Position numbers and translations under genes: made by a program. The notes beneath the pieces were generated by a model. That model searched no databases and had not been told where the DNA came from. It was given only the letters and a program-made list of their open reading frames with translations. Of a stretch of DNA of 64,000 bases, positions 1 through 64,000 are shown in pieces. Source of the DNA: Gammaproteobacteria bacterium. GTDB lineage: Bacteria; Pseudomonadota; Gammaproteobacteria; Pseudomonadales; Azotimanducaceae. Position 1 is the first letter of the stretch. Every line of letters begins with the position of its first letter. The stretch lies in NCBI GenBank assembly GCA_026706385.1, contig JAPOYV010000072.1, positions 1-64,000 of the forward strand, written 5' to 3'.

Positions 1-326
1 AGTGGCCGGACCAGACCTAAGTCATAGCGATTTGTCCGCTGCTCGATCGCTTCGATGGCCGCTTCGACGATGTTGATGGCTTCCACGTATTCTGAAAGCT
101 CGACACGAGCGGCGGCGTCTTCGACCGCCTGCAGGCCGTCGGCTTCGGGTAACGTGGATTGCGTCGCCGAAGCGACGGTCTCGGTCACGGCCAGCAAGCA
201 GCCGAGACAGAGCAGGGCGGCTATTCTGGGCGACCGCGGTTTAGCTTTGCAGTCAGGTTGCGGCTCTCGGGCCGTTGGGCGTCCGTGCTTCTGGCCAGGG
301 CGTAGCCCCGCTAGCGGCTGGCTCAA
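1..326 (-). CDS. Secreted protein, probably TPR-type (5' end only, runs off the left edge)
   Basis: Reading the minus strand from about 326 down to 1 gives an open frame with a hydrophobic segment (IAALLCLGCLLAV) followed by a signal-peptidase-like ASA site. The mature start is acidic and helical (VELSEYVEAINIVEAAIEAI, then EQRTNRYDLGLVRP). The helical pattern with NRYDLGL resembles the first repeat of secreted tetratricopeptide proteins of marine gammaproteobacteria; that is recall, not a search result. The gene continues beyond base 1. The start is uncertain: the only in-frame initiation codon ahead of the hydrophobic stretch is a TTG at 326, without a convincing ribosome site. The leader coding region overlaps a dispersed repeat at 232-316. 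The plus-strand frame over the same bases looks like a shadow. Confidence 0.5.
   Translation of the reverse strand, partial: MSQPLAGLRPGQKHGRPTAREPQPDCKAKPRSPRIAALLCLGCLLAVTETVASATQSTLPEADGLQAVEDAAARVELSEYVEAINIVEAAIEAIEQRTNRYDLGLVRP
232..316 (+). repeat. 85-bp dispersed repeat, copy 1
   Basis: Bases 232-316 align without gaps to 7999-8083 with 63 of 85 identical positions by hand count. The best-conserved cores are GACCGCGGT at the left, GGGCGTCCGTGC in the middle and CGCTAGCG at the right. The mismatches are spread over all three codon positions of the apbE frame, which suggests a non-coding repeat and not shared protein sequence. I found no third copy in the window. Its nature is unknown. 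Confidence 0.6.
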
Positions 327-550
327 GGGGATCCGCACGCCCGGCGAAAGAGGCGCGCCGAATCGGCGGTTGCGTTGCCACTGCCTCAATGCGGTCTCGT
401 CGGAAAGGTCGACTGTCTCGGACTTGCGAGTGTCGGCTTGGGCCGTAGCGCAGTCAAGGCGTCTTTGTAACGAACGGTTGCGCCCGATGCGGCGTGAAGC
501 GAGCCTCGCGAGTTCCTGATGCGCCCCGGGGTTCGGCGCCGCTAGAACGG

Positions 551-556
551 TAGAAT
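551..556 (+). promoter_or_regulatory. Candidate -10 box of tusA
   Basis: TAGAAT lies only 7 bases before the tusA ATG, so a start site at the usual distance would give a leaderless or nearly leaderless transcript. No clear -35 hexamer was seen. The rest of 327-550 holds no convincing gene. Confidence 0.4.
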
Positions 557-563
557 CGCGCCC

Positions 564-863
564 ATGGCCCACGCAGCGGATCATGCCATCGACGCCGTCG
601 GACTGGTCTGTCCGGAGCCGCTGATGATCGTGCGCAACAAGGTCCGTTCGATGGCACCGGGAGAGACCGTGTCGGTGGTGGCGACGGACCCGTCGACGGT
701 GCGGGACTTCACCAACTTCTGCCGGTTCATGGGGCACGAACTGGCCCGGTCGACGCACGACGGCGAACTCTACAGGTTCGTCATCCGCAAGGGTGGTGGT
801 GCGGGACAAGGATCCGGGCCCAACGCCGGCGGCTCGCCTTCGCCGTCCGTGCCTTCGGCCTAG
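564..863 (+). CDS. tusA: TusA-family sulfur carrier protein
   Basis: TusA carries persulfide sulfur on a single cysteine, classically for 2-thiouridine modification of tRNA wobble positions and for other sulfur relays. The 99-residue product has the family signature GLVCPEPL with the acceptor cysteine at C16, and the later DPSTVRDFTNFCRFMGHEL segment typical of the fold. The C-terminal 20 residues are Gly/Ser/Pro-rich and exceed the usual length of about 80. The next gene begins 10 bp downstream on the same strand, so the two are probably cotranscribed. No TusBCD genes are nearby. Confidence 0.85.
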   Translation: MAHAADHAIDAVGLVCPEPLMIVRNKVRSMAPGETVSVVATDPSTVRDFTNFCRFMGHELARSTHDGELYRFVIRKGGGAGQGSGPNAGGSPSPSVPSA

Positions 864-873
864 GGCAAATCGG

Positions 874-1959
874 GTGGCGGAACGTTGCGACGCCGTGGTG
901 ATTGGCGCCGGGGTGGTCGGCCTAGCGGTCGCCCGGGCGTTGGCGCGGGCCGGTCGCGAGGTCCTGATCCTGGAGCGCCATGACGTGATCGGATCGGAGA
1001 CGTCGAGCCGCAACTCCGAGGTCATCCACGCTGGCATCTACTACCCGACGGGCTCCATGAAGGCCGCCATGTGCGTGCGCGGCAAGGCGCTCCTCTACGA
1101 GCACTGCCGTACGCACAACGTCCCGCACAGGCGCATCGGCAAGGTGATCGTCGCCACCACAGAGGAGCAGTTCGCGGTGCTTGAGGACTATCAGCGCCAA
1201 GCACGGATCAACGGCGTGGGCGAGCTGCCCTGGCTGACGCGCGACGACGTATTGGCCCTGGAGCCGGAGGTCGATGCCTTGGCCGGGGTGTACTCGCCGT
1301 CCACGGGGATCATCGACAGCCACGCCTTCATGCTGAGCCTCGTCGGTGACATCGAGGCCGCCGGCGGCATGATCGCGTTTCTCACCGAGGTGTCGGACCT
1401 GGAACGCACCGGGTCCGGCGTGCGCGTGCACTGCCACGACTTCGCCCTCGACGCCGACGTGGTGATCAACGCGGCGGGTCTGTGGGCGCCCGCGATGGCG
1501 GCGCGGCTGGGCGGCGAGCGGCGCGGCTTTTTCGCCAAGGGGCACTACTTCACGCTATCCGGCCGGTCACCGTTCACGCACTTGGTGTATCCCATCGCCG
1601 AGGCCGGAGGCTTAGGCGTCCACGTGACCCTGGACATGGGCGGGCAGGCGAAGTTCGGTCCGGACGTGGTTTGGCAGGACGACGACGATTACGGCTTCGA
1701 CGGCGTGGACGTCGAGCGTTTCGTCGCCGCCATCCGCCGCTACTATCCGGGCCTCAACCCGTCGCGGCTCAATCCGGGGTATACGGGCGTGCGCCCCAAG
1801 CTGGCTCCCGCGGGCGAGCCGGCAGCGGATTTCGTCGTGGACGGGCCCGCCGACAATGGCGTTCCAGGCCTTGTCAACCTGCTCGGCATCGAATCGCCCG
1901 GGCTGACCTCGTCGCTGGCCATCGCCGAGCACGTCTTGACCTTGTTGGACATCGCGTGA
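874..1959 (+). CDS. FAD-dependent oxidoreductase, L-2-hydroxyglutarate oxidase-like
   Basis: This DAO-superfamily flavoprotein (361 aa) probably oxidises a 2-hydroxy acid and passes electrons on. It has an N-terminal FAD-binding motif (VVIGAGVVGLAVARAL), the acidic end of the second strand (LILERHDVIG), and RNSEVIHAGIYYP, which is typical of LhgO-type oxidases. A late GIESPGLTSSLAIAEH segment closes the FAD site. I chose the GTG at 874 because it directly precedes the Rossmann fold; the open frame extends further upstream but overlaps tusA. Substrate specificity cannot be read from sequence: L-2-hydroxyglutarate is the best guess, another hydroxy or amino acid is possible. Confidence 0.75.
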   Translation: MAERCDAVVIGAGVVGLAVARALARAGREVLILERHDVIGSETSSRNSEVIHAGIYYPTGSMKAAMCVRGKALLYEHCRTHNVPHRRIGKVIVATTEEQFAVLEDYQRQARINGVGELPWLTRDDVLALEPEVDALAGVYSPSTGIIDSHAFMLSLVGDIEAAGGMIAFLTEVSDLERTGSGVRVHCHDFALDADVVINAAGLWAPAMAARLGGERRGFFAKGHYFTLSGRSPFTHLVYPIAEAGGLGVHVTLDMGGQAKFGPDVVWQDDDDYGFDGVDVERFVAAIRRYYPGLNPSRLNPGYTGVRPKLAPAGEPAADFVVDGPADNGVPGLVNLLGIESPGLTSSLAIAEHVLTLLDIA

Positions 1960-2008
1960 ACGCCGGCCAATTGCCGCCAGTCACATCGGACGTCGCCTGG
2001 TTCGTCGG

Positions 2009-2052
2009 GGAGAATGCGGAGCATTCTCCAACGCATTGCCGAAGGCAATGCG
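2009..2052. terminator. Two tandem perfect hairpins between convergent genes
   Basis: GGAGAATGC and GCATTCTCC (2009-2017 and 2021-2029) form a 9-bp stem with a 3-base loop. CGCATTGCC and GGCAATGCG (2032-2040 and 2044-2052) form a second 9-bp stem with a GAA loop. The second ends one base short of the alaA stop codon. No T-run follows on either strand, so rho-independent action is uncertain. Confidence 0.5.
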
Positions 2053-2053
2053 C

Positions 2054-3367
2054 CTATTGCCGATAGGACGAGAGGAAGTCCCCCAGACGCGCGATGGCGC
2101 GGGTCAGTTCATCGCCCTGCGGCAGGAAGACCAACCGGAAGTGGTCGGGCGTGTCCAAGTTGAACGCCGTGCCCTGCACGACCAGGATCTTCTCCTTGCG
2201 CAGCAGGTCGAGCACGAAGCGCTCGTCGTCGACGATGTTGAAGCGCGCCTTGTCGAGCTTCGGGAAGGCGTACAAGGCGCCTTGCGGCTCGACGCAGCTG
2301 ACGCCGGGGATCTGGTTGAGCATCGAGTGGGCAATGCGCCGTTGCTCGTACAGCCGGCCGCCGGGTGCGATGTACTCCTGGATGCTCTGGTAGCCGCCGA
2401 GGGCCGTTTGCACCGCGTGCTGGGCGGGCACGTTCGCGCACAGGCGCATGGAGGCCAGGATGTCCAGGCCTTCGATGTAGTCCGTCGCATGCTCGGTCGG
2501 GCCGCTGACGACCATCCAGCCGCAGCGGAAGCCCGCGGCCCGATAGGCCTTGGACAAGCCGTTGAAGGTTAGGGTGAGGACATCTTCGGAGATGGCGGCG
2601 AGCGGGTGGTGGACGGCGTCGTCGTAGACGATCTTGTCGTAGATTTCGTCGGCGAAGAGGAGGAGCTGTCGGTGCCGCGCCCAGTCGACGATGTCCTCCA
2701 GGGTGTCGCGCCCGTAGACGGCCCCGGTGGGGTTGTTCGGGTTGATGACGACGATGCCGCGGCAGCGACTGGTGGTCTTGGCGCGGATGTCGTCGAGGTC
2801 GGGAGCCCAGTCGGCCGTCTCGTCGCATCGATAGTGCACCGCGACACCCCCCGCCAGGCGGACGGCGGCCGTCCACAACGGGTAGTCGGGCGCGGGAAGC
2901 AGGATTTCGTCGCCGTCGTTCAGCAGGCCCTGCATGGCCATGCAGATCAGCTCGCTGACGCCGTTGCCGATCGTGATGTCGTCGATATCGACACCGCGCA
3001 CGCCGCGCTGCTGGCACTCCTGCATGACGGCCTTGCGGGCGGAGTACAGACCCTTCGCGTCGCAGTATCCGGTGGACGCCGGGATGTTGTGAATGACGTC
3101 GCGCAGGATCTCCTCGGGCGCCTCGACCCCGAACGGTGCCGGATTGCCGAGGTTGAGCTTGAGGATCCGGTGTCCTTCTTCCTCGAGGCGATGCGCTTCG
3201 GCGAGCACCGGCCCCCGGATCTCGTAGCAGACGTCTGCGAGTTTGGTCGACTTGGCGACCGCCGGAGCCCTCAGCCGGGGAGCGCGAGGGGCCTGCCCCT
3301 CGCAAGTAGAAGCCCGGGGGCGGGAAGGGAATGGCTCGACGGCCGCGGCGGGGTCGTTGACTGTCAT
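2054..3367 (-). CDS. alaA: Alanine aminotransferase, PLP-dependent class I
   Basis: The enzyme transfers the amino group between glutamate and pyruvate to make alanine. The 437-residue product has the fold type I landmarks in order: LNLGNPAPFG near the N-terminus, STGYCDAKGL, NPNNPTGAVY, FADEIYDKI, and the PLP lysine in FNGLSKAYR (K273). RCGWMVVSG and a C-terminal FRLVFLP follow. This pattern matches AlaA of Escherichia coli. The N-terminal 50 residues are Pro/Arg-rich and not part of the fold, so the protein may begin later than the ATG at 3367. The gene is divergent from msrB and convergent with the FAD oxidoreductase gene. Confidence 0.85.
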   Translation of the reverse strand: MTVNDPAAAVEPFPSRPRASTCEGQAPRAPRLRAPAVAKSTKLADVCYEIRGPVLAEAHRLEEEGHRILKLNLGNPAPFGVEAPEEILRDVIHNIPASTGYCDAKGLYSARKAVMQECQQRGVRGVDIDDITIGNGVSELICMAMQGLLNDGDEILLPAPDYPLWTAAVRLAGGVAVHYRCDETADWAPDLDDIRAKTTSRCRGIVVINPNNPTGAVYGRDTLEDIVDWARHRQLLLFADEIYDKIVYDDAVHHPLAAISEDVLTLTFNGLSKAYRAAGFRCGWMVVSGPTEHATDYIEGLDILASMRLCANVPAQHAVQTALGGYQSIQEYIAPGGRLYEQRRIAHSMLNQIPGVSCVEPQGALYAFPKLDKARFNIVDDERFVLDLLRKEKILVVQGTAFNLDTPDHFRLVFLPQGDELTRAIARLGDFLSSYRQ

Positions 3368-3435
3368 GACGGGGCTCGTTGCGCGTAGAATGCTTCGCCC
3401 ATGGGGCGCTACGTGAAGTCTACAGGACACAAGCT

Positions 3436-3918
3436 ATGAAGAAGGGCGCTGAGGTCAGCCTCGAAGAGTCGGCGGCGAAGGTGCCGGACGGTAGTCCGGC
3501 CGAAGCGCCGGACGGTAGCCCGACCAAGGTCGCGAAGTCGGACGCGGAGTGGCGTGCGCAATTGACGCCGGAGCAGTACCGCGTCGCGCGCAAGGCGGGC
3601 ACCGAGCGGGCGTTCGCGAACGAGTACTGGAACGAGAAGACCCAGGGCGACTACACGTGCCGCTGCTGCGGTGCGGCGTTGTTCGACTCGGCCACCAAGT
3701 ACGACTCCGGGACCGGCTGGCCTAGCTTCTACCAGCCGGTGTCGGTGGACGCGGTGAGCACGAAGGCGGACCGCTCATGGTTCATGGTGCGAACCGAAGT
3801 GCTCTGCGCCCGTTGCGATGCCCACCTGGGCCACGTCTTCCCCGACGGTCCGGCCCCGACGGGGCTCCGTTTCTGCTTGAACTCGGCGTCGCTGAAGCTC
3901 GAACCGAAGGACGCTTGA
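3436..3918 (+). CDS. msrB: Peptide-methionine (R)-S-oxide reductase MsrB
   Basis: MsrB reduces the R epimer of methionine sulfoxide in oxidised proteins. The 160-residue product carries both zinc-binding CxxC pairs (CRCC and CARC), the substrate-binding segments SGTGWPSF and [10 protein letters not shown], and the catalytic cysteine in RFCLNSASL (C147). The first 35 residues are a low-complexity extension containing two near-identical PDGSP units, encoded by a short direct repeat near 3485-3525. I used the ATG at 3436 because the conserved domain begins soon after. A possible -10 box (TAGAAT, 3386-3391) lies upstream. Confidence 0.9.
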
Positions 3919-3937
3919 GCCGGCTACACGCCGGCGA

Positions 3938-5521
3938 TCAAAAGCCGACGGCGCAACCCTCCTTGCGGTGATCCGACGCGGCTACGTAGCCGCCGTCGGG
4001 CAGACGCGCGATGAGTTGCGCGCCGCCGAACAGCCCCTCGTTGGGTACGATCGCCACGCTATGGCCGCGCCTGGCGAGGTCCGCGGCCACGGTCGGCGCG
4101 AAACCAGGCTCCAAGGCCACCTCGAAACCCGGGGTGACGTGCCAGCGGGGTGCGTCGGACGCGGCTTGCGGGTTCTCCGCGTGGTCGAAGATCCGCGTCA
4201 CCATCTGCACGTGGCCCTGGTGCTGCATGTGGCCCCCCATGACGCCGAAGCTCAAGACCGGGTCGTCGCCGCGGCAGACGAATCCGGGAATGATCGTGTG
4301 GTACGGCCGCTTGTTCGGGCCCACGGCGTTGGGATGTCCCGGGTCCAGCACGAACCCGGCACCGCGGTTCTGCATGGCGATGCCGGTGCCAGGTACCACG
4401 ACTCCCGAGCCGAATCCCATGTAGTTCGACTGGATCATCGACACCATGGTGCCGTCGCTATCCGCGGCCGTGAGGTAGACGGTGTCTCGGCTGACCGGCA
4501 ACGCCACCGGCGGCAACGGTGATGCGCGAGGGCCGATCGTGGCAGCCGCGGCGGCGATGGACTTGGGGTCGAGGAGTTCCTCGGGCGTCCGGCGCATCGC
4601 GCGCGGGTCGCCGAAGTGCTCGAAGGCGGCACGGATCGCGACTTTCATCGCCTCCACCTGGAGGTGCGTCCATTCGGCGGAACCGGGCGCGTGGCTCGAT
4701 GCGTCGAGGTGCGTGAGGAGGCTCAAGGCGATCTGCGCGGCGAGGCCTTGGCCGTTGGGCGGAATCTCGGCGAGTTCGACGTCCCGGTAGGGCTGGCGAA
4801 CGGGGGTCACCCACTCCGCCTCATGGGCGGCGAGGTCCGTTGCGCGCATGGCGCCGCCCTCGGCCCTTGCCGCGGCGTCGATCTTGGCGGCCAGCGCGCC
4901 GCGGTAGAACGACTCGCCTTCACTTGCGGCGATCTGCTCTAGGGTCGTCGCGATGGCGGAGTTGCGGAACACCTCGCCCGGTTTCGGCGCGTGGCCGGTT
5001 GGAAGGAAGTGGCGCTGGAACTCGACGAAGTCGCGGAAGGCCTCGCCGGAGTGCAACCAGATCGCCGCGGTTTTGTGGCCGACGTGGAAGCCGTCGCGCG
5101 CGTAGCGGGTCGCCGGCTCGAAGAGGTCGCCGAACGGCAACTTGCCGAAGCGTCGCGACAGGGCCACCCATGCGCTCACGGCCCCGGGCACGGTCACAGC
5201 ATCCCAGCCTCGCGTCGGCATGTGGCTGTAGCGGCTGAAGCGAGCTTCGGTCCAGCCGGCGGGGGAGTGGCCGGATGCGTTCAGGCCAGTCAGGTCGCCG
5301 TCTCGGCCGACGATCGCGAACGCATCGCTGCCGACGCCGTTGTTGCACGGCTCCACCACGGTCAACGCGATGGCTGTGGCCACGGCCGCATCCACGGCAT
5401 TGCCGCCCTGGCGCAGCATCTCCAGTCCGGCGCTGGCGGCCAGTGGCTGAGACGTCGCCACGACATGGCGCGCCAGCACGGGAGCGCGACGGGATGCGTA
5501 CGGGAAAGACCAGTCGAACAT
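3938..5521 (-). CDS. Gamma-glutamyltransferase family protein
   Basis: Members of this Ntn-hydrolase family cleave or transfer gamma-glutamyl groups, typically from glutathione, after self-cleaving into two subunits. The 527-residue product has the family opening (VVATSQPLAASAGLEMLRQG, then GNAVDAA), SYMGFGSG-type residues (YMGFGSGVVVPGTG) and the predicted processing threonine in RDTVYLTAADSDGT (T347). No signal peptide is visible, so it may be cytoplasmic, like the YwrD type. It starts 6 bp after the spermidine-synthase-like gene and is the last gene of a four-gene minus-strand run. A short GCCGGC inverted repeat just past its stop may end transcription. Confidence 0.8.
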   Translation of the reverse strand: MFDWSFPYASRRAPVLARHVVATSQPLAASAGLEMLRQGGNAVDAAVATAIALTVVEPCNNGVGSDAFAIVGRDGDLTGLNASGHSPAGWTEARFSRYSHMPTRGWDAVTVPGAVSAWVALSRRFGKLPFGDLFEPATRYARDGFHVGHKTAAIWLHSGEAFRDFVEFQRHFLPTGHAPKPGEVFRNSAIATTLEQIAASEGESFYRGALAAKIDAAARAEGGAMRATDLAAHEAEWVTPVRQPYRDVELAEIPPNGQGLAAQIALSLLTHLDASSHAPGSAEWTHLQVEAMKVAIRAAFEHFGDPRAMRRTPEELLDPKSIAAAAATIGPRASPLPPVALPVSRDTVYLTAADSDGTMVSMIQSNYMGFGSGVVVPGTGIAMQNRGAGFVLDPGHPNAVGPNKRPYHTIIPGFVCRGDDPVLSFGVMGGHMQHQGHVQMVTRIFDHAENPQAASDAPRWHVTPGFEVALEPGFAPTVAADLARRGHSVAIVPNEGLFGGAQLIARLPDGGYVAASDHRKEGCAVGF

Positions 5522-5527
5522 GGCGCC

Positions 5528-6421
5528 CTAATCGCCGCGCAGGAGATTGGCAGGCGCGTACTGGTCGGTCAGCGGGCGCCGGGTCACGTCCCAGTCGACG
5601 CCCAAGGAAAGCCGTGCCGGGAACTCGCGGATCGGCACGTCGTAGGCTCTAAGGCGTCCCCGCCAGGCGGCGGCGTTGGCGCGCAACTCGGCCTTGTCGG
5701 GTAGCGGACCGTTTCGGGCCAGAATCACGCGGTTGTTGCTCTCGCGCAGACGCAGGTTGAAGAACATGCCGAAGGCCGCGCGATAGGTCTCGGACTCGTG
5801 GTCGTAGAGGCGCGAGGTGGCGAAGGTGTTGGCCGCCAACACGCCGCCGTCCGCCATCACGGCGCGCACCTCCTCGAGGAACTCCAGGGTCATCAGGTGC
5901 TCCGGGATGTAGTCGCCGCCGAACGCATCGAGCATGACCAGGTCGTAGCGCACGTCGGCGGTGGCCGCGCGCTTGACGAAGACGCGCGCATCGCGCACAT
6001 GCACCACTTGGCGCTCGTCGGTCGCAAAGCCGAAGTACCTGCGCGCAGCAGCGACCACCGCCGGGTCGATCTCCACGTTGTCGATGTGCGCCTCGGGCAG
6101 CAGGTCGTGCAGTGCGGTGGGCAGCGTGCCCCCGCCGAGGCCCGCGATCAACACGTTCACGGGTTCGGGCTCCAGCAACAGGGCGCCCATCATCATGCGC
6201 GTATAGGTGAACACCATCCGCTTCGGGCGGCGCGGGTTGAAGCAGGATTGGTTGCGCTGCTGCTCGCGGACCGAGAACTGCATGCAGATCCGGTTGCGGT
6301 CCTCGGTGATCAGGATGGTCTGGTAGAGCGAACGCTCCCGGTGCAGGATGTCGACAGCCGACGCCGCGCTAAGCGCCGACGCCAATGCGGCGGCCAGTAC
6401 GAGGCGTCGCAACCGGATCAC
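5528..6421 (-). CDS. Spermidine synthase-like SAM-dependent enzyme
   Basis: The 297-residue product has one N-terminal hydrophobic segment, then a spermidine synthase-type Rossmann domain with the nucleotide motif AGLGGGTLPTAL, VEIDPAVVAAAR for the ribose, and LVMLDAFGGDYIPEHL. These enzymes usually add aminopropyl groups, but membrane-associated versions often have unknown substrates. The GTG start overlaps the TGA stop of the upstream membrane-protein gene (GTGA), implying translational coupling. In many bacteria the two halves form one protein (membrane domain plus synthase), so this looks like a split form. The normal aspartate region of the active site is only partly recognisable, hence no gene symbol. 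Confidence 0.75.
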   Translation of the reverse strand: MIRLRRLVLAAALASALSAASAVDILHRERSLYQTILITEDRNRICMQFSVREQQRNQSCFNPRRPKRMVFTYTRMMMGALLLEPEPVNVLIAGLGGGTLPTALHDLLPEAHIDNVEIDPAVVAAARRYFGFATDERQVVHVRDARVFVKRAATADVRYDLVMLDAFGGDYIPEHLMTLEFLEEVRAVMADGGVLAANTFATSRLYDHESETYRAAFGMFFNLRLRESNNRVILARNGPLPDKAELRANAAAWRGRLRAYDVPIREFPARLSLGVDWDVTRRPLTDQYAPANLLRGD

Positions 6422-7059
6422 GCGGGGGCTTGTGTTTTGAAGCCGACGGCAACCGCTAAGGCGCCGAGCCCAAGCAGCAATCCCGCCAAGCACGTGACGA
6501 TGGTATCGATCTCGAACCAGAGCACGAAATAGAAGCTCGTCGCCAGCGTCCCGAGAGCGCTGCCGAGGGTGGACACGAAATACAACGAGCCCGCGACCTT
6601 GCCTGACTCTTCGCGCTGCCGGACCAGGAGCCGAACGGAGTAGGGCGAGATGGCGCCGAGCACGACGGTTGGCGCAACGAACAGCACGAGCGATGCGACG
6701 AGGCTGCCGTAGCGTGGGTCCTCGATGCGTTCGAAGACCCACATCATCGCGGGTTCGGCCAGGTGGACGGTGGGGTAGAGGATCACCGCAGCGACGGCGA
6801 GGATGCCACCGAACTTGGTGAGCGTGGGGGCGCGCAACGACAGTCGGCCGCCAATCAGGTAGCCGAGCGATAGCGCCAGCATGAACACCGTGATGATGCT
6901 GCCCCAGACATAGATGCTGCCGCCGAACCACGGCGCCAGAATGCGACCGCCGAGTAGCTCCAGGGACATGATCGAGAACCCGCCGCAGAAAGCCAGCGCG
7001 TAGACCAGCACCACCCGCGCGTTCAGCCCGGTGGCGCGGGACGGGGCGCGGGTAGCCAT
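6418..7059 (-). CDS. Membrane protein, N-terminal half of a membrane-bound spermidine synthase-like system
   Basis: The 213-residue product is almost wholly hydrophobic, with about six membrane helices. It starts with a helix containing GFSIMSLELLGGRILAPWFG, a sequence typical of the membrane part of fused MFS/spermidine-synthase proteins. The coding region stops inside the GTG start of the synthase gene. The open frame continues far upstream through the enoyl-CoA hydratase gene, but that extension is a shadow frame; the ATG at 7059 is the first sensible start after that gene ends. Transport role and substrate are unknown. Confidence 0.7.
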   Translation of the reverse strand: MATRAPSRATGLNARVVLVYALAFCGGFSIMSLELLGGRILAPWFGGSIYVWGSIITVFMLALSLGYLIGGRLSLRAPTLTKFGGILAVAAVILYPTVHLAEPAMMWVFERIEDPRYGSLVASLVLFVAPTVVLGAISPYSVRLLVRQREESGKVAGSLYFVSTLGSALGTLATSFYFVLWFEIDTIVTCLAGLLLGLGALAVAVGFKTQAPA

Positions 7060-7100
7060 GGTCCCCGCTGCGGACGGCACCCCGCGGGCCTTGGTCTCGG

Positions 7101-7871
7101 CTATCTTCCTTGCCAGCGTGGCGGCCGCTTCTCGGAGAATGCGCGCGGCCCCTCGATGTAGTCCTGACTGCTCGAGAGGGCTCCTACCGAGTCGTAGCGG
7201 ACCGCCATCGACTCCTCCAGCGAGCCCATGCTCAAGCTGCGGTAGACCACGTCCTTGCTTGCGCGAATGGACAGCGGCGCGCATTCGAGGGTCATCTGCA
7301 CCCAGCGATGGGTCTCTTCCAGGAGCGCATCGTGGGGCACCACGGCGTTGACGAAGCCCAGTTCGTAGCCTTCCTGGGCGGACACGTGACGACCGGTGAG
7401 GATCATGCCGAGGGCGCGCTTCGAGCCGATCTGGCGCGGTAGGCGTTGCAGGCCGCCGGCAAGTGCCGCGAGACCGACCTTGGGCTCCGGCAAGGCGAAG
7501 ATGGCGTTCTCGGAGGCGATGATGATGTCGCAGGCCAGCGCGATTTCGAAACCGCCTCCCATGGCCACGCCGTTGACCGCCGCGTAGACCGGCTTGGTCA
7601 GGTCGAACCGCGAAGTCAGCCCGCCGAAACCCCGTGGCGTCGGCACGCGCACGCCGCCTTCCGCCTGGTGGCGCAGGTCGTTGCCCGCGCTGAAGCCCCG
7701 GCCTTCGCCGGTCATGATGGCGACCCACATGTCGTCGTCGTTGGCGAACTCGTCGAAGACCTCGCCGAGCTCGGCATTGGCCGGCGGGTGCAGCGCGTTG
7801 AGGCGTTCTGGACGGTTCAGCGTGACGGTCATAATGTGGTCGGTCTTGTCGACCTTGCAGAATTCGAGCAT
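7101..7871 (-). CDS. Enoyl-CoA hydratase/isomerase family protein
   Basis: The 256-residue product is a standard-length crotonase. It has RPERLNAL, the first oxyanion-hole segment (GRGFSAGNDL), the second in AVNGVAMGGGFEIALACD, and an acidic residue in LPEPKVGLAALAGG at the position of a catalytic glutamate of hydratases. It probably hydrates 2-enoyl-CoA in fatty-acid or branched-chain breakdown, although crotonases are diverse. It is the first gene of a minus-strand run with the membrane protein, synthase-like enzyme and gamma-glutamyltransferase; the functional link is unclear. It is divergent from apbE. Confidence 0.85.
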   Translation of the reverse strand: MLEFCKVDKTDHIMTVTLNRPERLNALHPPANAELGEVFDEFANDDDMWVAIMTGEGRGFSAGNDLRHQAEGGVRVPTPRGFGGLTSRFDLTKPVYAAVNGVAMGGGFEIALACDIIIASENAIFALPEPKVGLAALAGGLQRLPRQIGSKRALGMILTGRHVSAQEGYELGFVNAVVPHDALLEETHRWVQMTLECAPLSIRASKDVVYRSLSMGSLEESMAVRYDSVGALSSSQDYIEGPRAFSEKRPPRWQGR

Positions 7872-7996
7872 GGGAGCCTTCCCTCGAGTGGTATTTGGGT
7901 TCGGAGCAAATGAATCGCGGGTTTAGTTTGTCGGTGCGGGCAGCGATCCGCAAGTTGGCCGGCACCGTGACGCGACCACTCGCGGGCCGACTCTGC

Positions 7997-9013
7997 ATGA
8001 CCGCGGTCAAGGCCCGCAGCCAGACTGCAACTCTCTGGTCGTCGGGCGTCCGTGCGTCTTTCCGGGGCGTCACGACGCTAGCGATCCTGTCCGGCTGCGC
8101 ATACGAAGTGGTCACGGGCTCGACGATGGGCACCACCTACGCGATCACCGCGAACTGCCCGGACCGGATCCCCACTGCGGCGGTCGCCGCCTTGCTCAGG
8201 CGCATCGATGCGCGCATGTCGACCTATGACGAGGCATCGGAACTGATGCGCTTCAATCGCGGCCCGGTGGGCGAATGGGTGCCGGTCTCGCGGGAGCTCG
8301 TGGAGGTCGTCGCGGCTGCCAAAACGGTGGCCGAGCACACCGGCGGCGCGCTCGATCCAACCGTCGCCCCGCTGGTGGCGTTGTGGGGCTTCGGCGCGTC
8401 GGCGAGCCAGGATGGGCCCGACGACGCCGCGATCCGCTCAGCCCTGCTGTCGGTCGGCCACCACCACCTGCGTTACCGGCGTGCGCCGCCGGCGCTCGCC
8501 AAGGACCGGGCCCTGTCGATAGACCTCTCGGCAATCGCCAAGGGGCATGCGGTAGATCGCATCGCGGACGTTCTTCAGGCGGCTGGCTGCCGGGCCTTCC
8601 TGGTGGAACTCGGCGGCGAGATCCGCGCCAGCGGATCCGCGCCGTCCGGCGGGCCATGGCGCATCGGCGTCGACTCGCCGTCCGGCCGCGGCCAACTCGA
8701 CGAACCGATCAGGCTGCGCGATGCGGGCATGGCCACGTCCGGCGGCTACCGCCAATACGTCGAACGCGACGGCAGTCGCGTGACGCACATCATCGACCCG
8801 CGGTCAGGCTATCCCGTTCGCCATCGCCTGGCCTCGGTCACGGTCGTGGCGGAGTCGGCGCGCTCGGCGGACGCCTACGCCACCGCGCTGATGGTGCTGG
8901 GGGAACGCGACGGTATGCGCTTCGCCGACGACGCCGGCATGGCGGCGCTGTTCATCGTGCGCACCGAAGAGGGTTTCGAGATGCTGCATTCCGAGGCCAT
9001 GGCGGGCGTTTGA
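7997..9013 (+). CDS. apbE: FAD:protein FMN transferase, ApbE family lipoprotein
   Basis: ApbE attaches FMN covalently to threonine in periplasmic or membrane proteins such as NqrB/NqrC and RnfG. The product (338 aa from the ATG at 7997) has a signal peptide ending in a lipobox LSGC, then GSTMGTTYAI, RIDARMSTYDEASELMRFN, a Gly-rich ELGGEIRASG segment and the C-terminal THIIDPRSGYPV motif that binds FAD and metal. The open frame extends to 7895 but the upstream residues precede any plausible signal peptide. Oddly, the first 29 codons lie inside the 85-bp dispersed repeat also seen at 232-316. No nqr or rnf genes are in the window. Confidence 0.85.
   Translation: MTAVKARSQTATLWSSGVRASFRGVTTLAILSGCAYEVVTGSTMGTTYAITANCPDRIPTAAVAALLRRIDARMSTYDEASELMRFNRGPVGEWVPVSRELVEVVAAAKTVAEHTGGALDPTVAPLVALWGFGASASQDGPDDAAIRSALLSVGHHHLRYRRAPPALAKDRALSIDLSAIAKGHAVDRIADVLQAAGCRAFLVELGGEIRASGSAPSGGPWRIGVDSPSGRGQLDEPIRLRDAGMATSGGYRQYVERDGSRVTHIIDPRSGYPVRHRLASVTVVAESARSADAYATALMVLGERDGMRFADDAGMAALFIVRTEEGFEMLHSEAMAGV
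7999..8083 (+). repeat. 85-bp dispersed repeat, copy 2 (overlaps apbE start)
   Basis: This is the second copy of the repeat described at 232-316, about 74 percent identical without gaps and in the same orientation. It covers the apbE start codon region and the first part of the signal peptide up to CGCTAGCG, just before the lipobox codons. Confidence 0.6.
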
Positions 9014-9130
9014 GCGGTGTTCGCCGAAGGGCTTTGAGCACTGGGGTGCGCGTTGCGAAAACTCCCCGCAGGTGCAAGGATGCCGTCGCCTCACGAACAC
9101 GAAGCCTAAGCCGCAAGGAGCACCATCCCC

Positions 9131-10357
9131 TTGTTTCAACCGTTGGCCGTCAACATCGGCCTGCGCTACGCGCGTGCACGTGCGAGCTTCATTTCCTTCG
9201 TCAGCGTGCTGTCGCTGGCCGGCTTGGCGATCTCGGTCGCCGTCCTGCTGTTCGTGCAAGGCATCGTCGCCGGCTTCGAGCGCGAGATGAACGACCGTGT
9301 GCTCGCGACCGTCCCCCATGTCACGTTGACGGGCCACGCACCTCTGCACGACTTCCATCATGCCGAACAGTTGGTCGCGGGCGTGGACGGCGTCGCCGGA
9401 GTCGCTGCGGTCGTGGAGGGCGGTGCGCTGTTGGCCACGCCGACGCGCGTGGCGGGCGTCAACCTCGTGGGCGTGGACCCCGGGACCTATGCCGCCGTTT
9501 CCAGCGTCTTCGATTTCGCCGAACTCGCCGAACCACTCGCTGCCGGCCGCTTCAACGTGGTGCTCGGCGAGGGCCTGGCCAACCGCCTGGATGTCTCCGT
9601 CGGTGATTTCGTCACCGCCGTTCTGCCCGAGGCCACGGTGACGCCTCTCGGCACGTTTGCGCGCCAGAAGAGGCTGAAGGTGGCGGGACTCGTGGACACC
9701 GGCTCGCAACTCGATCGGGCGAGCGCGTACTTGGCGCGGGACGATGCCGGTCGTCTATTCCGTCTCGGCGACGCCGTACACGGCCTGCACGTGGCCGCGG
9801 AGGATCCCCTGCAGGCGGACGCCGTGCGCTCCGGGGTTGTTCGCGTGCTCGGCGCCCACCGCGTCCGCGGACATAGCTGGTTCTCCTCGCTCGGCAACCT
9901 CTACAACGCCATCGGTGTTACCAAGAACATGCTGTTCCTGCTCCTGTCGCTGCTGATCGCCGTGGCAGCGTTCAACCTGGTGTCGAGCCTGGTGATGGTG
10001 GTCAACGAGCGGCGCGGCGACATCGCCATGCTGCGCACGATGGGCAGTCCCTTGAGCATGACGGTGACTGCCTTTGCAGTGCTCGGGCTGGTCATCGCCG
10101 GCATCGGTGTCACGCTCGGCGTCGTCGGCGGCCTGGCCCTCGGCGTGATCGCCGAGGCCGGCTTTCCGTGGCTCGAGGCGGTCCTCGGCGTGCCGCTGAT
10201 GGGCGAGTACCTGATCACCACGCTGCCGGTCGCGTTCGCTGTCGGCGACATCGTGCGCGTGGTCGGGACGGCACTGGCGCTGTGCCTGCTGGCCACCTTG
10301 CTGCCGGCGTGGCGCGTAGCTCACCTGAACCCGGCCGAGGTGTTGCGCCATGAGTGA
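9131..10357 (+). CDS. lolC: Lipoprotein-releasing system permease LolC
   Basis: LolC and LolE form the inner-membrane part of the LolCDE ABC transporter, which extracts outer-membrane lipoproteins and hands them to LolA. The 408-residue product has one N-terminal helix (ISFVSVLSLAGLAISVAVLL), a large periplasmic MacB-like domain, and three C-terminal helices with the conserved NERRGDIAMLRTMG coupling segment. The TTG start is supported by AAGGAG about 10 bases upstream. The 3' end overlaps lolD by 8 bp. Separate lolC and lolE genes suggest a heterodimer, not the LolF homodimer of some other proteobacteria. The LolC/LolE assignment rests mainly on gene order. Confidence 0.88.
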   Translation: MFQPLAVNIGLRYARARASFISFVSVLSLAGLAISVAVLLFVQGIVAGFEREMNDRVLATVPHVTLTGHAPLHDFHHAEQLVAGVDGVAGVAAVVEGGALLATPTRVAGVNLVGVDPGTYAAVSSVFDFAELAEPLAAGRFNVVLGEGLANRLDVSVGDFVTAVLPEATVTPLGTFARQKRLKVAGLVDTGSQLDRASAYLARDDAGRLFRLGDAVHGLHVAAEDPLQADAVRSGVVRVLGAHRVRGHSWFSSLGNLYNAIGVTKNMLFLLLSLLIAVAAFNLVSSLVMVVNERRGDIAMLRTMGSPLSMTVTAFAVLGLVIAGIGVTLGVVGGLALGVIAEAGFPWLEAVLGVPLMGEYLITTLPVAFAVGDIVRVVGTALALCLLATLLPAWRVAHLNPAEVLRHE

Positions 10358-11057
10358 CAACGGCGACTTCCCCGCGCTCAACGCCCGCGGGGTCACCAAG
10401 GCATACGTCCAGGGCGATCGTCGACTGGACGTGCTGCGGCAGATCGACATCGAGGTTGCGCAGGGGGAACGCGTCGGCATCGTTGGTCGTTCGGGCGCGG
10501 GCAAGAGCACGCTGCTGCACGTCCTGGCAGGGCTGGCGGACCCCGACTCGGGCCGCATCGAGGTCATGGGCCAATGCATCTCCGACGCATCGCCGGCGGC
10601 GCGCGCGCGAATCCGCAACGCGCGCATGGGTTTCGTCTACCAATTCCATCACCTCCTGCCGGAGTTCTCCGCCCTGGAGAACGTGGCCATGCCACTTCTC
10701 GTGGGCGGCGCCAGGTTCTCGACCGCTGCGGCGCGCGCCCAGGCGCTGCTTGAGAGCGTGCGTCTCGGCGCGCGGCTGGACCACCGTCCGCACCAGTTGT
10801 CCGGCGGCGAACGGCAGCGCGTTGCCGTGGCCAGGGCGCTTGCGGCGGCGCCGGCCATCGTATTGGCCGACGAACCGACAGGCAGCCTCGACCGCGACAG
10901 CGCGGAAGACGTGATGGCGACCATGGCCGAGATGGGACGCACGACGGGCACGGCGTTCGTGATCGTCACCCACGATCCCGCGATCGCGGCGCGCGTGGAT
11001 CGCACCGCCGTGCTTGTCGACGGCAAACTCGAAGCCGATGGCGTCGAAGGCGAATAG
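10350..11057 (+). CDS. lolD: Lipoprotein-releasing system ATP-binding protein LolD
   Basis: LolD is the ATPase that powers lipoprotein release by LolCE. The 235-residue product has Walker A (GRSGAGKSTLL), the Q-loop (FVYQFHHLLPEF, characteristic of LolD/MacB ATPases), the signature LSGGERQRVAVARAL, Walker B (IVLADEPTGSLD) and the H-loop histidine in IVTHDP. It overlaps lolC by 8 bp and lolE by 20 bp, indicating one tightly coupled operon. Confidence 0.93.
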   Translation: MSDNGDFPALNARGVTKAYVQGDRRLDVLRQIDIEVAQGERVGIVGRSGAGKSTLLHVLAGLADPDSGRIEVMGQCISDASPAARARIRNARMGFVYQFHHLLPEFSALENVAMPLLVGGARFSTAAARAQALLESVRLGARLDHRPHQLSGGERQRVAVARALAAAPAIVLADEPTGSLDRDSAEDVMATMAEMGRTTGTAFVIVTHDPAIAARVDRTAVLVDGKLEADGVEGE

Positions 11058-12270
11058 CGCCGCGTTGGGCGTCGCGCGAACGTCGCTGATGGTCGCGCGC
11101 CGCTACCTGTTCGCGCGCAGCCACGGCTACGCCACGCTGATCAACTGGGTGTCGTTCGGCGGCCTCGCGCTCGGGGTGATGACGCTGACCGTGGTGGTCA
11201 GCGTCATGAACGGATTTGATCGGGAGATCACGGGCCGGATCTTGAGCATCGTCCCCCATGCCGTCGTCGAGTCGCCGAGCGGCGAACCGAGCCGACTCGA
11301 TGCGTTGCGCCGTGTGCCGGGCGTCGACCACGTCGGCCGCTTCTTCGAAGGCGAGGCCATGCTCGCCGCGGGCGGCACGGTGCACTTCATCGCGCTCGCG
11401 GGTCTCGATGCGGAAGGTCTTCGGCGCTTAGCGGCGATCGGCGAGGAGGCATCGTCCGCGCTGGCCGCGCTTCCGGGCGGCATCGTCCTCGGCGCACGCC
11501 TCGCGGCCGCCAAGCGGCTCGACGTCGGTGATCCGGTTACCCTCGTGATCACGTTGCCGGGCCAGACGGGCGTGCGTCCGCGCGTCGAGCGGTTCGAGTT
11601 GGCGGGCACGTTCGAGATCGGCGCGGACCCCGACGCGGGCTTAGGCATCGTCCGCCACGACGAGATCGCGCGTCGGGGCTTGACGCCGGCCGGTACCGAC
11701 GGCCTACGACTCGGGTTTGCGGATCCGTTCGAGGCACCGACGCTCGCTCCGGCGATTGGCACGGCGCTCGGCCCTGGAGCGACGGTGCGGTTCTGGACCG
11801 ACGATTACGGCGAGCTGTTTCGCGCCGTGCAGATCGAGAAAGGCATCATGTTCGCGCTGCTCGCCCTGATCGTCGCGATCGCCGCCTTCAACATCGTCTC
11901 GGGCCAGGCAATGCTGGTCAACGACAAGCGCGGCGACGTGGCGATGCTGGCGACGATGGGGGCGTCGCGCGGGCTGCTGGTCACGGTTTTCTACCTGCAA
12001 GGGTTCGCGGTGGCGTTCATCGGCGTGGCCGTCGGGCTCCTCGTCGGCGTGGTGGTCGCGGTCAACGCCGGGCCGCTGGCGTCGCTGCTTGACCTGGTGG
12101 GCGCGAGCATCATCGAGGACACGTGGTTCTCGGAAGTGCCTTCCGAGGTACGCATGACCGACCTCGGCGTGATTGCGCTGCTGTCGCTGGGGCTGTCGAC
12201 CGTCGCGGTGCTTGCGCCGGCCTTGCGCGTGGTGGGCGAGAATCCGGCGACCGCGTTGCACGCGGCGTAG
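11038..12270 (+). CDS. lolE: Lipoprotein-releasing system permease LolE
   Basis: This second permease subunit (410 aa from the ATG at 11038) has the same layout as LolC: an N-terminal helix with FARSHGYATLINWVSFGGLA, VVVSVMNGFDREITGRIL, a periplasmic domain, then helices with NDKRGDVAMLATMGASRG. The start is slightly uncertain because the frame is open back to 11014; the ATG at 11038 has only a weak ribosome site within lolD. The gene ends 9 bp from the convergent DUF2062 gene. Confidence 0.88.
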   Translation: MASKANSAALGVARTSLMVARRYLFARSHGYATLINWVSFGGLALGVMTLTVVVSVMNGFDREITGRILSIVPHAVVESPSGEPSRLDALRRVPGVDHVGRFFEGEAMLAAGGTVHFIALAGLDAEGLRRLAAIGEEASSALAALPGGIVLGARLAAAKRLDVGDPVTLVITLPGQTGVRPRVERFELAGTFEIGADPDAGLGIVRHDEIARRGLTPAGTDGLRLGFADPFEAPTLAPAIGTALGPGATVRFWTDDYGELFRAVQIEKGIMFALLALIVAIAAFNIVSGQAMLVNDKRGDVAMLATMGASRGLLVTVFYLQGFAVAFIGVAVGLLVGVVVAVNAGPLASLLDLVGASIIEDTWFSEVPSEVRMTDLGVIALLSLGLSTVAVLAPALRVVGENPATALHAA

Positions 12271-12279
12271 GCGACGCGC

Positions 12280-12861
12280 TTAGTTTCCGGTTCCGTTCGC
12301 TCGGGCTCTTGCGGTCGCGGCGACCTTGCGCCGTTCGCGGCGTTGCTGCCAGCGCCGGACGGCGTGCAGCCGCCAAAGCGTGCGCGAGACGACAGCGCCG
12401 GTGAGGCCGGCCACCCAGCCGCACACCAGGCAGCCGACGATGAGTGGCCACCAGATGGCCACGAAGGTCTCGCCGACCCATGACCAGGACAGTTCCCACT
12501 CGACGTCCTGGGTTTCGACGCCGAGTAGCCACGCGCCGAGCTTGTAGGCGAAGAAGAACATCGGCGCGAACGTCAGCGGGTTGGTGATCCAGACCAGGGA
12601 CACCGAGATCGGCAGGTTGCAGCGCGCGAGGATCGCGAGCAGCGCGGCGAGGAGCATCTGCGTCGGCACCGGCACGAAGGCGCAAAACAAGCCGATGAAG
12701 AAGGCACCGCCGACCGAACGCCGATGCAGGTGCCACAGTTCAGGCTCAAGTAGCCGATGTCTTACAGGCCCGAGAGAGTTCTGCCGACGAATCCACTCCT
12801 GGGTCGGCAGATACTTGCGAATCCACTTTCGAGGCACGGCGTTCGCCACGCGGATTGCCAT
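12280..12861 (-). CDS. DUF2062 domain membrane protein
   Basis: The 193-residue product matches DUF2062 proteins: a basic N-terminus (PRKWIRKYLP), then a membrane region with GGAFFIGLFCAFVPVPTQM and VWITNPLTFAPMFFFAY, followed by another long hydrophobic helix and an Arg/Ala-rich tail. Its function is not established in the family. The same family member sits between lolE and comEC in Pseudomonas. Its ATG is only 15 bp from the comEC start on the other strand, so the two promoters must overlap the opposite coding regions. Confidence 0.8.
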   Translation of the reverse strand: MAIRVANAVPRKWIRKYLPTQEWIRRQNSLGPVRHRLLEPELWHLHRRSVGGAFFIGLFCAFVPVPTQMLLAALLAILARCNLPISVSLVWITNPLTFAPMFFFAYKLGAWLLGVETQDVEWELSWSWVGETFVAIWWPLIVGCLVCGWVAGLTGAVVSRTLWRLHAVRRWQQRRERRKVAATARARANGTGN

Positions 12862-12876
12862 CCGAAGGCACGCATT

Positions 12877-15192
12877 ATGCCGGGCATGTTGGATCAAAAG
12901 GACATCCGAGTTTGGGCGCTGGCGTTCTCTGCCTGCGCGGTACTCGCGCATTGGCTGCCTTGGGCGCAGTCGCTGTGGCCCTATTGGCTGATTGGCGGCA
13001 GCCTGGCGTTGCCCGTCCGCCACCTGCGCTTGGTGGCCGTCGCAGCGCTCGGACTGGGTTGGACCGGCTCGAACATCGCGAACGCCCTCCACGCCCCGAT
13101 TGACGCTGTGTGCGGCGGTGTTGAGATCGCCGGCCGCGTCGCAGGATTACCGACCCGGTCGGCTCCTGGTTCTGGGGCTGTGCCGGCACACCGCTTCGAG
13201 TTCCTGGTCGACGGGCCGTCCGCCCCGGCCTGCGTGGTGGAAGGCCGTTTGCGGCTGGTGTGGCTAGCTGGTCCCGGGCTTCGCGGCGGCGAAGCATGGG
13301 CGTTGCGCGCCCGCCTGCGACCGCCGAGTGCGGCGGCCAACGAGCACGGTTTCGACGCAGGTCGCTGGCACGTGCGCCAAGGAACCGTCGCCACCGGCTA
13401 CGTCACCGCCGGACGGCCCGGTGGCGACGCCCCGGGCCTGGGCGCCATGCTGGACCGATTTCGAGAGCACTTGCGCGACGGGCTTGAGGCCTTGCCGCTA
13501 GTCAACCCAGGCGTCATCGCGGCGCTGACGATCGGCGACTCGGCGGCGATTCCGCGAGCCGACCTGGAACGCTACCGGCGCACGACGACGATGCACCTGT
13601 TGGTCATCTCCGGGCTGCATGTCGGCGTCGTCACCGCATTCGGCTTCCTGTTCGGACGCGGTGTGGCGTTCCTGCTGGGGGTGCGCTCCAAGCCGGTCGC
13701 GGTCGCCGGCGGTTTGTTATGCAGTGCGGGTTACGTGCTTCTCGCTGGTGCGGGGCTGTCTCTGGTGCGCGCGTTCACCATGTCCACCGCGGGCATGCTG
13801 GCGCTTGTCAGTGGCCGGTCGGTCTCGACCGTGGGCGCGTTCAGCTACGCAGCGGTGGTGGTCCTGCTGGTGGATCCCATGGCACCGCTGGTGGCCGGGT
13901 TCTGGCTGTCGTTCGGCGCAGTCGCGGTTCTGCTGGGCTTCTTCGCGCCCCGGAGCCGGCGTGACTCCTGGCTCCTCTCCGCGCTCAAGGCCCAGTTGGC
14001 CATGGCCCTTGTATTCGCGCCGGTGGTCATCGCGATCATCGGCCTGGTCCACCCCTTGGGCGTGCTGGTGAACCTGGCTGCAGTCCCTCTGGTCACGCTG
14101 CTCACGGTGCCGCTGGCCCTTGCCGGGACGGTACTGATCGGATCGCCCTTCGGCGAGTGGCTGCTCCTCGGTGCTGATTTCTGTGTCTCGTGGTGCGACG
14201 AGATCCTGCGCCTGGCGGATCGCCTCCGACCGGTCTACATCGCCACGGCCTCGCCGTGGCTGTTTGCGGCAGGCGCGGCTGCGGCGGTTTGCCTGCTTCC
14301 CGTATCGAGACTCGCGAAGACCGGTCTGGCATCGGTAGTCGCGCTGGTTCTGGGTTGGCCGTTGCTCGGCCCGTCGTCGACGCCGCCCGGGCACGTGGAG
14401 GTCGAAGTCCTTGACGTCGGGCAGGGCACGTCGGTCGTGGTTCGGACCCATAGTCATACGATGGTCTACGACGCCGGTCCGGCGTTTCTGACCGGTGGCG
14501 ACGCGGGCTCGGGCGTCGTACTGCCGGCGTTGCACGGCCGCGGGCTCGATCAGGTCGACGTGCTCGTCCTGAGCCATAGCGACCTCGATCACGTCGGAGG
14601 TGCTGAATCGGTGTTGGCGGGCGTCGATGCCAAGTCCGTGCTGGCGGGCGAGCCCGTTCCCGGGATCGCGACGCAACCGTGCGGCGCGGGGATGGCGTGG
14701 CGATGGGATGACGTCCGGTTCCGCGTGGTGTGGCCACCGAGCATGCGGACGTTCGAGGGGAACGACGCCTCGTGCGTCCTGCTCATCGGGACGAATGGCG
14801 AGCGTGTGCTATTGGCCGGGGACGTCGAGAGCGCTGCGGAGCTGGCACTGGATTTGCCGCCCGTGGACCTGCTCCTGGTCCCGCACCACGGCAGTGCGAC
14901 CTCGTCGTCCCAGGCGCTGGTGGACATGACGGAGCCGGCTTTCGCTGTGATCGGTGCGGGTTGGGACAGTCACTTCGGTCACCCTCATCCCGCCGTCGTC
15001 GAACGCTATCGCTCCACGGGCGCGCACATCGTGTCCACCGCCGTGTCCGGTGCGGTGCGTTGGCGCAGCATCCGTCCCGATGTCCTGGACACGGTGCGCT
15101 GTCGGCCGGTGCCGTACTGGCGGAAGCTCCCGACAGGCCCTTGGCGCCGGCCGTCGGCCCTCAGCCGTCGATTGGCGGACTGTCACCAATGA
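12877..15192 (+). CDS. comEC: DNA internalisation protein ComEC/Rec2
   Basis: ComEC forms the inner-membrane channel for single-stranded DNA during natural transformation. The 771-residue product has an N-terminal DUF4131-like region, the competence domain with [13 protein letters not shown] and many helices, and a C-terminal metallo-beta-lactamase domain with [26 protein letters not shown] and [13 protein letters not shown]. These are the usual three parts at full length. I chose the ATG at 12877; an ATG at 12886 is possible. No other competence genes are in the window, so transformation cannot be inferred from this alone. Confidence 0.9.
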
Positions 15193-15199
15193 CGCGAGC

Positions 15200-15228
15200 G
15201 TTGAAAAGACGTGCCGCGCCCGCACTTA
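15200..15228 (+). promoter_or_regulatory. Sigma-32-type heat-shock promoter of clpB
   Basis: GTTGAAA (15200-15206) and CCCGCACTTA (15219-15228) are separated by 12 bases and resemble the sigma-32 consensus CTTGAAA and CCCCATNT. A start a few bases later would give a leader of about 45 bases before clpB, which has GAGGA ahead of its ATG. This fits known heat-shock control of clpB. Confidence 0.6.
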
Positions 15229-15278
15229 TTCCGAAGGGCCAGTGCTGGCTGTTTTGAAGACACCCGAGGACCAACGCC

Positions 15279-17852
15279 ATGCAACTCGAACGGTTGACCA
15301 CCAGGCTGCAGGCCGCCATCGCGGCGGCGCAATCGGTTGCGGTCGGCCGTGACCATCCGGCTGTGGAACCGCTGCACCTGCTGGCAGCGTTGCTCGATGA
15401 AGGCGGTACCAACGCCTTGCTGCAGTCCGCGGGCGTCGATTTGACCGCTCTCGCGCGGACCGTTGAAGGCCGGTTGGACGACCTCCCCCGGGTCGGCAAG
15501 CCGGACGGCCAGGTCGCCCTGTCGGGGGAACTCGTGCGTTTGCTGAACTTGGCGGACCGCGAGGCGCAGCGTCGGGGCGACCAGTTCATCTCGACCGAAC
15601 TCGTGCTGGCCGCCATGGCTGGTGCGGGAGGCCCGGCCGGCGACGCGCTTCGCGACGCCGGCTTCGACGCCGGCCGATTCGATGCAGCGGTCGATGCGGC
15701 CCGCGGCGGCGAGTCCGTGCGCGACGCCAACGCGGAGGAGAACCGCCAAGCGCTGGACCGGTACACGGTCGATCTCACCGCGCGCGCCGAGGCCGGCAAG
15801 CTCGATCCGGTGATCGGGCGGGACGACGAGATTCGCCGCACCGTGCAGGTCCTGCAGCGGCGCACCAAGAACAACCCCGTGCTCATCGGCGAGCCGGGTG
15901 TCGGCAAGACCGCCATCGTCGAAGGCTTGGCGCAGCGGATCTTGAACGGCGAGGTCCCGGAAGGCCTCAAGAACAAGCGCATCCTGGCCCTCGACATGGG
16001 TTCGCTGATCGCGGGGGCCAAGTTCCGCGGCGAGTTCGAGGAGCGCCTGAAGGCCGTACTCAACGAACTCGCCAAGCAGGAAGGCAACGTCATCCTGTTC
16101 ATCGACGAACTGCACACCGTGGTCGGGGCCGGGAAGGCGGAGGGCGCGATGGACGCCGGCAACATGCTCAAGCCCGCGCTAGCCCGCGGCGAGCTGCACT
16201 GCGTTGGCGCCACGACCCTCGACGAATACCGCCAGAACATCGAGAAGGACGCGGCCCTGGAACGGCGCTTCCAGCAGGTGCTGGTGGACGAGCCCAACGT
16301 TGAGAGCACGATCGCGATCCTGCGCGGCCTGAAGGAACGCTATGAGTTGCACCATGCCGTGGACATCACTGACCCCGCCATCGTCGCCGCGGCTCGGTTG
16401 TCCCACCGCTACATCACTGGGCGTCAGTTGCCGGACAAGGCCATCGATCTGATCGACGAGGCCGCCAGCCGAATCCGCATGGAGATGGACTCCAAGCCGG
16501 AGAGCATGGACCGCCTCGAACGGCGCCTGATCCAGCGCAAGATCGAACTCGAGGCGCTCAAGGGCGAGACCGACGAGGCGAGCGAGAAGCGCCGTGCCGG
16601 CCTCGAGGGGACCATCGCCGAGCTCGAACGCGAGTTCGCCGACTTGGAAGAGATCTGGACGAACGAAAAGGCCAGCGTGAACGGCGCGCAGCGCGTCAAG
16701 GAGTCCCTGGACGCCGCGCGCCTGGAATTCGAAGCGGCCCGTCGCACGGGCGACCTGGCCAAGATGGCGGAACTCCAGAACGGCCACATTCCCGCCTTGG
16801 AGCGCCAGCTCGCGGAGGCCCAGGAGCGCGATGCCAAGGGCAACGTGCTGCTACGCAACCGGGTGACCGATGCGGAGGTGGCCGAGGTTGTTTCCAACTG
16901 GACAGGCGTGCCGGTCAGCCGCATGCTCGACGGCGAGCGTGACCGGCTGCTCAAGCTCGAGGACGAGTTGCACCGTCGCGTCGTCGGCCAGGACGAGGCC
17001 GTCAACGCGGTGGCGCAGGCGGTCCGGCGGGCTCGAGCTGGTCTTGCGGATCCGAATCGGCCAAACGGCAGCTTCCTGTTCCTGGGACCGACGGGTGTCG
17101 GCAAGACGGAGCTGTGCCGGGCGCTTGCCGAGGCGCTGTTCGACAGCGAGGATGCCATGGTGCGTGTCGACATGTCGGAGTACATGGAGAAGCACGCCGT
17201 CGCGAGGTTGATCGGCGCGCCGCCAGGCTATGTCGGCTACGAGGAAGGCGGCCAGTTGACCGAACGTGTGCGTCGCCGACCTTACTCGCTCATTCTCTTG
17301 GATGAGATCGAGAAGGCCCATGCGGACGTCTTCAATATCCTGCTGCAAGTGCTCGAGGATGGCCGACTCACCGACGGCCACGGGCGCACGGTGGACTTCC
17401 GCAACACGGTGCTGGTCATGACCTCCAACCTCGGCTCGGACGCGATCCAGGCGCTTGCCAGCGAGGGGCTGGACACGGACATCCGCGATGCGGTGATGGA
17501 CGTGGTCGGCCGCTCTTTCCGGCCCGAGTTCGTCAACCGCATTGACGACGTGGTGGTCTTCCAGTCGCTCAAGAAGGACAACATGGCGGCGATCGCGGAG
17601 ATCCAGTTGGCCCGGCTGCGGGCGCGGCTGGCCGACCAGGATCTCGGCCTGATCGTCGACGATCAGGCTATGGCAGCGCTGGTGGAACAGGGCTACGACC
17701 CGGTGATCGGCGCCCGGCCCTTGAAGCGGGCCATCCAGCATGCCTTGGAGAATCCCTTGTCCACCGCCTTGCTCGAGGGCCGGTTCGCGCCGGGCCAGAG
17801 CATAGCGGTCAGCTACGACGGCGACGGGATGCGGTTCCAAAGCGCCAACTGA
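15279..17852 (+). CDS. clpB: ATP-dependent chaperone ClpB
   Basis: ClpB is a hexameric disaggregase that works with DnaK to recover aggregated proteins. The 857-residue product has the double N-terminal repeat domain, the first AAA+ module (Walker A GEPGVGKT, Walker [16 protein letters not shown]), a coiled-coil middle domain around residues 410-530, and the second AAA+ module ([27 protein letters not shown]). Length and layout are those of ClpB, not ClpA: the middle domain is present. It sits between comEC and exbB, which are usually adjacent, and has its own heat-shock-type promoter. Confidence 0.97.
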
Positions 17853-17855
17853 CCG

Positions 17856-17890
17856 GACCGTTTTGCGGTCGCTGAAGACCGCAAGCGGTC
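17856..17890. terminator. Hairpin between convergent clpB and unknown gene
   Basis: TTGCGGTC (17863-17870) pairs with GACCGCAA (17877-17884) across a 6-base loop, and flanking GACCG (17856-17860) pairs with CGGTC (17886-17890). The stem lies 3 bp after the clpB stop. No T-run follows. Confidence 0.45.
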
Positions 17891-17906
17891 GGGCGGGAGA
17901 GCGTGT

Positions 17907-18644
17907 TTACGGCGTCGGCGTTTCGACTGAGTCCAGCACGACGTTCACCTCGCCGCCGCCGAATGTGTCGGGCAGGGTCGTTCGGCTCTGCACCGTGTGG
18001 TGCGGGGGAGAGCGGGTGACCCAGTAGAGCCCCGGTGTTCCCGTGGACTCCGGGTCGTTGATTTCCAGGCGGTAGGTCTCGAACGTCCCGGCCGGGGTCG
18101 CGGTGCTCTCGGTCTGCGTGACGACCACGCGCCACCGTCTCTCCATCTGCATGGTCGGTTCGAATGTGGTTAGCTCGACCGTGGAACCGGGTGTCAGCGG
18201 CAGGACGGCCAGGACGCTCTCCATGTGACCGATGGCCGGCGCGCTCAAGGGGACGTCGATCGGGACGTGTTGGCCGTCCGGGAACGACGCTTGGCCTTGC
18301 ACGGCGCTGTCGGTGTAGTCCATCGCGAGCCGCACGCCGGCCTGTTCCACGGTCCGGTGAACTGGCAGCAGGTCGTCGCGCCTCAAGTAGATGTCCTCGA
18401 CCATCCGGCCAAGCGACGAGTCGTTGACCACGTGCACGAGCCAGACGTCGTGCCTATCGCGGGTCGTGCGGGTCCACGACGTGCTGGTTGTCATGTCGAC
18501 GGTTTCTTCTGGGAGCTCGACGGCCATGCGATAGGTTCTGGTCTGCTCCGTCAGCTTCGTGCCGTCGACCGCCGGATTGGCGGCTGCGGCGATGGTGAAC
18601 GCGGCGGCGGAAAGAGGCAGCAGGCGCCGGGTCGTTGGTCTCAT
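17907..18644 (-). CDS. Secreted protein of unknown function
   Basis: The 245-residue product begins with a signal peptide (RRLLPLSAAAFTIAAAANPA). The start at 18644 is chosen because AAAGGAGG lies 8-9 bases upstream. The mature part is rich in beta-strand-like Thr/Val alternation and contains TPAGTFETYRLEI near the C-terminal third, a segment resembling the 'AGTF..YR' strand of DUF3108-like periplasmic proteins, but this is not a firm family call. It is alone on the minus strand between clpB and exbB. The 232 bp to the exbB start (18645-18876) must hold divergent promoters; none is clear. Confidence 0.7.
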   Translation of the reverse strand: MRPTTRRLLPLSAAAFTIAAAANPAVDGTKLTEQTRTYRMAVELPEETVDMTTSTSWTRTTRDRHDVWLVHVVNDSSLGRMVEDIYLRRDDLLPVHRTVEQAGVRLAMDYTDSAVQGQASFPDGQHVPIDVPLSAPAIGHMESVLAVLPLTPGSTVELTTFEPTMQMERRWRVVVTQTESTATPAGTFETYRLEINDPESTGTPGLYWVTRSPPHHTVQSRTTLPDTFGGGEVNVVLDSVETPTP

Positions 18645-18876
18645 GGCCAAGCCTCCTTTGTCCCATGCCGTAACCGGCAACGTTGGAACAGCTTGGGAGT
18701 CTGGCTGAGTTCACGCGCTCGCGGCAAGCCCTCGAACTGTCCAACGCGAAGTGAGGGTGAAGCACAGAGGCGATTCCAACGGCTCATTGGACAGCGGGGC
18801 CTAACGGCCTCGAGCCGCGCTTCGTGCGGACGTGCTACGGTACGTGGCGGAACCACCATGCGGGGGGTCGCGAGAC

Positions 18877-19482
18877 ATGGTCGACTTCCTCCAAGCTGGC
18901 GGTTGGCTCATGGTGCCGCTGGCGGTGGCCAGCGTGGTCGCGCTGGCGATCTGCATCGAGCGCGCCTGGTCGCTGCGCCGCGCTCGCATCGTGCCGTCAC
19001 ACCTGTTGGCCGACATCGCCGCTCATGTCCGTGGCGACGACATGGCCCAAGCGCGTTCCCTGTGCACGGCGAGCGCACTGGGTCGTATCCTGCTTGCTGG
19101 TTTCGACAGCGCATCGCGGGGTCGGGACGCCGTGCGGGAAGCGATGGAGGACGCGGCGGGCGCGGTTGTGCACGACCTCGAACGGTACCTCACGGCGCTC
19201 GGCACGATTGCCTCGATTAGCCCGTTGCTCGGCCTGCTGGGCACGGTGATCGGCATGATCCGCGTCTTCGCCGCGTTGATGCGCGACCAATCCGCCGAGG
19301 TGACGGTGTTGGCGGGTGGCATTTCGGAAGCGCTGGTCACCACGGCCGCGGGCTTGACGGTGGCGATTCCTGCGCTCATGTTTCACCGCTACCTGTTGCG
19401 CAAAGTCGACGATCTCACGGTGGAGATGGAGCATCATGCCACGCGTTTCGCGGATCTCCTGCATCCCGAGCCACGGTCGTGA
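18877..19482 (+). CDS. exbB: MotA/TolQ/ExbB proton channel family protein
   Basis: The 201-residue product has the ExbB/TolQ layout: one N-terminal helix (WLMVPLAVASVVALAICIE), a cytoplasmic loop, and two C-terminal helices with GTIASISPLLGLLGTVIGMI and TTAAGLTVAIPALMFHRYL. With ExbD it converts the proton gradient into mechanical work on an outer-membrane partner. The equivalent position in Pseudomonas holds exbB2. There is no tonB gene here, so the partner is unknown. The ATG at 18877 is preferred; an open frame extends to 18832. The stop overlaps the exbD GTG start (GTGA). Confidence 0.85.
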   Translation: MVDFLQAGGWLMVPLAVASVVALAICIERAWSLRRARIVPSHLLADIAAHVRGDDMAQARSLCTASALGRILLAGFDSASRGRDAVREAMEDAAGAVVHDLERYLTALGTIASISPLLGLLGTVIGMIRVFAALMRDQSAEVTVLAGGISEALVTTAAGLTVAIPALMFHRYLLRKVDDLTVEMEHHATRFADLLHPEPRS

Positions 19483-19913
19483 AGTTCTCCCGTCGCCGTC
19501 GCCCGGGCCGCGGTGCCAGCACGGTCGAACTGACCCCGCTGATCGACGTCGTCTTCCTGTTGTTGATCTTCTTCATGGTGTCGACGACGTTCAAGCGCGA
19601 GTCGGCGCTGGCCGTCGAACTGCCCGACGCCCAGGGCGCGCCCCGCGAAAGTGCCGCGGCGGAGATCACGGTGCGGGTCGGCGCGTCGGGCTCGGTCGCG
19701 GTCAACGACGAGCTCCTCCCCGACGGCGAGGTGGGCACCGTGGCCGCTGCATTGGATAGAGCGTCCGGGGCGCGTGTCGTGGTTGCGGCCGATGCGGCCG
19801 CCCGGCACGATGCCGTGGTGCGCGTATTGGATGCCGCGGGCCGCAGCGGCTTGACCGAGGTCCGCATCCTGACGGCACGCAAAGCGGTAGAGGATCACGA
19901 TGGCGGAGGCTGA
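19479..19913 (+). CDS. exbD: Biopolymer transporter ExbD/TolR family protein
   Basis: The 144-residue product has the short basic cytoplasmic N-terminus, the single helix with the essential membrane aspartate (ELTPLIDVVFLLLIFFMVST), and a periplasmic domain, as in ExbD and TolR. It pairs with the preceding ExbB. Its GTG start overlaps the exbB stop, and its 3' end overlaps the next gene by 14 bp. Confidence 0.88.
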   Translation: MKFSRRRRPGRGASTVELTPLIDVVFLLLIFFMVSTTFKRESALAVELPDAQGAPRESAAAEITVRVGASGSVAVNDELLPDGEVGTVAAALDRASGARVVVAADAAARHDAVVRVLDAAGRSGLTEVRILTARKAVEDHDGGG

Positions 19914-22791
19914 GCGCGCGACCCCGCCCGAGGCGGTCTCGGCCGACGATGGCGACGGTCCGCAGGCGGTGCGCGCGACGAGCGACTGGCAGACCTATCG
20001 GCGGCTGTTCGGCTACGTGACCGACCAACTCGGTTGGTTCCTCCTGGCGTTGCTCGGGTTCCTGCTCACGGCTGCCGGCGAGGTGGGATTCGTGAGGGTG
20101 TTCGGCATCATCATCGATGAGGTCGAGTACCCCATGCCCGCGTACATCTGGCAGTTCCCGCTGCTGATGCTCAGCCTCGCCCTGGTCCGCGCCTTCGGCA
20201 CCGTGACGGGCGAATACACGCTCGCGCGCGTTTCCTTTCGGGCGGTCCACGTCATCCGTGCGCAGTTGTTCGAGCGTCTGCTTTTGTTGCCGAGCAAGTT
20301 CTACGACGAAAGCGCGCGGGGGCAGCTGGTCTCCAGGCTGACGTTCACGACGGCGCAGTTGCGCGACACCACCACCGATGCTCTGAAGATCGTGATCTCC
20401 GACGGGCTCAAGGTGATCGTCTGCTTGAGCGCCATGTTCATCTCCAACTGGATGCTGACGCTGATTTTCCTCGTGGTCTCGCCTCTCGTGGGATTGATAG
20501 TGCGCTACGCGTCGCGCCGCTTCCGGCGCTTGAGCACGCGCATCCAGAGTTCCATGGGCGACGTGACCCACGTCGCCGCCGAGGCGGTCGCGGGCTACCG
20601 CGAAGTCAAGATTTTCCACGGCGAGGCCTACGAGCAGATGCGCTTCGGCGCCGCCAGCGAGCGCAATCGGCGCCAGAACCTGAAGATGACCGCCACCAAG
20701 GCGAGCAGCGCGCAAGTGATCCAATGCATCGTCGCGGCGGCACTGGCGGTGCTCGTGGGGCTCATCTTCAGGCCCGATATTGGCGGCGGCATGTCGCCCG
20801 GAGACTTGGCCGCCTATCTGGGTTTCGCCGGCCTGCTCGCCAATCCCATCAAGAAACTCTCCGACGTCAACGCGCGTCTGCAACGCGGGCTCGCCGCGGC
20901 GACGGAGATCTTCGAGCAACTCGACGTCCCGGCGGAGGCGGATGCCGGCGATGTCGAGGTGGACCGTGTGGCGGGCGAGATCACCTTCGAGCATGTCTCC
21001 TTCGCCTACGATCCGTCCCGTCCAGCCGTGCTCGACGACGTCTCCTTCACGATCCGTGCCGGCCAGACCGTCGCCTTGGTGGGCAAGTCCGGGGCCGGCA
21101 AGTCGACATTGGCGAGCCTGATCGCGCGGTTCTACGAGCCGACGAGCGGCCGAATCCTGCTTGACGGGAAACCACTCGGCGAGTATCGCCTCGCCAGCCT
21201 GCGCCGGCAGATCGCGCTGGTGTCGCAGGACGTGACGTTGTTCAACGATACGCTGGCAAGCAATATCGCCTACGGCGGGCTCGCCGGCGCGAGTCGGGAC
21301 GCCGTCGCGACCGCCGCGCGGCGCGCCCACGCGGACGAGTTCATCCGCGCCATGCCGCACGGGATCGACACGGTGGTGGGCGATGACGGCGTCCTCCTTT
21401 CGGGGGGGCAACGGCAACGCGTCGCCATCGCGCGGGCGCTCCTGAAGGACGCGCCCGTGTTGATCCTTGACGAGGCCACGTCATCCTTGGACGCGCACTC
21501 TGAACGCCATGTGCAGGCGGCGCTGGAAGAGGTCATGCGCGGCCGCACGACGATCCTGATCGCGCATCGCCTGTCCACCGTGGAGAAGGCCGATGTGATC
21601 GCGGTGGTCGAGGACGGTGCCGTCATCGAGACCGGAACGCACGGGGACTTGATGGCTGCGGGAGGCGTCTACGCCGATCTATACCGTTCCCAGTTCGACA
21701 ACGGCGATGCCCCGGCGCCGCCAGCGCCACGGCGTCGCGTGCCGGCGGTCCTCCCGGTCCCGACGCCTCGGTTCGGGGGCATCGTCGATGCCTGGTACAG
21801 CGACCGGTTCTGGCCGCGGCTACTGTCGCCCATCGCCGCCGTGGTCGCGTGGTTCGCCGAGCGCCGTCGGCGCCGATTCCTCACCGGCCGGGCGAGGGCC
21901 TGGCAGGCCCCGGTGCCCGTGATCGTCGTCGGCAACGTGACCGTGGGCGGCACCGGCAAGACACCGCTAGTGATCTGGCTCGCACGCTGGCTCATGAATC
22001 GGGGCCTGGCCGTGGGGGTGGTGTCCCGCGGCTACGGCGGTCGCGCATCGTATCCGCTCGTCGTCGATGCGACGACGCCGGCGACCCAGTGCGGCGACGA
22101 GGCCGGCATGATCGCGCGTCGCACCGGCTGCCCCGTAGTAGTCGATCCGGATCGCCCACGGGCCGTGCGGCAACTGCTCGGGACCGCCGAAGTGGACGTG
22201 GTGGTGGCCGACGACGGATTGCAGCACTACGCCTTGCGACGCGACGTGGAAATCGCTGTGGTGGACGGGGCACGCGGGGTCGGCAACGGGCTTTGCCTGC
22301 CCGCGGGGCCGTTGCGCGAGCCAGTATTGCGACTGCGCGACTGTCATTGGGTGGTCGCCAACGGCGCGGCATGCGGGCTTGCCGAGCGGGAGTCCGTGAT
22401 GGCGGCTGAAGCGACGGGTTTCGTGAACCTGGCGAGCGGCGAGCGTGTCGAGCCCGACGACTTCGTGGCGCGCTTCGACTCCGTGGTCGCCGTCGCCGGC
22501 ATCGGCAACCCGAGGCGGTTCCAAGGGACCCTGGAAGCAATCGGCTTGGACGCCACCTTGCGCGCGTTCCCGGACCACCACGTGTTCTCCGCCGAGGACG
22601 TGGCCGTCGCTGACGGGCAGGTCGTAGTTGTCACGGAAAAGGACGGTGAGAAGCTCAAGACGTTCGACGCGTCCGCAGTCATCCATTGCTGGTACCTCGA
22701 GATCGACGTGGGCTTCGCGGGACCTGTGGACGACTTCCTTGAGGAGCTTCTTACCGAGCGCGGTGTCTTTCGCCAGACCGCGACCGCATAG
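19900..22791 (+). CDS. msbA-lpxK: MsbA-LpxK fusion: lipid A ABC flippase joined to tetraacyldisaccharide 4'-kinase
   Basis: One uninterrupted frame encodes 963 residues. Residues 1 to about 600 are MsbA: about six membrane helices, then Walker A (GKSGAGKSTLASL), signature (LSGGQRQRVAIARALL), Walker B (VLILDEATSSLD) and H-loop (IAHRLST). Residues about 600-627 are a Pro/Arg linker. Residues about 628-963 are a complete LpxK: a membrane-proximal N-terminus, P-loop VGNVTVGGTGKTPLV, VVSRGYGG, ADDGLQHYAL, PAGPLREP and VVTEKDGEKL. LpxK phosphorylates the lipid A precursor; MsbA flips the acylated lipid A-core. The genes are usually separate neighbours. An in-frame GTG in the linker could allow separate LpxK, but it has no ribosome site. 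The start overlaps exbD by 14 bp. Confidence 0.9.
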   Translation: MAEAERATPPEAVSADDGDGPQAVRATSDWQTYRRLFGYVTDQLGWFLLALLGFLLTAAGEVGFVRVFGIIIDEVEYPMPAYIWQFPLLMLSLALVRAFGTVTGEYTLARVSFRAVHVIRAQLFERLLLLPSKFYDESARGQLVSRLTFTTAQLRDTTTDALKIVISDGLKVIVCLSAMFISNWMLTLIFLVVSPLVGLIVRYASRRFRRLSTRIQSSMGDVTHVAAEAVAGYREVKIFHGEAYEQMRFGAASERNRRQNLKMTATKASSAQVIQCIVAAALAVLVGLIFRPDIGGGMSPGDLAAYLGFAGLLANPIKKLSDVNARLQRGLAAATEIFEQLDVPAEADAGDVEVDRVAGEITFEHVSFAYDPSRPAVLDDVSFTIRAGQTVALVGKSGAGKSTLASLIARFYEPTSGRILLDGKPLGEYRLASLRRQIALVSQDVTLFNDTLASNIAYGGLAGASRDAVATAARRAHADEFIRAMPHGIDTVVGDDGVLLSGGQRQRVAIARALLKDAPVLILDEATSSLDAHSERHVQAALEEVMRGRTTILIAHRLSTVEKADVIAVVEDGAVIETGTHGDLMAAGGVYADLYRSQFDNGDAPAPPAPRRRVPAVLPVPTPRFGGIVDAWYSDRFWPRLLSPIAAVVAWFAERRRRRFLTGRARAWQAPVPVIVVGNVTVGGTGKTPLVIWLARWLMNRGLAVGVVSRGYGGRASYPLVVDATTPATQCGDEAGMIARRTGCPVVVDPDRPRAVRQLLGTAEVDVVVADDGLQHYALRRDVEIAVVDGARGVGNGLCLPAGPLREPVLRLRDCHWVVANGAACGLAERESVMAAEATGFVNLASGERVEPDDFVARFDSVVAVAGIGNPRRFQGTLEAIGLDATLRAFPDHHVFSAEDVAVADGQVVVVTEKDGEKLKTFDASAVIHCWYLEIDVGFAGPVDDFLEELLTERGVFRQTATA

Positions 22792-22794
22792 ACG

Positions 22795-23562
22795 GTGGGC
22801 GTGCGCTTCTCCGTCGTCATTCCTGCGCGCTACGCCTCGACGCGACTGCCCGGCAAGCCGCTCTTGGACATTGCCGGGAAGGCCATGGTGGTGCGCGTCG
22901 CGGAACGGGCATTGGCGTCGGCCGCCGAGAACGTGGTGGTTGCCACCGACGATGCCCGCGTGCTCGACGCTCTCGGCGCGACGCCCGCCGCCGCGGTGAT
23001 GACGCGGGACGACCACCCGACGGGTTCCGACCGGGTGATGGAAGTCGTCGAACTGCAAGGCTGGGCCGACGACGACGTCGTCGTCAATGTGCAGGGCGAC
23101 GAACCGCTCATCCCACCGACGGTGATCGACCAGGTGGCGGGGCTCCTGCGAGACGGTTCGTGCGGCGTCGCGACCCTCTACGAGCCCATCACCCGCGGCG
23201 AGGACGTCTTCGACCCGAACATCGTGAAGGTTGTCGTCAACCGTTTTGGCCGGGCAATCTACTTCTCACGTGCGCCGATGCCCTGGTGGCGGGACGGCTT
23301 CGCGACCGACGTGCCGGACATCGCCGGTAGGGGGCCGGGCTGGAAACGCCACATCGGCATCTACGCCTACCGCGTGGCGGCGCTCCGGGAATTCGTCCAT
23401 TGGCCACCCAGCCCTTTGGAGGAGACCGAAGCCTTGGAGCAGCTGCGCCTGCTCGACCATGGCCGCGCCATCGCCGTCGCGGAAGCCGTCGCGCCGGTGC
23501 CCGGCGGTGTCGATACGCCCGGAGATCTCGAGAGGGTGTGTGGGGCCTTGTCATCCCACTGA
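22795..23562 (+). CDS. kdsB: 3-deoxy-manno-octulosonate cytidylyltransferase (CMP-Kdo synthetase)
   Basis: KdsB activates Kdo with CTP for transfer onto lipid A. The 255-residue product has the family signature FSVVIPARYASTRLPGKPL, VVVNVQGDEPLIPP for the nucleotide and metal site, FSRAPMPW and IGIYAYRVAALREF. The start is a GTG at 22795 or 22801, a few bases after the lpxK stop. In Pseudomonas a Trm112-like gene lies between lpxK and kdsB; there is no room for it here. It converges with the PQQ dehydrogenase gene. Confidence 0.93.
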   Translation: MGVRFSVVIPARYASTRLPGKPLLDIAGKAMVVRVAERALASAAENVVVATDDARVLDALGATPAAAVMTRDDHPTGSDRVMEVVELQGWADDDVVVNVQGDEPLIPPTVIDQVAGLLRDGSCGVATLYEPITRGEDVFDPNIVKVVVNRFGRAIYFSRAPMPWWRDGFATDVPDIAGRGPGWKRHIGIYAYRVAALREFVHWPPSPLEETEALEQLRLLDHGRAIAVAEAVAPVPGGVDTPGDLERVCGALSSH

Positions 23563-23597
23563 CCGGCCTCGCCTCGACTGTTCATTGCGCGTGTGTC

Positions 23598-25052
23598 TCA
23601 GTCTGCTGCGGCCACCAGTTTGCGCACCCAGCCATCGCCCTTGGTCAACAGGTAGATCTCGCCGTCGGCATCGATCCCGAGGCGCAGGTCGGCGCGCATG
23701 TCCCCATGGTAGGTGTTGTCGAACCCGGCAACCTCGAGCAAGTCGCGTTCTTCGCCGTCGAAGACAAGCCTGAGCTCCTCGATGTCGGCCGGGTTGCCGG
23801 GCTCGAGGCCGTCGGTGTCGATGGCGAAAAGCCGGCCGAGCGTGATGTCGGCGAAGACGTATTTGCCCTTGAGGGCGTCGATGGCGTCGCCCTGGTAGAC
23901 GTAGCCGCTGCCGATCGCATAGCCCTCGCCGTGGTCGTACTGCGCCACGGGATAGACGAACGGGCCGTCGTCCTCGGGCAGCGGGTAGACCTGGCCGATC
24001 CGCATCGTGCCGAGCCCGTAGGCGGTGGCGAAGGTGCCCTCGCGGATCCGCCAGCCGTAGTTGCCACCGGCGATGCCCAGGTTGACCTCTTCGACCTGGT
24101 CTTGGCCGATGTCGTTGATGTAGACGCGCCCGTCCGGTCCCCACGAGAAGTGTTGCGGGTGACGCAAGCCGTAGGCCCAGATTTCGGGTGCGGCGTCGGA
24201 GTTGTCGAGGAACGGGTTGTCGCCGGGAATGCCGTAAGCGGCTTCGCCTTGGCCGCCCAAGGGATCGATGCGGATGATCGCCCCGAGCAGGGTTGTTGGG
24301 TTCTGCCCATGCTCATGGGGGTCGTTGGCACCGCCGCCATCGCCGAGGCAGGCGTAGAGCATGCCGTAGTCCGGCGAGCCCTCCGTGGCGGTCGGGTTGA
24401 AGGCCAGCGTGCCGACGTTGTGCGTGGGCGAGAACTGCGGCACGCGTAGAAGCTCGCGCATGGTGCCTTCGAAGACGTCGGCACTCGGGGTGGCCGTGGT
24501 CCACTCGCTGATCACGCTCTCCTGGTGGCCGCTGATGTAGGTCATCAGGGGGTTGGCAGGCGCGTCGCCCACGGCCTTCTTCGCGCCGCTGAAGCCGACG
24601 TAGAGCTTGCCGAAACCGGGCTTGCCGGCGTTCGCGAAGTCGGGATGGAATGCGAAGCCCAAGAGGCCGGACTCGTTCGGAAACGCCACGTTGAAGAAGT
24701 CGACGTCGCGCGTCCGCAAATCGAGGTAGGTGCTCACCGAACTGCCGTCGGACGACGCGACATACAACAGTCCGCGCACGTCGCTGAACATGACGCGACC
24801 CGACCCGTCGGGGATCGGCTTGAGGTACTGGAGCCGGGCGTGGGCCTTGTTGGTACCAACCGGTTGCGCCGGATCGGTGGTCATCGGCGCCCGCACGAAC
24901 GGAACGACGGCCACGCGGATGTCGCCCTTCTCGATCGTCGTGGCGATGGGGTCGGCCAACGGCGTGGGCTCGGCGGCGCTGGCGGCTGCGGCCGGTACCA
25001 GTGCGAACAGTGCGAGCGCGGTGATTCGACGTGGGGACGGGGTCGAGAGCAT
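23598..25052 (-). CDS. PQQ-dependent sugar dehydrogenase (glucose/sorbosone dehydrogenase family)
   Basis: The 484-residue product starts with a signal peptide (ITALALFALVPAAAASAA) and then a six-bladed beta-propeller of the soluble GSDH type. Landmarks include GLLGFAFHPDF, LLYACLGDGGGANDPHEHGQ, IRIDPLGG, WAYGLRHPQHFSW and NYGWRIREGTF. Family members oxidise sugars or other carbonyl/alcohol substrates with PQQ in the periplasm; the natural substrate is unknown. Compared with minimal GSDH proteins it has a longer region near residues 150-200. The ATG at 25052 has AGGAA upstream and directly precedes the signal peptide. The gene is separate from kdsB (convergent) and about 95 bp from the fabY end. 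Confidence 0.8.
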   Translation of the reverse strand: MLSTPSPRRITALALFALVPAAAASAAEPTPLADPIATTIEKGDIRVAVVPFVRAPMTTDPAQPVGTNKAHARLQYLKPIPDGSGRVMFSDVRGLLYVASSDGSSVSTYLDLRTRDVDFFNVAFPNESGLLGFAFHPDFANAGKPGFGKLYVGFSGAKKAVGDAPANPLMTYISGHQESVISEWTTATPSADVFEGTMRELLRVPQFSPTHNVGTLAFNPTATEGSPDYGMLYACLGDGGGANDPHEHGQNPTTLLGAIIRIDPLGGQGEAAYGIPGDNPFLDNSDAAPEIWAYGLRHPQHFSWGPDGRVYINDIGQDQVEEVNLGIAGGNYGWRIREGTFATAYGLGTMRIGQVYPLPEDDGPFVYPVAQYDHGEGYAIGSGYVYQGDAIDALKGKYVFADITLGRLFAIDTDGLEPGNPADIEELRLVFDGEERDLLEVAGFDNTYHGDMRADLRLGIDADGEIYLLTKGDGWVRKLVAAAD

Positions 25053-25148
25053 GAGGCGAAGTTCCTGTGCAGCGGGGCCAGCCGCCAATTCTGGCACACA
25101 CGGGCGGCTGATCTGCACCGCGCTCCGGGCGGCCGGCGCACCTCGGTG

Positions 25149-26993
25149 TCAAGCGAAGGGGTTGTCGAACTCCAGCGAAACCGCGTTGTCGTGGCCGGGC
25201 ACGCGAATGCCGTGCGCTGTGATCTCGAGATCCGTGCCCTCGAGTACCCCTTCGCCGTAACGGTAGATGGTCTCGGCATCCCCGCGCGTCGCGGCTGCGT
25301 CGTAGTCGAGCGCGGCGGTCCGCACGCCCTCGTTACGGCGCGCGTGCTTGGCCATCGCGGCCTTACCGTGGCGAGCGGCCATGATCTCGCGGGCAACGTG
25401 GGGCGCGAGCAGTAGCCCCGTGGCGTTGTTGCCACCGAAGCCCTTGGAATTCACCAGGGCCATGTCGACCGCCGCAGGATCCACCTCGATGTGTTCCGGG
25501 CCGATCCGCAAATGACTGTGGTGGACGTCCTCGGCCGGCTCGTCGATCGTGGCGATCCCCGGGATCCACCCGTACTGCCAGGTGCCGAGGGCGGACGTGG
25601 TCTGATCGCCCGACGCCGGGGCGAGCGTGTGTCCCAAGTACGCCTTCACGGCGGCGACGTTCCAGCGCTCGATGCCGAAGGTCTTCGCCATCTCGTTCAG
25701 GATGTGCGACTCGGTGACGCGGTTCTGCGGCGTGCCGGTGCCATGGGCGTGTACGTAGGACCGTTCCCGCACGGCGTCCTCGCCAAGAATCGCGCGTCCG
25801 AGGCCGAGTGCCTTGGCCACAGTGACATAGTTGCCGACCCCCGGCCCGGGGATCGACTTCTTGAAACCGTCGGCGTTGACGAAGACGTCCGCCACCGCGC
25901 CGTGGATGTCGGCACCGAGTTCGACCGCGAGCGCATCGTCCGTGAGCACCATGTAGACGCCGGCCTCGGCGAGGGTGAACCCGCAGTTCTCGGCGAACGG
26001 CCGGCATGCGCGGCGATTGTCCACCTCGGCGGCACCGTCTATGGCCATCAGGGCTTCGTCTTCGGCGAGCGCGCCCATGGTGCGGTAGGCCTCGACGACC
26101 TCCGGCAGGATGGGCGCCTCCGAACCGCCGATGACGGCGACGCGGCAGCGTCCGGCGCGGATATCGTGCACGGCGTTGCGCAGGTTGTAGAGGAACGTCG
26201 CGCAGGCGCCGATGACACCGCCGGTGGCACCGACGCTGCCGATCACGTACGCGTTGACGAAATCGATCGGCATCTCGCACAGGCCGAGCGCGGCCTGCTT
26301 CGACGTTGGCCGGCGGCCCATCAACGGTGCCTGCATCATGCCGCCGTTGCTGTTGTTGTCGAGCTGGCCCATCGCGCTGCCGGCGTACGCCGCGAACTGG
26401 TCGGGGCCGACGTGCCGGCGCAGTTCGTCCCAGGGGATCCCTACCGACTGCACCGCGTCGGAGGCGCCGTAGACGGACAGTTGCAGCCCGCGTGGGTGGC
26501 TGCGCGCCGCGTACAGGCGACCCGGTTCGAAGCCCGACGGGGCCTGGCCCGCAGACGTCACGCGCGACACGCGCCGGTCGGGAATAAGCACGGCCGTCCG
26601 CCGCGTCGTGACTTCGACCCGGCCGTCCTCGCGCCTGACCGTCGTCCAGCCGTCAGGCAGTTCGTCGGGGACTTCCCGGGCACGCAAGGTGAAGCTCAAG
26701 GTGCCGTCGTCGTCCACCGGCGTCAGGTGTGCGGCGCGCTGCCAGCGGATGCGCTCGGGATCGAAACACTCGATGCGCCGAATCAGGGTGTGATCGCGCA
26801 TGTGCTGGCGTAGCCCCTCGTCGCGCGAGTCGCCTTCGACGTTCATCAGCGTTGCGAGGCTTAAGTAGGTGTCGTCCGCCGATGCCTGGTCGATCGCGTC
26901 GATCACGGTGCGGCGGTAAGCGTGGTGGAAGGACACGCGGCCTGCGGGGTTGACTCCGCCAAAGCCGACGATGACCGGAAGCGGCGCGCCCAT
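25149..26993 (-). CDS. fabY: Beta-ketoacyl synthase of the FabY type
   Basis: FabY of Pseudomonas aeruginosa condenses acetyl-CoA with malonyl-ACP to start fatty-acid synthesis in place of FabH. The 614-residue product is close to FabY in length and far longer than FabB or FabF (about 410). The thiolase-fold active site reads GACATFLYN with the nucleophile at C264, HAHGTGT with H417, and KAYLGHTLAPA with H455, a Cys-His-His triad. About 190 N-terminal residues precede the synthase core. It follows the thiolase gene by 21 bp with a good GAGGTAGG ribosome site. A different ketosynthase role, such as in a specialised lipid, cannot be excluded. Confidence 0.75.
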   Translation of the reverse strand: MGAPLPVIVGFGGVNPAGRVSFHHAYRRTVIDAIDQASADDTYLSLATLMNVEGDSRDEGLRQHMRDHTLIRRIECFDPERIRWQRAAHLTPVDDDGTLSFTLRAREVPDELPDGWTTVRREDGRVEVTTRRTAVLIPDRRVSRVTSAGQAPSGFEPGRLYAARSHPRGLQLSVYGASDAVQSVGIPWDELRRHVGPDQFAAYAGSAMGQLDNNSNGGMMQAPLMGRRPTSKQAALGLCEMPIDFVNAYVIGSVGATGGVIGACATFLYNLRNAVHDIRAGRCRVAVIGGSEAPILPEVVEAYRTMGALAEDEALMAIDGAAEVDNRRACRPFAENCGFTLAEAGVYMVLTDDALAVELGADIHGAVADVFVNADGFKKSIPGPGVGNYVTVAKALGLGRAILGEDAVRERSYVHAHGTGTPQNRVTESHILNEMAKTFGIERWNVAAVKAYLGHTLAPASGDQTTSALGTWQYGWIPGIATIDEPAEDVHHSHLRIGPEHIEVDPAAVDMALVNSKGFGGNNATGLLLAPHVAREIMAARHGKAAMAKHARRNEGVRTAALDYDAAATRGDAETIYRYGEGVLEGTDLEITAHGIRVPGHDNAVSLEFDNPFA

Positions 26994-27014
26994 CGTGCCT
27001 ACCTCGCGCTCGCG

Positions 27015-28160
27015 CTAGAGCCGTTCGAGGGCGATGGCGGTGGCCTCGCCGCCACCGATGCACAGCGACGCGACCCCGCGTTTGCCGCCGGTGGCCTCGA
27101 GGGCGTGCGTCAAGGTCACGATGAGGCGCGCGCCGGTGGAGCCGATGGGATGGCCCTGGGCGCAGGCGCCGCCGTAGAGGTTCACCTTGTCGGCGTCGAG
27201 GCCGAGTTCGTCGATGGCCATCATCGGCACGCAGGCGAATGCCTCGTTGATCTCGAAGACGTCGACATCGTCCTTCGACCAGCCGGCGCGGTCGAGGACC
27301 TTGGCGATTGCGCCGGCGGGGGCGACCGTGAAGGCTGCAGGATGGATCGAGTGGGTGGCGTGGGCGACGATGCGCGCGAGCGGGTTGGCACCGCCAGCCG
27401 CGTCTTCGCCGGCGATGACGAGCGCCGAAGCGCCGTCGGAGATCGAACTCGCGTTCGCGGCGGTGATCGTGCCGTCCCTTTTGAACGCCGGCCGCAGGCT
27501 CGGAATCCGGTCGATCTTGGCGCGTCGCGGCTGCTCGTCTTCGGTGACGTCGCCGAAAGGGCTGATCTCGGCGTCGAGGGCGCCGCTGTCCATGGCTGCC
27601 AAGGCCTTGGTAACCGAGCGGATGGCGAAGTCGTCCATGGCGGCGCGCGTAAGCTGATGCTCATCCGCGGTGTCTTGCGCGAAACTCCCCATGGAGCCAC
27701 CCGTCTCGGCGTCCTCGAGGCCGTCGGTGAACATCGAGTCCGCGAGTTCCCCGTGCCCCATGCGCAAGCCGGCACGGGCTTTTTGGATCAGGTAGGGGGC
27801 ATTGGTCATGCTCTCCATGCCCCCGGCAACCACGCACTCGGCGCTTCCGGCGCGGATGAGGTCGGTGGCCAGCATGGCCGCCTTCATGCCGGATCCACAC
27901 ACCTTGTTCACCGTCGTCGCCCCGATGGCGTCGGGAAGGCCCGCTTCGCGCATGGCCTGGCGCGCCGGCGCCTGGCGGACGCCCGCACTGACCACGTTGC
28001 CCATGAACACCTCGTCGATGGCGTCCGTGTCGACCCCGGCGTGCTCGATCGCGGCGCGGATGGCATGCGCGCCGAGTTCGGGCGCCGTACAAGGCGCGAG
28101 CGCGCCCTGGAAACTGCCGATCGGCGTGCGCTTGGCACCGAGGACGTAAGCGTGGGTCAT
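27015..28160 (-). CDS. Acetyl-CoA acetyltransferase (thiolase)
   Basis: Biosynthetic thiolases join two acetyl-CoA; degradative ones cleave 3-ketoacyl-CoA. The 381-residue product has the nucleophile in NKVCGSGMKA (C88), VVAGGMESMTNAPYL, the histidine in NEAFACVPM-region context, GGACAQGHPIGSTGAR and the second cysteine in CIGGGEATAIALE. These are the complete catalytic residues. MESMTNAPYL favours an acetoacetyl-CoA thiolase of the AtoB/PhaA kind. It starts with AAGGAG six bases before the ATG, 30 bp after moaB, and leads into fabY. Confidence 0.88.
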   Translation of the reverse strand: MTHAYVLGAKRTPIGSFQGALAPCTAPELGAHAIRAAIEHAGVDTDAIDEVFMGNVVSAGVRQAPARQAMREAGLPDAIGATTVNKVCGSGMKAAMLATDLIRAGSAECVVAGGMESMTNAPYLIQKARAGLRMGHGELADSMFTDGLEDAETGGSMGSFAQDTADEHQLTRAAMDDFAIRSVTKALAAMDSGALDAEISPFGDVTEDEQPRRAKIDRIPSLRPAFKRDGTITAANASSISDGASALVIAGEDAAGGANPLARIVAHATHSIHPAAFTVAPAGAIAKVLDRAGWSKDDVDVFEINEAFACVPMMAIDELGLDADKVNLYGGACAQGHPIGSTGARLIVTLTHALEATGGKRGVASLCIGGGEATAIALERL

Positions 28161-28190
28161 AGGGTCTCCTTAGGAGTTGACGGGGTGTGG

Positions 28191-28703
28191 TCAGGCGCGT
28201 TCGTGGAAACGCGGTAGCAGTTCGGCGAAATTACACGGCTTGAAGTCCGCATCCAACTGATTTCGCAAGATCTTGTCCCAAGCCGTTCGGCAGGCGCCCG
28301 TGGAGCCTGGCATGGCGAAGACGAGCGTGCCGTTGGCGAGCCCGCCGACGGCCCGCGACTGGATGGTGGAACTGCCGATCTCGTCGAATGAGACCTGCCG
28401 GAACAGTTCGCCGAAGCCGTCGATGGTCTTGTCGAAGAGCGGCAGCAGCGCCTCCGGCGTGCTGTCGCGACCGGTGAAACCCGTGCCGCCCGTGGTCAAG
28501 ACCGCTTGCACGTCGGCATCGGCGATCCACGCGCTCACCACCGCGCGAATCGCATAGACGTCGTCCGTGACGATGCGTCGCTCGGCGAGGCGGTGGCCGG
28601 CACCGGTCAGTCGCTCGACGAGCAGGTCGCCGGACGTGTCTTCGTCCGGCCCCCGGGTGTCGGAAACGGTGAGCACGGCGATGGCGAGTGACAGGTGGGT
28701 CAT
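28191..28703 (-). CDS. moaB: Molybdenum cofactor biosynthesis protein MoaB
   Basis: MoaB/MogA proteins adenylylate molybdopterin before molybdenum insertion. The 170-residue product has [36 protein letters not shown] and [13 protein letters not shown], all diagnostic of the MoaB/Mog fold. No other moa or moe genes are in the window. It is the first gene of the moaB-thiolase-fabY run; the metabolic link with fatty-acid genes is not obvious, so the arrangement may be only cotranscription. Confidence 0.9.
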
Positions 28704-28891
28704 TGGGGTGTGAAACGCTACGCTTGCGGTCCGGTCAAACGACTATGGATTTCATCCCGCGTTTGTGGAATGGTTCGGCTCGCGGATTATATAACTGCTT
28801 GAGCGTGCGACGGATTTACGCATGGACTCGATGACTCGCACCGCCGAGGGTACCCGTTAAGGCTGCATCGCGCGGCCTAGGACTCTTGCTG
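28704..28891. promoter_or_regulatory. Divergent intergenic region with AT-rich core
   Basis: This 188-bp gap separates moaB (minus) from the large carboxylase gene (plus). It contains an unusually AT-rich core, GATTATATAAC around 28785-28795, that could serve as a -10 region in either direction; no well-spaced -35 box was seen. Confidence 0.3.
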
Positions 28892-31800
28892 ATGGACAAG
28901 GCGGCAGCACCCGACGATCTGTTCATGATCGCCGAGACCTATGCTCGGGACACATCGCTCCTGCCCGACGAGGAGCAGCACTTCGATCCGCCCTTGCGCG
29001 GCATGGTGCCCGACGAGGAGGTGTACCGCCAGGCCGAAATCCTCGACAAGATGGACATCGACTCGTACATCGAGGCGGTGGTCACCGGCGCCGAGGATCC
29101 GAAGCGCGTACCGGCCCCGGACGTGATCCGGCGCCTCGGCACGCTCGAGAAGGAAGATCGCGACGGCCCGTTCTACTCGGCCATCGTCGTGATGGATTTC
29201 GACGGCGATCAACGCCGCGTGGGGTTCATCGCCCAGAACCGCGGCGTGCGCACAGGCGAGTGGATGCCGGAGCACCATCTGAAGGCGGCGGCGTGCATCG
29301 AGGAGTTCGCCAACCGGTCCCTACCAATCGTCAGCCTGATGGACACCCCCGGCGCCGCGGGTGACGAAATCGCCAACAAAAACAACCAGTCACACAGTAT
29401 TTCTCGGCTCATCGCCGAGATGTCCAACACCGACGTGCCGAATCTCGGCATCGTCTATGGCCTCGGCTACTCGGGCGGCGCGATCCCGCTCGCCGCCAGC
29501 AACCTGATCCTGTCCGTGCGCGACGGCGTCTTCAGCACCATCCAGCCGAAGGGCTTGGCAAACATCGCGCGCCGCCTGAATCTGTCGTGGCAGCAGTGCG
29601 CCAAGCAAGTGGGCCTGTCGCCGTTCGAGCTCAAGGTCCAGGGCAACATCGACGCGGTCATCGACTACGTGCCCGGCGAGGACGTCGAGAACCTGTCCGA
29701 GGCCATCGTCTCGGGCATCCAGCACGTCGAGGAGACCACTAAGCGCTTCGTCGCCGAAAACCCCTACATTCTCGATCACTACAGGCGCAGCCTGCTGCGC
29801 TATCTCGATCCTTCCGAGCGCCTGCGCAAGGTCCAGGCGAGCGCCGGCCTGAAACTCACCCGCAACCCGACGGAGTACCTGAACGTCTTCGGGGTCGCTT
29901 ACCGCTACCTGCGCTACCTGCGCGTGCGTTGGCGGATCAAGGCGACGACCACCGGAGCCTACGGCCGCCTTGCGGAACAGGAAGCCCGTGCGCCGCACGG
30001 ATCGCCGACCGGGGAACTCGATGCGCGTACCGACCGCGAGCGTCGCCAGACGTTCTTGAGTTGGCTGCAGGATCCCGACAAGGTGATCTACGACGACACG
30101 GTGGCGCGGGCCTGGAAGAACTACGTCGATAAGGCGCGTCGTGCCAGCGACACGACGGAGGCGGTCAACGCGCCGCGCGGACGCTTCGTCCAGTTCTTCC
30201 TCGGCGAGCCGCAGAAGAACTTCGAGGACGCGCGCACGGGCCTCGTCGCCACCGTCGGCATGTACCTCTACAACCGCTGGAAAATCGACGCGGCGGGAAA
30301 CTTCCGGGCGTTGAAGGGATTCACCGAGAACGTGGCCGACGCGCGGCACCTGTTCGGTGTCGCGGAACTGGCCGAGCCGCGCGGCTTGATCGCCGCGTTG
30401 CGCGGCGATGCGGAACTCGGGGCCGCATTGCGCCAGCGCTTCAGCCACGAGGGCATGAAGCTCTTCGGCGACGTCGGCGACAAGTCGGACGCCTATCTGC
30501 GCGAGCAACTCGCGACCGAACTCAACGTGGCGATGACCGAGGGCGCGCTGGCCGGCAACCTGCGCTCGGAGACCGTGCTGTCGCCCACAACGCGGCAGGC
30601 GGTGAACGGGCAGTCGTCCACCATCGTGGCGAACCGGCTGATCATCGAGGACCGCTTCCCGACGGCCTTCGAGCACGTGCAAACCGGCGGCGAGCCCGCA
30701 CTCGCCGACATGACCGTCCTCGACGTCGTCCTTCACGACGAGCTGCGCGACGACTTCGCGAAGGAGTGCGAGAACCTGCTCCTGTTCGATGCGGTGTACG
30801 ACCACATCGTTGCCAACCTCGCGTCCATCGCCCGCGAGGCCGAGTCGAGTCGCGCCCTGTCGCGGGAGTCGCTGCAGGGCGTGATCGAGGCGGCGTTGGC
30901 ACAGGCCGGCAACGGCAGCGAAAACGACGCGGCGCGTCTGCGCAGCCAGTTCTTCGACTGGTACCAGCGCACCTCCGCCCAGCCGCGTTCGGCGCGCTTC
31001 TTCCGCGCGGTGGAGGAGTGGAAGAAGAACGCGTCCTCGCACATTTCGGACACCCTGTTCGTGGTCGTGACGTTCCTATTCGAAAGGCTGCTGTCGTCCT
31101 ACCTGCAGGCGGAATGGGACGGTCGCCGCTACGACGGCCGCATCGCGCCGCGCAGCATCGGCCGGCGCAAGGACTTCTGGAACCGCCTGATCCAGGCCTA
31201 CCGCGACCTTCTGATCCGCGACGTGCTGCAGGGGTACAAGCGGCGCAACGCGACCGGGTACGAGGCCTTCATCGAGCGCTTCTTCGACGATTTCGAGGAA
31301 CGCGACGCCGACCTCATCAGTTCCGACCCGCACCGGTTCCCGGGCCTGCGCGTGTCCATCGAGGGCGCCATCCAGAAAGGTACGCCACCGTGCGGTGTAG
31401 TCACGGGCATCGGCCGCTTCAAGGACGGCCAGGACGGCTTGCGCGCCGGCGTCGTGATCTCCAACACCGCCTTCAAGGCGGGCGCATTCGACATGGCAAG
31501 CGCGGAGAAGTTCTGCAAGCTCCTGGTGGCCTGCGCCGAGGAACGCCTGCCGGTGATCTGCTTCATCTCCTCCGGCGGCATGCAGACCATGGAGGGCGCC
31601 GGGGCGCTCTTCTCCATGGCGGCCATCAACGACCGCCTGACCCGCTTCGTGCGCGACTTCGACCTGCCCGTGATCGTGTTCGGCTTCGGCGACTGCACGG
31701 GCGGCGCCCAGGCGAGCTTCGTCACCCATCCGCTGGTGCAGACCTGCTACTTCTCCGGCGCGAGCATGCCGTTCGCGGGGCAGATCGTCGTCTCGAGCTA

Positions 31801-33787
31801 TCTGCCGTCGGACTCCCACATCGCCAACTACCTCTCGGGCGTCGACGGCGCCATGCAGGGTTTCGTCAAGCACCCGTTCCTGCCCGACTTGGACGACGAC
31901 CTGCGCCGCATCGACCCCGACATCCCGGTACCGACCGAGACCGTCGAGGACGTCGTCAACCGGGTCATTGAAGGGGCCCACGACATCGGCCCGCAGGCCG
32001 AGGCGCCCCGCAAGACGGTGAGCGAGAGCGAACTGTTCCGGCCGGTTACGAAGATGCTCGTCCACGCGCGCGGCTGCACCGCGACCAAGCTGGTCCGCGT
32101 CGCGCAGCGCCACGGCGTCTCGGTGGTGCTCGTGCAATCCGACCCCGATATGGAGTCGGTTCCCGCGGACATGCTCACGGACGCGGACAGCTTGGTCGGC
32201 ATCGGCGGCAATACGCCGGACGAGAGCTACCTGAACGCCGCCTCGGTGGTCCGCATTGCGGAACTGGAGAACGTCGACGCGCTGCATCCGGGGATCGGCT
32301 TCCTGTCCGAGAACGCGCAGTTCGCCGAACTGGTGCGCAGCCGCGGCGTCAACTTCGTCGGACCGCCGGTCTCCAGCATGGAGACCATGGGCAACAAGTC
32401 GAATGCCATTACCACGGCGCTGGCGCACGGCGTGCCGGTGGTGCCGGGTAGCCACGGCATCCTCACCGACGGCGACCTCGCGGCCAAGTCGGCTGCGGAG
32501 ATCGGCTATCCCGTGCTCATCAAGGCCGTGCATGGCGGCGGCGGGAAGGGCATCGAGGTGGTCGAGCGCCCCGACGACTTCCACGAGGCCTTCCATCGGG
32601 TCTCGGTGGAGGCGCGCGCGGCGTTCGGCAACGGCGACGTCTATCTCGAACGCTACGTCACGTCGCTGCGCCACATCGAGGTGCAGATCCTCCGCGACCG
32701 GCACGGCAACACCCGGGTCCTGGGCTTGCGCGATTGCAGCGTGCAGCGCGATAAGCAGAAGGTGATCGAGGAGTCCGGCTCGACGATGCTGCCGGCCGAA
32801 CTCGACGCCGATGTCCGCAAGCATGCCGCTGCGCTGGCTGACGCCGTGAGCTACGTCGGGGCCGGCACCGTCGAGTTCATCTACGACCTCGACGCCTCCG
32901 CCGTCTACTTCATGGAGATGAACACGCGCTTGCAGGTCGAACACCCCGTCACCGAGTGGGTGTCCGGCGTCGACATCGTCGGCGAGCAGTTACGGATCGC
33001 GGCGGGAGAGAGCATCGAGAAGCTCCCTGTCCGCGACGATGGCTACGCGATCGAGGCGCGGGTCAACGCCGAGCGCCTGGTCGAGTCGACAACGGGCCTG
33101 TCGTTCCAGCCGAGCCCGGGTGAGATCCGCGAGTGCGACTTCCCGGAGGAGGAGGGCATCGACGTCATCGCGGCAGCGGCCGAGGGCAAGTTCGTCTCGC
33201 CCTATTACGACAGCATGATCGCGCAGGTCATCGCGCGCGGTCCGGACCGGGCCACGACGGCCGCTAAGCTTGCCGACTACCTCGACCGCGTCCGCATCCA
33301 GGGCATCTCCACCAACGTCGCCCTGGTCAAACGCATCCTGCGCGACGAGGTGTTCCTGCGCGGCGACTACGACACGGGCTACCTGCCCGAATTCTTAACG
33401 CGCCTCGACGCTGCCGAACTCATCGCCGAGATCGCCGAAGCGGCGGGCGACGACGACGCCGGCATCGGCCTCGACGCCATCGCCATCGAGGACAGCGACG
33501 AACTCAAGGTCGTCGCCCCGTCCACCGGGATCTTCTACGGCACCCCGTCCCCGACCGAGCCGCCGTACGTCTCGGTAGGCGACCGGGTCGGCGTCGATAC
33601 CACGCTGTGCCAACTGGAAGCGTTCAAGATATTCACCCCGGTGCGCCTCACGGACTTCAACGTGCCCGGTCAGTCGCCCCTCTACGACGCGGGAAGCCAG
33701 TTCGAGGTGCGGCGGGTCAACGTCCCGACCGGCCAGCAGGTCAACGGTGGCGACCTCCTGTTCGTCGTCCGACCGGTCAGCGGCTAG
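28892..33787 (+). CDS. Single-chain biotin-dependent acyl-CoA carboxylase (AccA-like, AccD-like, BC and BCCP domains)
   Basis: The 1631-residue product appears to hold all parts of an acetyl-CoA-type carboxylase. Residues about 60-290 form an AccA-like carboxyltransferase (LMDTPGAAGDE, GLGYSGGAIPLA). About 290-810 is helical and unassigned. About 810-985 is AccD-like (CFISSGGMQTMEGAG, GDCTGGAQASF) without the usual zinc finger. About 1050-1510 is biotin carboxylase with ATP-grasp motifs (HGGGGKGIEV, QRDKQKVIEE, EMNTRLQVEHPVTE). About 1530-1631 is the biotin carrier, with LEAFKIF in place of EAMKM; the biotinyl lysine would be K1579. It likely makes malonyl-CoA or a longer analogue. Start: ATG at 28892 after AGGA. 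It is divergent from moaB-thiolase-fabY. Confidence 0.85.
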   Translation: MDKAAAPDDLFMIAETYARDTSLLPDEEQHFDPPLRGMVPDEEVYRQAEILDKMDIDSYIEAVVTGAEDPKRVPAPDVIRRLGTLEKEDRDGPFYSAIVVMDFDGDQRRVGFIAQNRGVRTGEWMPEHHLKAAACIEEFANRSLPIVSLMDTPGAAGDEIANKNNQSHSISRLIAEMSNTDVPNLGIVYGLGYSGGAIPLAASNLILSVRDGVFSTIQPKGLANIARRLNLSWQQCAKQVGLSPFELKVQGNIDAVIDYVPGEDVENLSEAIVSGIQHVEETTKRFVAENPYILDHYRRSLLRYLDPSERLRKVQASAGLKLTRNPTEYLNVFGVAYRYLRYLRVRWRIKATTTGAYGRLAEQEARAPHGSPTGELDARTDRERRQTFLSWLQDPDKVIYDDTVARAWKNYVDKARRASDTTEAVNAPRGRFVQFFLGEPQKNFEDARTGLVATVGMYLYNRWKIDAAGNFRALKGFTENVADARHLFGVAELAEPRGLIAALRGDAELGAALRQRFSHEGMKLFGDVGDKSDAYLREQLATELNVAMTEGALAGNLRSETVLSPTTRQAVNGQSSTIVANRLIIEDRFPTAFEHVQTGGEPALADMTVLDVVLHDELRDDFAKECENLLLFDAVYDHIVANLASIAREAESSRALSRESLQGVIEAALAQAGNGSENDAARLRSQFFDWYQRTSAQPRSARFFRAVEEWKKNASSHISDTLFVVVTFLFERLLSSYLQAEWDGRRYDGRIAPRSIGRRKDFWNRLIQAYRDLLIRDVLQGYKRRNATGYEAFIERFFDDFEERDADLISSDPHRFPGLRVSIEGAIQKGTPPCGVVTGIGRFKDGQDGLRAGVVISNTAFKAGAFDMASAEKFCKLLVACAEERLPVICFISSGGMQTMEGAGALFSMAAINDRLTRFVRDFDLPVIVFGFGDCTGGAQASFVTHPLVQTCYFSGASMPFAGQIVVSSYLPSDSHIANYLSGVDGAMQGFVKHPFLPDLDDDLRRIDPDIPVPTETVEDVVNRVIEGAHDIGPQAEAPRKTVSESELFRPVTKMLVHARGCTATKLVRVAQRHGVSVVLVQSDPDMESVPADMLTDADSLVGIGGNTPDESYLNAASVVRIAELENVDALHPGIGFLSENAQFAELVRSRGVNFVGPPVSSMETMGNKSNAITTALAHGVPVVPGSHGILTDGDLAAKSAAEIGYPVLIKAVHGGGGKGIEVVERPDDFHEAFHRVSVEARAAFGNGDVYLERYVTSLRHIEVQILRDRHGNTRVLGLRDCSVQRDKQKVIEESGSTMLPAELDADVRKHAAALADAVSYVGAGTVEFIYDLDASAVYFMEMNTRLQVEHPVTEWVSGVDIVGEQLRIAAGESIEKLPVRDDGYAIEARVNAERLVESTTGLSFQPSPGEIRECDFPEEEGIDVIAAAAEGKFVSPYYDSMIAQVIARGPDRATTAAKLADYLDRVRIQGISTNVALVKRILRDEVFLRGDYDTGYLPEFLTRLDAAELIAEIAEAAGDDDAGIGLDAIAIEDSDELKVVAPSTGIFYGTPSPTEPPYVSVGDRVGVDTTLCQLEAFKIFTPVRLTDFNVPGQSPLYDAGSQFEVRRVNVPTGQQVNGGDLLFVVRPVSG

Positions 33788-33822
33788 GCGGCGTTGGCGG
33801 GCCTTGAGGCCCGCGTGACCGA

Positions 33823-34917
33823 TCAGCGCAGCGCCTTGATGACCCGATCGATCACGCCGTTCGGGTCGCCGGCCCAGCGCATGACGACGACGAGGCTGTG
33901 CTCGGGTGACACGAACACCAAGTTGCCGCCCGCACCGATCGCGGCGAAGGCGTTCCCGGAAGCGGCGGTCCAGGGTTTGCGCTCCGGGTTCAGCCACCAC
34001 ATGAAGCCGTAGCGCGGGTTCTGCTCACAGGGCGTCAATGCCGCATCGATCCACTCGGTCGACAGGACCTGCGTATCGTTCCAGCGTCCGCGGGCGAGCA
34101 TGAGCAGCCCGAAGCGCGCATGGTCGTACGCGTTGATCCACAGCCCACCGCCCCAGTGCCCACCGCCGGGCACCGAGGGCAACGACTTGCCGGCGATTTC
34201 CACATAGGCGTTGCGATACGGATGCCACTCCCACGTGTCCGTCGCGCTGATGGGATCCATGACCTCGCGTCGCAAGACGTCCGGGAGTGGTGCCCCCCAG
34301 ACGTGCAGCGCGGCCAGGCCGAGCGCGTTGACCCGCACATCGTTGTATTCCCAGAACGTTCCCGGCGTGCGCAACCGGCGCGGCTCGCCCTTGCGCGGAC
34401 CCTCCGGTCGCCGCCCGACCGAACGGTTGTGGTCCACGGTGTCGGGAATGCCGAACAGCGTGCCCGACCATTCGCTGGTCTGTTGCAGCAGGTGCCGCCA
34501 GGTGATCCGCCGGTTGTGCGCGCTGGCGAACCAGTCCCCGGGTACGCTGTCGACCACGGGCTCGTCGACATCGGCGATGAGCCCCCGATCAAGCGCGAGG
34601 CCCGCGCAAGTGGCCAGGTAGCTCTTGGTCGCGCTGAAGGTCATGTCCACGCGCGTCGGCGTGCCCCACGTGGCGGCGACATAGCCGTCCTTGACCACCA
34701 CGCCGGTTGCTTCGCCGCGCGGCTTGGTCGGACCGATGATCTCGTTGTACGGCGGCGGATCCTCGGCGGCGACCATGGCGCTTACGTCAATCGGCCAGTC
34801 GATCTCCGATGACACGGCGAAGTTGCAGGCGCGGGCGAGGTCGTCGGGGTCAAAGCCGACAGCCTCAGGCGACCGGTTGAGCCACTCGCCACGGAGTGGG
34901 AAGTGGAGGTCTGACAT
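33823..34917 (-). CDS. Serine hydrolase of the beta-lactamase class C / esterase family
   Basis: The 364-residue product has the serine-lysine motif FSATKSYL (SxxK), the YxN motif in WEYNDVRVN, and a C-terminal IGAGGN segment at the place of the KTG box. These are the three active-site elements of penicillin-binding-protein-like hydrolases, most often esterases or peptidases in environmental bacteria. No signal peptide is visible. It begins 4 bp after the Uma2-type gene ends and is probably translated with it. Substrate unknown. Confidence 0.8.
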   Translation of the reverse strand: MSDLHFPLRGEWLNRSPEAVGFDPDDLARACNFAVSSEIDWPIDVSAMVAAEDPPPYNEIIGPTKPRGEATGVVVKDGYVAATWGTPTRVDMTFSATKSYLATCAGLALDRGLIADVDEPVVDSVPGDWFASAHNRRITWRHLLQQTSEWSGTLFGIPDTVDHNRSVGRRPEGPRKGEPRRLRTPGTFWEYNDVRVNALGLAALHVWGAPLPDVLRREVMDPISATDTWEWHPYRNAYVEIAGKSLPSVPGGGHWGGGLWINAYDHARFGLLMLARGRWNDTQVLSTEWIDAALTPCEQNPRYGFMWWLNPERKPWTAASGNAFAAIGAGGNLVFVSPEHSLVVVMRWAGDPNGVIDRVIKALR

Positions 34918-34921
34918 CAGT

Positions 34922-35725
34922 TCAATTGGTGCGCGCCCCGCGAGCGCGTAACTTGGCTTCCAATTCGGCGATCCGCGCCTCGTACGCCCGGCCTTCCGAC
35001 AAGCGGCGGCGGACCTCCTCGTCGCGTGCGTGCTCCGCCGCGTCGCGCTGGCGCTCGGTCTCGTGCTGAGGCGCGACGCGCCTCCCGGTACGCAGATTGA
35101 CGATGTGCATTTCTTCGCGGTCGTAGGAAAACTCGGCGTTCAACACCGCGCTCCGGTAGGCCCCGGACGGGCTCGGCGTGATTGGCCTGTAGACACCCCC
35201 GCTCAAGCGATAGCCGCTGATTGGATCCGGTGTCCGCCCGATCGGATCGAGTTGCCAGAACTCGCCAACCCCGAGATCGCGGTACAGTGGGGGCTTGACC
35301 TCGACGTCTCGATGCCAGGTCCTCTCCGAGAGTCCTTCGATCGCCAGATCCGGCGGCTTGCCCTCGACCCAGAGCTTGTAGGAGTTCCTAGGGTGTCGGC
35401 CAACGCCGAGCGAGACGGTCACGTCGGGCTCGACGGCGGCGCGCGGATTGCCCTCCTCGAAAAGGATCAAGAGGTTGCGCTGAACCATGGTGTCCCGCTG
35501 GTCGACCACGAGCGTAAAGGCCGCCACCCTGAAGTGGGTCAGGACATCGTCATGCTTGGTGCTCTCCGACACCTTGCTGTCTTCGAACGGATAGCCTTCG
35601 TCGTCATAGCCGACCGGCGGGCGCGACCGGTAGAGCGCTTCGGCGTGAATGACGGACAACGGCAAGGGCGGCGCAGTGCCCTTTTCTGGGCGCTGCGCTC
35701 GGCCTTTGGGGGAGGTCACTTGCAT
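34922..35725 (-). CDS. Uma2 family (PD-(D/E)xK) restriction-endonuclease-like protein
   Basis: The 267-residue product has the Uma2 core: AAVEPDVTVSLG with the metal-binding aspartate, PDLAIEGLSE with the acidic second-strand residue, and KPPLYRDLGVGEFWQLDP, the family's lysine-containing C-terminal helix and strand. A charged coiled coil rich in Glu, Arg and Ala fills the last 60 residues. Uma2 proteins are widespread in cyanobacteria and symbiont genomes; their biological role is poorly understood and may be nuclease-related. Upstream (35726-36148) lies a region with insertion-sequence-like repeats. Confidence 0.8.
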   Translation of the reverse strand: MQVTSPKGRAQRPEKGTAPPLPLSVIHAEALYRSRPPVGYDDEGYPFEDSKVSESTKHDDVLTHFRVAAFTLVVDQRDTMVQRNLLILFEEGNPRAAVEPDVTVSLGVGRHPRNSYKLWVEGKPPDLAIEGLSERTWHRDVEVKPPLYRDLGVGEFWQLDPIGRTPDPISGYRLSGGVYRPITPSPSGAYRSAVLNAEFSYDREEMHIVNLRTGRRVAPQHETERQRDAAEHARDEEVRRRLSEGRAYEARIAELEAKLRARGARTN

Positions 35726-35798
35726 GGTCGAAACCTACCATATCGCTTCTCGGCCGGGGTGTAGGCGGGAAGCATGAGCAACCGGAAATCCGTAGCGT

Positions 35799-35852
35799 TA
35801 GAGACATTCGCCCGTCGCGACGTAAGACATCCGCGCGACGTTAGTAAGACAT
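35799..35852. repeat. Three short direct repeats, possible insertion-sequence end
   Basis: GAGACAT (35801-35807), AAGACAT (35824-35830) and AAGACAT (35846-35852) recur at 23- and 22-bp spacing, each within a T-A-G/A-rich context. On the minus strand they read ATGTCT. Repeated ATGTCTTA-like units near an end are reminiscent of transposase-binding sites in IS481-type elements. No transposase gene is present, so at most a remnant remains. Confidence 0.35.
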
Positions 35853-35862
35853 CGTCCCGACA

Positions 35863-35975
35863 CCGTCGGACGAGCTCCCGACGCCGGGCCAGCCGTGGTT
35901 GGTTGCCAGCCGGTCCGGTGGCTTTGCTCATCGCATTCCCTCGCGGTCCAGGGCTTCGAGGGCCACGTTGAGCAT
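35863..35975 (-). pseudogene. Possible truncated small ORF next to the repeat remnant
   Basis: An ATG at 35975 (minus strand) follows a strong GGAGG ribosome site 6 bases away and begins MLNVALEALDREGMSKATG. About 37 codons later the frame runs into the ATGTCT repeats at the sequence TGTCGGGAC (35854-35862), which could be the border of an inserted element. The protein is not recognised. This may be the 5' remnant of a gene cut by an insertion, or chance. Confidence 0.25.
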
Positions 35976-35994
35976 TTCGCGCCTCCGGTGGTTG

Positions 35995-36047
35995 GACATG
36001 CTTTGACGCGACCAATGCGGCGCGCGGAGCATCAAGCAAAGCATGTC
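35995..36047. repeat. Inverted repeat with 11-bp arms
   Basis: GACATGCTTTG (35995-36005) and CAAAGCATGTC (36037-36047) are perfect inverted copies separated by 31 bp. It may be a regulatory palindrome, a terminator for the tauE-like gene, or part of the same remnant as the nearby repeats. Confidence 0.4.
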
Positions 36048-36148
36048 ACAGGTCTTCAGTCAACGTGTTGATTTTGCACACATAAATGTACGATCTACCC
36101 TCCGCAGACGGGATGCCTGTCGATCTGGAGTCGGCCAGAGTTCGGCTT

Positions 36149-36898
36149 TCAGTCGATCCAGAGGTCCGAGACGCCTTTGATCACGCACACCGCACCGAGC
36201 GACAGCACGGCCACCGTGGTAATCCGCCGAAACCGGTTCGTATCCAATCGCTCCAGCACCGCGGTGCCGATCCGGGCACCCACGACGGCAAGCAGAACAA
36301 TGCCGGCTATCAACCACGCCGCGACGGGCTCGGCTGCGGCATCCGTCAAGCGACCAACGATGACGCCGTAGTACACGATCTTCACGACATGCCCGATGGT
36401 CTGGGTGACCGCCTTGGTCGCGACGATCTGACGACGATCCGTATCCGTTCCGAGGTAGAAGGCATCCAGCAACGGCCCCGAAGCGCCCGCGAGCAACTGC
36501 GCGGCGGTGACCGTCGCGCCACAGGCCACGCTGGTCCCGCGCTGGCGGATGTCCAAGCCGCGCAGGAACGGTACCAGGCGCGCAAGCCACGGCGACGCGC
36601 CGACCAGGATCAAAACCAGCCCCGGTTCCGGGACGAAGGCCACCGCCACGAACACGCCCGTGGCAAGGGCGCCGCCGATCAGGTAAGGCGGCAGCACGTT
36701 CCACATCACGTGCCGCCGCAGGAACCACACGCGTGCGCCGTTGGAGGTGGCTTGTGCTATGCCATGCACGACCATGGCCGTGGCGACCGGCGATACGGTT
36801 ACCAGCACGGCCATCAAGACCATCCCGCCCGCCATGCCGAGCACGCCGGACAGCACGGCGGTGACGAGGACGGCGATGAGGATGATCGACGCGGTCAT
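36149..36898 (-). CDS. TauE/SafE family membrane permease
   Basis: The 249-residue product is hydrophobic with about seven to eight helices, arranged as two similar halves. The first half begins with VTAVLSGVLGMAGGMVLMAVL, the Gly-rich first helix motif of TauE/SafE exporters, and HGIAQATSNGARV resembles the second conserved segment. Family members move sulfite, sulfoacetate or other organic anions. It is divergent from hisH with 104 bp between the starts. Substrate unknown. Confidence 0.75.
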   Translation of the reverse strand: MTASIILIAVLVTAVLSGVLGMAGGMVLMAVLVTVSPVATAMVVHGIAQATSNGARVWFLRRHVMWNVLPPYLIGGALATGVFVAVAFVPEPGLVLILVGASPWLARLVPFLRGLDIRQRGTSVACGATVTAAQLLAGASGPLLDAFYLGTDTDRRQIVATKAVTQTIGHVVKIVYYGVIVGRLTDAAAEPVAAWLIAGIVLLAVVGARIGTAVLERLDTNRFRRITTVAVLSLGAVCVIKGVSDLWID

Positions 36899-37002
36899 CC
36901 GGGCCTACTCGTGCGCAGCAAACGGCAAACCGTAACCGACTTGCCCGCCGCGCATAAGCCGTTACAGTGCGCATCCGTCACGCTGTCGGCAAACTACACC
37001 TC

Positions 37003-37632
37003 ATGCCCGCACCGCCCGTCGCCATCGTCGACTACGACGCCGGCAACCTGATGAGCGTCCGCCGCGCCTGCCGCGAGGTTGGCCTCGACGCCGAGATCTC
37101 GAGCGATCCTCAAGTCGTACGCGCAGCCGACCGAATCATCTTCCCGGGCGTCGGGGCAGCCGGCAGCGCCATGCGGAGCCTGCGCTGCAGCGGCGTAGGT
37201 GCTGCCCTGATGGACGCGTACCGGGGCGGCAAGCCTATCCTCGGCATCTGCCTTGGCCTGCAGATCTCGCTCGAGCACTCCGAGGAGAACGACACCCAGA
37301 CGCTCGGCCTCGTGCCGGGCGAAGTGCGCCGCTTCCGTCTGAACGACCCGGCGCTCAAGGTGCCGCACATGGGCTGGAACGCCGTCCGCGTCGTCAGGTC
37401 CCACCCGGTGCTGGCCGACATCGCCACGGACGACGAGTTCTACTTCGTCCACGCCTACCGCCCCGTGCCTACGCGGACCGAGGACGTACTCGCCGTCTCC
37501 ACCTACGAGGGCGAGTTCTGCTCGGCTTTGGGCCGCGCCAACTACGTGGCGACCCAGTTCCACCCCGAGAAGAGTGGCCGGGTGGGCCTAAAGCTCCTCG
37601 AGCGCTTCGGCGCCTGGGACGGCCATGCTTAG
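37003..37632 (+). CDS. hisH: Imidazole glycerol phosphate synthase glutaminase subunit HisH
   Basis: HisH releases ammonia from glutamine for HisF in histidine synthesis. The 209-residue product has the complete amidotransferase triad: the nucleophile in GICLGLQ, and the histidine and glutamate in [15 protein letters not shown] at the N-terminus and [11 protein letters not shown] are typical of HisH. The upstream frame is open but the ATG at 37003 precedes the conserved start. hisF overlaps it by 8 bp. hisB, hisA and other his genes are not adjacent. Confidence 0.9.
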
Positions 37633-38404
37633 CAAGCGCGTCATCGCCTGCCTGGACGTGCGCGACGGCCACCTCGCGAAGAGCATCAAGTTCGTCAACA
37701 CGCGCAACATCGGCGACCCGGTCGCCAAGGCGCGCGAGTACTACACCGACGGCCTCGACGAACTGGTGTTCTACGACATCACCGCGTCCAGCGACCGCCG
37801 CAAGATCATCCTCGACGTGGTGGAAGCCGTCGCCGAACAGGTGTTCATTCCCTTATCGGTCGGCGGTGGGGTGGCGTCGGTGGCGGATGCGACGGACCTG
37901 CGACTCGCCGGCGCGGAGAAGATCAACGTCAACTCGGCCGCGGTGCGACGGCCGGCACTCATCGCCGAATGTGCCGACGCCATCGGCAACCAGAACGTGG
38001 TGCTGTCCATGGACATTCGCCAGGTCGGCGTCTCCGAGGAGATGCCGTCCGGCTACGAGATCGTCATCGACGGCGGTCGCAAGCCGATGGCCATGGACGC
38101 CCTGGCGTGGGCGCTGGAGGGGGAGCGGCTCGGCGCCGGCGAACTCGTCGTAAATTCCATCGACGCCGACGGCACCCGCGAGGGCTACGAACTGAAGCTG
38201 ACGCGGATGCTGAGCGAGGCTGTGCGGATCCCGGTGATCGCCTCGGGCGGGGCCGGGGAACCGAGCCACCTCTACGACGTGCTCACCGAGGGAAAGGCGG
38301 ATGCCGCCCTGGTGGCGTCGATGGTCCACTACGGGGACTACACGGTGTCCGGCCTCAAGCGGTACCTGCACGAACGCGGCGTCAAAGTCCGCATGTCCTG
38401 GTAG
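37625..38404 (+). CDS. hisF: Imidazole glycerol phosphate synthase cyclase subunit HisF
   Basis: HisF uses HisH-derived ammonia to form imidazole glycerol phosphate and AICAR. The 259-residue (beta/alpha)8 protein has the catalytic aspartates in IACLDVRDG and VVLSMDIR, phosphate-binding SVGGGVAS and ASGGAGEP, and [13 protein letters not shown]. The sequence is of the kind seen in several delta- and gammaproteobacteria. Because the pair stands alone, it could be the housekeeping enzyme or a paralogue that supplies ammonia in another pathway, as HisH2/HisF2 do for amidated sugars in P. aeruginosa. Confidence 0.87.
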
Positions 38405-38412
38405 GGAGATCC

Positions 38413-39384
38413 ATGCGCGCAATCCTGGTAGAGAACGGCGACCTGGTCTGGGGCGAGGCGGAGGAACCCAAGCTCGGCCCCGGCCTAGTCTTGATCGAGA
38501 ACCACGCCACGGCGGTGAACCGCGCCGACCTCGCCCAACGCGCGGGTGGCTACCCCCCGCCACCGGGCGCGAGCCCGATCCTCGGCCTCGAATGTGCCGG
38601 CGTCGTCAAGGCCGTCGGCGAGGGCGTCAGCCGCGTCAAGGAGGGCGACGAGGTCTGCGCCCTGCTGGTCGGCGGCGGCTACGCGGAGACCGTCGCCGTT
38701 CCCGCCGGACAGGTGCTTCCCAAGCCGGCCGGACTCACGTTCGCCGAAGCCGCGTCGATTCCCGAGGTGTTCGCCACCGCCTACCTGAACCTGTTCATAG
38801 AGGCGCGGATGGTGCGGGGCGAGCGCGCCGTGCTCCATGCCGGCGCGAGCGGTGTCGGCACGGCGGCGATCCAGATGTGCAAGGCGTTCGGCAACCCGAC
38901 GTTCGTGACCGTCGGCTCCGACGAGAAGGTGGCGCGGTGCGTCGATCTTGGGGCGGACGGTGGTGTGAACCGGCATGAGGGCGGATTCGTGGACGCGGTG
39001 TCCGAATGGACCGAGGGGCAGGGCGCCGATGTGATCCTCGACCCGGTTGGGGGCGCGTATCTGGCCGACAACCTAGCCAGCCTGAACTTGGACGGGCGGT
39101 TGGTGGTAATCGGGTTGCTTGGCGGTTCGCGCGCCGAGCTGCCGCTGGGGATGATGATGACGCGGCGATTGCGGGTGATCGGGTCGACGCTACGGGCACG
39201 GACGATCGCGGCGAAGGCGTTGGTGCTCGACGCGTTGAAGGACCGGGTTTGGCCGTTGATCGAGGATGGGACGATTGGGGCGATCATCGACCGCGAGTTC
39301 CGGATCGAGGATGCGGGTGCGTCGCACGAGTTGATCGGTGGGAATCAGACCTTCGGGAAGGTGGTGCTGAGGATCGGCAGGTGA
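38413..39384 (+). CDS. NAD(P)H:quinone oxidoreductase (medium-chain, zinc-free)
   Basis: The 323-residue product belongs to the quinone oxidoreductase (Qor/PIG3) branch of the MDR superfamily. It has NRADLAQRAGGYPPPPGASP, GLECAGVV, the cofactor motif HAGASGVGTAAIQ in a Rossmann fold, and no zinc-ligand cysteines. PIG3-like proteins typically show NRADLLQR..YPPPPGAS, as here. It follows hisF by 8 bp with GGGAG upstream, so it is probably cotranscribed. The physiological acceptor is unknown. Confidence 0.87.
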   Translation: MRAILVENGDLVWGEAEEPKLGPGLVLIENHATAVNRADLAQRAGGYPPPPGASPILGLECAGVVKAVGEGVSRVKEGDEVCALLVGGGYAETVAVPAGQVLPKPAGLTFAEAASIPEVFATAYLNLFIEARMVRGERAVLHAGASGVGTAAIQMCKAFGNPTFVTVGSDEKVARCVDLGADGGVNRHEGGFVDAVSEWTEGQGADVILDPVGGAYLADNLASLNLDGRLVVIGLLGGSRAELPLGMMMTRRLRVIGSTLRARTIAAKALVLDALKDRVWPLIEDGTIGAIIDREFRIEDAGASHELIGGNQTFGKVVLRIGR

Positions 39385-39504
39385 CCGGTTTCGCCGAAAG
39401 TGAGATATCTCACGCGCGCGTTGCAGGGTCTGGCGCCGCGAGGATCGTGTCCTCGTCGAAGTGAGGGCTCATCGTAGAGTCGAAGGCCAACCTGGGCCTT
39501 GGGA

Positions 39505-40740
39505 TCACGAGCCCCTGCCGGCTGGGGCTTGCGCGATCAACGGCACAGTTCTGAATTGGCGCGGAACGGCGGTGGAGACAGCTTCGCTGACCGGTAGGTG
39601 CCGTGCGCGCTCCCACCAGATCGTGCGGAAGCGCTCGACGGTCTCCAGGGCGGGCTCGACCATGGCGGTCGCCGGGACGGCCATGGCCCCGGCCAAGCGG
39701 CGGAAATCCTCGACCGCGAGTTGATCCCAGCGTTTCGTACGACCGAGCGTCAGCGCCATGCGGTCGTCGGCGAGGTATGCGGTGGTCGAAAGTAGGTCGT
39801 AGGCGGGCGCGAGCTCGGGTGTCCTGCCGTCGCGATAGATCAGCGACCAGTTCTTCAGGTGCATGTCGGCATTGCCCACGAGCGCGCTGAAGGCCAGCCG
39901 TCGGGCGAACTGGTCGACGGCATGGTGGTCCGAGAACGCGGCCAGCACCGCGCCGATGTTGGCATTGCTCACGCGTTCGTACTTACGTTCCGGATATTGG
40001 TTGAACACCTGGGCGAAGTCCTCGGTGTGGACGCGACCGGTGGCCGAGCGGTCGAAGCGGCGTACGGCGAGGGCGTTGGCGTCGGTGAGTTCGCCGGGCA
40101 GGGCATCCGGCGGCAATCCCTGGATCGCTCGCACGGGCACTAGCTCGACATCAGGGGTGTCGATGCCGACGGCGCGGGCGAGGCTCATGATGGCAAACTC
40201 GTTCTCCGGCACGCTTGGATACGTCACGGACGGCAGCTTGACGATCCAATCGCCACCTTGCCCGTGTGTGGGCACGGTGAGGCCCCCAGCGGCCTCTGCG
40301 ACCGCCGAGAACTTGAGCTGTACCCCGGCGAGCGAGAATCGCAGGGGTGCATCGGCCGTCAACTGGTCTTCGGTTCCGGTCGGGTCGCCTGCCGGTTCGC
40401 GCTCGCCGACGAGGACCACGGCGCCGGGAAGATCGCCGCCGAGCAGCCGTAGCAGCGGGAAGTCGCGTGTCTCGTTGACGTCGGCGCGGGCAGCAATGTA
40501 GCGGCGGAGGTGACCTTCCGGGAGAAGGTTCGCGAAGTACGGGGGCGCACGCCGGCGTGTCGGACGCTGATCGGTGACGATGCCGCCGTGCTCGTCGTTG
40601 AAGGCCAGGCCCAACGTCGGACGGCCGCTGTCATCGATGTAGACCCGGTCGAAGGCGAGGAGTATCCGGTCGTCGTCGAAGCGCACGAGCGTGGCCACCA
40701 CGACGTCACCGAGCCGCACCGACAGTTCATCGGCGATCAC
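39505..40740 (-). CDS. hipA: HipA-type serine/threonine kinase toxin
   Basis: HipA phosphorylates glutamyl-tRNA synthetase in E. coli and causes growth arrest and persistence; related toxins have other targets. The 411-residue product has the N-terminal HipA domain (LAFNDEHGGIV), RFSLAGVQLKFS near the inhibitory serine region, a kinase core with GQGGDWIVKLP, the catalytic loop NADMHLKNWSLI and the metal-binding LAPAYDLLST. It overlaps hipB by 4 bp (ATGA). All kinase residues I can place are intact. Confidence 0.88.
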   Translation of the reverse strand: MIADELSVRLGDVVVATLVRFDDDRILLAFDRVYIDDSGRPTLGLAFNDEHGGIVTDQRPTRRRAPPYFANLLPEGHLRRYIAARADVNETRDFPLLRLLGGDLPGAVVLVGEREPAGDPTGTEDQLTADAPLRFSLAGVQLKFSAVAEAAGGLTVPTHGQGGDWIVKLPSVTYPSVPENEFAIMSLARAVGIDTPDVELVPVRAIQGLPPDALPGELTDANALAVRRFDRSATGRVHTEDFAQVFNQYPERKYERVSNANIGAVLAAFSDHHAVDQFARRLAFSALVGNADMHLKNWSLIYRDGRTPELAPAYDLLSTTAYLADDRMALTLGRTKRWDQLAVEDFRRLAGAMAVPATAMVEPALETVERFRTIWWERARHLPVSEAVSTAVPRQFRTVPLIAQAPAGRGS

Positions 40741-41048
40741 GGCGGTTCATCTCCTGGGATGCCGGTCAACGCTTCCACGGCAGAGCGTTGGCCTCCCTCG
40801 GGGTCTGTTCGCAGTAGTCCCTCGACCGCAGGTAGCCGTGCGCGCGGCACAAGCACCGGTTCGAATCCGAGTGCCCGAGCAAGTTCGATGGCGGTCGAGA
40901 GACCAGGGTCGACGTGTCCATTCTCGATCTTCGAGATGTGGCTTTGCGGGAGCCCCACGCGACGAGCAACCTCGCGTTGGGGGAGGGTTCGTTCCAAGCG
41001 TGCTCGCCTGAGTTTCTCGTGCCACGTGTGGGCGGGGCGTCGTCCCAT
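40737..41048 (-). CDS. hipB: HipB-type antitoxin, XRE-family helix-turn-helix regulator
   Basis: The 103-residue product has a Cro/C1-type DNA-binding domain: LPQREVARRVGLPQSHISKI is the helix-turn-helix. HipB binds HipA and represses the operon. It lies immediately upstream of hipA with a 4-bp overlap, the usual arrangement. The C-terminal tail after residue 70 is loop-like and could contact HipA. An AT-rich inverted repeat upstream (41086-41112) is a good operator candidate. Confidence 0.85.
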   Translation of the reverse strand: MGRRPAHTWHEKLRRARLERTLPQREVARRVGLPQSHISKIENGHVDPGLSTAIELARALGFEPVLVPRARLPAVEGLLRTDPEGGQRSAVEALTGIPGDEPP

Positions 41049-41085
41049 TGCAAACAGAGTCTTCGGTCGTAATCGATCTATTATG

Positions 41086-41112
41086 ACATATGAGATTAGC
41101 TCTCACATATGT
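41086..41112. promoter_or_regulatory. Probable hipBA operator
   Basis: ACATATGAGA (41086-41095) and TCTCACATATGT (41101-41112) form an imperfect inverted repeat, with CACATATGTG itself palindromic. The region is much more AT-rich than its surroundings. It lies about 40-65 bp upstream of the hipB start, where HipB autorepression sites usually occur. CATAAT on the minus strand within the region could be the -10 box. Confidence 0.5.
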
Positions 41113-41261
41113 GATCCATTATGAAGGTCTTTGCTATTTGGGAGATCACATGACGGACGGTCTCCAGACATCCCCGTGCGCATTCAGCTCTGCGAGAGGC
41201 CCGATGCGGGCGAGAAGTCCGCACGCGCTGGGTGGCGCACACCGTCCTAGGAGACCACCCC

Positions 41262-41267
41262 TATAAT
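41262..41267 (+). promoter_or_regulatory. Candidate -10 box of the ABC exporter gene
   Basis: A perfect TATAAT lies 29 bases before the TTG start at 41297. No good -35 box is visible at 17 bases. The rest of 41113-41261 shows no gene. Confidence 0.45.
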
Positions 41268-41296
41268 CCGCGAGAGCCCCTGAGCGGCCGCCGCCC

Positions 41297-43018
41297 TTGC
41301 GCGCTTTCCTCGAAGTCTTCTGGCCCTACATCTACCGCTACCGCTGGCTGCTCGTCCTCGGCTACGTGACCAGCATGGTGTCGGCGGGGATCAGCTTGTC
41401 CGTGGGCCTCATCATCAACGCGCGCCTGGACGACGTGCTGGCGGACCCGGAGCGCCTAGAAGCGCTGACGGGCTTCCTCTTGATCATCGTCGCGATCATC
41501 GCCGTGCAGGCCGTGGCGGGTTTCTGTCACTCGTACACGATGAGTTGGGTGGGCGCGCACATCGTGCGCAACGTCCGCCGCGACGTATTCGCCAGGGTGC
41601 TGGGCCATGGCGAGCAACTGGTCGACGAGGAGTCGAGCGGCGAACTGCAGACGCGCATCATTGCCGATACGGTCGCCCTTGGCGACTTCCTGGGCGGCCA
41701 GCTTCCGGGCCTGTTCGTGACCGCGATCATGCTCGTCGGGGGCATTGCTGCGGCAATCTACGTGAGCCCGCTGCTGACGGCAGCCGTAGTCACCGGCCTT
41801 GTCGTACTGGCGACCCCTATGCTGCTCGTCCTGCCCGTTCTGCGACGCCGCGGCGAGCGCACCCAGCAGGCGGAAGCCGACACCGGGCGCGGCGCGGGCG
41901 AGGCTCTGCGCAACGCGCCGGTGGTGCATGCGTTCAACCAGCTCGGTCGCGAGCGGGCCGGCTTCGACGCCGCCTCCGGCCGGGTCACCCGCTTCTATCT
42001 GTCGATGCTGCGCATGCAGATGGCGTTCAACACCCTCGTCAACGCCGGGGCGTGGACCGTGCTTGCGGTGGTGTTGTGGATCGGGGCCCGCGAGATCACC
42101 GGGGGCGCGGTGACCTTCGGTCAACTCACGGCGTTCGGCTACTACGTGGTTTTCGTCCTGAACTCGGGTTTCGCGCTGGTCTCGCTGGTTACCAGCGTCA
42201 ACATGGCGGTCGGTCGTACCGAGAAGATCCGCGGCTTCCTGTCCATGCCGGCCCCAGCGCGGATGGACGGCAGAGTGCCGCTCAAGCTGCCGGCTCGGAT
42301 CGAACTCCAGAAACTGCACTACCGCTACCCGTCGCGTGAGGAGGACGCCTTGGCGGGCATCGATCTCGTGATCGAGCCGAACACGCGCATCGCATTCGTG
42401 GGCGGGTCGGGCTCGGGCAAATCGACGCTGTTCAAGGTGCTCCTCCGTCTCGTCGAACCGACGACCGGCCGCCTTTTGGCGAACGGTGTCGAAGCGCACC
42501 GCTATGCCGTCGCGGCCTGGCGCGAGCAGTTCGGGTTCGTGCCCCAGACCGAGTACCTTGTGTCCGGCACGGTTGCAGACAACATCGCATACGGTGTGCG
42601 GGACGCATCCAAGGAGGCGATCGAGGAGGCGGCGCGCGAAGCCCATGCCCACGACTTCGTCGCCGCGCTCCCAAAGGGTTACGACACGGATCTCGGCGAG
42701 GTGGGCAATCGGCTTTCGGGCGGGCAGAAGCAGCGTATCAGCCTCGCGCGCGCCATCCTGACCCGCCCGGCTGTGTATCTCCTCGACGAAGCCACCAGCG
42801 CCCTCGATGCGGAGAGTGAACGTGCCGTCGAGCAGGCCCTCGAGACGCTTGCCCAGTCGTCCACCGTGTTGACAATCGCCCACCGCCTACGCACGGTGCA
42901 CCGCGCGGACCGCATCGTCGTGATGGCGGATGGGCGCGTCGTTTCCCAAGGTACCCATGGGGAACTCGACCGGACCGAGCCCGTCTATCGTCGCCTGATC
43001 AGCGCCTACCGCCAGTAG
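41297..43018 (+). CDS. ABC exporter, fused membrane and ATPase domains
   Basis: The 573-residue half-transporter has six predicted helices in the first 310 residues and a C-terminal ATPase with Walker A (GGSGSGKSTLFKV), the Q-loop (FGFVPQTEYL), signature LSGGQKQRISLARAI, Walker B (VYLLDEATSALD) and H-loop (IAHRLRT). It would act as a homodimer. It resembles MsbA/BmrA-type multidrug or lipid exporters; the true lipid A flippase is probably the MsbA-LpxK fusion. The start codon is a TTG; no alternative ATG lies nearby in frame before the first helix. It is divergent from hipBA. Confidence 0.85.
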   Translation: MRAFLEVFWPYIYRYRWLLVLGYVTSMVSAGISLSVGLIINARLDDVLADPERLEALTGFLLIIVAIIAVQAVAGFCHSYTMSWVGAHIVRNVRRDVFARVLGHGEQLVDEESSGELQTRIIADTVALGDFLGGQLPGLFVTAIMLVGGIAAAIYVSPLLTAAVVTGLVVLATPMLLVLPVLRRRGERTQQAEADTGRGAGEALRNAPVVHAFNQLGRERAGFDAASGRVTRFYLSMLRMQMAFNTLVNAGAWTVLAVVLWIGAREITGGAVTFGQLTAFGYYVVFVLNSGFALVSLVTSVNMAVGRTEKIRGFLSMPAPARMDGRVPLKLPARIELQKLHYRYPSREEDALAGIDLVIEPNTRIAFVGGSGSGKSTLFKVLLRLVEPTTGRLLANGVEAHRYAVAAWREQFGFVPQTEYLVSGTVADNIAYGVRDASKEAIEEAAREAHAHDFVAALPKGYDTDLGEVGNRLSGGQKQRISLARAILTRPAVYLLDEATSALDAESERAVEQALETLAQSSTVLTIAHRLRTVHRADRIVVMADGRVVSQGTHGELDRTEPVYRRLISAYRQ

Positions 43019-43096
43019 GAGGACTAAGCGACGACCCTTGCAGACCTAACGAGCCCGTCCTAGGCTCGATCATGACGTGGTGAAGGGAAGTTCGAT

Positions 43097-43342
43097 ATGC
43101 CGGGATGGCTGAGTCGCTTGTTCGGTCGACCGGATTCGGCGGGGCGTGGGACACGCGGGCGCGGGTACGGCGATGGTGCCGTGGCGCCCTTTGCGGCTAC
43201 GCCGATCGGGGCGGCAGCGGCAGGTGGCGAGGATCGGGACGCGGGAGGCGGAACCGATCCGCAAACGACCGGCGAAAGCACCGGCTCGGACGCGGGATTC
43301 GACGGCGGGGGATCGTGCGGCGGCTCATGCGGGGTCGCGTAG
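43097..43342 (+). CDS. Small Gly-rich protein with C-terminal cysteines
   Basis: An 81-residue frame starts 9 bases after GAAGGGA, a good ribosome site. The product begins MPGWLSRLFGRP, a short basic amphipathic start, is rich in Gly, Ala and Asp, and ends with GGGSCGGSCGVA. It is not recognised. Gly/Cys-rich tails occur in small exported or metal-handling proteins, but nothing more can be said. Frames on both strands overlap it; the ribosome site and composition favour this one. Confidence 0.45.
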   Translation: MPGWLSRLFGRPDSAGRGTRGRGYGDGAVAPFAATPIGAAAAGGEDRDAGGGTDPQTTGESTGSDAGFDGGGSCGGSCGVA

Positions 43343-43445
43343 CGTTGGACAGTCGCCGCCGGCCGTCAACGCGCGGCGAGCCGGAACACCGCGACGTTTG
43401 CGCCGGACGATACCATTGCCATTGTCGGACGGATCGGGAACCACC

Positions 43446-43859
43446 GTGCAGGAGAGCCGGCCAACCCGCGGGGACATCGAGACGCTGTTGCGCAACTTGC
43501 TCCAGACCGGCGCGCTCCAGTCGCTACCCACCCATCCGCATGTACTGGACACGCTGCTCGCCGTGGCGACGGGCGGCCTCGTGCGGCAACGGCCGTACGC
43601 GGAGCGCGAGGTCAACGACGTCCTGTCGGCGTGGCTGGAATCCGTGCGCGCGACGATCGACCACGTCACGTTGCGCCGGCGGATGGTGGACCTTGGGTTT
43701 CTTAAGCGAACCAGGGACGGCTCGCGCTACTACCTGAACTTCGGGCGTGTGGCTGCGATCCTTGGGGATGGCGCGGTGGCGATCGACGCCGGCGCAATCA
43801 CCGACGACATCGTTAGGGGGCGTGAGGCGCGCAAGAAGACCTATCGCCTGCGACCTTGA
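43446..43859 (+). CDS. DUF2087-like protein
   Basis: The C-terminal 80 residues contain RQRPYAEREVNDVLSAW and TLRRRMVDLGFLKRTRDGSR followed by YYLNFGR, which matches the DUF2087 pattern (YtErEVN...LRReLVd.gfl.R...Y). The family is found in prokaryotes, often linked with regulators; its function is not established. The start is uncertain: the GTG at 43446 is the last sensible one before the helical N-terminus, a TTG at 43416 is an alternative, and the frame is open upstream to 43146 through the small Gly-rich gene. Confidence 0.6.
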   Translation: MQESRPTRGDIETLLRNLLQTGALQSLPTHPHVLDTLLAVATGGLVRQRPYAEREVNDVLSAWLESVRATIDHVTLRRRMVDLGFLKRTRDGSRYYLNFGRVAAILGDGAVAIDAGAITDDIVRGREARKKTYRLRP

Positions 43860-43936
43860 TGATCCCCTCAGCCTGTCATTGGACCGGGATTGTAGGGGTC
43901 GAGCGGAAATGCGTGGCGGGTGTTGTCAGGACGGCG

Positions 43937-45001
43937 CTACAGCGCGCCGCCGTACTCGTTGGTTGGGTCGCGGTAGATGGTGTGGTAGTGGCCGCCATCG
44001 CCACTGGCGACCCGGCCCGAGAACTCGACGATGAGCACGGGCCCTTGGATTCGATAGTACACGTCGCCGTCGCCGTCGAGCGGGCCGTGCCAAGCGAAGC
44101 GGGTGTCGCCCAACGCGGCCTCGATTGCCGTGAGGCGGTCCAGGGCGTTCTCCTCGGGCTGGAGCCGGAGCCAGTGGGAGGCGACGTCGAGTAGCATGCC
44201 GCGGGCTTCCTCAGGCCAGCCGGCGACCGAGGCGCCTTCCGGCGCGGGGATGGTGCCGTCCTTGCCGGGGCCGGTGTAGACATCGCGGGGCCGGTCGGCA
44301 ACGACCACGCGAGCTCGCTCTTCCGCGGGCAGAGCTCGCATCAGGGCGCGGGCGTCGGCCAATTCGTCCTCAAGGGGCGCATGTCGGTGGCCCGCGAATT
44401 CGAACTGGGCGGGCTCGATACCGACGTGGGTCGGCGACAGGCTGACGACGCGGCCGCGGTCGAGGCTTGCGTTGATCGCGAGGTGGTGGCCGCCGAATTG
44501 CCAACCCCATGGGCCGGCGGCCGTGGGCTCTCCAAAGAAGGCGAGCCGGTAGTTTGTCGCGGACAGGCCCTCGAAGAGGGCGACGAACGAGTCCGACAGT
44601 ACGGCCTCGGCGGTGACGATCTGCGCAACCGTGTCGTAGCCGTACTCACCGAGGCCGGCAGCTAGAAAACTGAATAGGGCTGCCACCTGATCGGCTTGCA
44701 GATCGCCGAGGCGCAGTCCGTTTCGCTCGAAGTCGGTGGCACCGTCCGGCAGGTTGGACCAGTTCCGCCGCAACGGGCTGTCGATCGGCAGGATCAGGCG
44801 GTTTGTCTGTTGTTCCGACAGCGTAGCTCGGAACGCCAACGCGGCATCGTAGGTGGCTTGGCCGCCCGCGGTACCGAAAGGGGAAGCGAAGGCCGGCAGC
44901 GGCACGAGGGCTTCCTGTCTGGTGTTCCCATCATCCTGCGGGCCGCAACCGGCCAAGGAGGCGAGGGTGACGGTTGCGAGCAACCATCGCGCTGTTCTCA
45001 T
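43937..45001 (-). CDS. DUF3500 family lipoprotein
   Basis: The 354-residue product begins with a lipoprotein signal (WLLATVTLASLAGC). The mature part has RLGDLQADQVAALFSFLAAG, EPTAAGPWGWQFGGHHLAIN and DVYYRIQGPVLIVEFSG, typical of DUF3500 proteins; the HH and SGDGGHYHTIYRDPTNEYG end suggest a metal or active site. Function is unknown. The start at 45001 has GGAG upstream and is preferred over an ATG 8 codons earlier. It is the last gene of the long minus-strand run after the FAD oxidoreductase, with 20 bp between them. Confidence 0.75.
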   Translation of the reverse strand: MRTARWLLATVTLASLAGCGPQDDGNTRQEALVPLPAFASPFGTAGGQATYDAALAFRATLSEQQTNRLILPIDSPLRRNWSNLPDGATDFERNGLRLGDLQADQVAALFSFLAAGLGEYGYDTVAQIVTAEAVLSDSFVALFEGLSATNYRLAFFGEPTAAGPWGWQFGGHHLAINASLDRGRVVSLSPTHVGIEPAQFEFAGHRHAPLEDELADARALMRALPAEERARVVVADRPRDVYTGPGKDGTIPAPEGASVAGWPEEARGMLLDVASHWLRLQPEENALDRLTAIEAALGDTRFAWHGPLDGDGDVYYRIQGPVLIVEFSGRVASGDGGHYHTIYRDPTNEYGGAL

Positions 45002-45021
45002 GGGGTAGTCTCCGAGGGGTC

Positions 45022-46197
45022 TCACCCAAGGCCCTTACGGTCTGCAACCGGCAGTCCGTCGGTCGAACCCGCGTAGGCGGTTCTCGTCGGCGCGTGACGG
45101 CCGAAGAACACCTTGCCCGCACCTCGCGCGAATAGGCCCCCGGAGCGCAGTCCGAGCTCCATGCACGCCGCCACGGGGAGATTGTCGTAGCACCAGCGCG
45201 CAAAGTGCTTCCATCGCGGGGCGTGGTAGTTGGCCTTCACCACCTCGCCTGGGTGCGGTGCGCCTCGGTCCAGGTAGTCGGCGATGGCGTCGGCAGCCAC
45301 CTTGCCGAAGCGGTAGCTCAAGTGGATTCCGCCGGCCGTCAGCGGCGACACCATGCCGGCCGCATCGCCGATGAGCAGGACGCGGTCATCATGCAGCGTC
45401 TTGAGCAGCCCGTTGACGGGAATCATGCCGCCTCGTTTGGCTGCCACGCGCCGTTTACTGAAGCCGAAACGACCGTCGATGTGTTCGACGAAACTCGTGA
45501 GGTCGGGTTTTCGCGAGTCGTTGACGGCGAGGCCGACCTGGGTGACGCCGACGCCCGGGACGACCCAGCCGATGTAGCCGGGCGCCCGTTGGCCGTCCAC
45601 GAAACAGTGCAGGCAGTCGCCATCGCTGTCCGCCGCTTCGTACTCGCGCTCGACGCCCTTGAGCAGACGCGTGTTTCGGTCGAGCCCCATCGCCCGCGCC
45701 ACGCGGGAATGCACTCCGTCCGCGCCGACCAGGAAACGGCACGCGTCACCGTGTCCGGCCAGGGCGACGGTTCCGTTCGCCGTCGTCGCCGCCGTGAACG
45801 GGCTGCCGAACCGGACCTCGGCGCCGGCGCGGCGTGCCTGGTCCGCAAGGAACGCCAAGAGCGCCGCTGTGCGGGTGGCCAGGAAGTGGTAGCCGTCACG
45901 GTGCAAATCCACGTGACGGTGACTGGGCGCGTAGAGACGGACTCGCCGAATCTCGCGCACCAGCGCGGGGGGCGCGGCCCATTCGGCCTGGGCTTCCTTG
46001 ACGAGGATGCCCGTGGTGTGGATGTGCTGGCCCGGCGAGGACTGCTGATCGATGACGAGGACCGACAGCCCGCGCTCGGCGGCTCGCTTGGCGCAGGCCA
46101 GCCCGGCGAATCCCGCGCCGACCACGATCACGTCCCAGGTCGCGGACGTTCGGGCCCGACTCGGTCCTGCTGGCGGCGTCTGTGCTCCCGGGCGCAT
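45022..46197 (-). CDS. FAD-dependent reductase of the geranylgeranyl reductase type
   Basis: The 391-residue product has the FAD motif DVIVVGAGFAGLACAKRAAE, VGADGVHSRVARAMGL (GD motif region) and LLIGDAAGMVSPLTAGGIHL, the FAD-ribose segment of PHBH-fold enzymes. The ordering and GMVSPLTAGGIHL are typical of the geranylgeranyl reductase family (ChlP-like), whose members reduce isoprenoid double bonds or act as monooxygenases. Substrate unknown. The ATG at 46197 was chosen; a GTG 6 codons upstream is possible. It lies between the FG-GAP gene and the DUF3500 gene. Confidence 0.75.
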   Translation of the reverse strand: MRPGAQTPPAGPSRARTSATWDVIVVGAGFAGLACAKRAAERGLSVLVIDQQSSPGQHIHTTGILVKEAQAEWAAPPALVREIRRVRLYAPSHRHVDLHRDGYHFLATRTAALLAFLADQARRAGAEVRFGSPFTAATTANGTVALAGHGDACRFLVGADGVHSRVARAMGLDRNTRLLKGVEREYEAADSDGDCLHCFVDGQRAPGYIGWVVPGVGVTQVGLAVNDSRKPDLTSFVEHIDGRFGFSKRRVAAKRGGMIPVNGLLKTLHDDRVLLIGDAAGMVSPLTAGGIHLSYRFGKVAADAIADYLDRGAPHPGEVVKANYHAPRWKHFARWCYDNLPVAACMELGLRSGGLFARGAGKVFFGRHAPTRTAYAGSTDGLPVADRKGLG

Positions 46198-46271
46198 GGT
46201 CCGGAACTCTGCCACTTCGGCACGCAGGCAATTGTGTCGAAACAGCGCAATCCTCTGGGTACCAGCGCGCT

Positions 46272-47666
46272 CTACCGACTCATCACCACCCCGACGCCGC
46301 CGTACTCCTGGTTGCCGTAGCGGAGCAAGAAGTCGTCCCGGCCGTCGCCGTCGAGGTCGATAGCCTCGACCTGCGACGGGTTGCGCCCTTCGAACGGCAG
46401 TCTTACTTCGATCTCCGCGGCCCGCTTGGCCAGCCGGGCGGCGGTGCGTTCGCCGAGGTAGACCGCCAGGCCGTCGTCGGTCCGCTGCACGAAGTCCGTC
46501 AGGCCGTCGCCGTTCACATCGCCGAATCCGAACGGGCTCCGGTCCTGGCTCACCTTGATCTTCCTGGTCACGTCCGGTTCGTCGGCGAATCCCTCCGCCC
46601 CCATGTAGTAGATCTGGATCTCCACCGTCATGGATCGCGTGACCAAGGCCGAGATCAGCTTGCGTACACTGAAGCTGCCGGCGACGACGACGGCGTCCAC
46701 CAGCCCGTCCCCGTTGACGTCCCTCATCTCGACGTCGCCGAACGCGCCGGACTGCAGGATCGCATCCGCCTCCTTCCGGAATGAGAGCCGCCCGTCGACA
46801 TGCGCCCCGAAGTAGAACTCGGTCGCGGAATTGGGGGCCAGAAGGTCCTCTTCCATGTCCATCGTGGAGACGGAGAGGTCGGCGACCCCGTCGCCGTTGT
46901 AGTCGGCGATGTCGTCCAAGACGCGCACCGGTCCGTCGTCATCGACCGTTAAGCTGTCCGGCAGCGGGACATCGGTTGTCTCGACCACGGCGTCCTTGAA
47001 CACCTTGAACCGACCGTCGTGGTGCACGCCGAGGTCCCCGCGCCCGTCGCCGTCGAAATCGAAGGGGTAGACCGGTGGTACGGCGTAGGTGACCGACAGG
47101 CTCGAGTCCATCGCGGGCGGAACGGCGATCTTGACGGGTTCGGCGAATCCGCCGGTGTCGTCCTGGAGGATGATCCACAGACCGTCGAAATCCGGTAGCA
47201 CGATGTCGTCCCGTCCGTCGCCGTTCACGTCCCGGGCCACATCCACGCTGGCTACGCCGCTGGTTTCGCCGCGGTAGATGGTGGGCGGCGGGTCGGTGGC
47301 CAACGGTTTCGGTTCCCATTCGGGCGCGCCGAGCCGGAAGAGGCGCTGACCATCGAAGACGACGAGCTGATCGGCGGCGCCGGTTGCCAGGGTGTCGGCG
47401 AACAGCGCGTCCGGCGGCAATCCGGCTTCGTGTGCGTTCCGCCAGCCGCCTTGGTCGAGGACGTGGACCGCGAACCGCCGGTCGCCGTGTTCGTCCTCTC
47501 CAACGAGTACCAGGGTGGACCCGCCGTCCTGGGATAGTCGCAGAACCTCTGCCGCCCGGAACGTTCCCGCTTCGATGGCGAAGCTCTCGAACGACAGCCC
47601 GACGGCTACATTCGACATCAGTCCGGCCGAGATGCCCGCCAGGACGACCGCCCAGTTTTTCTTCAC
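46272..47666 (-). CDS. FG-GAP/VCBS repeat secreted beta-propeller protein
   Basis: The 464-residue product starts with a signal peptide (KKNWAVVLAGISAGLMSNVA). It has at least six calcium-binding D-x-D-G-D units, for example DVNGDGRDDIVL, DFDGDGRGDLGV, DYNGDGVADLSV, DVNGDGLVDAVV, DVNGDGLTDFVQ and DLDGDGRDDFLL. They form a propeller like integrin alpha chains and are usual in exported or surface proteins. Partners and function are unknown. The start is a GTG 14 bp downstream of prs. No anchor or sorting signal was seen. Confidence 0.8.
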   Translation of the reverse strand: MKKNWAVVLAGISAGLMSNVAVGLSFESFAIEAGTFRAAEVLRLSQDGGSTLVLVGEDEHGDRRFAVHVLDQGGWRNAHEAGLPPDALFADTLATGAADQLVVFDGQRLFRLGAPEWEPKPLATDPPPTIYRGETSGVASVDVARDVNGDGRDDIVLPDFDGLWIILQDDTGGFAEPVKIAVPPAMDSSLSVTYAVPPVYPFDFDGDGRGDLGVHHDGRFKVFKDAVVETTDVPLPDSLTVDDDGPVRVLDDIADYNGDGVADLSVSTMDMEEDLLAPNSATEFYFGAHVDGRLSFRKEADAILQSGAFGDVEMRDVNGDGLVDAVVVAGSFSVRKLISALVTRSMTVEIQIYYMGAEGFADEPDVTRKIKVSQDRSPFGFGDVNGDGLTDFVQRTDDGLAVYLGERTAARLAKRAAEIEVRLPFEGRNPSQVEAIDLDGDGRDDFLLRYGNQEYGGVGVVMSR

Positions 47667-47680
47667 CGCGTCTAGCCCGC

Positions 47681-48622
47681 TCAGGCGAACAACGCCCCTA
47701 CGCTTTCCCCGGTATGGATGCGGCGGATGGCCTCGGCCATCAACTGCGCCACCGACAGGACGTTCACATTGCCGACGCGTTTCTCGTCGGGGACGCTGAC
47801 GGTGTTCGTCACCGTGAGTGACTCGATCGGCGACGCCGCCAGCTTATCGGTGGCGTTGCCGACCAGCACACCGTGGGTCGCACCGGCGAATACGCGCTTC
47901 GCGCCCGCGCGCTCGAGGGTGCGGGCCGTCTCGACCAAGGTGCCGCCGGTCGCGACCTCGTCCTCGAAGATGATCGCGTCGCGCGCGCGGACGTCGCCGA
48001 CGACGTGGCCTTGGCGGACCTCGGTGTCGCTCACCCGCCGCTTGTCGATGATCGCGAGCGGCAGGCCGACGCGGGCGGCGAACTTGCCGGCGCGCTTGGC
48101 GCCGCCGGCGTCCGTGGCCACCACGACGGCGTTGTCCATGTCGCAGGTTTCCTGGAGGTAGTCGGCGATGATGGGGATGGCGGTCAGGTGGTCCACCGGG
48201 ATGGAGAAGAAGCCGTGCACCTGCTCGGCGTGCAGGTCCATCGTCAGTACGCGGTTGGCGCCGGCCGTTTTCAGGAGGTCGGCGATCAGGCGCCCCGCGA
48301 TGGAGATCCGTGGCGCGTCCTTCTTGTCCGAACGTGCGTAGGAGAAGTAGGGGATCACGGCGGTGATGCGGCGGGCGGAGGCGCTGCGCAGGGCGTCCAG
48401 CGTGATCAAGAGCTCGAGGATGTGGTCGCTGGCGGGCTCCGTCAGCGCCTGCACGACGAAGACGTCGCGCTCGCGGACGTTCTCGTCGATCTGCACCGAC
48501 AGGTTGTCGTTGGAGAATCGCGACAGCGTCAGGCTGCTGCGCCGGATGTAGAGGCAGTCGCAGATCGCGTCGGTCAGTTCGGGGTTGGATCGTCCGGCGA
48601 ACACCCGCAGTTCATCGTTCAT
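47681..48622 (-). CDS. prs: Ribose-phosphate pyrophosphokinase
   Basis: The enzyme makes PRPP for purine, pyrimidine, histidine and tryptophan synthesis. The 313-residue product has RFSNDNLSVQIDENVRERDV, IPYFSYARSDKKDAPRISIA, the histidine in DLHAEQVHGFFSIPVDHL, and the PRPP-loop IIFEDEVATGGTL. The acidic pair of this loop reads E-D where most have D-D, so it is a variant class or a second Prs. It lies between valS and an FG-GAP gene, not next to ispE where the housekeeping copy often sits. A clear GGAGAA ribosome site precedes the ATG. Confidence 0.85.
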   Translation of the reverse strand: MNDELRVFAGRSNPELTDAICDCLYIRRSSLTLSRFSNDNLSVQIDENVRERDVFVVQALTEPASDHILELLITLDALRSASARRITAVIPYFSYARSDKKDAPRISIAGRLIADLLKTAGANRVLTMDLHAEQVHGFFSIPVDHLTAIPIIADYLQETCDMDNAVVVATDAGGAKRAGKFAARVGLPLAIIDKRRVSDTEVRQGHVVGDVRARDAIIFEDEVATGGTLVETARTLERAGAKRVFAGATHGVLVGNATDKLAASPIESLTVTNTVSVPDEKRVGNVNVLSVAQLMAEAIRRIHTGESVGALFA

Positions 48623-48649
48623 CCCGTTCTCCTCGCTAGCCGTTTGAAC

Positions 48650-51424
<2,775 letters not shown>

Positions 51425-51468
51425 GGCGATAGCGGCCGGGACCTAAAGCCCCGCCTAGCGCGATCGGA

Positions 51469-51909
51469 TTACTCCCAGTCGTCCAGTTCGTGGTGGAACA
51501 ATCGGTACCCGCGATCCCGGTACTGGCGGTACTTGGCCCGGCCGGTGGCGCGCTGTGGGGCGAGGACGACCTCGGCCACGCGTTCGAAGCGCGCCAGGAA
51601 CGCCGGTATGTCGGGAGCGAGGTTGATCATCATGTCGCCCCCGTCGGGTTCGTCGGTGTCGCTGCCGATCGTGACCGGCGGCATGATGCCGCCGCGCTCG
51701 CCGTCCGCGCGGCCCGAGGGTGCGTGCGGCAGGAACTGCGCGGGCGGGTAGTCCCACATCAACTCGTCGAGCGGCTCGACCGCGCCGGGTTCGGCGCGCA
51801 CGTATACGCGGCTGCCCGCAGCGACCGCTCGGGCCGCGAGGCGCGAGGTGAACCGGTGGCGGGCGATCTCGTCGACGTCGGGCAGGATGTAGAAGTCGAC
51901 GCGCGTCAT
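51469..51909 (-). CDS. holC: DNA polymerase III subunit chi
   Basis: HolC connects the clamp loader to single-stranded DNA-binding protein. The 146-residue product begins TRVDFYILPDVDEIARHRF and has RAEPGAVEPLDELMWDYPP, PVTIGSDTDEPDGGDMMINL and RYRQ-like RAKYRQYRDRGYRLFHHEL, matching HolC in length and layout. Its ATG overlaps the pepA TGA by 4 bp. The upstream frame is open but lies within pepA. Confidence 0.9.
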   Translation of the reverse strand: MTRVDFYILPDVDEIARHRFTSRLAARAVAAGSRVYVRAEPGAVEPLDELMWDYPPAQFLPHAPSGRADGERGGIMPPVTIGSDTDEPDGGDMMINLAPDIPAFLARFERVAEVVLAPQRATGRAKYRQYRDRGYRLFHHELDDWE

Positions 51910-53345
51910 CCGCCGTTCGCGCCTACGGCCAGGAGGTATTCGAACAGTGCCGGTGTCGGCCGCCCGGACGAGCGGCCTTGGCCGAAGGCCGTACCGGCGA
52001 CGTCGAGGTGGGCCCAGGGGAAGGCCTTGGCGAAGCGCGACAGGAAACAGGCGGCCGTGATGGAGCCCGCCGCGCTGCCGCCGATGTTCTTCATGTCGGC
52101 GAAGTTGCTCTTCAATTGGGCCTGGTACTCGTCCCAAAGGGGCATTCGCCACATGCGATCGGCACTGCGTTCGCCCGCGTCCGACAGTGCCGCGGCGAGG
52201 GCGTCGTCATTGGCATAGAGGGCGCTGGCGTGGTGGCCGAGCGCGGTGACCTGGGCACCGGTGAGAGTGGCCACGTCCACCACGGCGCGCGGCGTGAAGC
52301 GTTCCGCATAGGTCATCGCATCGCAGAGCACCAAACGGCCCTCCGCATCGGTGTTTTGGATTTCCACGGTCTGCCCGGACATGGTCGTGACGATGTCGCT
52401 TGGCCGGGATGCGGCGCCGCCGGGCATGTTCTCGGCGGCGGCGACCATCGCCACGACGTTGATCGGCAACTCGGCTGCGATCACGGCCTTCGCGACGCCG
52501 AGCACGCTGGCGGCGCCGCACATGTCGAATTTCATGTCCGCCATGCCGGCGAACCCCTTCATGTTCGTGCCGCCGGTGTCGAAGGTGATGCCCTTGCCGA
52601 TCAGTACCGTCGGAGCGGCATCGGCAGCGCCGCCACGGTAGTGCACGGCGATGAGCTTCGCGGGTTTCCGAGTGCCTTGCGTAACGGAAAGGAAGGCGCC
52701 CATGCCCAACTCGGCCATCTGCGCCTCGTCGATCACGTCCACCCGGACCTTGTCGCCCGCGAGCGCCTGTGCGGCCTCGGCCACGAAGGCCGGATCGCAG
52801 ACGTTGGGTGGCTGGTTGCCGAGATCCTTGGCGAGCGCCATACCCTCGAGCAGTGCCTGTGCATGGCGGGCCGCGCGTCGCGCGTCGACCCGGTTGATGC
52901 CCACCACGCCGACCCGCCTCAGCTTGCGCGGCTTCGGCTTCTTGGACTTGTACGCGTCGAATCGGTAGCTGGCGACGGAGACGGCGTCGAGTGCGAGTCG
53001 CACCTTGCGGTAGTCCCCTAGGTCACGGACTTCGAAGTCGCCCACGCAGAGAGTCGCGTCGGCCACGTCGAGGTCGGCCAGGGCCTTGGCGGTGGCGGCC
53101 ATGTCCTTTCGGTAGTCCGCCGTGCTCGTGGCCTGCGCCTTGCCGACCACGAGGAGACGTGAAGGACGGCCGTTGAGCGCCAGCTTGGTGACCTCGCCGG
53201 TTTCGTTCCGCGTGGTCTCGAGGGCGAGCAGGACCTGCTCCTCGACGCCGAGTTTCTCGGCGATGGTGTGGGCCTTGCCGCGTGGAACGACAAGACAGTC
53301 GGTGGCGATGTCCGGCGGAGTGCCGGTCTTGACGGTGAATTTCAT
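51906..53345 (-). CDS. pepA: Leucyl aminopeptidase (cytosol aminopeptidase, M17)
   Basis: PepA removes N-terminal residues from peptides with two bound metals; in E. coli it also acts in site-specific recombination and regulation. The 479-residue product has the catalytic lysine in LIGKGITFDTGGTNMK, metal ligands in MKFDMCGAASVLG, and the family signature NTDAEGRLVLCDAMTY. The first domain is less conserved, as usual. The gene leads the pepA-holC-valS-prs run and is divergent from lptF. Confidence 0.93.
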   Translation of the reverse strand: MKFTVKTGTPPDIATDCLVVPRGKAHTIAEKLGVEEQVLLALETTRNETGEVTKLALNGRPSRLLVVGKAQATSTADYRKDMAATAKALADLDVADATLCVGDFEVRDLGDYRKVRLALDAVSVASYRFDAYKSKKPKPRKLRRVGVVGINRVDARRAARHAQALLEGMALAKDLGNQPPNVCDPAFVAEAAQALAGDKVRVDVIDEAQMAELGMGAFLSVTQGTRKPAKLIAVHYRGGAADAAPTVLIGKGITFDTGGTNMKGFAGMADMKFDMCGAASVLGVAKAVIAAELPINVVAMVAAAENMPGGAASRPSDIVTTMSGQTVEIQNTDAEGRLVLCDAMTYAERFTPRAVVDVATLTGAQVTALGHHASALYANDDALAAALSDAGERSADRMWRMPLWDEYQAQLKSNFADMKNIGGSAAGSITAACFLSRFAKAFPWAHLDVAGTAFGQGRSSGRPTPALFEYLLAVGANGG

Positions 53346-53396
53346 GGCTTTCGCGAGGGCGGGAAGTCCTGGTGTTCTTGAACGCGGTTTGAGCTT

Positions 53397-53412
53397 AACG
53401 GCCTTGGCCGTT
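53397..53412. promoter_or_regulatory. Inverted repeat between divergent pepA and lptF
   Basis: AACGGCC and GGCCGTT are perfect inverted copies with two bases between. The site lies in the 239-bp gap between the two starts and could be an operator; no regulator is identified. No well-formed promoter boxes were seen in the gap. Confidence 0.35.
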
Positions 53413-53584
53413 CGATGGGGCGCCTGCCTCGCTGCCGCATTCTAACGGGTTTCACAGAGATGTCCTGATGGCCGAAAGGGCAAGGATCCGTGCCCGTCGT
53501 GCTGACCGACCCACCGCTTGGCACATCCTGTTAGGGTGCGGCCATGGTGGTTCCCGCGGAGCGTTCTTGGGTCCGGGCGTGGTA

Positions 53585-54634
53585 ATGGCCGGCGTTGCCT
53601 TTCGCTACGTAAGCCGCGAGTGGCTAACCGTTTTCGCCGGACTCTTGGGCCTCTTGCTAGCCGTGGGTCTGGGCGGACGGTTCATCGGCTTCCTTCAGGA
53701 AGCGGCCACCGGTCGCTTCACGGCCGAGGCCCTCTGGCTGCTGGTGGCCTTCCGCGTGCCGGAGTTCGTGCAGGTCACCGTGCCGTTCGCGCTGTACCTG
53801 GCGCTGCTCCTGACCTTCTCCCGGCTGCACGCCGAGCAGGAGCACGTGGTGCTGGTGACGGGTGGCGTGCGGCCCCGGCGCATGCTGTTGTGGCTGCTTG
53901 CGAGCGCCGCGCCGGTCGCCTTAGTCGTCGCCGTGCTGTCCTTCGTCGTGACCCCGGAAGCGCGTCGCCTGTACGCGGATCTGTCCCTTGAACAGCTCGT
54001 GGACAGCGAGCTGGATGCGGTCATCGCGGGCGCGTTCCACGTCTACGGCGAAGGCCGGCGAACGACCTATGCACGCACCGTGGATCGTGACGCCAACCGC
54101 CTCGAGGACGTGTTCATGGCGGAACGCAACGGGCCGGTCAGCGTCACGGTGTGGGCCGACGCGGCGCAGCAGCACCGCGTCGCGGAGTCGGGCCGATTCC
54201 TCGAGCTCAGCGACGGGCTGCGCTACGAAGGCGTGCCGGGAGAGTCGCCGTACCGGGTGGTCGAGTTTGCCCGCCTGAGCCAGCGCATCGATCGTGCGCC
54301 GCCCGTGCCGCTGGACGATGCGCGGCGCACGGCGAGTGGTGAACTCGCACTTGATGATCCCAGGCAAGCCGCCGAGTGGCAGTGGCGCGCAGCGTTTCCG
54401 GTGATGTGCCTCGTTTCGGTCGTCCTCGCGATCGGGGTGGCGAGACCAGCTCCGCGCGCTGGGCGCTTCTCGCGTCTCTTGCCGGGTGTTGGCCTGTTCG
54501 TCGTCTACTACCTGCTGCTCGTCTTCGCGCGGGATTTCGTCGCCGACGGATTGCTCGGCACGATGCCCGGGCTGTGGCCTATGCACTTGATATTCCTCGC
54601 GACGGGGGCGTGGCTGGTTGCCCGGGGGCGCTGA
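53585..54634 (+). CDS. lptF: LPS export permease LptF
   Basis: LptF and LptG form the membrane part of the LptB2FG ABC transporter that extracts LPS from the inner membrane. The 349-residue product has the N-terminal FRYVSREWLTVFAGLLGLLL helix, PEFVQVTVPFALYLALLLTF, a periplasmic beta-jellyroll middle domain, and three C-terminal helices. I chose the ATG at 53585 as the conserved RYVSREWL begins just after; the frame is open to 53468. It is followed by lptG after 2 bp. Confidence 0.9.
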   Translation: MAGVAFRYVSREWLTVFAGLLGLLLAVGLGGRFIGFLQEAATGRFTAEALWLLVAFRVPEFVQVTVPFALYLALLLTFSRLHAEQEHVVLVTGGVRPRRMLLWLLASAAPVALVVAVLSFVVTPEARRLYADLSLEQLVDSELDAVIAGAFHVYGEGRRTTYARTVDRDANRLEDVFMAERNGPVSVTVWADAAQQHRVAESGRFLELSDGLRYEGVPGESPYRVVEFARLSQRIDRAPPVPLDDARRTASGELALDDPRQAAEWQWRAAFPVMCLVSVVLAIGVARPAPRAGRFSRLLPGVGLFVVYYLLLVFARDFVADGLLGTMPGLWPMHLIFLATGAWLVARGR

Positions 54635-54636
54635 CG

Positions 54637-55710
54637 ATGACCTACGGCGGACAGATGGATCGCTATCTTGCGGCCACCGTGTGGCGATCGATCGGCGTCG
54701 TGCTGATCTGTCTGCTGACGGTGGTGACGCTGTTCACAGTCGTCGACGAGTTGAGCGACATCACCCCGGGCTACACCGAGGCGCATGCGCTGCTCTACGT
54801 CCTCTACAACACGCCGCGACGGCTCTACGAGATCGTGCCGTACGGCGTCTTCATCGGTGCCCTTGTGGGCTTGGGCGTACTGGCCAGCCACGCGGAACTG
54901 ACCGTTCTGCGCAGCGTTGGCGTCTCACTCGGCCGGCTGTTCGCGAGTACCGCCGTAGCCGCGCTGGTGGTGCTGTTCGGCAACGTGGCCTTAGGCGAGT
55001 TCGTAGCTTCCGCCGCCGAGGACGCTGCCAACACCCTGAAGCTGCGGGTCGCGCGGGGTGACGGGAGCGGCGCCATCGATTCGACCACGTGGTATCGCGA
55101 CGGCGAGGTCATCACCAGCGTGGACGGGTACGCGGGCGACGGGGCGTTGATCGGCATCCGCCAGTTCGTGGTCCGGGACGGGCGACTGGTCGCCAGCCGG
55201 CGGGCCGACACTGCCGAGTACGTGGCCGGGACGGGCCAATGGCGCCTTGAGGACGTTGTCGAGACGCGGTTCCTGGGTGGTGCGACCTCGGTTCGCCGGG
55301 TCGATGCGATGGCTTGGGAGAGCGGGACCGCGGCGGCGTTGCTCAGCGCCAAGGCGCTGTTCGACCCGGGCAAGCTGTCGCTTCGCGACCTGGCTTCTCG
55401 CATCGACTACTTGGTAGGCGAGGGTCTGGATGCAACGCGCTACCAGGTCGCGTTCTGGGCCAAGCTTCTGCAACCCGCGGCGGTCCTCGGGCTGGTGCTG
55501 CTGGCCTTGGCGTTCGTGGTCGGGCCGATGCGTGAGGCGGGCCTCGGCGCCCGGTTGGCGGTTGGCATCGCCGTTGGCATCGCCTTCAAGTACCTGATCG
55601 ACCTGTTCGGGCCGGTCAGCATCGTGTTCGCGATCCCACCCTGGCTCGCCATGCTGGCGCCGGTCGTCGTCTGCTGGCTGGCGGGCGGGTTGCTGATTCG
55701 GCGCGCGTGA
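54637..55710 (+). CDS. lptG: LPS export permease LptG
   Basis: The 357-residue product pairs with LptF. It has MDRYLAATVWRSIGVVLICL at the N-terminus, LYNTPRRLYEIVPYGVFIGALV (first coupling-helix region; the family has P.R.YE..P), a periplasmic jellyroll domain around residues 130-230, and a C-terminal group of three helices. The ATG at 54637 is used; one at 54655 is equally good by family alignment. It is convergent with the RDD gene. Confidence 0.9.
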   Translation: MTYGGQMDRYLAATVWRSIGVVLICLLTVVTLFTVVDELSDITPGYTEAHALLYVLYNTPRRLYEIVPYGVFIGALVGLGVLASHAELTVLRSVGVSLGRLFASTAVAALVVLFGNVALGEFVASAAEDAANTLKLRVARGDGSGAIDSTTWYRDGEVITSVDGYAGDGALIGIRQFVVRDGRLVASRRADTAEYVAGTGQWRLEDVVETRFLGGATSVRRVDAMAWESGTAAALLSAKALFDPGKLSLRDLASRIDYLVGEGLDATRYQVAFWAKLLQPAAVLGLVLLALAFVVGPMREAGLGARLAVGIAVGIAFKYLIDLFGPVSIVFAIPPWLAMLAPVVVCWLAGGLLIRRA

Positions 55711-55756
55711 CGGGCTGGGAACCGTCGCTAGGCCGGAATGCGGACGTGGCTCGCTT

Positions 55757-56179
55757 CTATGAACCTTTGCGCAGGCGGGGCGGTTCGCGGACCACTTCGC
55801 TCGCGGAGAACCGGTCGCCCCAGGTGCGCTTGTCGCGGTCGAACCACATCCAGGCGAAACCAAGCCCAAGGGTCAGGAAGCTGGCCAGTCCGGCGACGAA
55901 GCGTCTGAGCGCCTGGGTCGGCCGGAAGGGTCCGGCGCACTGCAGTTTGAGCCGCCAGGCGAGCATGCCGAGCGTCTGTCCACGGCGGCACCAGAAGAAG
56001 GCGAAGTAGGCGTACAACTCCACGAACAGCAGGCTCTGCACCCAGGCGCCCACCACCGCATCCCCGATCACCGTCACCAGCCCCACGATGGTCGCTATCC
56101 AGATGCCGAGGACGGCGAGCGTGTCGTACAGCATGGCAGCGAACCGGTAACGCAACGCGGCTTTCACCTGACCGGTCAT
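55757..56179 (-). CDS. RDD family membrane protein
   Basis: The 140-residue product has the RDD pattern: an N-terminal RYRFAAMLYDTLAVLGIW with the R..A...D motif, a middle helix, QTLGMLAWRLKLQ and a C-terminal WMWFDRDKRTWGDRFSASEVV, where D..R...D is family-defining. RDD proteins are small membrane proteins of uncertain role, possibly ion or compatible-solute transport. The gene begins 2 bp after the MFS gene, so both are probably in one operon. The reading frame is open upstream through the MFS gene, but the ATG at 56179 fits the family. Confidence 0.8.
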   Translation of the reverse strand: MTGQVKAALRYRFAAMLYDTLAVLGIWIATIVGLVTVIGDAVVGAWVQSLLFVELYAYFAFFWCRRGQTLGMLAWRLKLQCAGPFRPTQALRRFVAGLASFLTLGLGFAWMWFDRDKRTWGDRFSASEVVREPPRLRKGS

Positions 56180-56181
56180 TC

Positions 56182-57426
56182 TCAGCGCCCCAGATCGTCG
56201 GCCAGCGTGCGCGTCGCGGCGACGTAGTGCGCTGCGCACCAGCCGAGCACGGGCAGGATGAGCACGAGTGCCCAGCGCAGCGAATCGGGGCCGAGTTGTG
56301 GCATCAGCAGGTCGGAGACCACGCCGATCGTCGTCGGTCCGAGACCGAGGCCGATCATGTTCGCGAAGAACAGGACGATGCTCGACGCCATGGCGCGCAG
56401 CCGAATCGGGGCGAGGGATTGGACCATGGCGAACGTCGGCCCCATCACCAGCGCGCCGAGGAAACTCGGCGCGAAATAGACGATCAGCGTGACCGTGGCG
56501 TTCCCGGCGAACAGCACGACCACGTAGAGCGGGATCGACGCGATCAGGCCCGCCGCCACGACGAACAGGTACCAACGCTTGTCGTCGACGCCGAGCCGGT
56601 CGCCCAGGTAGCCCCCGAAGAAGCTGCCGAGCACGCCGGACACGAAGCCGACCGGCCCGACCCAGGCGGCGATTTCGGCGGTGTTCAAACCGTGCACGCG
56701 GCCGAGGAGAGCCGGAAACCAGGCGTTGAAGGCGAAGATGGCGAACGAGGACAGCGCGAACGCCACCGTGATGTGGCGAAAGGAGGGAATCCGCCACAGC
56801 GCCGCCAACGAGGCGCCGAACGGGGGCTGGGGCGCCGCGTCGCCACTTCGCTCGGGTTCCGGCACGGTGAGCTTGACGACCAGGGCGATCGCGATTCCGG
56901 GCAAGCCGACGGCGAGGAACGCCGCGCGCCAGCCCCACAGTTCGGCGATGAAACCGCCGGCCATGAGGCCGATCAGCGCCCCCGCGGGGACGCCCATCTG
57001 GTAGATGGCGATCGCCGTGCCGCGCCGTTCCTCGGGGAACAGGTCCGCGATCATGGCGTGCGCCGGCGGCGTGAGACCGGCTTCGCCGACGCCGACGCCA
57101 AGGCGCGCCAGCGCAAGCTGCACGAAGTTCTGCGCCAGGCCGCACACCGCGGTCATGGCACTCCACAGCGCCACGGCGCCGGCGATGATGTCGACTCGCC
57201 GGCCGCGGTCGGCCATGCGCGCGATGGGGATGCCGAGGGTGGCGTAGAGGGCCGCGAACGCGAATCCCGAGATCACGCCGAGTTGCCAATCCGCAAGCCC
57301 CAGGTCCGCCTTGATGGGCTCGACGAGGATGTTGACGATCTGCCGGTCGACGAAGTTCAGGAAGTACAGCGCCACCAGCATGCCGAGCACGTAGTTGCGG
57401 CGCGCGTTGGAGATCGGCAAGGACAT
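56182..57426 (-). CDS. MFS transporter, Spinster-like
   Basis: The 414-residue product has twelve predicted helices. The N-terminal NYVLGMLVALYFLNFVDRQI, FAALYATLGIPIARMADRGRR with the loop-2/3 signature, LARLGVGVGEAGLTPPAHAM, and FPEERRGTAIAIYQMGVPAG are typical of the Spinster-type transporters common in environmental proteobacteria. Substrate unknown. It is divergent from the PhyH gene (57 bp between starts) and cotranscribed with the RDD gene. Confidence 0.82.
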   Translation of the reverse strand: MSLPISNARRNYVLGMLVALYFLNFVDRQIVNILVEPIKADLGLADWQLGVISGFAFAALYATLGIPIARMADRGRRVDIIAGAVALWSAMTAVCGLAQNFVQLALARLGVGVGEAGLTPPAHAMIADLFPEERRGTAIAIYQMGVPAGALIGLMAGGFIAELWGWRAAFLAVGLPGIAIALVVKLTVPEPERSGDAAPQPPFGASLAALWRIPSFRHITVAFALSSFAIFAFNAWFPALLGRVHGLNTAEIAAWVGPVGFVSGVLGSFFGGYLGDRLGVDDKRWYLFVVAAGLIASIPLYVVVLFAGNATVTLIVYFAPSFLGALVMGPTFAMVQSLAPIRLRAMASSIVLFFANMIGLGLGPTTIGVVSDLLMPQLGPDSLRWALVLILPVLGWCAAHYVAATRTLADDLGR

Positions 57427-57483
57427 ACCACCGACGCTTCGGGTTAAAGTCAGAGTCTATGGGGATTGAAGGGGAGATGGTGG

Positions 57484-58647
57484 ATGCTCGCGCCCGAGGA
57501 CGTTGAACGCTATTCACGGGATGGCTACCTGGTCGTCCGCGATGCGCTGGACGACGCCGAGATCGAGCGTTTCGCCACCGCTTTCCGCCGCCACCCGCCC
57601 TTGCACGGTCCGTTGCCAGGGACCTACCCGGCACCGGGCCGCTATACCCTGGCGGAGAGCTGCATGGCCGATCCGGACCTCGGCTTCGTGGCCGGCCACC
57701 CCGCGATCCTCGACGCCGCCCGGACTCTGCTCGGCGACGATCCCGTCCTCACCGCCTTCGTCATCTACGACCGTACGCCTGGCGGTCCGCCCATTCCCAA
57801 GCACAACGACTACAAGCGCTGGCGGCCGGTCGGCTCGTCGATGAACTGGCTGTTCACGATCGTTCCGCTCATGGACTTCGATGCCAAGCGGGGCCAGTTG
57901 TTCGTCTCGCCGGGGTCGCATCGTCTTGAGCGCGTTCACGACCGCGGCGGGCGAGCACTCGAGGTCGACGCGGCGGTGACGCCCGAAGACGATTCGTTCG
58001 TCGATCCGGAACTCAGGCGCGGCGACCTTTTGCTGATGAACATGCATTGCTGGCACCGGGCGGCTGGGAACGCCTCGCAGGACCACCGCATCGGCTTCTT
58101 CAACAAGTACGCCGCCGCACACTGCCCGCCGGCCACCGGCTACTACCAGTTCACGGACGCGGCCTACGCCGGGCTCACCGACTTAGGCAGGGAAGCCGTC
58201 AAGTTCCACAGCGATAAGCCGATCGCCATGGCCCGAGTCCTGCTTCAGCGCGACGACCGCTACCTGCTCCTCGACGGGAGATTGCCGGGTGGCCCGACGT
58301 TCCACGAGCGGGCGATCCCGGACTGGGACCTCGGCAACTACATCGCCTCTGCGCATGCCGGCATGCGCGACCAAGTCAAGGTGGAGACCCCGTGGCTGAG
58401 CTACGTCGGCGACTACGACGAGGGCGATAGCCTGGCCCGGGTGTACGCCTTCGAACTCAACCACCACGGTTTCCCGGCCCGCTACGTCGGGGATTGGCTG
58501 ACCCAGGACGACGTGCGCCAACGGCTCGCCGACGGCCACGGGTTCGGCTACGAGTCGGCCGCCATCGACGCCTGGCTCGATCCGTCGCTGATCCGCGGCA
58601 AGGGCATCTCGCAGGCGCAAGCCCGCAGCGACCAGTATGCGTGGTAA
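57484..58647 (+). CDS. Phytanoyl-CoA dioxygenase (PhyH) family protein
   Basis: PhyH-type enzymes are Fe(II)/2-oxoglutarate-dependent dioxygenases that hydroxylate lipids or natural products. The 387-residue product has YSRDGYLVVRDALDDAEIERF at the start, the iron-binding PKHNDYKRW (HxD) and the distal histidine in MNMHCWHRAAGN, with an arginine soon after for 2-oxoglutarate. The ATG at 57484 has AAGGGGAGA about 8 bases upstream and is preferred over a TTG 6 codons earlier. It overlaps the quinoprotein gene by 11 bp, so the two are coupled. Substrate unknown. Confidence 0.8.
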   Translation: MLAPEDVERYSRDGYLVVRDALDDAEIERFATAFRRHPPLHGPLPGTYPAPGRYTLAESCMADPDLGFVAGHPAILDAARTLLGDDPVLTAFVIYDRTPGGPPIPKHNDYKRWRPVGSSMNWLFTIVPLMDFDAKRGQLFVSPGSHRLERVHDRGGRALEVDAAVTPEDDSFVDPELRRGDLLLMNMHCWHRAAGNASQDHRIGFFNKYAAAHCPPATGYYQFTDAAYAGLTDLGREAVKFHSDKPIAMARVLLQRDDRYLLLDGRLPGGPTFHERAIPDWDLGNYIASAHAGMRDQVKVETPWLSYVGDYDEGDSLARVYAFELNHHGFPARYVGDWLTQDDVRQRLADGHGFGYESAAIDAWLDPSLIRGKGISQAQARSDQYAW

Positions 58648-60871
58648 GTGGCTGCTCGCCGCGGGTGTGGCGAGCGTCGCCTCGCCCGCTTGGCCGAACC
58701 CCGAGCACCTGGCACCGGCGCTTCGCTTCGGTGCGACCGATTGCTCCTTCTGTCACATCACGGCAAGCGGCGGCGAGGGGCACAACGAGCGCGGCCAGTG
58801 GCTCGTCGACGAACGTGAACGGCGCGGTGCCGACATCATCGACGTCGCCTGGCTTGCGGAGCGCGAAACGGAGGTGGTGCGCCCCGAGCCTACGGTCGTT
58901 GGACAGACAACGGAGGCCCCGGCCGTTCCGGCCCTGAAACCCCTCGCGGCGGATGCGGATCGCGTCTTCGACTACTCGACCGCGCACGGCGACTGGCCGG
59001 CCTACGGCGGCGGTCTGCGCGCCCACAAGTACGCACCGCTTGCCGACGTTTCGGCGGAGAACGCGGCCGACCTGCGTGTTGCCTGGACGTGGGAGGCATT
59101 CGACAACTATCGCTACGAGGATATTCCACGGACTGCGAATGCCCGGTCGTGGCGCGCCAAGGTTCCTGACGGCTTCAAAGTCACACCGCTGATGGCGGAA
59201 GGCAAGCTGTTCGTACGTACGGCGTACTCGGCTGTCGCCGCCGTCGATCCCTTGAGCGGCGAGACCCTGTGGACCTTCGACCCCGGCACCGGCGACGGCC
59301 CGCGACCGGCGATGTTCGGCTTCTCGACTCGCGGACTGGCCTACCACCGCGACGACGAAGCGGACAGCGGGCGGATCCTGCTGCTCACGAGCGATGGTTG
59401 GCTGATCGCCTTGTCGGCCAGTTCGGGGAAGCCGGTCCCCGGCTTCGGCGAGCGCGAAGGCGCAAACGCGGGCCGCGTCGACCTGACCCAAGGTCTGCGG
59501 CGGCCCATTCCCCGTCGACGCGCATCGTGGAGCTACGCCCCCGCCCTCTGTGGCGACGCGCTCCTAGTCGGTAACCAGACCTCCGACAACTCCCACGTCA
59601 GCCGCGACGGGTCCGGCTGGCGCGACAACGTCCCCCTCGGGGACGTGCGTGCCTTCGACGTGTACACCGGTCGCCAGCTTTGGGCGTTCAAGACCGTGCC
59701 GCAGGTCGGCGAGTTCGGCAACGACACCTGGGGCGCCGACTCCTGGAAGTGGATGGGCAATACCAACGTCTGGTCCATGATGAGCTGCGATCCGGACCTC
59801 GGCATCGCCTACCTGCCGCTGACGGCCCCGACGAGCCACTTCTACGGCGGCCTACGACCCGGCGACAACCTGTTCTCGACCTCGCTGGTCGCGGTGGACG
59901 TCAAGACCGGCGAACGCCTCTGGCACTTCCAGATCGTTCGTCACGACATCTGGGATTACGACCTGCCGGCCGCGCCCGTGGTGGCGGACATCGTGGTGAA
60001 CGGGAAGCCGGTGAAAGCCGTCGCGCAGGTCACCAAGATCGGCTTCCTCTATGTGCTCGACCGCGTCACCGGCAAGCCGCTGTGGCCGGTGGAAGACCGC
60101 GCAGTGCCGCCGAGCGACCTCGCCGGTGAACACGCGTCCAAGACGCAGCCGTTCCCCACCTGGCCACCGCCCTTCGAGATGCAGGGGTTGACTGACGACG
60201 ACCTGAACGACCTGACGCCACAACTCGCCGAGCAAGTGCGCGAGAAACTCGCGCCGCACCGACTGGGTGGACTGTTCCTGCCGCCATCGACCCAGGGCAG
60301 CGTCGCCGTGCCGGGCTGGGGCGGCGGTGCCAACTGGGGCGGTGCCGCGTTCGATCCGGAAACGCGCATGCTCTACGTCGCCTCCCGGCGGATGCCCCTG
60401 TTGATGACGGCCCGCGAGCAGGATGCCGAGCGCTTCGGCCAGCCGTACCGCATCCAGCCGCGCGGTGTGAACGTCGACGGCTTGCCGGTGGTGAAGCCGC
60501 CGTGGTCGAGCATCACGGCCTATCACTTGGACACCGGCAAGATCGCCTGGCAGGTCGCGAACGGACGCGGCCCGGTGGACCATCCGCTGCTCGAGGGACT
60601 CGACTTGCCGGATCTCGGCGTGGTCGGCAACGCGCCGGGGCTCTTGGTGACGAAGACCGCGATCTTCCACGGCCATCGCCGCGGCCGACGCGACAGCGTC
60701 CTGCGCGTGCTGGACAAGGGGACGGGCGCGTTGCTGGCTGAGCACGCACTGCCCGGCACGCACATGTCGGCACCGCCCATGGGCTACCGCGCGGGCGGCC
60801 GGCAGTTCGTGGTCGTCGCCACCGGGGCGGGATTGGAGCCGGGGCGACTGACCGCGTTTCGGCTGCCGTAA
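58637..60871 (+). CDS. PQQ-dependent dehydrogenase with an N-terminal c-type heme site
   Basis: The 744-residue product has a signal peptide (WLLAAGVASVASPAWP), then a short region with a CxxCH heme-binding motif (C36-SFC-H40) in DCSFCHITASGGEGHNERG, then a quinoprotein beta-propeller. The propeller shows DWPAYGGGLRAHKYAPL, WSYAPALCGDALLVG, IVRHDIWDYDLPAAPVV and a repeated GGGANWGGAAFDPETRMLYV, typical of glucose-dehydrogenase-type PQQ enzymes. The heme is N-terminal; quinohemoprotein dehydrogenases usually carry it at the C-terminus. It would act in the periplasm. It overlaps the PhyH gene by 11 bp. Substrate unknown. Confidence 0.85.
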   Translation: MRGKWLLAAGVASVASPAWPNPEHLAPALRFGATDCSFCHITASGGEGHNERGQWLVDERERRGADIIDVAWLAERETEVVRPEPTVVGQTTEAPAVPALKPLAADADRVFDYSTAHGDWPAYGGGLRAHKYAPLADVSAENAADLRVAWTWEAFDNYRYEDIPRTANARSWRAKVPDGFKVTPLMAEGKLFVRTAYSAVAAVDPLSGETLWTFDPGTGDGPRPAMFGFSTRGLAYHRDDEADSGRILLLTSDGWLIALSASSGKPVPGFGEREGANAGRVDLTQGLRRPIPRRRASWSYAPALCGDALLVGNQTSDNSHVSRDGSGWRDNVPLGDVRAFDVYTGRQLWAFKTVPQVGEFGNDTWGADSWKWMGNTNVWSMMSCDPDLGIAYLPLTAPTSHFYGGLRPGDNLFSTSLVAVDVKTGERLWHFQIVRHDIWDYDLPAAPVVADIVVNGKPVKAVAQVTKIGFLYVLDRVTGKPLWPVEDRAVPPSDLAGEHASKTQPFPTWPPPFEMQGLTDDDLNDLTPQLAEQVREKLAPHRLGGLFLPPSTQGSVAVPGWGGGANWGGAAFDPETRMLYVASRRMPLLMTAREQDAERFGQPYRIQPRGVNVDGLPVVKPPWSSITAYHLDTGKIAWQVANGRGPVDHPLLEGLDLPDLGVVGNAPGLLVTKTAIFHGHRRGRRDSVLRVLDKGTGALLAEHALPGTHMSAPPMGYRAGGRQFVVVATGAGLEPGRLTAFRLP

Positions 60872-60879
60872 CCCCCGGC

Positions 60880-62046
60880 CTAACGGCCGAGATGCTTGTC
60901 GAAGAAGCGCACGATCACGTTGTGCACCTCGTCCGACTCAGGCAGGCGCGGATTAAACGCGAAGGTCGCATGGCCGAGGCCCTCCCAGACGTGCAGGTCG
61001 GCCTCGACGCCGAGCCGGATGAGCTTGTTGTGGCTGGCGAGGACGCCACCCAGGGCGAAGTCGCGGGTTCCGCTGATTAGCAGCGCGGGCGGAAACCGCG
61101 CCAGCAGGTTGTCATGGTCACCCGGTGCGACGACGGGGTCGTTCGCGGCAACGCCACGGAAGTAGCCGCTCGGCTGGGGCGGCTCGGTCACCTCGACCGG
61201 CCGCGGGAAGCCGTTGATGGCCGACACCAGGAAGGCGCTCTCGCTCCGGCCCATCTTGAAGACACCGGGCGTGTCGCCATCCGTTGTCGGGATTCCGGCG
61301 CAGAAGAGACCGATCGCGCCGGGGGCGGCTAGGTCGTTCTCGAGAATGTAGGCAACGGTCTGCGCCGTGAGCATGGCGCCCGCCGAGCAGCCGTAGATAC
61401 CGATGTTGGCCGCGCTGTAGTCCTCGAGCAGCGCCTTGTAGACGGCGATGACGTCCTCCACGCCCGCCGGGTGGGTGAACTCGGGTGCCATGCGGTAGTC
61501 CGGGCTTACCACCTTGTAGCCGCCCACATGCGCGACCTGCATGGCCTCGGTGTGGCTGAAGTAGCGAGCGCCGACAACGAAACCGCCGCCGTGGATGCTG
61601 ATCAGGATCCTGTTCTCGTTGGCCCCCGCGACTCCGTCCTGGGGGACGAAGATCTCGGTATAGACCCCCGCGATCTCCTCGTTGGTGATCTCGACCGGAT
61701 GCTTGGCGATGGTGTCCTTGTAGATGGCCGTGCGGTAGTACCCCTCGGCGACGCAATCCCGGGCCGCGCGCATCGCTACGGGGTCGTCGGCCACCTCGCT
61801 GAAGCTGGCGCAGCCCTGCGAGAACGTGCCGAACGCGGGGCCGTAGACCTCGCGGAAGTGCTTCATCGCCGCACGCGACTCATCGCTTAAGTAGGCCGTC
61901 TCGGGAAGATCGAACGCCGGCACATGGACGGTGCCGTCCGCCTCGACGCGGGGCGGTTCGTCCTCGCCTGCCGCAGTTGATATCGCCGCCATCGCGAGGA
62001 TTGCAGCGGCGAGGACGTGGTGGCCCCGGTTGATGCTGTGCTTCAT
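60880..62046 (-). CDS. Secreted alpha/beta hydrolase, hormone-sensitive-lipase-like esterase
   Basis: The 388-residue product begins with a signal peptide (HHVLAAAILAMAAISTAAG). It has the oxyanion motif ISIHGGGFVVG, YRMAPEFTHPAGVEDVIAVY, the nucleophile in YGCSAGAML (S221), the aspartate in SGTRDFAL and the histidine in GLGHATFAF. HGGG and the GxSxG order are those of the HSL family of esterases. The ATG at 62046 sits right before the signal peptide; the open frame upstream is a shadow of the channel gene. It is convergent with the PQQ gene and divergent from the channel gene (57 bp). Confidence 0.85.
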   Translation of the reverse strand: MKHSINRGHHVLAAAILAMAAISTAAGEDEPPRVEADGTVHVPAFDLPETAYLSDESRAAMKHFREVYGPAFGTFSQGCASFSEVADDPVAMRAARDCVAEGYYRTAIYKDTIAKHPVEITNEEIAGVYTEIFVPQDGVAGANENRILISIHGGGFVVGARYFSHTEAMQVAHVGGYKVVSPDYRMAPEFTHPAGVEDVIAVYKALLEDYSAANIGIYGCSAGAMLTAQTVAYILENDLAAPGAIGLFCAGIPTTDGDTPGVFKMGRSESAFLVSAINGFPRPVEVTEPPQPSGYFRGVAANDPVVAPGDHDNLLARFPPALLISGTRDFALGGVLASHNKLIRLGVEADLHVWEGLGHATFAFNPRLPESDEVHNVIVRFFDKHLGR

Positions 62047-62103
62047 GACTGGCTCCTTGCTCCAAGCAGTATAGTTCGCCGCTTTTTCGAGGTGGGAGGC
62101 CGG

Positions 62104-62937
62104 ATGGGCGCGAGGACCAGGATCTCGGCGTTGGTCGAGGGCAAGCGGGCACAGGCGTTCATCACGGCGCTGATCGTCCTCAACGCCGTGACGCTCGGGC
62201 TGGAGACATCCCCGGCGATTCGGGCGGACTACGGGCAGCCGCTGGCCGTCTTCGACGCGTTCGTGCTCACCGTCTTCGTGCTGGAGATCGCGGCGAAGCT
62301 CTATGGCCGGGGCCGGGCCTTCTTCCGCGATCCGTGGAACGTCTTCGACTTCCTGGTGGTCGGCATCGCCCTGGTCCCAACCAGCGGTCCGTTCTCGGTC
62401 CTGCGCGCATTGCGCATCCTGCGCATCATGCGCCTGGTCTCCGTCGTGCCGCAGATGCGCCGCGTGACGCAGGCCCTGGTGCTCGCGATCCCGGGAATGG
62501 CCCCGATCATCGGCTTGATCGCGATCATCTTCTACGTCGCGGCGGTGATCGCCACGAGTTTCTTCGGGAGCACCTTCGCCCCTTGGTTCGGGTCGGTGGG
62601 CGAGTCCATGTACACGCTGTTCCAGATCATGACGCTCGAAAGCTGGTCGATGGGGATCGTCCGACCGGTGATGGACGAGTACCCCTACGCGTGGATCTTC
62701 TTCGTGCCCTTCATCGTCATCACGAGCTTCGCGGTCATCAACCTGTTCATCGGCGTCATCGTCGATGCCATGCAGACGCAGCACGAACAGGAGGCCGCCG
62801 AGGTGGAGGAGCACGTCCATGCCGACGCCGCGACCCTGCGCGACGAGATCGCCTTGCTGCGCGGCGAGGTGACGGCGCTGCGCGAGGCGCTCGGTACGCC
62901 CGCAGGCGGTGCGTTGCGGGGAGGGCCATCCCACTGA
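62104..62937 (+). CDS. Bacterial voltage-gated sodium channel (BacNav/NaChBac type)
   Basis: The 277-residue product has one six-helix domain: S1-S3, an S4 with arginines every third residue (RALRILRIMRLV), S5, a pore loop with TLESWSM (residues 177-183), S6 and a C-terminal coiled coil (EEHVHADAATLRDEIALLRG). TLESWSM is the sodium-selectivity filter of NavAb-type channels; four subunits form the pore. The glutamate E179 is the key filter residue. Length and layout match BacNav channels. The ATG at 62104 is preferred; the frame is open upstream. It is 31 bp from uvrB. Confidence 0.9.
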   Translation: MGARTRISALVEGKRAQAFITALIVLNAVTLGLETSPAIRADYGQPLAVFDAFVLTVFVLEIAAKLYGRGRAFFRDPWNVFDFLVVGIALVPTSGPFSVLRALRILRIMRLVSVVPQMRRVTQALVLAIPGMAPIIGLIAIIFYVAAVIATSFFGSTFAPWFGSVGESMYTLFQIMTLESWSMGIVRPVMDEYPYAWIFFVPFIVITSFAVINLFIGVIVDAMQTQHEQEAAEVEEHVHADAATLRDEIALLRGEVTALREALGTPAGGALRGGPSH

Positions 62938-62968
62938 CGCCCCAGCGCCGGTGGCGTAAACTCGCAGC

Positions 62969-64000
62969 ATGCAAGCGCAAGCCGACTTCAAGGTCGTCGC
63001 CGACTACCGCCCTGCGGGCGACCAGCCGACCGCAATTGCCGGCTTGGTGGACGGCATCGAAGCGGGCCTGGCGCATCAGACGCTTCTCGGCGTGACGGGT
63101 TCGGGCAAGACCTTCGCCATCGCGAACGTGATCGAATCCGTCCAGCGCCCGACCCTGGTGCTCGCGCCGAACAAAACCCTCGCGGCCCAGCTCTACGGCG
63201 AGTTCCGCGAGTTCTTCCCCCGCAACGCCGTCGAGTACTTCGTCTCCTACTACGACTACTACCAGCCGGAGGCCTACGTGCCTGCCTCCGATACGTACAT
63301 CGAGAAGGACGCCTCGGTGAACGCGCACATCGAGCAGATGCGCCTGTCGGCCACCAAGGCGCTGCTCGAGAGGCGCGACACCGTCATCGTCGCGTCGGTG
63401 TCCGCGATCTACGGCCTGGGTGATCCCCAGTCCTACCTGCGCATGGTGCTGCACCTCGATCGCGGCGACCGGGTCGATCAGCGCTACATCCTGAACCGCC
63501 TGGCGGAACTGCAATACACGCGCAACGACATGGCGTTCCAGCGCGGCACGTACCGCGTGCGCGGCGACGTCATCGACATCTTCCCCGCGGAGTCGGAGAA
63601 GGAGGCGGTGCGCGTCGAGTTGTTCGACGACGAGATCGACAACATCGGCACGTTCGACCCGTTGACCGGCGAGATCCTCAACCGGCTGCCGCGCTATACC
63701 GTCTTCCCCAAGACTCACTACGTGACCCCACGCGAGCGCATCCTGGCCGTGCTAGACGAGATTCGCGACGAACTGGCGGACCGCTTGGCTGTGCTCAAGG
63801 ACGCCAACAAGCTCGTCGAGGCGCAGCGCCTAGAGCAGCGCACGCGCTTCGATCTCGAGATGATCCGCGAGCTCGGCTACTGCAGCGGCATCGAGAACTA
63901 CTCGCGCTACCTGTCGGGGCGGGAGCCAGGACAGCCGCCACCGACGCTGTTCGACTATCTGCCCGGGGACGCGCTGCTGATCGTGGACGAATCGCACGTC
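62969..64000 (+). CDS. uvrB: Excinuclease ABC subunit B (5' end, runs off the right edge)
   Basis: UvrB verifies DNA lesions in nucleotide excision repair. The first 344 residues are present. They include [10 protein letters not shown], Walker A in [36 protein letters not shown], the beta-hairpin [20 protein letters not shown] that inserts into DNA, and end at the Walker B region LLIVDESHV. The gene continues beyond base 64000. TAAACT 14 bases before the ATG could be a -10 box giving a very short leader. Confidence 0.97.

Follow-up and report, generated by a model that had tools for sequence, protein, structure and literature searches.

MsbA (TIGR02203; PDB 9bd6, 8gk7, and 6bpl) and LpxK (PF02606 and TIGR00682; PDB 4ehx and 4itl) are the closest described counterparts of the protein analyzed here. 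MsbA is essential in Escherichia coli and is discussed as a drug target. LpxK is likewise treated as essential in E. coli and as a drug target in PMC4412817. In E. coli, msbA and lpxK share a 4-base overlap (ATGA) and encode separate products of 582 and 328 aa, with kdsB located further down; they are co-transcribed, as stated in PMC10328246 and PMC4412817. In LpxK from Aquifex aeolicus, Lys51, Thr52, Asp138, Asp139, and His261 are given as catalytic residues in PMC6286764, which also describes an N-terminal amphipathic helix of LpxK as needed for activity.

The window, the 64,000-nucleotide stretch of DNA analyzed in this study, has the same gene order as the E. coli operon, but msbA and lpxK are joined in one gene. 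The features are as follows.

12757–15192: comEC, further upstream of the fusion gene
15279–17852: clpB, further upstream of the fusion gene
18832–19482, + strand: TolQ/ExbB-like gene, the upstream neighbour (model scores below the cut-offs)
19479–19913, + strand: TolR/ExbD-like gene (model score below the cut-off), whose end overlaps the start of the fusion gene by 14 bases
19900–22791, + strand: msbA-lpxK fusion gene encoding 963 aa, a single stop-free frame that is also kept in relatives
19900–21699, + strand: MsbA half, residues 1–600 (ABC_membrane 48–316 and ABC_tran 378–528), assigned from profile matches, alignment with a solved chain, and motifs
21700–21792, + strand: linker, residues 601–631, rich in Pro, Arg, and Ala, varying in length and sequence among relatives
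21793–22788, + strand: LpxK half, residues 632–963 (PF02606 at 640–950), assigned from profile matches and alignments
21808–21891, + strand: N-terminal amphipathic helix and basic patch of LpxK, approximately residues 637–664, kept within the fusion, assigned from alignment with E. coli LpxK and from hydrophobicity and charge
22795–23562, + strand: kdsB, which begins 3 bases past the stop codon of the fusion gene

The sequence-only reading had described the 963-codon frame as MsbA and LpxK, both complete, connected by a Pro/Arg linker of about 25 residues. The translation and the Pfam and NCBIfam matches agree with this description, and the linker was found to span 31 codons (roughly 30 residues) between MsbA residue 600 and the first conserved Trp of LpxK (Trp632). 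The MsbA half (residues 32–600) scores 682.6 bits against the equivalog model TIGR02203, above its cut-off of 602, whereas the narrower MsbA model NF008381 was matched below its cut-off (574.5 versus 867). Residues 19–607 of the fusion align with the solved chain 9bd6, and this half is an ABC half-transporter in which the TMD precedes the NBD and the Walker A, Walker B, signature, and H-loop motifs are intact. The difference from MsbA is the LpxK at the C terminus, since the solved MsbA chains matched are 569–607 aa long. The LpxK half exceeds the curated cut-offs of both PF02606 (332.5 bits; cut-off, 27) and TIGR00682 (235.8 bits; cut-off, 91.95), and A. aeolicus LpxK (4ehx) aligns over most of it. 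The fusion holds a whole kinase including the amphipathic helix, but, unlike known LpxKs, this kinase sits behind MsbA in the same chain.

The residues should be noted, since both halves had been claimed to keep every motif checked. The alignment bears this claim out. In the LpxK half, the P-loop, DDG, PAGPxRE, FPDH, and TEKD motifs are present, and Lys687, Thr688, Asp771, Asp772, and His893 correspond to the five A. aeolicus residues listed above. Residue conservation was scored in 131 of 139 fused loci, the eight short loci being left out. Lys61, Asp147, Asp148, His152, Arg182, Glu183, and His264 of LpxK (E. coli numbering) are kept in 130–131 of the 131 loci, and Lys382, Ser482, Gly484, Asp505, Glu506, and His537 of MsbA are kept in all of them. 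Conservative changes are found at Thr62 (to Ser in 28 loci) and Asp108 (to Glu in 4) of LpxK and at Ser383 (to Thr in 13), Thr384 (to Ser in 6), and Gln485 (to Glu in 14) of MsbA. Judging from hydrophobicity and charge, the amphipathic helix and basic patch are alike in fused and separate LpxKs.

Neither a second LpxK nor a second MsbA-grade protein was found in the window genome, which is rated 98% complete, so that a missed copy is unlikely but conceivable. LpxK gives one match at E<=1e-15, as it does in each f1 genome with LpxK (f1 being the family of the window) except G146, where it lies in two pieces on two contigs. The next MsbA-like match in the window genome scores 252 bits versus 2129 for the fusion (36% over residues 110–598), and shorter matches to the NBD alone show 38–47% identity, as expected of ABC proteins. 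Both halves therefore look active and unique in the genome: the MsbA half would flip lipid A-core as a homodimer, judging from homology, and the LpxK half is a predicted lipid A disaccharide 4'-kinase.

The conservation of the fused frame was examined at 134 f1 loci, which comprise 128 of the 135 LpxK-bearing genomes among 150 searched and six further genomes of the window's genus (g1); the other seven f1 genomes were left out, having LpxK at or near a contig end. MsbA and LpxK lie in one stop-free frame at 118 of the 134 loci and are not in one frame at 14. The remaining two have no adjoining MsbA (G149, at a contig end, and G166, inside a contig). Within g1, the junction is open in all 16 genomes including the window's; the contig of G009 ends inside LpxK, past the junction. 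The 14 unfused loci belong to seven of the ten g8 genomes, five LpxK-bearing g57 genomes, one g53 genome, and G095.

The fusion had been thought rare, and a search for the fused architecture across gammaproteobacterial genomes had been proposed. The search speaks against rarity: the fusion is the norm in f1 and in another order, and six or more additional families also have it. Among 369 genomes sampled across the class, at least ten are fused besides that of the window (G500, G716, G481, G629, G794, G699, G466, G614, G610, and G521). This is a lower bound, since it was counted among the matches listed and a long linker can split a match. The order of G716 consists of Gammaproteobacteria genomes of 0.7–1.8 Mb in 4 families and 20 genera. 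LpxK was found in 101 of its 121 genomes, and the LpxK frame is at least 913 aa long in 96 of the 101, the exceptions being G1264, G1281, G1279, G1209, and G1268. This count rests on frame length; direct reading of 12 of the 96 loci showed both domains in each. A stop falls within the match in eight of the 96, and the fused frame is intact in both of those read directly (G610 and G1164).

Outside f1 and this order, fused families are f92, f106, f111, f132, f200, and f209, of which f92 and f111 are represented by one genome each. Three of the four f132 genomes are fused. In f200, the LpxK frame is at least 939 aa in 10 of 11 genomes of genus g367 (776 in G1186) and 232–355 aa in the other two genera. 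Within the window's order but outside f1, no fusion was found among the matches listed (LpxK in 278 of 293 genomes). G255 of that order has an LpxK frame of 968 aa and was rejected as a fusion, with MsbA in another frame. For 398 genomes sampled across the phylum, the matches listed include no additional one that is both full-length and free of stops; G521 appears again, with a match to MsbA alone. Of twenty loci picked for long open frames around MsbA, G521 was the sole fusion; two of the twenty have no LpxK in the stretch.

The phylogeny suggests that the fusion probably arose more than once, since trees that place every fused locus in one clade are rejected (p-AU 1.7e-5). A grouping of f1 with the small-genome order and f92 is not rejected (p 0.39), so that one of the fusion events is perhaps ancient, whereas a grouping of the remaining fused families is (p 3.5e-36). 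A FastTree tree of 138 loci, built from MsbA and LpxK without the linker, requires at least 10 state changes, 9 of them forced by starred branches; a 58-locus tree under a mixture model, with the separate f1 loci left out, gives 6 changes, 4 of them forced. These counts are made on unrooted trees, where gain and loss are indistinguishable; gains are the simpler reading because the fusion seems to be absent from most of the sampled class. Inside f1, approximately three later re-splits seem to have occurred (g8, g57, and g53), and the fusion is therefore not indispensable. At the split g8 loci, a stop appears soon after the conserved end of MsbA, and an open LpxK frame does not begin until 71 bases later in G097 and 92 bases later in G173.

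The open-access literature yielded no description of naturally fused MsbA and LpxK, as judged by titles and the openings of abstracts. The word "fused" in PMC10328246 and PMC2626281 was considered as a precedent and rejected, as it concerns other things, and the gene fusion in PMC4412817 is a GFP construct. Both parts of the protein belong to known families; on limited evidence, what appears new is how they are joined, how firmly this arrangement is fixed in large clades, and that it recurs. Protein databases may label MsbA-LpxK fusion proteins automatically.

We propose, with a probability of roughly 0.55, that the product is a bifunctional inner-membrane protein dimerized through MsbA, in which the linker keeps LpxK close to the inner leaflet and the two activities are held at a 1:1 ratio. 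The starting state would have been an operon with msbA and lpxK already side by side. The MsbA half would fold and dimerize as usual, so that the end of each NBD bears a complete LpxK on a flexible linker of approximately 20–80 residues. The tethered LpxK would then dock on the same cytoplasmic leaflet via its own amphipathic helix, and an extended tether should be long enough for this helix to lie on the membrane. The only lipid A 4'-kinase and the only flippase would thus be made 1:1 at one place. The proposal assumes that the chain stays uncut and that both halves are active. Kinase and flippase may fairly be taken to be placed together by the fusion, as the sequence-only reading had also supposed. 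No specific arrangement of the domains is indicated, because the linker sequence is poorly conserved. AlphaFold2, given the window protein and a single relative of 90% identity, produced an unusable model (pLDDT 30, pTM 0.21).

LpxK and MsbA do not handle consecutive intermediates: WaaA, LpxL/LpxM, and core enzymes come in between. Direct hand-over or channelling of substrate is therefore unlikely. The LpxK:MsbA ratio itself may matter: according to PMC4412817, E. coli has an estimated 432 copies of LpxK versus 206 of MsbA, and in the model LpxK limits the rate when regulation is taken into account. Imposing equal numbers would therefore be a real shift in balance.

The main rival, and a serious one that we rate as falling short of even odds, is neutral fusion: neighbouring genes become joined by loss of the msbA stop or by an indel, the product works no worse, and the fusion drifts to fixation. 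In its favour, the E. coli genes already overlap. Outside f1, msbA and lpxK share a reading frame at 41 of 42 loci where they are separate, usually with a single stop dividing them, though these 42 were chosen by full-length matches, which favours in-frame cases; eight of 15 further separate loci also have both genes in one frame. The re-splits in f1 and the weak constraint on the linker described below point in the same direction. However, the fusion became fixed in several families and has been retained for long in both f1 and the small-genome order, the latter by frame length, whereas drift alone would be expected to leave more mixed clades. We infer that co-location and a fixed ratio, rather than drift, explain this persistence.

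The bifunctional chain also has to be weighed against production of two proteins from the one frame, either by an internal start for LpxK or by a cut in the linker. Such a cut is conceivable in a linker that ranges from 22 to 78 codons in f1 and is rich in Ala, Pro, Ser, Arg, Val, and Gly. In 32 within-genus pairs (pooled), dN/dS is 0.31 for the linker versus 0.07 for MsbA and 0.12 for LpxK, with pS values of 0.50, 0.47, and 0.48, respectively. Judged from these substitutions, the linker is coding DNA under weak constraint and behaves as translated. When linkers were shuffled, the probability of having no stop was 0.92 for the window linker and 0.40 on average over the fused loci, weak evidence per locus at this GC; multiplied across 31 f1 genera, each represented by its least surprising locus, the probabilities come to approximately 10^-11.6.

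Internal starts were scanned from 40 codons before Trp632 to 4 codons after it, and the counts were compared with those of two MsbA and two LpxK control stretches. In the window, the only start codon in this stretch is a GTG that lacks a Shine-Dalgarno match; there is no ATG. ATG occurs at 40 of the 118 fused f1 loci in scattered positions (controls: 28/116, 12/118, 44/117, and 26/116). ATG with a Shine-Dalgarno match occurs at six of the 118, versus 2/116 and 2/118 in the MsbA controls and 19/117 and 9/116 in the LpxK controls; for ATG or GTG with a match, the number is 29 of 118, versus 15 and 12 in the MsbA controls and 46 and 60 in the LpxK controls. The counts with a match therefore exceed those of both MsbA stretches but are below those of both LpxK stretches. 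Of the 21 fused loci outside f1, 14 have an ATG and six have one with a match, and an internal start is less well excluded there because these counts are near those of separate lpxK genes (40 of 54 and 18 of 54, respectively). Separate translation of LpxK, a check that the sequence-only reading had called for, thus lacks clear support in f1, and with the linker frame and its low dN/dS kept, production of two proteins is improbable.

The weakest alternative, that an assembly or sequencing error deleted a stop near the junction, has next to no chance: although the window genome is in 134 contigs and an in-frame stop inside MsbA of G095 shows that errors or lesions occur, the junction is conserved across f1, including one-contig genomes (G012, G013, G074, G096, and G113), and is the same in the closest relative (L009/L038, the metagenome-assembled genome "Gammaproteobacteria bacterium COS1_bin_18"), which is 90% identical. 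The fusion is a stable and overlooked design, not a sequencing error.

A fusion that probably arose several times, and that prevails in one family and one order, leads one to expect that kinase and flippase are functionally linked. A broader "Rosetta stone" reading, which we regard as doubtful, is that MsbA and LpxK physically cooperate in Gammaproteobacteria generally, with MsbA as a hub of late lipid A assembly whose transport cycle can gate the flux-controlling kinase; if this were true, lipid A would be phosphorylated only where it can be exported. The fused gene is also a natural construct for the study of lipid A assembly and, as far as the genomes here show, a marker for groups known mostly from fragmented genomes.

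In the g8 loci L170, L174, and L177, msbA and lpxK are separate and seem to have been re-split. A scan for start codons ahead of the kinase in these loci (from 40 codons before the first conserved Trp of LpxK to 4 after it) found TTG and no other. In locus L213 of genome G095, one in-frame stop lies within the MsbA half, and the C-terminal part of MsbA remains fused to LpxK. This stop reflects either an error or decay.

The following genes lie around the fusion gene in the window.

Within 15279-18680, plus strand: clpB, between comEC and the tolQ/exbB-like gene
Within 15279-18680, minus strand: 257-aa gene, between the same two genes
25149-26993: beta-ketoacyl synthase-like protein (614 aa), matched by FabF models

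In other bacteria, comEC and tolQ/exbB-like genes are often less far apart. The FabF matches are far under the cut-offs (101.7 of 493.75 bits at best). A thiolase gene adjoins this synthase-like gene.

An LpxK match at E<=1e-15 was not found in members of the window's family belonging to genera g11 (G025, G077, G099, G116, and G131), g14 (G028 and G080), g48 (G062), and g58 (G072), nor in genomes G044, G265, G291, G314, and G335 of f9, another family of the same order. An MsbA-grade match was likewise not found in G025 and G028. Six further genomes of the window's family lack an LpxK match, and their genera have other members with LpxK. Lipid A synthesis may have been lost in entire genera neighbouring the fusing ones.
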